From positions 1 through 24,393 of the IMG/VR virus record IMGVR_UViG_3300040810_000056: a stretch of 24,393 bases of DNA; one strand, given 5' to 3'. The notes below the pieces were generated by a model. The model worked only from the letters and a program-made list of their open reading frames with translations. It did not search any database and was not told the origin of the DNA. This stretch comes from a virus. Both the position numbers and the translations under genes were made by a program. Positions 1-24,393 of the stretch are shown one piece after another; within the stretch, counting starts at the first letter, position 1; every line of letters begins with the position of its first letter.

Positions 1-475
1 GAACTGCATAGACAATGGTGTTAGGATGAAACGTGATGTATGATTTGCCTTGAACCTTCTGCTTCTTCAAGTCTCTCTTAGCAAACAAAAAGTCACCTTG
101 AATCACACCTTTGATATTCAAGTCTGGTAGATACTTCAGTGCAAGTTTGAGTTTGGTGTTCAAATCACCAGAAGTATCAGCATCAATGTCTGCATCTGTT
201 TTGTAGACTTTAGGATTCTTATTGAATACACCCTTCTTTGCTACAAAGAACTGTCCATCAGAAGGATCGGTTCCAGCAAAGATTGCAGGCGCACCATCCC
301 ACTTGACACTAGCACTGACTGATGCATCGCTACTACCAGCAAGCATATCTCTGATGCCTCTAAGAAAGTTGATGCTTTCTCTAGCACCTTGCACACCACC
401 ATTTAGCACATTGTCTTCAATATGCTCCATGTGTGTGTTTTTTTCTTCGATTAGATAGGACGAAAACTTTTTCAT
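1..475 (-). CDS. Ligase/nucleotidyltransferase-like phage protein, partial (3' end outside window)
   Basis: The first 158 residues are visible and the C-terminus runs off the left edge. The start ATG overlaps the TGA of the upstream nuclease-like gene (ATGA), so the two are probably translationally coupled. Residues 58-61 read K-W-D-G in the context SVKWDGAPAIF, matching motif I (KxDG) of covalent nucleotidyltransferases such as DNA and RNA ligases, where the Lys takes the AMP. Later come a basic FVAKKG stretch (about 77-82) and QGDFLF (126-131), which could correspond to the GE-type motif III with Asp replacing Glu. From memory this resembles a conserved marine T4-like phage family usually left as a DUF or called structural. 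A strand-joining or nucleotide-transfer role is inference, and the later ligase motifs lie outside the window. Expression is probably late, from the promoter at 1298-1305. Confidence 0.6.
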   Translation of the reverse strand, partial: MKKFSSYLIEEKNTHMEHIEDNVLNGGVQGARESINFLRGIRDMLAGSSDASVSASVKWDGAPAIFAGTDPSDGQFFVAKKGVFNKNPKVYKTDADIDADTSGDLNTKLKLALKYLPDLNIKGVIQGDFLFAKRDLKKQKVQGKSYITFHPNTIVYAV

Positions 476-1269
476 TTCACACCAAACAGTTTCTTAATAT
501 CTTCTACATTGTCTAGACTATACGGAGATTTACCTCTTGTCAAGAGTCTTCCTTGAAGTCTTAGTCCAGCAGAACGAGCGGATGTAGGCTCTGGTTGTGT
601 AGGGAATGATAGTTTACCACCACCAAAACCAAGTCTCATTTCAATCTGAATCTCACCTTTTAGTTCTGGCACATCAAGTTTCAATGGATTTTTACCCATA
701 TAGAACAGTCCAGCACCACCCACATTGATGTAATACACACCCTTTTTGTTGTAGTGTTTAATGATAAATGCGGTTGATGATTTGATGTTCTTGTTGATTT
801 TGGCAAGCAGTCCTCTTTTCTTTAGTTCTGCACGACCATCAACAGATATTTTTAGAGGGATACCAGAAATGTTTTTGTGAAACTGAACTGGTTCAATCTT
901 TCTAGCGGCCTTGATGTAGTTGTTAATATCGTCAGTCTTTTCTTTAGCCGCCGCTAACAACAAGTCCAAGTCTTCTGGGTCCATCTCTTTTGCTGGTGTA
1001 AATGTTCCAGTAGCCATGTCATAACGAAAAGAACCACCACCCATTTGATCCTTGGCGCCTGCTTTGATTTCGATGTTGAAAGGTTTACCATTATAGGATG
1101 CTTCAATATCTCCAGCACCAACATTAGAAAACCCAGCGCCTGGCTTGTCACCAGCATTTAGACCTGCAATGTTCGCCGCTTTCATAGCAGAGTGAACCTT
1201 TATTTCATAGTCAAGTCCAGCCTGCCCGATTGTCTCTTGTAGATTTTGATGCTCAGTAAATGTAAGCAT
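472..1269 (-). CDS. PD-(D/E)XK nuclease-like protein
   Basis: This encodes 265 aa. The N-terminal third has the signature order of a PD-(D/E)XK nuclease: Glu22 in a predicted helix (YEIKVHSAMKAANI), then G-D54-I-E in a strand, then the hairpin ending I-E67-I-K69-A. Asp54, Glu67 and Lys69 would be the metal-binding and catalytic residues. The rest (about 100-265) is less distinctive, with an AELKKRG stretch and a Gly-rich region near 220. The gene starts with ATG behind a GAGGG Shine-Dalgarno and is the first gene after a perfect T4-type late promoter. It overlaps the ligase-like gene by 4 nt. I infer a DNA-cutting partner to that protein; a resolvase or packaging-associated nuclease is equally possible. 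No name is assigned. Confidence 0.65.
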   Translation of the reverse strand: MLTFTEHQNLQETIGQAGLDYEIKVHSAMKAANIAGLNAGDKPGAGFSNVGAGDIEASYNGKPFNIEIKAGAKDQMGGGSFRYDMATGTFTPAKEMDPEDLDLLLAAAKEKTDDINNYIKAARKIEPVQFHKNISGIPLKISVDGRAELKKRGLLAKINKNIKSSTAFIIKHYNKKGVYYINVGGAGLFYMGKNPLKLDVPELKGEIQIEMRLGFGGGKLSFPTQPEPTSARSAGLRLQGRLLTRGKSPYSLDNVEDIKKLFGVK

Positions 1270-1297
1270 GATACCCTCGTATGTTTTATTTACTCAC

Positions 1298-1305
1298 TAT
1301 TTATA
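1298..1305 (-). promoter_or_regulatory. T4-type late promoter
   Basis: The minus strand reads TATAAATA, identical to the T4 late promoter consensus recognised by gp55-type sigma factors. It lies about 29 nt upstream of the nuclease-like gene's ATG and just downstream of the tRNA-cluster terminator, so it opens a new late transcription unit. Confidence 0.8.
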
Positions 1306-1312
1306 AAATAGA

Positions 1313-1340
1313 AAAAGGGCTGAACAAAGTCAACCCTTTT
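1313..1340 (-). terminator. Rho-independent terminator after the tRNA cluster
   Basis: On the minus strand AAAAGGG, a mismatch and TGA-type pairs close a short loop, and the hairpin ends in CCCTTTTTC. The stem is 7 bp plus 3 bp with one mismatch. It sits between the last tRNA and the late promoter and would end the early or middle transcript that carries the tRNAs. Confidence 0.65.
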
Positions 1341-1355
1341 GCCCAGGTGGCACCA

Positions 1356-1382
1356 GTCATTCGATTATTAAGTAGGAATGAC
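1356..1382 (-). other. Hairpin in the tRNA trailer
   Basis: GTCATTC and GAATGAC form a perfect 7-bp stem around a 13-nt loop, directly downstream of tRNA-Gly on the transcript. It has no T-run, so it is not a terminator by itself. It may protect or help process the tRNA precursor 3' end (inference). Confidence 0.4.
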
Positions 1383-1391
1383 ACTACTTTA

Positions 1392-1465
1392 TGGAGCGGT
1401 TAGAGAGAATCGAACTCTCACATTCTCGTTGGCAACGAGATAGGCTACCCTTACATCATAACCGC
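1392..1465 (-). tRNA. tRNA-Gly (anticodon GCC)
   Basis: The acceptor pair is GCGGTTA/TAACCGC. The anticodon stem TCTCG/CGAGA encloses the loop TTGCCAA, giving anticodon GCC. The T arm is GAGAG-TTCGATT-CTCTC. The 3' end is encoded as TCCA, so CCA is in the DNA. It is the last of four tandem tRNAs on the transcript. Confidence 0.93.
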
Positions 1466-1466
1466 A

Positions 1467-1542
1467 TGGTGCTGAAGGAGAGGCTCGAACTCCCGACCTG
1501 ATGATTACAAATCAACTGCACTACCAACTGTGCTACTTCAGC
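1467..1542 (-). tRNA. tRNA-Thr (anticodon TGT)
   Basis: The acceptor is GCTGAAG/CTTCAGC, the D arm GCAC...GTGC, and the anticodon loop TTTGTAA gives TGT. The anticodon stem GTTGA/TCATC has one T-T mismatch. The T loop is TTCGAGC. ACCA is encoded at the 3' end and the length is 76 nt. One nucleotide separates it from tRNA-Gly. Confidence 0.92.
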
Positions 1543-1545
1543 AAA

Positions 1546-1621
1546 TGGCTCCCTGTGCTGGACTCGAACCAACGACATATGGATTAACAGTCCACCGTTC
1601 TACCAACTGAACTAACAGGGA
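1546..1621 (-). tRNA. tRNA-Asn (anticodon GTT)
   Basis: The acceptor is TCCCTGT/ACAGGGA. The anticodon stem GTGGA/TCCAT encloses CTGTTAA, giving anticodon GTT. The T arm is GTTGG-TTCGAGT-CCAGC. The 3' GCCA is encoded and the length is 76 nt. Confidence 0.94.
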
Positions 1622-1627
1622 ATAATT

Positions 1628-1710
1628 TGGTGCGCCTAGAGAGACTCGAACTCCCACGCTTTCGCACTAGAACCTAAATCTAGCGTGTCTACCAATTTCA
1701 CCATAGGCGC
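1628..1710 (-). tRNA. tRNA-Leu (anticodon TAG)
   Basis: This is a class II tRNA of 83 nt. The acceptor is GCGCCTA/TAGGCGC. The anticodon stem CTAGA/TCTAG encloses TTTAGGT, giving TAG, and there is a long variable arm (TGCGAAAGCGT). The T loop is TTCGAGT and ACCA is encoded. It is the first tRNA on the transcript, 6 nt after the stop of the upstream small gene. Confidence 0.94.
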
Positions 1711-1716
1711 AAACTA

Positions 1717-1977
1717 TCACACATGTATTATATAGCCCTCATCGTGTTGCTCAAAGTGTTTAATCGTATATCCAGCAAACTCTTCTGGAAAGTCAATGAC
1801 ATCACCTTTTGCGAGATAGGGGCCACCAGCGGGATCAACCATTGTAATGATATCAGCATGAGGGTCCCAAGTAATCCTTTCATGACTGCGAGAACCACGC
1901 CAGAGAATGTTTCTATCTTCTGTCCACTCAAATGACTGTGTGTCACCATGTCGATTCTTAAACAGTCGTCTTGCCAT
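1717..1977 (-). CDS. Small conserved phage protein, unknown function
   Basis: This encodes 86 aa. I place the start at the ATG opening MARRLFKNRHGD because GAGG lies 12 nt upstream. A longer in-frame start at 2016 has no Shine-Dalgarno and lies deep inside the preceding gene. With this start it overlaps that gene by 20 nt. The protein is mostly beta by eye (ITMVDPAGGPYLAKGDVIDFPEEFAGYTIKHF split over two strands), with charged ends and no signal peptide or membrane segment. I recognise no domain. It is the last protein gene before the tRNA cluster and is probably co-transcribed with it. Confidence 0.65.
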   Translation of the reverse strand: MARRLFKNRHGDTQSFEWTEDRNILWRGSRSHERITWDPHADIITMVDPAGGPYLAKGDVIDFPEEFAGYTIKHFEQHDEGYIIHV

Positions 1978-2182
1978 AACTACAAAAATCCTCTGCAATC
2001 GCTCTCGCTTCATCATATGTATTACGAGTTAGAAAAGCAACTCTCTTTTTGTCTTCAGTGATTTCCACATGAAACACTTTTGGTTTCGCTGTAATCTCTT
2101 CTGGCCATGACTGATCGTCATTCTCCATCAGTTTTTCAGACAACTCATATCTAGCACCAAAGATTCTATATCGTCTATTCAT
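1958..2182 (-). CDS. Small protein, unknown function
   Basis: This encodes 74 aa from the ATG of MNRRYRIFGARYEL. That start overlaps the stop of the preceding gene by 8 nt, the compact spacing usual here. An upstream in-frame ATG at 2203 would add MKLGKQR but sits 29 nt inside the neighbour. The sequence alternates strand-like segments (PKVFHVEITEDKKRVAFLTR) with a helix (YDEARAIAEDFC), suggesting a small alpha/beta fold. No family is recognised. It is part of the 2821-1717 run that starts after the structured region. Confidence 0.6.
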   Translation of the reverse strand: MNRRYRIFGARYELSEKLMENDDQSWPEEITAKPKVFHVEITEDKKRVAFLTRNTYDEARAIAEDFCSYGKTTV

Positions 2183-2420
2183 TCTCTGCTTCCCAAGTTT
2201 CACTTTCCCAATGATTAATCAGGTTAGAGAAGCCCCATTGCATTGGACTATATTCATTTAGTTCATCTCTGAAGTTTTCAACTTCTTTGATTTGTTCTTC
2301 TGTCAACTCTACGATTTCATCGACACCATAGTGTTCCATAACATATTCATAAACTGAATCTGTTACATCTGACTCAATGCGTTCTTCCCATTTATGTATT
2401 CTTGGCCAATCAAAACTCAT
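2175..2420 (-). CDS. Small acidic protein, unknown function
   Basis: This encodes 81 aa and is strongly acidic (many Glu and Asp) with several aromatic residues; it opens MSFDWPRIHKWEERIESD. The ATG overlaps the TGA of the upstream glycine-zipper gene (ATGA), indicating coupled translation. Secondary structure looks mainly helical, with a Trp-rich C-terminus (MQWGFSNLINHWESETWEA). There is no signal peptide, membrane segment or recognised motif. Small acidic phage proteins are sometimes DNA mimics or host-takeover factors, but nothing here proves that. Confidence 0.65.
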   Translation of the reverse strand: MSFDWPRIHKWEERIESDVTDSVYEYVMEHYGVDEIVELTEEQIKEVENFRDELNEYSPMQWGFSNLINHWESETWEAENE

Positions 2421-2821
2421 TTCTGAAACCTCACTGTATATTGTTTACCATCATCATAAAATGTCACTGTAGAATGCGAATAAACTTGAATCGCTTCTTC
2501 ATTATAGCGTGTTACTACTTCGCATTGCCTTGCAGTGCCGCCAGTAGCAGTGCTATTTGAATGACCAAGCATGCCGCCGAGAATAGCGCCCATAGCACCG
2601 CCATTTTCTTCTCCTTTGATATTGTTTCCTATGATACCACCAATGATTGCTCCTTTGAGCATGTCACCAGTCTTATCACCAGAAACTTGCTTATCTGTGC
2701 ATACTTCAACTTGATATGGTGTGCGATTGATAACCGTTTTATAATGATCGGTGACGGTTTCTGCATATGCTGTTGTAGCAAAAGCGCATACACCAAGCAA
2801 TCCAAATACAATCTTTTTCAT
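2417..2821 (-). CDS. Secreted glycine-zipper protein (17 kDa antigen/SlyB-like)
   Basis: This encodes 134 aa. Residues 1-20 form a clear Sec signal peptide (MKK, hydrophobic core, then AYA before Glu21) cleavable by signal peptidase I. There is no lipobox Cys, unlike true 17-kDa or SlyB lipoproteins. Residues 53-86 are a Gly-rich glycine-zipper pair (GAIIGGIIGNNIKG and GGAMGAILGGMLG), typical of the glycine-zipper 2TM family, which inserts into or spans bacterial envelopes. C41 and C100 flank the zipper and could form a disulfide in the periplasm. The C-terminus is beta-rich (STVTFYDDGKQYTVRF). Such proteins are normally host envelope genes; in a phage it may act on the envelope during infection or lysis (inference). 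AGAGG precedes the ATG, and the leader is the structured region at 2822-3002. Confidence 0.75.
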   Translation of the reverse strand: MKKIVFGLLGVCAFATTAYAETVTDHYKTVINRTPYQVEVCTDKQVSGDKTGDMLKGAIIGGIIGNNIKGEENGGAMGAILGGMLGHSNSTATGGTARQCEVVTRYNEEAIQVYSHSTVTFYDDGKQYTVRFQK

Positions 2822-3002
2822 CTTTACCTCTTATGAAATGGTGGGTCTTACGTTTTATAAACTGCCCACCGCCCGGCTTGTAAGTTAATGAGAGAGAGGT
2901 AGCCGGGCAAACCAAACTCTGAAACTTAGACGGCAACCCACTTCCTAGGCAGGGCTTTTTGATTCTATTTTCGTGACCGACCGCCTCGTATCACGCTTGC
3001 GA
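2822..3002 (-). other. Structured non-coding segment, possible regulatory leader or small RNA
   Basis: This 181-nt gap holds no gene. It has an 8-bp GC-rich perfect stem (2871-2878 with 2901-2908, GCCCGGCT/AGCCGGGC) around a 22-nt loop. It is followed on the transcript by a 6-bp stem (2840-2845 with 2865-2870, GGTGGG/CCCACC) ending about 20 nt before the glycine-zipper ATG. A third hairpin, CTTGCG/CGCAAG, spans the stop codon of the upstream gene near 3000. The segment looks more GC-rich than its surroundings. It is too short between acceptor-like arms to be a tRNA, and I could not match it to a riboswitch class. A TATAAAAC box near 2853-2860 could be a weak late promoter. Confidence 0.45.
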
Positions 3003-3347
3003 CTAGCGCAAGTAAGCAGGTCCAGTCCACTGAACCGCACTGAACTCTTCAGTCATAACATTGCCACGGGCAGTGTTACGAGCAGGCGCTTTCCAACCAG
3101 CCGCCATGAGAATGTCACCAAACTTGAACTTCTTATCAGTTTCGGTGTTGACAACAAAACCCCAAACACGCATCTGATTACCGTTCTCTGTAACTTTGAT
3201 GTATTTATTACCTACGATCACACCAAGGCTGTCACGAAAATCTTGAGCGGTTCGGCGTTTAATGTTTGCACGGCGGGCCCAATCTTCGTAATCTTTAGTA
3301 ATAGCGTCAAACAACTTTTCGATTTTCTGGGTCATTACTTCGTTCAT
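3003..3347 (-). CDS. Small early protein, unknown function
   Basis: This encodes 114 aa from the ATG of MNEVMTQKIEKLF, set by the GAGAGAGG Shine-Dalgarno a few nt upstream. A longer in-frame reading up to 3479 would cross the promoter and is rejected. The N-terminal half is helical and basic (residues 20-40, DYEDWARRANIKRRTAQDF). The middle is beta-like (NKYIKVTENGNQMRVWGFVV), followed by an Ala/Gly-rich tail. No family is recognised; the basic first half could bind nucleic acid. It has its own strong sigma70-type promoter at 3384-3412 and the shared GTGATTCGCAA leader, so it is likely expressed immediately after infection. Confidence 0.7.
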   Translation of the reverse strand: MNEVMTQKIEKLFDAITKDYEDWARRANIKRRTAQDFRDSLGVIVGNKYIKVTENGNQMRVWGFVVNTETDKKFKFGDILMAAGWKAPARNTARGNVMTEEFSAVQWTGPAYLR

Positions 3348-3363
3348 TTCTTCACCTCTCTCT

Positions 3364-3374
3364 TTGCGAATCAC
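3364..3374 (-). promoter_or_regulatory. Shared early leader motif GTGATTCGCAA, copy 1
   Basis: One of five identical 11-nt copies lying between an early promoter and its gene. Here it is preceded by AGTATA and followed by the GAGAGAGG Shine-Dalgarno. The role is unknown. Confidence 0.75.
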
Positions 3375-3383
3375 TATACTTAC

Positions 3384-3412
3384 TTTATAGCAAATGTTGA
3401 CTAGTTTGTCAA
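3384..3412 (-). promoter_or_regulatory. Sigma70-type early promoter for the gene at 3003-3347
   Basis: TTGACA (3412-3407), a 17-nt spacer ending in TGC, then TATAAA (3389-3384), so it has an extended -10. The leader contains GTGATTCGCAA (3374-3364) followed by GAGAGAGG. Confidence 0.85.
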
Positions 3413-3423
3413 GGCCTTTTTTA

Positions 3424-3642
3424 CTACAAACCCAAAATAGTATGAGTTGGAACAGAAAAACCTTTAGCCGGATTATCACGCAACCAATCCTTCAACTGTC
3501 CAAAGTAAAAAGCGGCGTCTTCCTCACCTTGCTTCTCTAGCAGTTCTTCTGCCTCTTCCGCAAAGTTGATGATCTGTCGGAGCATAGAACCACCGTCATT
3601 AAAAACCGCTTTGTTGCGTTTCAAACCTCGTTGATTACTCAT
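3424..3642 (-). CDS. Small protein, unknown function
   Basis: This encodes 72 aa beginning MSNQRGLKRNKAVF. Two adjacent ATGs (3645 and 3642) are possible. GAGG lies 7 nt before the second, which I prefer; the first overlaps the upstream TGA as ATGA. The N-terminus is basic and a middle helix is acidic (NFAEEAEELLEKQGEEDAAF split), followed by a Trp-containing segment. No domain is recognised. It is the last gene of the three-gene unit started by the promoter at 4204-4231. Confidence 0.65.
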   Translation of the reverse strand: MSNQRGLKRNKAVFNDGGSMLRQIINFAEEAEELLEKQGEEDAAFYFGQLKDWLRDNPAKGFSVPTHTILGL

Positions 3643-3989
3643 CATGCCACCTCTTTCACTTCTTCCCAACCAGACTTCGCACAAACAAACTTCTTGCCCG
3701 TGTCATCCTCAAGAATGTCACCAACAGAAATCGAGTGCATCTTATCCAACTTCTCAATCCGATCTTCAGGACCGATGTTACCAACCTCAAAGCAATGCTC
3801 TAAATCATCAGCAATAATGTTGGCGACATGATCATAACACTTGTGCATCAAACCAATCTTAGGATCACCCTTCATCAATGCTTCAGTGTAAGCAACACCT
3901 TTTACATGGGCTTGAAAACCCTCTTGGTTGATCAAGTCAACAATATCATTGGTCAGAACAATCTGATGAAGTTTCCACATCTTAGACAT
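3642..3989 (-). CDS. Small protein, unknown function
   Basis: This encodes 115 aa from the ATG of MSKMWKLHQIVLTNDIVD, with GGGAG upstream. It overlaps the stop of the preceding gene by 8 nt. The protein has a His/Cys-containing middle (GLMHKCYDHVANIIADDLEHC, about residues 47-67) that could bind metal. It ends in a compact beta-like segment (SVGDILEDDTGKKFVCAKSGW split). The order H50, C52, H55, H66, C67 is only suggestive. No family is recognised. It is an early unit, translationally tied to both neighbours. Confidence 0.65.
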   Translation of the reverse strand: MSKMWKLHQIVLTNDIVDLINQEGFQAHVKGVAYTEALMKGDPKIGLMHKCYDHVANIIADDLEHCFEVGNIGPEDRIEKLDKMHSISVGDILEDDTGKKFVCAKSGWEEVKEVA

Positions 3990-4170
3990 TAGCAGTCTCC
4001 CAAAGTTTACCAATCAGTTCCCAATCGTAAGTGATCTTTTTTGTCTTGCGATTGCGCTCATAAGCCATTTCAATACCAGTGTACTCTTCCAAGTATGCAA
4101 CTGCTTCTTTCACATTCTCAAACTCTTTGAGACCTGTGTTGTTATTCAAATTTGGTTTTGCTACCCACAT
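3982..4170 (-). CDS. Small early protein, unknown function
   Basis: This encodes 62 aa from the ATG of MWVAKPNLNNNTGL, fixed by GAGAGG 8 nt upstream. The start is the first codon after the shared leader. The middle (FENVKEAVAYLEEYTGIEM) is a helix and the C-terminus is basic then aromatic (KTKKITYDWELIGKLW). No membrane segment, signal peptide or family is seen. It is first in an early operon of three small genes. Confidence 0.68.
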   Translation of the reverse strand: MWVAKPNLNNNTGLKEFENVKEAVAYLEEYTGIEMAYERNRKTKKITYDWELIGKLWETANV

Positions 4171-4183
4171 ATTTTCACCTCTC

Positions 4184-4194
4184 TTGCGAATCAC
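4184..4194 (-). promoter_or_regulatory. Shared early leader motif GTGATTCGCAA, copy 2
   Basis: Identical to the other four copies. It is preceded by AGTATA exactly as in copy 1 and followed by GAGAGGTGAAAATATG, so motif and Shine-Dalgarno are contiguous. Confidence 0.75.
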
Positions 4195-4203
4195 TATACT
4201 GAT

Positions 4204-4231
4204 ATATTACCACAACTACAGAATTTGTCAA
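4204..4231 (-). promoter_or_regulatory. Sigma70-type early promoter for 4170-3424
   Basis: TTGACA (4231-4226), a 16-nt spacer ending in TGG, then TAATAT (4209-4204): a perfect -35 and an extended -10. Confidence 0.8.
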
Positions 4232-4236
4232 GGGCT

Positions 4237-4434
4237 TTATTCAAACTGTGTCCAATATTCGTTCCAAACTTCAGTTGCGATATCTTGAACCATATCCTCA
4301 CCAAGAAACTCAATATCAGTTTCAAGGATTTCGGCCTTTTCAACCATCTCAGTGACATGTTCACAACCAGTGACAATAGCATCAGCGAGTGCATAATAGA
4401 CCCGATTTTCCGCTTCAATCCAAAGTTCTTTCAT
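4237..4434 (-). CDS. Small acidic protein, unknown function
   Basis: This encodes 65 aa and is very acidic (about 15 Glu/Asp), almost entirely helical by eye, starting MKELWIEAENRVYYALAD. AGAGAGG lies 8 nt upstream of the ATG. It follows the 4449-4802 gene by 14 nt, so it shares that early transcript. No domain is recognised. Its size, charge and early promoter resemble host-takeover or DNA-mimic proteins of phages, but that is only a hypothesis. Confidence 0.65.
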   Translation of the reverse strand: MKELWIEAENRVYYALADAIVTGCEHVTEMVEKAEILETDIEFLGEDMVQDIATEVWNEYWTQFE

Positions 4435-4448
4435 AATAACCTCTCTTC

Positions 4449-4802
4449 TTAAACAGTCTGCTGGTAGGCTTTATCCCACCGACCAACATGAACATCAATC
4501 CAATAAGCGACATCAAAATAGTCAGTCATGTAGTCGCTGTTGTTGTACCACTTAGTGCCTTTCATAGCGGCGACAAGTTCAGTCAGAAAAGCAGTTTCTT
4601 TAGTGTCTTTACCGTAGAACTTTTCAATGTGGTAAGTGTTGACTTGCTCATAATCATCAAACTTCAAAGGGCCTTCAGTAACACGAACACGCAGACTACT
4701 GTGATTGTCAATGCCGATGCTACCCTTCATATTGTACTTCTTGAGAACCGCTTTAATAGCAGGGGCAAGTTCTTTCTTCTGTTCTTGTGAAATATAAGCC
4801 AT
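4449..4802 (-). CDS. Conserved phage early protein, unknown function
   Basis: This encodes 117 aa from the ATG of MAYISQEQKKELAPAIK, behind GAGAGAGG and the shared leader; a longer in-frame reading begins within the leader and is rejected. The opening pattern (ISQEQKKELAPAIKAVLKKYNMKGSI split) followed by a hydrophilic beta segment (SSLRVRVTEGPLKF) and a Tyr/Trp-rich C-terminus matches small proteins I recall from many unrelated phages, none with a known function. It heads a two-gene early operon under the promoter at 4849-4876. Confidence 0.72.
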   Translation of the reverse strand: MAYISQEQKKELAPAIKAVLKKYNMKGSIGIDNHSSLRVRVTEGPLKFDDYEQVNTYHIEKFYGKDTKETAFLTELVAAMKGTKWYNNSDYMTDYFDVAYWIDVHVGRWDKAYQQTV

Positions 4803-4818
4803 AATCAAACCTCTCTCA

Positions 4819-4829
4819 TTGCGAATCAC
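4819..4829 (-). promoter_or_regulatory. Shared early leader motif GTGATTCGCAA, copy 3
   Basis: Identical 11-nt copy. Followed by TGAGAGAGG, the Shine-Dalgarno of the 4449-4802 gene. Confidence 0.75.
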
Positions 4830-4848
4830 TTAACTAACTTACTTTACA

Positions 4849-4876
4849 TTTATACCATATTTTCGGAAAATGTCAA
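4849..4876 (-). promoter_or_regulatory. Sigma70-type early promoter for 4802-4237
   Basis: TTGACA (4876-4871), a 16-nt spacer ending in TGG, then TATAAA (4854-4849), with extended -10. Confidence 0.85.
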
Positions 4877-4884
4877 GGTCTTTT

Positions 4885-5253
4885 TTATCTTTTTTTCCAC
4901 TTTTCTAAGATTTCTTCTTGCATAGCATACGCTTCAATCTCAAAAGGACGCTCTTCATAAGGCAGTTCCCAACCACCCTTCTGACCTCTCAAGTCTTGAA
5001 CACAGTGAGTTACCTCATGAAAGATAGCAGTCAAAAGATCATCACCCTTTAATCTGTTGTCTAACTCAATCTCAAACTCACGATCACCGACCTCTGCTTG
5101 ATAACCATAGACATCATACATTCTAGTGAAGGTAATCTCAACGTCTACTTGCTTTCTCATTCTAGGCATCAAGTATTCAAAAGCAAAGATAGCGGCATCC
5201 CTTGCGAGAGCCGCTTTAGTCTTTCTAGCACCATGTACCTCAATCATCAGCAT
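4885..5253 (-). CDS. Small HEXXH metalloprotease-like protein (zincin fold)
   Basis: This encodes 122 aa. Residues 79-83 are H-E-V-T-H, the zinc-binding and catalytic motif of zincins, in a hydrophobic helix (LLTAIFHEVTHCVQ). Glu105 or Glu107 (RPFEIEAYAMQEE) is placed to be the third ligand and lies in a helix, as in SprT/gluzincin-type minimal metalloproteases. The N-terminal 70 residues contain a beta sheet (VEITFTRMYDVYGYQAEVG split), the usual layout. The protein is much shorter than SprT. I chose the first ATG at 5253, not the in-frame ATG two codons later, because the -10 box is exactly 6 nt upstream of 5253 and no Shine-Dalgarno exists: a leaderless start. Possible roles are cleaving a host or phage protein early in infection (inference). 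Confidence 0.72.
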   Translation of the reverse strand: MLMIEVHGARKTKAALARDAAIFAFEYLMPRMRKQVDVEITFTRMYDVYGYQAEVGDREFEIELDNRLKGDDLLTAIFHEVTHCVQDLRGQKGGWELPYEERPFEIEAYAMQEEILEKWKKR

Positions 5254-5259
5254 GGTTGT

Positions 5260-5288
5260 AATATATCAAGTAAACTCACTGATGTCAA
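5260..5288 (-). promoter_or_regulatory. Sigma70-type promoter giving a leaderless mRNA (HEXXH gene)
   Basis: TTGACA (5288-5283), a 17-nt spacer ending in TGA, TATATT (5265-5260), then ACAACC and ATG. Transcription should start at or next to the start codon. The -35 lies inside the 3' end of the upstream gene. Confidence 0.85.
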
Positions 5289-5466
5289 CCCCACTTGCTA
5301 AGTTGTTGAAAAATCGAGGAGTTTCTCCATCAAATCCTGAACCCTTATTCAGCGAATCGCAAAGTGATTCGGCGGTGATTCGCTGACTATCTTTATAGAT
5401 GTATTGTTGTGTTGGTATTTCGTAAATCTTGTAGTTTTCGCCGTGTCTTCGTACTTCGTAGTTCAT
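5266..5466 (-). CDS. Small protein, unknown function
   Basis: This encodes 66 aa starting MNYEVRRHGENYKIYEIPTQ; its ATG overlaps the upstream TGA as ATGA. A short beta-rich N-terminus is followed by a helix (RITAESLCDSLNKG). No motif is recognised. Two odd points: its DNA at 5350-5385 contains 9-bp inverted arms carrying the sequence of the early leader motif in the opposite orientation, and its last codons overlap the next promoter. It is the last gene of the gp43-gp41 operon. Confidence 0.62.
   Translation of the reverse strand: MNYEVRRHGENYKIYEIPTQQYIYKDSQRITAESLCDSLNKGSGFDGETPRFFNNLASGVDISEFT
5350..5385. repeat. Inverted repeat with GTGATTCGC units
   Basis: CAGCGAATC (5350-5358) and GATTCGCTG (5377-5385) are perfect 9-nt inverted arms around an 18-nt loop. 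The plus strand also contains GTGATTCG at 5364-5371 and GTGATTCGC at 5375-5383, matching 8-9 nt of the early leader motif. It lies inside a coding sequence. Confidence 0.55.
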
Positions 5467-5657
5467 GAATCATCCTTTAGTTTGTCAACATATAATACTG
5501 TAGGACAGTTGTAAATGTTAGGTGTGTACACCACTTCATTCTTTCTTTTGTCCTGACATTTGTACTCACATAATCTATCTTTGTCAGTACTGTTCTCATC
5601 GATATCTTGTGATACAAGTTTACATATTACCATTCCAGCATATGCAAGTTCTATCAT
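5463..5657 (-). CDS. Small four-cysteine protein, unknown function
   Basis: This encodes 64 aa beginning MIELAYAGMVICKLVSQDID, ATGA-coupled to gp41 upstream and to the next gene downstream. Residues 4-14 are hydrophobic but too short for a confident membrane helix. Cys12, Cys30, Cys34 and Cys50 include a CEYKC pair (C-x3-C), so metal binding or a disulfide is possible. No family is recognised. Its position directly behind the helicase suggests a replication-associated accessory role, which is only inference. Confidence 0.62.
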   Translation of the reverse strand: MIELAYAGMVICKLVSQDIDENSTDKDRLCEYKCQDKRKNEVVYTPNIYNCPTVLYVDKLKDDS

Positions 5658-7066
5658 ACCTTTAGTCCACTAAAGTCCTTTCTACCCATCGTTTTTGTTG
5701 CCCATTTCATCATTTGTTCTTCGTTGTCTCTTTGTCCAAACTCTGAGTTGTCCATGACTGGGCCGTCAAGAACATCACCTTGGGCTTCTTGTTCTACATC
5801 ATACAGACGCATCTTTGCTCTGTCTACACCCACCACAAATCTTTTGTAGAGTGTAGGATCATTGTATCTATTCTTCAACTGCTTTACCATAATCTGATTC
5901 AACTCTTCAAGTTCTTCAGTAGAGATAAGAGCAAACATAAAGTCGGCAGTAGCAGGCAAACCAAATGATTCAGATGTGTCCTCAAGTCCAATGTCTGAAC
6001 TTGTGTAGCCGCTACGAGTTGTCTGTGTTGCAGACACAATAGGAACCACTCTTTCCACCGCAAGTCCTCTCAGTTCCTCTGCAATCGCTTTTATGAGGGT
6101 GTATGAGTTGACATTAGCACCAGACTTGATTCGTGATGACATGCAGATATTTAGATAATCAACGTAAATAATATCTGGAATAAACGATCTCTTTAGTCGC
6201 AGTTCATTCAATAAGTGACGAAAGTGTCCAGTGTGTGCAGATGCAGTTGGATACTCTTTGACAATCAGTTTACCAGATGTCTTACCTTTTACTCTGGTAA
6301 TCTTTTTGTCATACATCTCTTTTGACAGTGATTGCAAATCATCTAGTGATACATTCAATAGATTAGCATCAATACGTTCTGCAATCTTCTCTTCTGCCAT
6401 TTCCATTGTGATATAGAGAACATTCTTACCGTTTAGAAGATTCGCACTAGCCATATGACACATCGCAAGTGATTTACCTACGCCTGTGCCAGCAAGAATA
6501 ATATTCAATGACTTCTTCGGAAGACCACCTTTAGTAATCTTGTTAAGGTAGTCAATGTCGAATGGAATGCGCTCTTCAATGCGATGATAAAAATCCCACC
6601 GATCATCACTGTCATCCAAAAAGTCGTGACCGATGCTAGGGTCAAAAGACACAGAAAGCGCATCAGATAGGAGTTCAGGGATTTCTCCTTTCTCGCTTTT
6701 TGTATCGCCTTCAATGATTGATATCGACTGCATGATTGCATTGTAGATAGCCTTCTCTTGACAGAACTTCTCAGTCTTTTCAATAAGCCATTCTTTATCG
6801 ACTTCTTCTGTGATTGTTAGTTCACCAATAATCGAACTACATTCAGTAAAATCTTCATCAGAAATCTTACCATTATTATCTAGTTCAATGACAAGTGCTT
6901 CTCTAGTAGGCAAAGCATTGTACTGTGAAATGTACTTGTCAATCTCTTGATAGATAGTCTTCTCATGTCGTTCTTGAAAATAATCTGACTTGAGATATGG
7001 CAATGTACGTCTAGCATAACCTTCATCATTCAGAAGGTGCTTCAGCACCATCAGTTCGATTCGCAT
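5654..7066 (-). CDS. 41: Replicative DNA helicase, T4 gp41 (DnaB-like)
   Basis: This encodes 470 aa, almost the T4 gp41 length (475). It is a hexameric 5'-3' helicase that unwinds the fork and works with the primase. The N-terminal domain is followed by a RecA-like core with Walker A GTGVGKS at about 193-199, then ITMEMAEEKIAERIDANLL, IIYVDYLNI as Walker B, and SATQTTRSG. These line up closely with T4 gp41 in order and wording (for example SxGHDxxDDxxxRW and RIDANxLxVSLDDxxS). The ATG at 7066 has AAGGGA upstream; two TTG codons ahead are less likely. It overlaps the previous gene by 41 nt in another frame. The C-terminus is acidic. Confidence 0.93.
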   Translation of the reverse strand: MRIELMVLKHLLNDEGYARRTLPYLKSDYFQERHEKTIYQEIDKYISQYNALPTREALVIELDNNGKISDEDFTECSSIIGELTITEEVDKEWLIEKTEKFCQEKAIYNAIMQSISIIEGDTKSEKGEIPELLSDALSVSFDPSIGHDFLDDSDDRWDFYHRIEERIPFDIDYLNKITKGGLPKKSLNIILAGTGVGKSLAMCHMASANLLNGKNVLYITMEMAEEKIAERIDANLLNVSLDDLQSLSKEMYDKKITRVKGKTSGKLIVKEYPTASAHTGHFRHLLNELRLKRSFIPDIIYVDYLNICMSSRIKSGANVNSYTLIKAIAEELRGLAVERVVPIVSATQTTRSGYTSSDIGLEDTSESFGLPATADFMFALISTEELEELNQIMVKQLKNRYNDPTLYKRFVVGVDRAKMRLYDVEQEAQGDVLDGPVMDNSEFGQRDNEEQMMKWATKTMGRKDFSGLKV

Positions 7067-7322
7067 CAACAAAATCCCTTAGTAGTTCGTTTAGTATCTC
7101 GCCAAGTATATCAATAAAGTCTTCAGATGTCAAGTCAAGACCTTGTTCGTTTTTGACAGTGATAAAGTTGAAACTAACCTTTGCGTCATCGTCTTCATCC
7201 TCATCCAATCTTAGATTGTCATATTGAAAGACAACTCCTTTATATGGGCCGTCTTCAACTTCAATACACATCAAGTCTTCATGAAACGCATCTTTATGTT
7301 GAATGATATTATACTGAGTCAT
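7026..7322 (-). CDS. Small acidic protein, unknown function
   Basis: This encodes 98 aa from the ATG of MTQYNIIQHKDAFHEDLMC, chosen over an upstream non-ATG start because it overlaps the preceding stop by the usual few nt. A beta-rich first half (CIEVEDGPYKGVVFQYDN) leads to an acidic run (LDEDEDDDAKVSF) and a helix (DFIDILGEILNELLRDF). Equivalent small genes between uvsX and 41 occur in marine T4-like phages, but I know no function. It is embedded in the replication operon and overlaps gp41. Confidence 0.68.
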   Translation of the reverse strand: MTQYNIIQHKDAFHEDLMCIEVEDGPYKGVVFQYDNLRLDEDEDDDAKVSFNFITVKNEQGLDLTSEDFIDILGEILNELLRDFVDANRTDGAEAPSE

Positions 7323-7560
7323 CGTTCTTCTTTCCACCCAAATAGTTTACATATCTAACTTCTTTATGATCTTCCTTTGCTTCATCCCAACTGCGCTCTG
7401 TTATCCAATACGCAGTGAATAGTACAACAAAAGCAATGAGACCATATAGTGCTTCACCGAAATACTTGTCGCTAACAACAAGGAAAGAGTATATCAATCC
7501 ACACAATGCGAGAAGTGTGAATAGATTTTTACCAAGTTTTTTCAAAAAAGTTATCGTCAT
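7309..7560 (-). CDS. Small inner-membrane protein with two helices
   Basis: This encodes 83 aa. Two hydrophobic segments, about residues 12-29 (LFTLLALCGLIYSFLVV) and 36-53 (EALYGLIAFVVLFTAYWI), form a helical hairpin, with basic residues before the first and a charged cytosolic tail after the second. The ATG overlaps the uvsX stop (ATGA). A membrane protein in the middle of a recombination-replication operon is notable; it could anchor replication to the membrane or act on the host envelope, but no sequence evidence decides. No family is recognised. Confidence 0.7.
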   Translation of the reverse strand: MTITFLKKLGKNLFTLLALCGLIYSFLVVSDKYFGEALYGLIAFVVLFTAYWITERSWDEAKEDHKEVRYVNYLGGKKNDDSV

Positions 7561-8606
7561 TGCACAACTACCTCTTCATCATTTTCTACTACTTCTTCAT
7601 CTTCATCACGACCATACATAAACTCTTTATGAGCCGCTTCTTCTAGTTGAGCCATTACTTCTTCTGTGAAGTACTTCTCAGGGTCTTCATTGATGTTCTT
7701 ACCAAACACCTTTGTACCATCAGGTAGTTCGTAACGAGTTGATACCTTTTTGATGATATCATACTTCTCTGCAAGTTCTAGCAAGCCATAGTATCTGTCT
7801 AGACCAGTATCATAGGACAGTTTCACTTCCACTTTCTTGTTCTCTTTAGTGAAGCGAGACTTGTGCATAGTGACCTTGATGATATTACCAACAACATCAG
7901 TACCATCTTTGTCCTTTTTCTTACTAAGCATAGCAATGGATGAAGCGGCGTATTTCAATCCACTACCACCAGAGATTTCTTTAGTAGGTATGTAAGCACC
8001 GACCACATCATAGACATGATTAGTTACAAGCAGAGGCACATTCGCTTTTGCAAGTTTCAGAGATAGAACACGGAAAGTACCACGCAATAGTTGAGCCTTT
8101 GTCATGTCTCTTGCTTGCTTACCAGAAGCAGTATCTTCCAGTTCTTTTACAGATGATAACATACCAAGTGAATCAAGCACCATCATCATAGGTGGTTGTT
8201 CGCTACTATCATTGTATGAATCAAGCATACGAACAGCATTTGTCCGAAACTCTTCAATAGATTGTGGCTCACTGATAACAACTCTATCTACATCAATGCC
8301 TCTAGTGGTCATCATGTTCTTAGTAACAGCGGCTTCTGTATCAAAGTAGATAACACCACCATCAGGATTATCATCAAGAAACTGCTTGATAACACCTAGA
8401 ACGAAAAAGGTCTTACCAGTTGCACTTTCACCAGCGAATGCTACTATCTTATTATTAGGCACACCCCCATACAGACTACCAGACATAGCCGCATTGAGAA
8501 TGTATGAACCTGTATCAATAGTTCCAGAAAACTCTGAACTATTCTCACCACTGCTGGCTACATGTGTATTATCAATACCAGCAATCACATTATTAAGAAA
8601 ACTCAT
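7557..8606 (-). CDS. uvsX: UvsX RecA-like recombinase
   Basis: This encodes 349 aa (T4 UvsX has 391). It forms filaments on single-stranded DNA and drives strand exchange for recombination-dependent replication and repair. Walker A is G59-ESATGKT-66. The core continues with VIYFDTEAAV (Walker B region), MMMVLDSLGML, and LLVTNHVYDVVG (the L2-side segment), all in the order of the RecA family. The C-terminus (about 320-349) is a very acidic tail, as in RecA and UvsX. The ATG overlaps the TGA of the upstream small gene (ATGA). Confidence 0.93.
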   Translation of the reverse strand: MSFLNNVIAGIDNTHVASSGENSSEFSGTIDTGSYILNAAMSGSLYGGVPNNKIVAFAGESATGKTFFVLGVIKQFLDDNPDGGVIYFDTEAAVTKNMMTTRGIDVDRVVISEPQSIEEFRTNAVRMLDSYNDSSEQPPMMMVLDSLGMLSSVKELEDTASGKQARDMTKAQLLRGTFRVLSLKLAKANVPLLVTNHVYDVVGAYIPTKEISGGSGLKYAASSIAMLSKKKDKDGTDVVGNIIKVTMHKSRFTKENKKVEVKLSYDTGLDRYYGLLELAEKYDIIKKVSTRYELPDGTKVFGKNINEDPEKYFTEEVMAQLEEAAHKEFMYGRDEDEEVVENDEEVVVQ

Positions 8607-8866
8607 CCTTTATAAACTCCATCAAGTTTGTCACTAAATTCTTCGATCTTTGTCATGCGTAAATCCCCCGGCCAGTAGATGTAATCCTTGTCAGGATTTG
8701 CGGCTAGATTGTTTAGCAATGGCTTTATCATGTTATACAGAGTATCGCATTTTTCTTGCAGTTTGTCAAGCCCTTCTGTGGTCGATGCGACAGTTTCTTT
8801 TGCTTGTTGTACAACTGCAAGTTCTTCTTCTGTGACGGCTGTGAAACCGAAATCGAAATCAGACAT
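8603..8866 (-). CDS. Small conserved phage protein upstream of uvsX
   Basis: This encodes 87 aa from the ATG of MSDFDFGFTAVTEEEL, set by GGAGAAGG 2-9 nt upstream. Residues 13-50 are a probable coiled coil (EELAVVQQAKETVASTTEGL then DKLQEKCDTLYNMIKPLL). The tail N57-P-D-K-D-Y-I-Y-W-P-G is distinctive and I recall it as conserved in small proteins of T4-like phages. It does not resemble UvsY in length or sequence. Tight coupling to uvsX suggests a replication or recombination accessory role (inference). Confidence 0.7.
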   Translation of the reverse strand: MSDFDFGFTAVTEEELAVVQQAKETVASTTEGLDKLQEKCDTLYNMIKPLLNNLAANPDKDYIYWPGDLRMTKIEEFSDKLDGVYKG

Positions 8867-8879
8867 ATCCTTCTCCAAG

Positions 8880-9554
8880 TTACTCGAAATTTAATACACT
8901 TTGACCCTGTGGTAAAGTGACTTTTTTTGGTTTAATATATTTTGTATCCATAGTTTCTTTCACTACATCACTCATGAAATCACCAAGTTTTGTTATATCA
9001 CAATGCAATTTAGTTCTGACGAATATTGTTTTTCTCCATGACTGTGCTTTGGTAGTTATGGATTCTATTTTATGGGGGATGTGAGACATAAACATCACAG
9101 CACCATTAGGAACAGGACTTATCTTCAAAGAAGACCCCATTGCCAACTTTCCACCCCAAGAGTCATCCCATGTTGTATGTGGATAATATACAATGCTTAA
9201 ATTAACCCCATCATTATCGACATGATAATGAGGCTCTGTCTCGCTAAAAGTGTTTGGCGCTTTTGCTAAACAATTTATCCAATCCATTATGCGTATATCA
9301 AATGTAAACATCTCCATAAACTCTGGCGAATCATAAAACATATGTTGAACCATTCTGTCTCTAGCATCAAGAAAAAGAGGAAACAGTGTGGGATCAGGAC
9401 TTTCATTAAACGTCTGTGTGTCTAATGACCCCATTCTACCATCCAATTTATATTTTATTCCATCGCTGGTATAGTTCTCTAAGAACATATGTGTAGTAGG
9501 AGAAAACACATTTTCAAAAAAATATACTCCCTTAGTCATTCTATGGCAAATCAT
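8880..9554 (-). CDS. 2OG-Fe(II) oxygenase (prolyl-hydroxylase-like), copy 3
   Basis: This encodes 224 aa and should use iron, oxygen and 2-oxoglutarate to hydroxylate an unknown substrate. Ligands seen: H111-V-D113 (HYHVDNDG), the DSWGG turn (131-135), the distal His158 or His161 in MFMSHIPHKIES, and Arg174 or Arg180 for 2-oxoglutarate (WRKTIFVR). This is the 2OG-Fe(II) oxygenase superfamily of the P4H type, common in marine T4-like phages. I start it at the ATG overlapping the gp43 TGA (ATGA); an upstream in-frame ATG at 9596 lies inside gp43. It is translated together with the DNA polymerase. Confidence 0.82.
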   Translation of the reverse strand: MICHRMTKGVYFFENVFSPTTHMFLENYTSDGIKYKLDGRMGSLDTQTFNESPDPTLFPLFLDARDRMVQHMFYDSPEFMEMFTFDIRIMDWINCLAKAPNTFSETEPHYHVDNDGVNLSIVYYPHTTWDDSWGGKLAMGSSLKISPVPNGAVMFMSHIPHKIESITTKAQSWRKTIFVRTKLHCDITKLGDFMSDVVKETMDTKYIKPKKVTLPQGQSVLNFE

Positions 9555-12052
9555 GTAAAAAAATTCTCCAGTGTTGATTTCTTTTCGGTACTCCATCCGA
9601 TGACATCAAGGATAACCTTCAAAGGCTCAGTGAACGCTTTAGCGAACTGTAGTTCGTAGTCAATGAACTTTTCAAGTCCAAACTCAGATGGAAGATTGTT
9701 GATGATTGAGATGACATTCTGTCCAGTGCCATTCGGCTCTTTGAGATAACAGAACTTAATCTTCTCACCATCTTTGATAGTCGGATACTTCTTCTCCAAT
9801 CCGTTCTGACGAATGAGATGATTGTATAGCAGTCCACCTCTTACATGGATAGGTGTTCCTTTTGCTAGGACGAGGTTGTCTTTATCCTTACTATCATATT
9901 TATTCAAATCAGACAGTGAGCGAGGGAAAGCAATGTCCTCAAACGGTAGAGACTTGAACTGCTCTTTGAAGTCGGCGATGAACTTCTGAACAGTCTCTTC
10001 ATCCTTGTTCAGAGTAATCTCAATCGCTTCCTTCAGAGCGTCACGACAAGACGCAGGCGTTGAAGACTTGACAGTTTCGATACCCATCATCTTTAGTTTA
10101 GGTGTGGAGAAACGAACACCCTCACTATCGTGAACATTCAGCATATATCGCTTCTTAGCAGTCCATATACCCTTGTCAGCAATCACCTCACGCTTCATGA
10201 ACATCTTCTGTTCATAAGCATTCATCATATCAGCAAGGTCTTGATAAGCCTTATCAATAAAAGGTTCAACCTTCTCTGTAGCAACTCTGTCGAGGAAGTC
10301 AACCACCCTCCCACAGTAACTGTCCTTCGACTCCTCCTCTCGCTCTCGTAGCACCTTATCAACCAACCTGTCAAAAGTAATGTATACTGAATCCGTATCT
10401 GACGCAATAACATAGTCTTCATCCTCCGTATCCAACAGTTTGTTCAAATATTCATTCAAGCGTTTCTCAATCCACCGAATAGACAACTGACCAGATAGTG
10501 TGATAGATTCCGCTTGTCGTACATCAAAGAACCGAAAGTATTGATTACCAAGCGCACCATAAGCAGAGTTCAACTGAACCTTCTTGGCCATTTGCAAGTT
10601 CTTATACTTGGATATCTTCTTCACCAGTTCATTCGATTTAGATTTCTGAAGTTCTTTCTCCGCTTCAATCATCTGTTTCTTATAGAGAGAACGCTCATCA
10701 TACATTGTCTGCATCATCTCAGGAAGGAAGCCTTGGAAGGTTCGGTTATAATAGTGTCCATTTGCAGTCAACACCATGTCTTTTGGACACTCTGGTGTCT
10801 CACTAGCAATCAGTTTGTCAACAGATGTCTGTGCAAACTTACCCTCAACGAAAGTGTCAGGCGAGATATTGTATTGCATAATCAGGTGTGGATACAGCGA
10901 GTTCAAGTCAAACGACACCACCCATTTGTGTTGTCCAACTTGCGGGTCTTTGACATAAGCACCAGCATACGCTTGCGTCTTGATGCTAGACTTCTTTGGT
11001 GGTATCACCATCTTCTTCTTTAGAAGATAGTTGTGAATGAGAACATCCCACAGACGCACCTGTGTGAACACATCGTTGTAGTTCACCTTTGCATCGTATG
11101 CGATAGCGAGAGCCATCTCAATCAGTTTCATCTTGTCATCAATACGCTCGACAAGTTCCACATCCTTGATGTTATAGTCAATGAACTTCTGATAGTCAGT
11201 TCGATACAACTCATGCAGTGTTCCAACCTCAGAGTAGTCGAGTTTCTTCTCACCAATCTCTATATGAGCGATATGGTCAAGTCGATAAGATTCTTGCTGT
11301 GAGTATGTGAACTTACGATAGAGTTCAAGATAGTCGAGGATAGAGACACCAGCGAGTTCATAGCACTCTTGTTGTCTGTTCCATTGCTGTATATGTCGAT
11401 AGTTCAGACTACGATGTGGAGACATCCTTTGAGCCATCTTCTCATCGAACAGACGAGTGATACGATTGACAAGGTAGGGAATATCAAAGAAGCGAACATT
11501 CCAACCAGTGACGATATCAGCATCAAGTTTTTCCCACAAGTCGAGAAACTTCATAATCAATCTGCCTTCAGTCAGACAGTTGAGATAGCGAACATCATCT
11601 CTGGTATTGTGATACTCACCAACACCAAGCACGAACACCTTACCATTCATCTTTACAGTGATAGCAGTGATAGGTTGTTTAGCATCAGACGGCTCTGGAA
11701 ATCCTTCCTCAGAACCAACCTCAATGTCAATGTTAGCAACACGAATGTGTTCGATATCGTAATCGTTACCATACTCCTCATTCAGACAAGCATACTCGTA
11801 CAGGTTTGAACCATAGACGGTAAACCCATCGACATCAGCATATCGCTTGACGAAATCTCTTGCTTCACGAATAGAGCCTTGGACAACTGGTTCAACAGGC
11901 GTACCATTGACAGTCTTCCAATCACTGTCTCGCTTGCTTGCAAGATAGAATGTGGGAGAGTATGGAATCTTGTCTACAAAGCGCCGACCATTATCATAGC
12001 CTCGGATGTAGACAAGATTGCCACGAGTGTATGTGTTTGTATAGAATCTCAT
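9551..12052 (-). CDS. 43: DNA polymerase, T4 gp43 (family B)
   Basis: This encodes 833 aa (T4: 898), replicative polymerase with proofreading. Exonuclease motifs: D109-I-E111 (Exo I), GWNVRFFD190 (Exo II), Y293..D297 (Exo III). Polymerase motifs: A, D382-LNSLYP; B, KKVQLNSAYG (N495-G499); C, DTDS at 552-555. The C-terminus should bind the clamp. The start is fixed by the promoter: -10 TATAAC, six nt, then ATG, with no Shine-Dalgarno, hence a leaderless mRNA. In T4, RegA and gp43 repress this gene through its leader; a leaderless message would lack that operator. It heads the long replication operon down to 5266. Confidence 0.96.
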   Translation of the reverse strand: MRFYTNTYTRGNLVYIRGYDNGRRFVDKIPYSPTFYLASKRDSDWKTVNGTPVEPVVQGSIREARDFVKRYADVDGFTVYGSNLYEYACLNEEYGNDYDIEHIRVANIDIEVGSEEGFPEPSDAKQPITAITVKMNGKVFVLGVGEYHNTRDDVRYLNCLTEGRLIMKFLDLWEKLDADIVTGWNVRFFDIPYLVNRITRLFDEKMAQRMSPHRSLNYRHIQQWNRQQECYELAGVSILDYLELYRKFTYSQQESYRLDHIAHIEIGEKKLDYSEVGTLHELYRTDYQKFIDYNIKDVELVERIDDKMKLIEMALAIAYDAKVNYNDVFTQVRLWDVLIHNYLLKKKMVIPPKKSSIKTQAYAGAYVKDPQVGQHKWVVSFDLNSLYPHLIMQYNISPDTFVEGKFAQTSVDKLIASETPECPKDMVLTANGHYYNRTFQGFLPEMMQTMYDERSLYKKQMIEAEKELQKSKSNELVKKISKYKNLQMAKKVQLNSAYGALGNQYFRFFDVRQAESITLSGQLSIRWIEKRLNEYLNKLLDTEDEDYVIASDTDSVYITFDRLVDKVLREREEESKDSYCGRVVDFLDRVATEKVEPFIDKAYQDLADMMNAYEQKMFMKREVIADKGIWTAKKRYMLNVHDSEGVRFSTPKLKMMGIETVKSSTPASCRDALKEAIEITLNKDEETVQKFIADFKEQFKSLPFEDIAFPRSLSDLNKYDSKDKDNLVLAKGTPIHVRGGLLYNHLIRQNGLEKKYPTIKDGEKIKFCYLKEPNGTGQNVISIINNLPSEFGLEKFIDYELQFAKAFTEPLKVILDVIGWSTEKKSTLENFFT

Positions 12053-12058
12053 GCTGTA

Positions 12059-12087
12059 GTTATATCAAAATCCATACGAAATGTCAA
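12059..12087 (-). promoter_or_regulatory. Sigma70-type promoter giving a leaderless gp43 mRNA
   Basis: TTGACA (12087-12082), a 17-nt spacer ending in TGA, TATAAC (12064-12059), then TACAGC and ATG: six nt from -10 to start codon. Confidence 0.85.
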
Positions 12088-12091
12088 GACA

Positions 12092-13120
12092 TTATTTCAA
12101 GTCTTCAACAGTTAGTTTTGGTAGCGATGAGATACGAGACTTCATCTCAGACATCTCTTCTTCTGGCAAAGGAATCATACCAGCATCAGCAAGAACACCA
12201 TCATCTGTCCAATGCTTCGTCCACTCTTTCATGTATTCTTCAATGCCTGGCACTACACCAATATGATTGTGCTTGACATAGAAGTAAAGCGCACGACTTG
12301 CTTTGTATTGTCCGTCAGCAATAGAGTCGAAAGAAGGCTCAACACCATCTAGCACAGCACCTTGTATTGTGTCAGAGTTTTGATCCAGATATGAGAAGCC
12401 GAAAATACCAAACGCTTCTGGATCGTCTTGTAGTTTCTGAACAATCAGATTGTCTTGCTCACCAGCCTCGATGTATGCACCATCTGTTCTCATAGCACGA
12501 CAAACTTTTGCTTTCTCGCCAGCAATCTTCAATGCTTTCTTAGCAAGTTCATCTTTTCCGCAGTAAGCCTTCTCATTAATCATCTCTACAAAAGATGCTC
12601 TTGTTCCAGAGGTCGTTGGCGGACCCATGACTTTGATTGGAATATTTGGCAAGTCTGGATTGACTTGATTCCAATGTGTGTATGGATTATCGATCCAAGT
12701 GCCGTCTTCTTGTGGAATCTTAGCAGTTAGTGCTTTACCCAAGTCTGCACGACTGATTACAAGTTGTGGTGCTTTTCTTGAGTTAGCAACAACGATACCA
12801 TCGTAACCAACTTTGATTTCTGTCAAATCAACGCCTTGTGCGTTGCAGTATTCTAGTTCTTTTACCTTCATACGAGATGAAGCATTTCCAATGTCGATGT
12901 ATTGAGTGCCAACACCTTGACATACATTCTTCTTACCTACAGATGATCCACCAGATTCTACTACTGGTGTTTTGATTGCAGGGTTGTTACCTAGTTTTTC
13001 AGCAATGATTGTTGCAAATGGAAGGACTGTTGATGAGCCAGCAATGCTGATATAATCTCTAGCATGAGCGGCAGTTGAAAGCATCATCATACTAAATAAT
13101 ACTACGAGCGATTTACGCAT
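12092..13120 (-). CDS. pstS: Phosphate-binding protein PstS (periplasmic)
   Basis: This encodes 342 aa. Residues 1-20 are a Sec signal peptide ending AHA before Arg21. The mature protein opens YISIAGSSTVLPFATIIAEK (typical PstS), with VESGGSSVG and PPTTSGTRASFVEM as the phosphate-binding loops. It captures phosphate in the periplasm and feeds the host PstCAB transporter. Phage-borne pstS is a known auxiliary metabolic gene in marine T4-like phages and supports phosphate supply for DNA synthesis. AGGAG precedes the ATG. Upstream are the endolysin terminator and a TCTAAATA box that may be a late promoter. No convincing Pho box is seen. Confidence 0.93.
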   Translation of the reverse strand: MRKSLVVLFSMMMLSTAAHARDYISIAGSSTVLPFATIIAEKLGNNPAIKTPVVESGGSSVGKKNVCQGVGTQYIDIGNASSRMKVKELEYCNAQGVDLTEIKVGYDGIVVANSRKAPQLVISRADLGKALTAKIPQEDGTWIDNPYTHWNQVNPDLPNIPIKVMGPPTTSGTRASFVEMINEKAYCGKDELAKKALKIAGEKAKVCRAMRTDGAYIEAGEQDNLIVQKLQDDPEAFGIFGFSYLDQNSDTIQGAVLDGVEPSFDSIADGQYKASRALYFYVKHNHIGVVPGIEEYMKEWTKHWTDDGVLADAGMIPLPEEEMSEMKSRISSLPKLTVEDLK

Positions 13121-13145
13121 AATCGTTCTCCTATTGTTAAGACAA

Positions 13146-13185
13146 GAAAAGAGGCACCCATCTTCGCACTTTGGTGTCTCTTTTC
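13146..13185 (-). terminator. Hairpin terminator between endolysin and pstS
   Basis: GAAAAGAG, one mismatch and CACC pair with GGTG and CTCTTTTC across a 14-nt loop. On the minus strand it ends in CTCTTTTCTTG. It should end the endolysin transcript. Confidence 0.6.
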
Positions 13186-13186
13186 G

Positions 13187-13194
13187 TATTTAGA
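13187..13194 (-). promoter_or_regulatory. Possible late promoter before pstS (TCTAAATA)
   Basis: TCTAAATA differs from the T4 late consensus by one base and lies just upstream of the terminator stem, about 67 nt before the pstS ATG. The same 11 nt, AGTTCTAAATA, recur at the endolysin gene. Confidence 0.45.
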
Positions 13195-13227
13195 ACTTAG
13201 ACTTTTTTTGCACAAATGTTACAAAAG

Positions 13228-13743
13228 TTAATCCATCATCTCAAGTGCAAGTTCAGTAGTTTCAGTCACACGCCGTGTCCAACCTCTACCAAATGTGGCG
13301 AAAGTTTTCAGACCTTCATAGTAAGTTTGTCTACGATGTTGATATTCGCCGATTGCTACTTCAACACTGTTTTCCTCTAGATACTCAGCAAGTTTACCTA
13401 GTGTGCCTGGTCCGATTGCGCCGTCTTGTCCAGCACCAACTAGTCCTTGTAGATACTTCGCCGCACGACCTGTTCCAGCATTGATACCAAAATCAAATAC
13501 ACAAAGGTCTAGACCAGAAGGCAAGTCATCACCTTTCACTCTATCCCAATAGTTCTTCTTGTAGATAGGCTCGACATCTTCTACTGTCAAGTCTTTCATA
13601 TCTTTAGTTCCACCCCATTCTTCCCAAACTCTTTTCGTGACACCAAGATTGGTTTCACCGCCTGGGTCGTCAGGGTGATTAACATAACCACCTTCGTGAT
13701 GAAGGATAGTCTCTAAACATTTCTGCCAGTTTTCTGCCGCCAT
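13228..13743 (-). CDS. Endolysin, GH108 N-acetylmuramidase
   Basis: This encodes 171 aa. The start is the GH108 signature: HHE17GGYVNHPDDPGGETNLGVT split by eye into a catalytic Glu17 and the PDDPGGxTNxGVT loop. Next come a KNYWDRVKGDDLPSGLDLCV block and the FDFGINAGTGRA loop, and a C-terminal peptidoglycan-binding part (FGRGWTRR). The enzyme cuts the glycan strand of peptidoglycan and would cause lysis. There is no signal peptide, so a holin elsewhere should be needed. AAGGAG lies upstream. Its place between replication genes is unlike T4, where lysozyme gene e is elsewhere. A late promoter-like box overlaps the upstream terminator. Confidence 0.9.
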   Translation of the reverse strand: MAAENWQKCLETILHHEGGYVNHPDDPGGETNLGVTKRVWEEWGGTKDMKDLTVEDVEPIYKKNYWDRVKGDDLPSGLDLCVFDFGINAGTGRAAKYLQGLVGAGQDGAIGPGTLGKLAEYLEENSVEVAIGEYQHRRQTYYEGLKTFATFGRGWTRRVTETTELALEMMD

Positions 13744-13760
13744 TATACATTCTCCTTATA

Positions 13761-13790
13761 AAAAAATAGGGGGCCTTACACCCCCTATTT
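13761..13790 (-). terminator. Strong rho-independent terminator after hsp20
   Basis: AAATAGGGGG and CCCCCTATTT form a perfect 10-bp stem around a 7-nt loop, followed on the minus strand by a run of Ts. Confidence 0.85.
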
Positions 13791-13793
13791 AGA
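13786..13793 (-). promoter_or_regulatory. Possible late promoter before the endolysin (TCTAAATA)
   Basis: TCTAAATA, one mismatch to the T4 late consensus, overlaps the first bases of the terminator stem. Transcription from it would begin inside the hairpin and so would not carry the full terminator. Confidence 0.45.
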
Positions 13794-13794
13794 A

Positions 13795-14223
13795 CTATTT
13801 GATTTCAATCAGCCGAGGCTTCTTTTCTTCTGGAATAATACGCTCAAGTTGAATGGTGAGCATACCGTTTGTCAGTTCAGCATCTTTCACTACGATATCA
13901 TCAGCAAGTGTAAACTTACGGTCAAACTTCTTCATAGAGATACCTCTGTGAATCATTTCGCTAGTTTCATCAAGTTTATCGTATGTAGAGCGAACTGTGA
14001 CTTCACCTTGTTTATACTCCACTTCAACATCTTCTTTGCTCAGGCCTGCTACTGCCATGTCAATGTAGAAGTCTGTCTCTGATTCTTTACGAATGTTGTA
14101 TGGTGGAAAGCCTGTTGATTGTTTTTGGTGTTCAGCATATCTCTGTAGATTGTCGAACATTCTGTCAAAACCAACGGCATATGGGGTGAGTCGATTAATA
14201 TCGAAAGTAGTTAAATGTGTCAT
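13795..14223 (-). CDS. hsp20: Hsp20 / alpha-crystallin small heat shock protein
   Basis: This encodes 142 aa. An IbpA-like N-terminus (residues 1-37: TPYAVGFDRMFDNL) precedes an alpha-crystallin domain at about 40-130 (YNIRKESETDFYIDMAVAGL, then DVEVEYKQGEVTVRS, MKKFDRKFTLADDIVVKDAE and NGMLTIQLER). The tail PRLIEIK contains the I-x-I-type anchoring motif. It acts as an ATP-independent holdase; marine T4-like phages commonly carry it. AGGAG is 9 nt upstream of the ATG. A sigma70-type promoter with an inverted repeat at 14285-14313 lies ahead. Confidence 0.93.
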   Translation of the reverse strand: MTHLTTFDINRLTPYAVGFDRMFDNLQRYAEHQKQSTGFPPYNIRKESETDFYIDMAVAGLSKEDVEVEYKQGEVTVRSTYDKLDETSEMIHRGISMKKFDRKFTLADDIVVKDAELTNGMLTIQLERIIPEEKKPRLIEIK

Positions 14224-14260
14224 TTGCTAATCTCCTATTAAGCAAGATTGTTTTGTAAAT

Positions 14261-14278
14261 AAGCCCATAAAGGCGCTT
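14261..14278 (-). terminator. Weak hairpin in the hsp20 leader
   Basis: AAGCGCC and GGGCTT pair with one bulge around a 5-nt loop, then ATTTA. It could be a weak terminator or attenuator for the mazG-to-hsp20 junction. Confidence 0.35.
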
Positions 14279-14284
14279 ACGACT

Positions 14285-14313
14285 TATATATGCATCATTA
14301 GCATATATTTCAA
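14285..14313 (-). promoter_or_regulatory. Candidate hsp20 promoter with embedded palindrome
   Basis: TTGAAA (14313-14308), a 17-nt spacer, then TATATA (14290-14285). A perfect inverted repeat ATATATGC-N7-GCATATAT at 14286-14308 spans the spacer and -10, an arrangement typical of a repressor operator. The -35 overlaps the stop region of the upstream gene. Confidence 0.55.
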
Positions 14314-14744
14314 GAGTTCTCTGATATCTTTTTTGCTCTTTTATCAAGATATGTTGAGAACAAGATTTCGTAAAGATTTGGTTCAGAATAGTCAGGCCCT
14401 TTCAGCACCTTACCATCTTCACGGTAGATTGGCTTACCGTCTGCACCAAGTTTACTCATATTACTTCTTTGCACTTCAGCAAAACATCTGTCTAAATCGA
14501 GGCCAAAAGCGTGACCAGCCCCATAAGTGACATATAGAATATCAGTGAGAGCATCAGCAACCGCCACGATATTCTTGGCTTCAATGGCTTCTTTAAGTTC
14601 ATCAAGTTCCTCTTCAATCAACTCAATCCTCAACTGCTGTGTGGATTCATCTGGAAACTCAGGCTCTTCTTTTACCTCTTGCCCAAATGCATTCATAAAG
14701 TCCTCTACACTACGAAAGTTAGAGTATATCAATCTTTTTTCCAT
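14310..14744 (-). CDS. MazG/HisE-like NTP pyrophosphohydrolase
   Basis: This encodes 144 aa. An all-alpha NTP pyrophosphohydrolase: IELIEEELDELKEAIEAKN (about residues 40-58) supplies the EExxE metal-binding helix and ADALTDILYVTYGAG (about 63-77) the second ExxD-type helix. The tail with EVQRSNMSKLG, GKPIYREDGKV and KGPDY is a standard ending of phage enzymes of this family. It should hydrolyse dNTPs or (p)ppGpp-like alarmones to monophosphates; the substrate cannot be told. It starts 3 nt after the regA stop, so it rides the gp62-regA transcript. Confidence 0.87.
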   Translation of the reverse strand: MEKRLIYSNFRSVEDFMNAFGQEVKEEPEFPDESTQQLRIELIEEELDELKEAIEAKNIVAVADALTDILYVTYGAGHAFGLDLDRCFAEVQRSNMSKLGADGKPIYREDGKVLKGPDYSEPNLYEILFSTYLDKRAKKISENS

Positions 14745-14747
14745 AAT

Positions 14748-15146
14748 CTATTTTTTCTTCCCAATATTATACTTTGCTGTCAGAATCCATTCGTCTTTTT
14801 CTTTGTAAGGTAGCACCTTGATTTGTGATAGTGGTGCTACAGGATCAGAAGACTTAGTGTCGTCTACCAATCCAATCAATCCCCACTCAGCAAGCAGGTT
14901 AGCAATCGTGTTACGTCTTGCAATATCGTCTTCAGTAAAGTTGCTAGGCTTTCCGTCAAGCGCAAACAACTCTTTGAAGTGTACGATATAATACTTACCT
15001 TGTTTGTGAAGAATATGACAAGACTGATAGATTGTCTTGTCTTTGCGTGATGCGACACCGATACGAGTTAGTGTTTCTCTAATCTTTAGAAAATCATCGT
15101 CTTCTTTTAGTGTCACCTCTACGAGATTACTAATATCAACCGTCAT
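14748..15146 (-). CDS. regA: RegA translational repressor
   Basis: This encodes 132 aa. It matches T4 RegA through most of its length, e.g. EVTLKEDDDFLKIRETLTRI, GKYYIVHFKELFALDG, DIARRNTIANLLAEWGLI and EWILTAKYNIGKK. RegA binds the translation starts of early mRNAs and blocks ribosomes. The start is the ATG of MTVDISNL; an upstream GTG in frame is less likely. The start overlaps the gp62 stop by 11 nt, as in T4 where the two genes are adjacent and coupled. The order 45-44-62-regA-43 is preserved but interrupted here. Confidence 0.94.
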   Translation of the reverse strand: MTVDISNLVEVTLKEDDDFLKIRETLTRIGVASRKDKTIYQSCHILHKQGKYYIVHFKELFALDGKPSNFTEDDIARRNTIANLLAEWGLIGLVDDTKSSDPVAPLSQIKVLPYKEKDEWILTAKYNIGKKK

Positions 15147-15534
15147 TACTCCCACCTTTTTCCAGTGTGTTTCTTATTATTGTCAACTGTTCTGAAGAAA
15201 GGATAGATAAGGCTTGAAGTGCTTTAGCATCATTGTAACCATAATATTGCTTCACCATAGACAGATCGCCTTCATCATCTTTCTTCACCCATTTAGCAAA
15301 CCTTTTTTTGGGTCTAACAGTATTTAGTAAATACTCGAACTGAAGGAGATTGTCTGTTTCCCACCGCTTGTTCATCTCGTTAGCGGCGCCTATAGTGTCC
15401 ATATGATAGGACAATGCACGATTTGTCATAAAGACAGAGTAAGACTTTTCAGCAAGATAATCGTTCTCTGTACCTCGCATGATATTCTTCTTAGTCGTAT
15501 TGATGGCGTTTACATAATCGAATGGATTTGTCAT
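15136..15534 (-). CDS. 62: Clamp loader small subunit, T4 gp62
   Basis: This encodes 132 aa, shorter than T4 gp62 (187). Identification rests on position directly before regA and after gp44, plus marine gp62-like features (MTNPFDYVNAINTTKKNI, YLLNTVRPKKRFAKWVK, KALQALSILS). With gp44 it loads the gp45 clamp. Unlike T4, two oxygenase genes separate it from 44, and it has its own promoter placed so that the mRNA starts at the ATG (leaderless). No Shine-Dalgarno is present, supporting that start. Confidence 0.88.
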   Translation of the reverse strand: MTNPFDYVNAINTTKKNIMRGTENDYLAEKSYSVFMTNRALSYHMDTIGAANEMNKRWETDNLLQFEYLLNTVRPKKRFAKWVKKDDEGDLSMVKQYYGYNDAKALQALSILSSEQLTIIRNTLEKGGSNDG

Positions 15535-15540
15535 TACAAT

Positions 15541-15569
15541 AATATATCACTCTTTGATCAAAATGTCAA
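15541..15569 (-). promoter_or_regulatory. Sigma70-type promoter giving a leaderless gp62 mRNA
   Basis: TTGACA (15569-15564), a 17-nt spacer ending in TGA, TATATT (15546-15541), then ATTGTA and ATG. The -35 overlaps the stop codon of the upstream oxygenase. Confidence 0.85.
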
Positions 15570-16147
15570 CCCACAACTCTCATGCGATAAGCAATCGACA
15601 TTCTAGGTTTGTTTGGTATCTTTGGCGCTAATCCTCTATGAAGTTCCTTAGAGTTGAAATATATGAAGCGACCTGGCTTTGGTAGAAGACTATCAATACC
15701 ACCATCATCATTCTGAATCTCTAGTTGTCCACCCCAATCATCAAACCATTCATACATTGGATAAAACATAATCGTTCTGCTTGAACCATCATCAGGACTA
15801 ATCATAACGTCTGAATGCCAGTCACCATCCATACCCTGTAGTTGTAAGTTTGCGTCAATAGCGATCAACTCAAGTTTTTCTTCTGTATAAAGATTGAAAC
15901 AGAAATGCTCTAATACTTCCCAAAAAACATCATCAACATCACAGTTTGTTACTCTTAAACTGTTTTCTTTATTAAATAATCTATTTCCAAAGAAAAAGGG
16001 TAGATTACCAACTGACAGTTTTGATTTGTGTGGATATGTCACTCTGTTTGAAGTGTTTGTGTATTCCCATGGTATTTGAACACTAGCAATATAAAGTTTG
16101 ACTAGAAAATCTGGTGTAAAGTTATTATCAAATACTTTAGTTTGCAT
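15566..16147 (-). CDS. 2OG-Fe(II) oxygenase (prolyl-4-hydroxylase-like), copy 2
   Basis: This encodes 193 aa. Iron ligands H111-S-D113 (GDWHSDVMISPDDGSSR) and H170 (FNSKELHRGLAP), the FDDWGGQLEI strand (136-144), and R182 or R188 (PRMSIAYRMR) for 2-oxoglutarate form a complete P4H-type double-stranded beta-helix core. The substrate is unknown. It overlaps the upstream oxygenase by TAATG (1 nt) and ends at the gp62 promoter. It is distinct in sequence from its neighbour, so it is not a recent tandem duplicate. Confidence 0.85.
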   Translation of the reverse strand: MQTKVFDNNFTPDFLVKLYIASVQIPWEYTNTSNRVTYPHKSKLSVGNLPFFFGNRLFNKENSLRVTNCDVDDVFWEVLEHFCFNLYTEEKLELIAIDANLQLQGMDGDWHSDVMISPDDGSSRTIMFYPMYEWFDDWGGQLEIQNDDGGIDSLLPKPGRFIYFNSKELHRGLAPKIPNKPRMSIAYRMRVVG

Positions 16148-16695
16148 TATTCAACTCCCATATTAAAAGCAATAATATACCTATCTTTATCACTATGATG
16201 ATAGTTTACACTGTGTAAAAGCGTTGAGGGAAAGATGACAATCCTTCCAAACTCACTATTTTGTCTATAATGCGTGTATTTAGCAGACATACTATTAGCA
16301 AAAAAATCAGTCTCACCTATGCTTGTCAGATACAATATTCCAGACAAGAGATTATTATCATAAATTACATCTGCATGATTATGCATAGAATGAACTGCAT
16401 TCTGATTGTAAATAGCAGTCCAGTATGTTTTTAGGTTGACGTTCAGCCCATTTTCTTTGAATACGCTTACAATCCCATTCTCAAAAAGATTTTCAAAGGA
16501 TTTGATTTTTACTGGACTGGACCAGTCTGTTGCATATGTCTCTGGATTCTCTTCTCTTGTAGCATCACTTACAAGTTTGATTTTATCCTTGTTAGCATGA
16601 ACCTCTTGTAGAACTTCTTGAGCCGTGTCTTGAGATACGGACATGGTAATCATTTCGGTATAGAATATTTGATCTACGTTCACACCTGTAATCAT
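16147..16695 (-). CDS. 2OG-Fe(II) oxygenase, copy 1
   Basis: This encodes 182 aa from the ATG that overlaps the gp44 TGA (ATGA); an in-frame GTG six nt earlier is an alternative. H107-A-D109 (HSMHNHADVIYD), the GILYLTS strand, the distal H161 (FPSTLLHSVNYH) and R172 (DRYIIAFN) give the full set of iron and 2-oxoglutarate ligands. The HNHAD signature resembles the phage 2OG-FeII_Oxy_5-like group rather than the DDWGG-type P4H. The substrate is unknown. It is translationally linked to gp44. Confidence 0.82.
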   Translation of the reverse strand: MITGVNVDQIFYTEMITMSVSQDTAQEVLQEVHANKDKIKLVSDATREENPETYATDWSSPVKIKSFENLFENGIVSVFKENGLNVNLKTYWTAIYNQNAVHSMHNHADVIYDNNLLSGILYLTSIGETDFFANSMSAKYTHYRQNSEFGRIVIFPSTLLHSVNYHHSDKDRYIIAFNMGVE

Positions 16696-17633
16696 TTCCA
16701 CTCAACCTCTACCATCAGTTCAGTTAGACAAGCCATGATATTGATCTCTTGATCAGCAACAAAAGCAGACTTGTATTGATAGTCAGCGATTGTCACAACT
16801 GTCTGTGGTATGCTCTGAGGCTGAATGTATTCATTCATACCTTCATAGATTTTACGAAAGAGTGGTGCTACATCACCATCAACATTCTGTGCAACCCATT
16901 TACGAACCGTGCTGAACTCTTTGTTTCTCAAAGCCTCGATGAGAGAGTTTAGATTCTTGTCGGAGAAAGTAGACAGAATACCAGTATCGATAGTACCAGT
17001 AGCAGAGTATCTTTGTAGTTCATTGAGTACTCTACGATTGTCTGGAAAATATTTCTTGACAACTTCTGCTACAACCTTATTGTCATATGTGACTTGTTCT
17101 AGCAATAGAATCTTTTGTATTCTCTGAAAGAACTCTTTAGCCATCTGTGGTTTGTCAGCATTGCTAATCTTGAACTCAATCACAGAACATCGACTTTGTA
17201 GCGGTGCAATAATCTTGTTGACAAAGTTACAAGTAAGAATGAATCCACAGTTGTTGCTATACTCTTCCATGAAGTTTCTCAGTGCTGGTTGTACAGAGTT
17301 AGCATTGAGATAGTCTGCTTCATCTAGAATCACATACTTACGTCCACCTGAAAAAGATACAGATGACGCAAAGTTTCTCAGTTCATTTCTCAGAACGTCA
17401 ATAGAACGTCCTTCATCAGAACCGTTGATTACGATATAGTCGCAGTCCAACTCTTCCAACATGGCTCTAGCGATAGTTGTCTTACCAACACCAGCAGAGC
17501 CAGTTAGAAGGAGGTTTGGAATGTTTTTGTTGTTCACAAAGGTCTGAAAGGTTTCTTTCAGAGAGGGTGGCAGAACAGCATCCTTTACCATCTTAGGACG
17601 ATACTTTTCTACCCATAAAAAATTATCACGCAT
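16692..17633 (-). CDS. 44: Clamp loader ATPase, T4 gp44
   Basis: This encodes 313 aa (T4: 319). It opens with WVEKYRPKMVKDAVLPPSLK, the standard clamp-loader N-terminus. Walker A is GSAGVGKT (45-52), Walker B LDEAD (103-107), and the SRC arginine-finger motif is at 147-149 (PLQSRC). It forms the ATPase part of the gp44/62 complex and loads gp45. GGGA is 5 nt upstream of the ATG. It is ATGA-coupled to an oxygenase instead of to gp62. Confidence 0.96.
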   Translation of the reverse strand: MRDNFLWVEKYRPKMVKDAVLPPSLKETFQTFVNNKNIPNLLLTGSAGVGKTTIARAMLEELDCDYIVINGSDEGRSIDVLRNELRNFASSVSFSGGRKYVILDEADYLNANSVQPALRNFMEEYSNNCGFILTCNFVNKIIAPLQSRCSVIEFKISNADKPQMAKEFFQRIQKILLLEQVTYDNKVVAEVVKKYFPDNRRVLNELQRYSATGTIDTGILSTFSDKNLNSLIEALRNKEFSTVRKWVAQNVDGDVAPLFRKIYEGMNEYIQPQSIPQTVVTIADYQYKSAFVADQEINIMACLTELMVEVEWK

Positions 17634-17660
17634 TACATTCCCATAATATAAAAGTTTGAC

Positions 17661-17867
17661 TTATTGTTCTGTGGCTTCCGCTGGAAGATCAGCTACAGAT
17701 TGACCAACTGGGTCTTGTGCAGGTTGATCTTCTTGAATTTTTTCGATCAAGAACTGTCTTACTGTTGCTACACCAGCTAGTTCTTGCCCTTCAAAGGCGC
17801 CACGTTTTGTACAAACATCAATGATTTGTACCATATTTGCCATCATTTGAGGTTCTACTTGTGCCAT
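17661..17867 (-). CDS. Small protein between clamp and clamp loader genes
   Basis: This encodes 68 aa starting MAQVEPQMMANMVQIIDVCT; the ATG is 1 nt after the gp45 stop. The first 45 residues are helical and the tail is acidic and Pro/Ala-rich (QEDQPAQDPVGQSVADLPAE). T4 has rpbA near here, but I see no convincing likeness to RpbA. Small unnamed genes at this place occur in marine T4-like phages. Function unknown. Confidence 0.68.
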   Translation of the reverse strand: MAQVEPQMMANMVQIIDVCTKRGAFEGQELAGVATVRQFLIEKIQEDQPAQDPVGQSVADLPAEATEQ

Positions 17868-17868
17868 T

Positions 17869-18540
17869 TTAGTTATACTCCGAATTTGTTTCTGTTGCGA
17901 CCCAGTACTCGATATAGCCTGAGATATTTTTAAAATGAGAGATACCAGCTTTAGATATTTTCACATCGTAATCGCCAGTGATGAATTTAAGATTTTCAGT
18001 TTTGAAAACCATGTTGAATACGTCACCATTGCTAGGAGCAACATCACGACTGTATTCATTTGATGTTGGGTTCTTTGTGTCAGTAGCGACAAGAGAAATA
18101 CCCATCGTACCACCACGAACAACAACTTCTGGAAGACCCAGTTGATTAGCCGCAGATACTACTGCTTTCAAATCATCAGCCGTAACAGAGAATACAATCT
18201 CTGGATCAGGCATATCAATATTCTTCTCTGGTGGTGATGTCACCATAGAAGGATCAGTATATGTATATCGTGAACGTGACTTGTTGTGTTCATCACGAAT
18301 TGTCACATCCATTTCACCAAATGCAAAGTCAGCATTATCAAAGAGACTTGCAAGTCCAAGGAACTGGTTCAGTTCATATATAGCAAAATCTACTGGAAAG
18401 GTTTCTTCCACCACCGCTTGAGCAAGGATGTTCTTTTGCTCACTTACAGTGCGGATTGTGTTTCCTTGCTTGAATGCAAGAGAAGGATTAATGGTTGAAA
18501 AGTTCTTCAACACATTCATCGTAGCATCACTGATTCTCAT
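17869..18540 (-). CDS. 45: Sliding clamp, T4 gp45
   Basis: This encodes 223 aa (T4: 228). It aligns with T4 gp45 from the start: MRISDATMNVLKNFSTINPS against MKLSKDTTALLKNFATINS, then VDFAIYELNQFLGLASLF and GDYDVKISKAGISHF. It is the trimeric ring that tethers gp43 and, in T4, also activates late transcription with gp33/gp55, which fits the late promoters seen here. Of three consecutive ATGs I choose the third because it matches the T4 start and lies 9 nt after GAGG. It overlaps the upstream gene by 14 nt. Confidence 0.93.
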   Translation of the reverse strand: MRISDATMNVLKNFSTINPSLAFKQGNTIRTVSEQKNILAQAVVEETFPVDFAIYELNQFLGLASLFDNADFAFGEMDVTIRDEHNKSRSRYTYTDPSMVTSPPEKNIDMPDPEIVFSVTADDLKAVVSAANQLGLPEVVVRGGTMGISLVATDTKNPTSNEYSRDVAPSNGDVFNMVFKTENLKFITGDYDVKISKAGISHFKNISGYIEYWVATETNSEYN

Positions 18541-18826
18541 CATCATTTACCTCAGTTCTATTTTCAAGTGAATCAATATAAAGAGCCATTATAGCATAGT
18601 GGACGACCTTGAGCAAGTCATTTCTGTTCTTACCGTCCTTCTTTCCGTATCTCTGACAATACTTGATGATATTGCCCATACAGAAACCTTCACCATGTCC
18701 ACTATCGATAATAAACTCAGTAGACTGGAACTTGTTGAAAGAGTAGTGGCCATCATAAGTGGCGGCCACATAGTCGTATATCTCTTTTATAATCTTGTCT
18801 TCGTCAAACTTAAACTTCTTACTCAT
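18527..18826 (-). CDS. DUF3310-like (SaV-type) protein
   Basis: This encodes 99 aa. The segment EGFCMGNIIKYCQRYGKKDG (46-65) followed by NDLLKVVHYAIMALY matches the DUF3310 pattern (GFxxGNxxKYxxRxGKK..DLxKxxxYL), a family frequent in phages and sometimes labelled nucleotide kinase without proof. The N-terminus is helical and the C-terminus acidic. Its ATG overlaps the glycosyltransferase stop (ATGA), and its end overlaps the gp45 start. Function unresolved. Confidence 0.8.
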   Translation of the reverse strand: MSKKFKFDEDKIIKEIYDYVAATYDGHYSFNKFQSTEFIIDSGHGEGFCMGNIIKYCQRYGKKDGKNRNDLLKVVHYAIMALYIDSLENRTEVNDDENQ

Positions 18827-19686
18827 TTTTTCATCATCTTAATTTCATCAGGATCAGCGGTTGCAGTTGCGCCAAGTTGAGCGAGATCACTCAAACTACC
18901 ACCGAATGTATATGAACCAGTGTGAAGCAGACGCATCCATGGACACATCCAAGTCTTGACACCAATCTTACGCATCCACTGACAGAACATGTAGTCTTCG
19001 GACAGATAACGCTTTGACTCAGGATCAATCAGTGCTTGGAAGTACATCATGATTTCACGACTACCATCAAAGTGCTTTGTGCGAACATGATCAGGTAGAT
19101 ATGAGTAATCTGGATATGCTTCATCGAACTTTTTGAAAGCATTCTTAGTGATCATCATGAAACCAGTACCACCTTCAAGAACTGGAACAGGCTCATCAAG
19201 TCTTACTTTTGCGCTATCTGTATCTGGATTGAAAACATAGTCACCAACAAATTTTTCTAGATCGCCTGGGTTCTCATCAGCCCAGCCTTTATCAACAGCA
19301 CGTTTAATCTTTTCCCAAGCAATAGTCTTCTTTGGATAAGGACCACATAGGATATCCATGCGCTTACTATCATCAGGCTCATCTGGATTAGACAAAGCGG
19401 CTAGTGTGATGACATCGTTAGGATCAAAACCAATGTCAGAGTCGATAAACATAAGGTGCGTATAGTCACCACGCATGAACTCATCTACGCAATAGTTTCT
19501 TGCTCTAGTGATTAGAGATTCATTGAAGAGATAAAAGAACTTGATATCCATCTCATACATGGCACCAAGTTTTGCTAGATCAGCAGTTGACTTTGTGTAC
19601 ATGCCATGACAGTTACCACCATACATGGGCGTTGCAACAAAGATTTTTTTCTTTCGCAACTGCTCTAGTTCGATTGTGATTTCCAA
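18823..19686 (-). CDS. Glycosyltransferase (GT-A fold, Anp1/GT2-like)
   Basis: This encodes 287 aa. The N-terminal strand KKIFVATPMYGGNCHGMY, ESLITRARNYCVDEFM and LMFIDSDIGFDP (the D82-S-D84 metal/nucleotide-sugar motif) define a GT-A domain. GGTGFMMI (residues about 171-178) and LSEDYMFCQWMRKIG, then LLHTGSYTFGG, are the acceptor-side motifs. It transfers a sugar to an unknown acceptor (DNA, protein or envelope). It starts with TTG, with AGGAG 7 nt upstream and no usable ATG in frame; an early 4-codon reading frame sits in its leader. It heads the 19686-16147 operon. Confidence 0.82.
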   Translation of the reverse strand: MEITIELEQLRKKKIFVATPMYGGNCHGMYTKSTADLAKLGAMYEMDIKFFYLFNESLITRARNYCVDEFMRGDYTHLMFIDSDIGFDPNDVITLAALSNPDEPDDSKRMDILCGPYPKKTIAWEKIKRAVDKGWADENPGDLEKFVGDYVFNPDTDSAKVRLDEPVPVLEGGTGFMMITKNAFKKFDEAYPDYSYLPDHVRTKHFDGSREIMMYFQALIDPESKRYLSEDYMFCQWMRKIGVKTWMCPWMRLLHTGSYTFGGSLSDLAQLGATATADPDEIKMMKK

Positions 19687-19693
19687 CTCAAAA

Positions 19694-19711
19694 CTCCTAT
19701 AATAAAAACAT
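19694..19711 (-). promoter_or_regulatory. Mini-ORF (MFLL) overlapping the glycosyltransferase Shine-Dalgarno
   Basis: An ATG 7 nt after the -10 box opens four codons and stops at a TAG that is part of TAGGAG, the glycosyltransferase ribosome binding site. If the mRNA begins near this ATG, translation of the mini-ORF would couple to or compete with the TTG start. Confidence 0.35.
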
Positions 19712-19718
19712 TGTGTAG

Positions 19719-19748
19719 ATTATATAGTAAGAAAGCACCCAATGTCAA
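19719..19748 (-). promoter_or_regulatory. Sigma70-type promoter for the glycosyltransferase-gp45-gp44 operon
   Basis: TTGACA (19748-19743), an 18-nt spacer, and a perfect TATAAT (19724-19719). It is the only one of the nine without a TGn extension. Confidence 0.85.
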
Positions 19749-19772
19749 GGCACTTTCTTAAATATTTTCAGT

Positions 19773-19780
19773 TATTTATG
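19773..19780 (-). promoter_or_regulatory. Possible late promoter (CATAAATA)
   Basis: CATAAATA fits the NATAAATA late consensus and lies in the non-coding gap just after the CobS-like stop, 25 nt ahead of the sigma70-type -35, so early and late promoters may be in tandem. Confidence 0.45.
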
Positions 19781-19784
19781 TGAC

Positions 19785-20936
19785 TTAGAATGGTACTTCT
19801 TCAGTCAACTCTGACTTCTTCAACTCTTCCTCACACTCAGCATCAGCATCTACCTTAGTGTAGAGATCACGGAACGAGGTCTTAGTATCTTCATCGAACC
19901 GATTGATGCACATCTCAATCGCAGTCATACGATCACCGAAAATGCTGTATGCTTTTGCAATGTGGACCAGACGCCGTGTTGAGATAATCTCATCGACACC
20001 ACCATCATAGTAAGTCTTACGAATGATGTCAGCCCAGTCAACAAGCAACTCTTCAAAGTTGTCCATCACATCGATGCCGAGATCATCAAACACTTTACCG
20101 AGAATCTTTTTCTCAGTAGCAACTGGTGGATAAGACTGCTCGACAGTGATAGGGAAACGCTCAAGAAACGCTTCATTCATCACGTTAGTGCCGATGAAAC
20201 GACCATCGTCAGAACCTTTACCCTTGGTATTGGCAGTGGCGATGATCGTAAAGCCCGGAGCAGGCTTGACATACTCACCAGTCTTCTTGATGAAGTAGCC
20301 TTTGCCTTCGAGGATTGACTGCAAGCACATAACCTTCGCTGGATTAGCGAGATCAAGTTCATCTAGCAGTGCAACGGCGCCACGCTCCATGGCTTTAATA
20401 ACTGGACCTTTGAAGAACTTGGTTTCACCGTTTACTAGACGGAAGCCACCAATCAAGTCATCTTCATCAGTCTCAACTGTAAAGTTGATACGGATAACTT
20501 CACGCTTTGCTTGAGCGCAAGCCTGTTCGATACCGAATGTCTTACCATTACCTGACAGACCTGTCACATAAACTGGATAGAACATACCTGATTTGATGAT
20601 TTGCTTAATCTTTTTGAAATCACCAAATGGAACAAACAACTCATCTTCTTCTGGAATCAAGTTCTCAGTGAATGATTCAGTTTCGACATTCATGTTTGTG
20701 ACAAGTGTGTTTGGAAGAAGTGCAACTTCTGCCTCTGGCTTTTCTACTTTAGCAACGCCAGGCAGTTCATACATACCGTGACCTACACGATAGTCTGGCT
20801 TGTTGAGGAGCCATGTTGGACGGCGAAATCCATTGTTCTCAGCAAGTTTGATTGCTTCAGCCCGTGTGACTGTTGAACCAAACTCTTTCTGGGCCAACGC
20901 TACAAATGCTTTCTGGGTCTTGTTCAGTTTACGCAT
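19785..20936 (-). CDS. cobS: CobS/MoxR-like AAA+ ATPase
   Basis: This encodes 383 aa. Residues 1-60 resemble a small winged-helix-like domain (TRAEAIKLAENNGFRRPTWL). The AAA+ core has Walker A GLSGNGKT (126-133), Walker B LLDELD (190-195), sensor-1 ATANTKG (N236) and the Arg finger AFLERF (R260). Marine T4-like phages carry this gene as cobS, after the ATPase subunit of aerobic cobaltochelatase, although no CobN is in view. MoxR/CobS ATPases usually act with a VWA partner, here the adjacent CobT-like gene. GAGAGAGG is 9 nt upstream of the ATG. Confidence 0.88.
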   Translation of the reverse strand: MRKLNKTQKAFVALAQKEFGSTVTRAEAIKLAENNGFRRPTWLLNKPDYRVGHGMYELPGVAKVEKPEAEVALLPNTLVTNMNVETESFTENLIPEEDELFVPFGDFKKIKQIIKSGMFYPVYVTGLSGNGKTFGIEQACAQAKREVIRINFTVETDEDDLIGGFRLVNGETKFFKGPVIKAMERGAVALLDELDLANPAKVMCLQSILEGKGYFIKKTGEYVKPAPGFTIIATANTKGKGSDDGRFIGTNVMNEAFLERFPITVEQSYPPVATEKKILGKVFDDLGIDVMDNFEELLVDWADIIRKTYYDGGVDEIISTRRLVHIAKAYSIFGDRMTAIEMCINRFDEDTKTSFRDLYTKVDADAECEEELKKSELTEEVPF

Positions 20937-20953
20937 AACAAATCCTCTCTCAG

Positions 20954-20964
20954 TTGCGAATCAC
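20954..20964 (-). promoter_or_regulatory. Shared early leader motif GTGATTCGCAA, copy 4
   Basis: Identical copy in the leader of the CobS-like gene, followed by CTGAGAGAGG. Confidence 0.75.
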
Positions 20965-20982
20965 TTTTCTCATTACTTGTTG

Positions 20983-21011
20983 AATCTAACATAATACAAC
21001 GATGATGTCAA
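20983..21011 (-). promoter_or_regulatory. Sigma70-type promoter of the CobS-like gene
   Basis: TTGACA (21011-21006), a 17-nt spacer ending in TGT, then TAGATT (20988-20983). The -10 core is weak but extended. From the -10 onward, 21 nt are identical to the CobT-like promoter. Confidence 0.75.
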
Positions 21012-21017
21012 GGGCTA

Positions 21018-23246
21018 TTATGCTACCAAGTCGATAAACTTGGAAAGCATAACTCGACTGCCCTTGCGTGTTTTGTTTGCTTTCTTAAAAGCAGAACGTA
21101 TCTGAGCCTTGGTAGCATCCTCAGTGACTTCGATTGCACCATTAGATGTCTCAAGTGCTTTACCACCTAGAATGCCAAAATATGCACTGTATCCAAAGTT
21201 CGGTATGATGCAGTAGTTATCCTTCTTTAGATCACCCCACATATTCTCTCGCTCAAAATAATCACCAGTTGGAATCTCACGCAAAGCAGAAGGCTTCCGA
21301 TAAGGTAAGATATGAAATCCAATCACGTTAGAACCAGTGTGATCCCGAAAGATTCTCAGCAGTTGAGGCGTGGCACGTTCACCGTTGTTGTACCGATACC
21401 GCTTTTTAGTTACTGGATCAGTCATGTAACATACTACATTCTTATCGAGTCCAGAATACCGACCGAAGTCCAAATGTCTTTCGGTGGTGTACTCGTCCTT
21501 ACCTGTAAATGTTTTTTCCTTGGAACTAAACTCCATAGCGGCGCTTGCACCATCTGTCAGATAGATTGTGTTCACTACATCCAATCTATTTTTGTTTTTG
21601 AAGATATCATGAATGATCATACCAGCAACAATAGCATCATCAAGTGGTGTACCGCCAAGGTAAAGAGGACCAGGCAAAGTCCATTTCATAGTGTAGCGAT
21701 TACTCCACCGATCAAAGAACTCGCCCATTGCAAGCATTGCTTTACACATTTTCTGATAATCATTCCGGCTCATCTTGTTTGAGAAGAACTGAACCAAGCG
21801 AAAGTCGCCGTCATAGCCAATCTCATAGAGATCGAATATATCACGATGATAATATCTGTTATTACGATCCCATCTATCGGTGAAAGCATAGACCTCGAAA
21901 GGAATGTTTACTTGCTTACAAAACTGTACAAGGTTTAGTAACTGTTCGATGGTGTTCTTTATCTCAGACACCATAGAGCCAGACCAGTCGATGAACATCA
22001 GCAGACCATGGTTCTTACCCTCAGGCAACACAGTCATTTTCTTGAAGATATCATCACTGTACATGTAGTTGTTCATTTTGAGAGTATCGATGACACCAGT
22101 TTTAGAGATAGTAGCCCGCTTGTATTCAGCGGCTCTTTTCTTCATCTCAAACTCTTTGACAAGGTAGTTGATTGTCTTTTTGTTGTCACGCTGAAAGACT
22201 TTAAGCAGTTCAGCACCATCATCAAAAGCCTCTGGACGATCATCGAACAGAGACAGTACTGTTTTGTAATCGACAATACGATCAGTTGTCACTTTAGTTT
22301 TGTTGGTTGGAAGTGTCAGATTGAAGAATCTCTTATCAGGATCAGCACCAAACTCATTAGAAATGTTTTCATTCAGTGACTTATCGGTAACAGATTCAGG
22401 ACCATGCTCACCACCGTCATGACCGCTAGTAGTGTTCTGAGACCCCTCTGAATCGCTCTTAGAAGCGTCACCAGTGGTGTCTTTAGTACCTACTGATGAT
22501 TGATTGTCTTCTTCCGAATCGCCTTCCTCAGAGCCGCTTTTCGCTTGATCATTGCTCTCTGTCTCCATGTCAGATTCGTATCCGAAACCTTCAGAAATAT
22601 CGTATTCGCCTTCATCGGAAGTGTCTTCATCGCCGTATTCCTGTTGCATTTGAGCAAAAGCCTCAGACATCGCCTGTTGCTCTTCCTCATGTTCTTCTTT
22701 TGCTTTACCATAAAGACGAGTAGCAATATCGATTACTTGCTCAAACGTATCAGCCTTGTCAATCTCAGAAATCCAAGACTTCTCTTCTTTACTGAACTCA
22801 ACACCGACAGTTTGTCCACACTTGAAGAATACGTTCAGACGGTCGATGAGTTTGAAACTATTTATTTCTTCAGAACTTTTTCCGAAGAAGCCATCAGCAA
22901 GCATTTTCTTGTAAGACTTGATGAATGACTTACGAAGGCCGGGATACCGCTTTTGAACCATCCGCTCAATACGGGCGTCCTCGACTACGTTCAGAAAAGA
23001 CTGAAATCCTCTACCACCATTACCAGCGGCGTCCATCCACTTCTGAGCGGGCGTGTAAAGAGCGTGAGCAATCTCATGACCCACTAGATGATCATAAGTG
23101 TAGTTTTCCATGCCATCCCAAAGTGGCAGTGTCAAAACACGATCTTCAACATTAAATGAAGCAGTCTGCACATTCTCATGAACTACCGTAAGATTCTCAG
23201 TAGCAAGCAGACGAGCAAGGACTTCTTTAGACTGGATATTTACCAT
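21018..23246 (-). CDS. CobT-like VWA protein with N-terminal HEXXH motif
   Basis: This encodes 742 aa. Residues 57-61 are H-E-I-A-H (DHLVGHEIAHALY), and NVVEDARIE with E89 about 28 residues later could complete a zincin site, hence the peptidase labels seen in related phages. Residues about 190-300 are very acidic and Ser/Gly-rich, a probable flexible linker. The C-terminal half is a von Willebrand A domain with an intact MIDAS: D420-W-S-G-S, T533 (GGTPLDD) and D565 (LTDGAS). VWA plus MoxR/CobS ATPase is a known chaperone or metal-insertion pairing. The start follows GAGAGAGG and the leader motif; an upstream in-frame ATG at 23285 lies in the promoter. Confidence 0.87.
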   Translation of the reverse strand: MVNIQSKEVLARLLATENLTVVHENVQTASFNVEDRVLTLPLWDGMENYTYDHLVGHEIAHALYTPAQKWMDAAGNGGRGFQSFLNVVEDARIERMVQKRYPGLRKSFIKSYKKMLADGFFGKSSEEINSFKLIDRLNVFFKCGQTVGVEFSKEEKSWISEIDKADTFEQVIDIATRLYGKAKEEHEEEQQAMSEAFAQMQQEYGDEDTSDEGEYDISEGFGYESDMETESNDQAKSGSEEGDSEEDNQSSVGTKDTTGDASKSDSEGSQNTTSGHDGGEHGPESVTDKSLNENISNEFGADPDKRFFNLTLPTNKTKVTTDRIVDYKTVLSLFDDRPEAFDDGAELLKVFQRDNKKTINYLVKEFEMKKRAAEYKRATISKTGVIDTLKMNNYMYSDDIFKKMTVLPEGKNHGLLMFIDWSGSMVSEIKNTIEQLLNLVQFCKQVNIPFEVYAFTDRWDRNNRYYHRDIFDLYEIGYDGDFRLVQFFSNKMSRNDYQKMCKAMLAMGEFFDRWSNRYTMKWTLPGPLYLGGTPLDDAIVAGMIIHDIFKNKNRLDVVNTIYLTDGASAAMEFSSKEKTFTGKDEYTTERHLDFGRYSGLDKNVVCYMTDPVTKKRYRYNNGERATPQLLRIFRDHTGSNVIGFHILPYRKPSALREIPTGDYFERENMWGDLKKDNYCIIPNFGYSAYFGILGGKALETSNGAIEVTEDATKAQIRSAFKKANKTRKGSRVMLSKFIDLVA

Positions 23247-23257
23247 TTGCGAATCAC
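23247..23257 (-). promoter_or_regulatory. Shared early leader motif GTGATTCGCAA, copy 5
   Basis: Identical copy, but here the order is reversed: GAGAGAGG comes first and the motif runs directly into the ATG of the CobT-like gene. Confidence 0.75.
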
Positions 23258-23275
23258 CTCTCTCATTACTTGTTG

Positions 23276-23304
23276 AATCTATCATAATGGTTTACATATG
23301 TCAA
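23276..23304 (-). promoter_or_regulatory. Sigma70-type promoter of the CobT-like gene
   Basis: TTGACA (23304-23299), a 17-nt spacer ending in TGA, then TAGATT (23281-23276). It lies 8 nt after the methyltransferase stop. Confidence 0.75.
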
Positions 23305-23312
23305 GGGCTGTT

Positions 23313-24176
23313 TTAGAAGAAATCGTCAATAGTTCTATTTGATGTATTGTAAAGCAAAATCTCAGTTGCTTTCTTTGCTTCATGACCTTCTTCGGTTTTC
23401 TTTCTTCTACCAGCGGTATATGTAACAGGAAACTTCTTACATATCGCATTTCGATTGTCAAAAAAACCATCACCGATATCACGATTTGCTAACCATACGT
23501 TGCTGTTGTTTTCCACATTAGCAATCAACTTCTCACACTCTTCATCAGAGAATGGCTGATTGTAATCCGCAAAACTACCACGATAAGGTGGATCATAATA
23601 TGTGAAATCACAAACTGGTGCTTCACTCCAGTCACCGCACAACAAATGAGTCGTTCTCTCGTTCATCATTTTGTGCCAGTAGTCTACCACACCTTTATCG
23701 TAAACCTTGTCTTTTTGGTTTAGCAATCCAGCAGGCGTACCATATCGATTGTTTGTGTTTTTGTTGATCTGCCAGATACCATTGAATCCAGTCTTCATAA
23801 GGAAGTACAGAACAGCAGATTCTTTTACCTCACCCCAAGTTTGATAGTTCCAAGCATTCTCTTCCCTCAAGTCGTAGTAAAACTTCTTCCTATCTTCTTT
23901 TGATAGTGGTAGGTACTGCTTGGAATAGTCATCAAGAATGGAGCAAAACTCTTGTTTGTTATCACGAATGTGTGTGTAGATACTTACCAATCCTTTATTG
24001 ATGTCGTTTATCCAAATCTCTTTTGGATTGTATCTCTCAACGACATATAGAAGCATTGCTCCACCACCGAAAAATGGTTCAGAGTATGTTTCTATATTTT
24101 GATCAGGCATAAGTGGTAAGTAATGCTTTAGCATCTTGTTCTTACCACCAGCCCAGATGAATAAAGGTTTAGTCAT
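23313..24176 (-). CDS. dam: DNA adenine N6-methyltransferase (Dam / D12 class)
   Basis: This encodes 287 aa. FIWAGGKNKML (6-16) is the SAM-binding FxGxK motif; EPFFGGGAML (33-42) and WINDINKGLV continue the fold; TYYDPPY with D195-P-P-Y198 is the catalytic motif IV. Between them KTGFNGIWQINKNTNNRYG split is the usual D12-class target-recognition area. It methylates adenine, probably GATC as in T4 Dam, which protects against restriction; target specificity is inferred. There is no restriction partner. The ATG overlaps the upstream stop as TAATG, so the two genes are coupled. Confidence 0.93.
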   Translation of the reverse strand: MTKPLFIWAGGKNKMLKHYLPLMPDQNIETYSEPFFGGGAMLLYVVERYNPKEIWINDINKGLVSIYTHIRDNKQEFCSILDDYSKQYLPLSKEDRKKFYYDLREENAWNYQTWGEVKESAVLYFLMKTGFNGIWQINKNTNNRYGTPAGLLNQKDKVYDKGVVDYWHKMMNERTTHLLCGDWSEAPVCDFTYYDPPYRGSFADYNQPFSDEECEKLIANVENNSNVWLANRDIGDGFFDNRNAICKKFPVTYTAGRRKKTEEGHEAKKATEILLYNTSNRTIDDFF

Positions 24177-24393
24177 TATATAGCCACATTCACATAACCA
24201 TCTGCGATTGCTCGTGTATCACCGCCACGCTTGAACTTTGGAGTAAACTTCAATCCAAGTTTATCGATATCAGTCAAATCAGCAATATTCACAAGTGTCA
24301 TTTTCTCATCATCTATGTATATGATGTTGTTCCAACCATCAACACGCTTATAGTTTTTCAAAGCAAACTTACCAACAGCGGTATTGAAAGCAA
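24176..24393 (-). CDS. Unknown protein, partial (5' end outside window)
   Basis: This is the C-terminal 72 or so residues of a longer gene. The frame remains open to the window edge (…AFNTAVGKFALKNYKRVDG), so a TTG that looks like a start at 24361 is probably internal. Visible features: a strand-like YIDDEKMTLVNIADL segment and a basic, Gly-containing KFKRGGDTRAIADGY tail. No family is recognised. It is upstream of and coupled to the Dam gene. Confidence 0.6.
   Translation of the reverse strand, partial: AFNTAVGKFALKNYKRVDGWNNIIYIDDEKMTLVNIADLTDIDKLGLKFTPKFKRGGDTRAIADGYVNVAI

What the first reader, a model, noticed from the sequence alone, without database searches (positions are those of the whole stretch)
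1..1269. Nuclease-like and ligase-like genes fused into one late unit
A PD-(D/E)XK-type protein (E22, D54, E67, K69) is ATGA-coupled to a protein with a KxDG motif (K58-W-D-G61), behind a perfect TATAAATA late promoter. A cut-and-join pair expressed late would fit packaging, end repair or virion-associated DNA processing. These families are usually annotated as DUF or structural, so the possible enzymatic pair may be overlooked.
Basis: partly seen in the sequence, partly recalled or inferred. Interest (0 to 1): 0.68.

Follow-up and report, generated by a model that had tools for sequence, protein, structure and literature searches.

The report
Capsid-tagged nuclease and ligase-like phage genes
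A marine relative of phage T4 makes, late in infection, a probable DNA- or RNA-cutting enzyme and a probable joining-type enzyme that carry short front-end tags like those T4 uses to load proteins into its head, so they are probably delivered into the next cell together with the viral DNA.

Summary
Window 472-1269(-) encodes a 265-aa protein whose E22, D54, E67 and K69 are invariant in 24 relatives (down to 23% identity). It overlaps by ATGA the start of a DUF6267 gene (2-475, truncated by the contig end), whose K58-W-D-G61 is near-invariant. A perfect TATAAATA lies 28 bp upstream of the first gene and recurs at that place in divergent relatives. The pair is adjacent, not fused.

Full-length DUF6267 (L002) adds invariant QxD, EGxV and KxV motifs in the order expected of a covalent nucleotidyltransferase (RNA/DNA ligase superfamily). 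AlphaFold gives a confident model (pLDDT 91), but Foldseek and profile comparison give no significant ligase match, so the fold stays inferred.

New finding: both proteins begin with a T4-type capsid-targeting sequence (MxxFxx[FY][IL]xE, cut after E by the prohead protease). It occurs in 102 of 103 distinct DUF6267 N-termini of this clade and in about ten further families flanking DUF6267. Classical cyanophage versions lack it. The gene before DUF6267 is usually a PD-(D/E)XK-like nuclease of varying family; a cytidylyltransferase often follows. Best reading: a late, head-packaged, injected nucleic-acid cut/heal/seal cassette. Packaging and enzyme activity are untested.

The parts
1298..1305 (-). 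T4-type late promoter box TATAAATA
   Evidence: only copy in window; 0.98 expected by chance; conserved at -25 to -38 in divergent relatives; same box upstream of gp23 in relatives' contigs
1274..1278 (-). Shine-Dalgarno GAGGG, 4 nt before the start codon
   Evidence: sequence
472..1269 (-). 265-aa PD-(D/E)XK-like protein (no Pfam; weak phrog_26930)
   Evidence: invariant E22, D54, E67, K69 in 24 sequences; AlphaFold pLDDT 85.6, helix 16-31 (E22), strands 55-59 and 62-69 (E67-x-K69)
1234..1269 (-). N-terminal capsid-targeting-like tag MLTFTEHQNLQE (predicted cut after E12)
   Evidence: relatives: MKSFKQYLNE, MIRFKNYLNE, MHSFKEYLEE and others; same insertion variant in HTVC008M gp126 MLSFTGYSNLSE; disordered in model
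1063..1110 (-). codons D54 to K69 (D...ExK signature)
2..475 (-). DUF6267 (PF19782, phrog_455), N-terminal 158 aa, truncated by contig end; full length 409 aa in L002:5795-7024
446..475 (-). N-terminal capsid-targeting-like tag MKKFSSYLIE (predicted cut after E10)
   Evidence: 102 of 103 distinct N-termini of this clade carry it, positions 4/7/8/10 conserved; T4 ipII/ipIII MKTYQEFIAE
293..304 (-). KWDG (K58-G61), motif-I-like
   Evidence: invariant K58, D60, G61 in 118 of 118
92..100 (-). Q126-G-D128, motif-III-like
   Evidence: Q126 117/118, D128 118/118

Best explanation
The two genes are the first part of a late 'injected enzyme' cassette of T4-like marine phages. From a gp55-type late promoter the phage makes a PD-(D/E)XK-like nuclease and, translationally coupled to it, DUF6267, a putative covalent nucleotidyltransferase of the RNA/DNA-ligase superfamily; a cytidylyltransferase-like gene follows. 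Ten to twelve N-terminal residues act as a capsid-targeting sequence: they dock the proteins into the prohead core, the gp21 protease removes them after (L/I)xE, and the mature enzymes stay in the head and enter the next host with the DNA, as T4 IPI-III and Alt do. There the nuclease cuts and the NTase (with phosphatase or kinase partners in some phages) heals or seals nucleic-acid ends, most likely as an immediate-early attack on host nucleic acid or a counter to host nucleases. Shown here: gene anatomy, late-promoter conservation, invariant active-site residues, tag conservation and specificity, conserved gene order. Inferred: cleavage, packaging, injection, catalysis, target.
For: (1) Active sites: E22/D54/E67/K69 invariant at 23% identity; K58xDG, QxD, EGxV, K387 invariant or nearly so in 118 sequences; predicted strands place the motifs as in nucleotidyltransferases. 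(2) Tag: 88 strict plus 14 relaxed of 103 distinct DUF6267 N-termini; in the 77 tags of the exact 10-residue register, position 4 is F/L/Y in 76, 7 is F/Y/H in 68, 8 is I/L/V in 76, while positions 2, 3, 5, 6, 9 show 0.12-0.32 pairwise identity. These are the T4 IPIII determinants: residues 4 and 7 for targeting, 8 and 10 for processing (PMC9026906). (3) Specificity: tag in 12 of 18 protein clusters of the cassette against 3 of 40 others (Fisher P 6e-6). (4) gp21 and gp23 are present in relatives' contigs, and gp23 keeps the same type of cleavage site (FLSE|A, LLGE|A). (5) A nuclease-like gene precedes DUF6267 in C48C1, Melnitz, HTVC008M, DLP_6, Vibrio EniLVp02 and cyanophages. (6) A polynucleotide-kinase-like HAD phosphatase (phrog_415, E 1.7e-11), also tagged, replaces it in some loci. 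(7) The cassette's cytidylyltransferase is a virion protein in S-SM1 and S-CREM2 (PMC3037559, PMC10665884).
Against: No proteomic evidence for either protein in a virion. No significant structural or profile match to known nucleases or ligases. Classical cyanophage DUF6267 proteins lack the tag and S-CREM2's untagged copy is absent from its virion list, so the function cannot always need packaging. In HTVC008M the strict tag pattern finds nothing; its leaders are variants. A nuclease packaged with DNA must be held inactive.
Confidence: 0.55

Rival explanations
1. The proteins are head-assembly or packaging factors: the tag directs them to the prohead core, where nuclease and ligase activities trim or repair concatemeric DNA during packaging, and they are not meant to act in the next cell.
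Against: The nuclease partner is replaced by about ten families not linked by BLAST, more like an arms race with hosts than a conserved packaging step; T4 CTS proteins are ejection proteins; terminase is encoded separately (Melnitz, HTVC008M).
Confidence: 0.15
2. DUF6267 is the regulator or immunity partner of the nuclease: a toxin-antitoxin-like pair in which the NTase modifies (for example AMPylates) the nuclease and keeps it silent in the head.
For: ATGA coupling; conserved partner of rapidly changing nuclease-like proteins.
Against: The partner is a HAD phosphatase in some loci; DUF6267 is fused to a cytidylyltransferase in S-PM2 and L042; in P-SSM2 DUF6267 lies far from the window-type nuclease homologue.
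Confidence: 0.12
3. Structural proteins that have kept enzyme-like motifs by descent, with no present catalysis (for example DNA-binding internal head proteins).
For: T4 IPs act by binding, not catalysis; no significant fold match.
Against: Exact invariance of all catalytic-type residues while the rest falls to 23-28% identity.
Confidence: 0.1
4. The N-terminal pattern is not a capsid tag but a short conserved segment used for pairing of the cassette proteins; the enzymes act in the producing cell.
For: Cyanophage versions do without it.
Against: The pattern matches T4 CTS determinants position by position and the cleavage-type site of gp23 in the same phage group; residues 1-13 are disordered in both models; it is shared by otherwise unrelated proteins.
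Confidence: 0.08

Closest known systems
T4 internal head proteins IPI, IPII, IPIII and Alt (CTS-carrying, gp21-processed, injected)
   Same: 10-12 residue N-terminal MxxFxx[FY][IL]xE, (L/I)xE cleavage-type site, late genes, variable proteins sharing only the leader
   Different: here the tag sits on predicted enzymes (nuclease, NTase, HAD phosphatase, ATP-grasp), in operon with a conserved partner; no sequence homology beyond the tag; packaging not tested
DUF6267 (PF19782) / phrog_455 / T4-GC 71
   Same: the second gene is a clear member (E 8e-56 for the fragment, 6e-108 full length)
   Different: the family has no assigned function; the tagged N-terminus is a feature of this non-cyanophage-like clade
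T4 RNA ligase 1 (Rnl1) and the RNA/DNA ligase-capping enzyme superfamily
   Same: KxDG, then a D/E motif, EGxV, and a lysine 14 residues later (13 in Rnl1)
   Different: about 130-residue helical region between motifs III and IV; no significant profile or fold match
PD-(D/E)XK nucleases, including NgoMIV/Cfr10I-type SxK variants (recalled, not tested)
   Same: E on first helix, D before a strand, ExK (or SxK in neighbouring families)
   Different: no significant Foldseek or HMM match to a solved member
Phage T4 Pnkp/Rnl1 RNA repair (recalled)
   Same: kinase/phosphatase and ligase working together
   Different: in T4 these are not packaged; here there is a nuclease partner and capsid-type leaders

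Membership tests
DUF6267 (PF19782) | Pfam profile above curated cut-off (27 bits) | tested here: met
   190 bits fragment, 362 bits full length
PD-(D/E)XK superfamily | conserved E...D...(E/D)xK | tested here: met
   E22, D54, E67, K69 invariant in 24 sequences
PD-(D/E)XK superfamily | core alpha-beta-beta-beta-alpha-beta fold similar to solved members | tested here: inconclusive
   model has the helix and strands in order, but best Foldseek E is 0.23 (not a nuclease); a PrfA/RecU-type Holliday junction resolvase at E 0.97
PD-(D/E)XK superfamily | metal-dependent nuclease activity | not testable with these tools
   needs assay
Covalent nucleotidyltransferase (ligase/capping) superfamily | motif I KxDG with invariant Lys | tested here: met
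   118/118
Covalent nucleotidyltransferase (ligase/capping) superfamily | motifs III, IV, V in order | tested here: met
   QxD128, E373-G374-x-V376, K387 invariant or nearly so; motif meaning is by analogy
Covalent nucleotidyltransferase (ligase/capping) superfamily | significant fold or profile similarity to a known member | tested here: inconclusive
   Foldseek PDB: no hit at E<=0.001, LigA adenylation domains at E 1.6-8; viral RNA ligase E 1.0; hhalign to Rnl1 aligns only EGFVAI...KL, P 0.04-0.11. Positive control Rnl1 v Rnl2 reaches only probability 11% (P 0.003), so power is low
T4-type capsid-targeting sequence | residues 4 and 7 (targeting), 8 and 10 (processing) as in IPIII, at the N-terminus | tested here: met
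   determinants from PMC9026906
T4-type capsid-targeting sequence | prohead protease of gp21 type present with (L/I)xE-type sites | tested here: met
   gp21 in 8 of 9 relatives' records; gp23 sites FLSE|A, LLGE|A by alignment with T4 FLTE|A
T4-type capsid-targeting sequence | protein found in virion, N-terminus clipped, delivered to host | not testable with these tools
   no proteome of a tagged phage found

The most novel reading that the evidence does not exclude
T4-like phages of marine heterotrophs carry a modular injected 'cut and seal' system: a constant ligase-like DUF6267, a nuclease slot filled by many unrelated PD-(D/E)XK-type enzymes (or a nucleic-acid phosphatase), and a cytidylyltransferase, addressed to the capsid by T4-type leaders and acting in the new host from time zero.
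Probability: 0.45. Interest if true: 0.78.

Novelty: new variant of a known kind. Interest (0 to 1): 0.6.

Why it matters
DUF6267 is present in 467 phage genome records held here and has no assigned function. Recognising a capsid-targeting leader on it, and on the changing proteins beside it, turns a set of 'hypothetical proteins' into testable injected enzymes, extends the T4 internal-protein idea from small inhibitors to nucleic-acid enzymes, and gives a simple sequence rule for finding more injected proteins in marine T4-like phages.

Tried and rejected
Foldseek against PDB for both models and against viral models for DUF6267: no significant hit outside DUF6267 relatives. Profile search of PDB sequences: chance hits only. 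Pfam scan of all family members: nothing consistent with a nuclease or ligase. hhalign with the helical insert removed and remote members added: no gain. PF01653 and PF09414 in the window: none. The promoter box by itself was not accepted as evidence (expected 0.98 per window); conservation of place was used. An attractive but weak idea, that DUF6267 is NAD-dependent and the cytidylyltransferase (called an NMNAT homologue in PMC10665884) recycles NMN, rests only on insignificant LigA hits and is not claimed. No paper in the library names DUF6267, and none of the papers listed describes such leaders in marine phages.

Full report
What is there. The window is a 24.4-kb fragment of a T4-like marine myovirus (uvsX, gp41, gp43, gp44, gp45 homologues on the minus strand) and is the whole record held. 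At its left end two minus-strand genes overlap by ATGA: 472-1269, 265 aa, and 2-475, cut by the contig end. The first has no Pfam match and a weak match to phrog_26930; the second is DUF6267 / phrog_455. A contig carrying the identical first gene (L002) supplies the full 409-aa DUF6267 and the next gene, an 824-aa cytidylyltransferase-like protein.

Active sites. In 24 relatives of the 265-aa protein, E22, D54, E67 and K69 are among only 16 invariant residues. In 118 DUF6267 proteins, including ones from Vibrio, Xanthomonas, Stenotrophomonas, Pseudoalteromonas and cyanobacterial phages, K58, D60, G61, D128, E373, G374 and K387 are invariant. The sequence EGFVAIDxxGxxAVKLVDR resembles motifs IV and V of T4 RNA ligase 1, with 14 residues between E and K (13 in Rnl1; alignment A5). 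AlphaFold2 models are confident (PD protein pLDDT 85.6; DUF6267 91.1). In the latter each motif lies on or next to a strand: K58 at the end of 54-58, QGD in 124-132, EG just before 374-379, K387 in 384-388; a helical block, 225-354, separates the last two motifs from the rest. Neither model gives a significant match to solved structures. LigA adenylation domains recur among the insignificant hits (E 1.6-8). The fold claims therefore remain inference from motifs and topology.

The leader. Nearly all relatives in the window's clade start with M, two or so residues, F, two residues, F/Y/H, I/L, any residue, E. Of 103 distinct DUF6267 N-termini 88 match a strict and 14 a relaxed pattern. In the 77 tags of the exact 10-residue register, positions 4, 7 and 8 are held while 2, 3, 5, 6 and 9 drift (M1 and E10 are fixed by the pattern used to select these 77). 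The T4 record reads MKTYQEFIAE for ipII and ipIII. In T4 IPIII residues 4 and 7 decide targeting and 8 and 10 processing (PMC9026906), and prohead proteases cut after Glu in short motifs (PMC5694885). The PD protein carries the same leader (MKSFKQYLNE, MIRFKNYLNE, MHSFKEYLEE; window form MLTFTEHQNLQE with a two-residue insertion also seen in HTVC008M gp126, MLSFTGYSNLSE). Classical cyanophage DUF6267 and the P-SSM2 nuclease homologue lack the leader and begin near the conserved core. In both models residues 1-13 are disordered. The relatives encode gp21 and gp23, and gp23 shows FLSE|A or LLGE|A where T4 has FLTE|A (the T4 site is established knowledge, the relatives' sites are by alignment). 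In the Melnitz proteome the strict pattern occurs in 3 of 221 proteins against 0.14 expected, one being the gene directly before DUF6267. In HTVC008M the strict pattern finds none of 198; the cassette leaders there are variants. Over 58 protein clusters from the loci, leaders occur in 12 of 18 cassette clusters and 3 of 40 others (P 6e-6); clusters may not all be independent.

The cassette. An ORF ends within 60 nt of the DUF6267 ORF start in 243 of 278 loci, with 1- or 4-nt overlap in 123. These upstream proteins fall into many families not linked by BLAST. Ten of 18 cassette clusters conserve D-x(5-18)-[E/S]-x-K, against 3 of 40 other clusters (P 1.5e-4). Some upstream clusters are plainly unrelated neighbours (for example tail-type proteins), so the slot is not always a nuclease. 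One group is instead a HAD phosphatase related to polynucleotide kinase (phrog_415) with leader MLSFRSFITE. HTVC008M adds a zeta-toxin/AAA_33 kinase starting MIPFILKEG. A gene with an NPPTxGH motif follows within 1.8 kb in 92 of 129 loci of the window-like group; in S-PM2 and L042 it is fused to DUF6267. Its family, T4-GC190, was found in S-SM1 virions (PMC3037559), and a cytidylyltransferase is in S-CREM2 virions, whereas S-CREM2's untagged DUF6267 (gp87) is not in the listed proteome (PMC10665884).

Late expression. TATAAATA at 1298-1305(-) is the only copy in the window. One copy is expected by chance, but the box sits at about the same distance before the gene in divergent relatives, and lies close upstream of gp23 in relatives' contigs.

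Verdict. Mechanism judged most likely: capsid-packaged, protease-trimmed, injected nucleic-acid enzymes that cut and heal or seal in the new host. T4 heads tolerate packaged nucleases such as EcoRI and staphylococcal nuclease (PMC9026906), so a nuclease in the head is feasible.

Noticed in passing
L336:82-1131 (Melnitz MZ577097): A RimK-like ATP-grasp enzyme (PF08443) starts MTQKFSQFITE|E, a perfect capsid-targeting-like leader; likely another injected enzyme.
   Followed up: partly
L037:2420-3025, and upstream of DUF6267 in L057: HAD phosphatase related to polynucleotide kinase with leader MLSFRSFITE / MQSFKQFITE occupies the nuclease slot.
   Followed up: partly
L429:6562-7224 (HTVC008M gp129): Zeta-toxin/AAA_33 P-loop kinase inside the cassette, start MIPFILKEG.
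   Followed up: partly
L014:4057-5004: Second tagged nuclease-like protein (phrog_12709, MAITFAQFINE) before the window-type nuclease and DUF6267; its homologue pairs with DUF6267 in Vibrio phage EniLVp02.
   Followed up: partly
window 1392-1710 (-): Four tRNA genes (Gly, Thr, Asn, Leu) directly upstream of the late unit.
   Followed up: no
window 12092-13120 (-): Phosphate-binding PstS-like gene beside the DNA polymerase gene.
   Followed up: no
L119:9301-9858: DUF6321 protein with a leader (MLTFKKYLEE).
   Followed up: no
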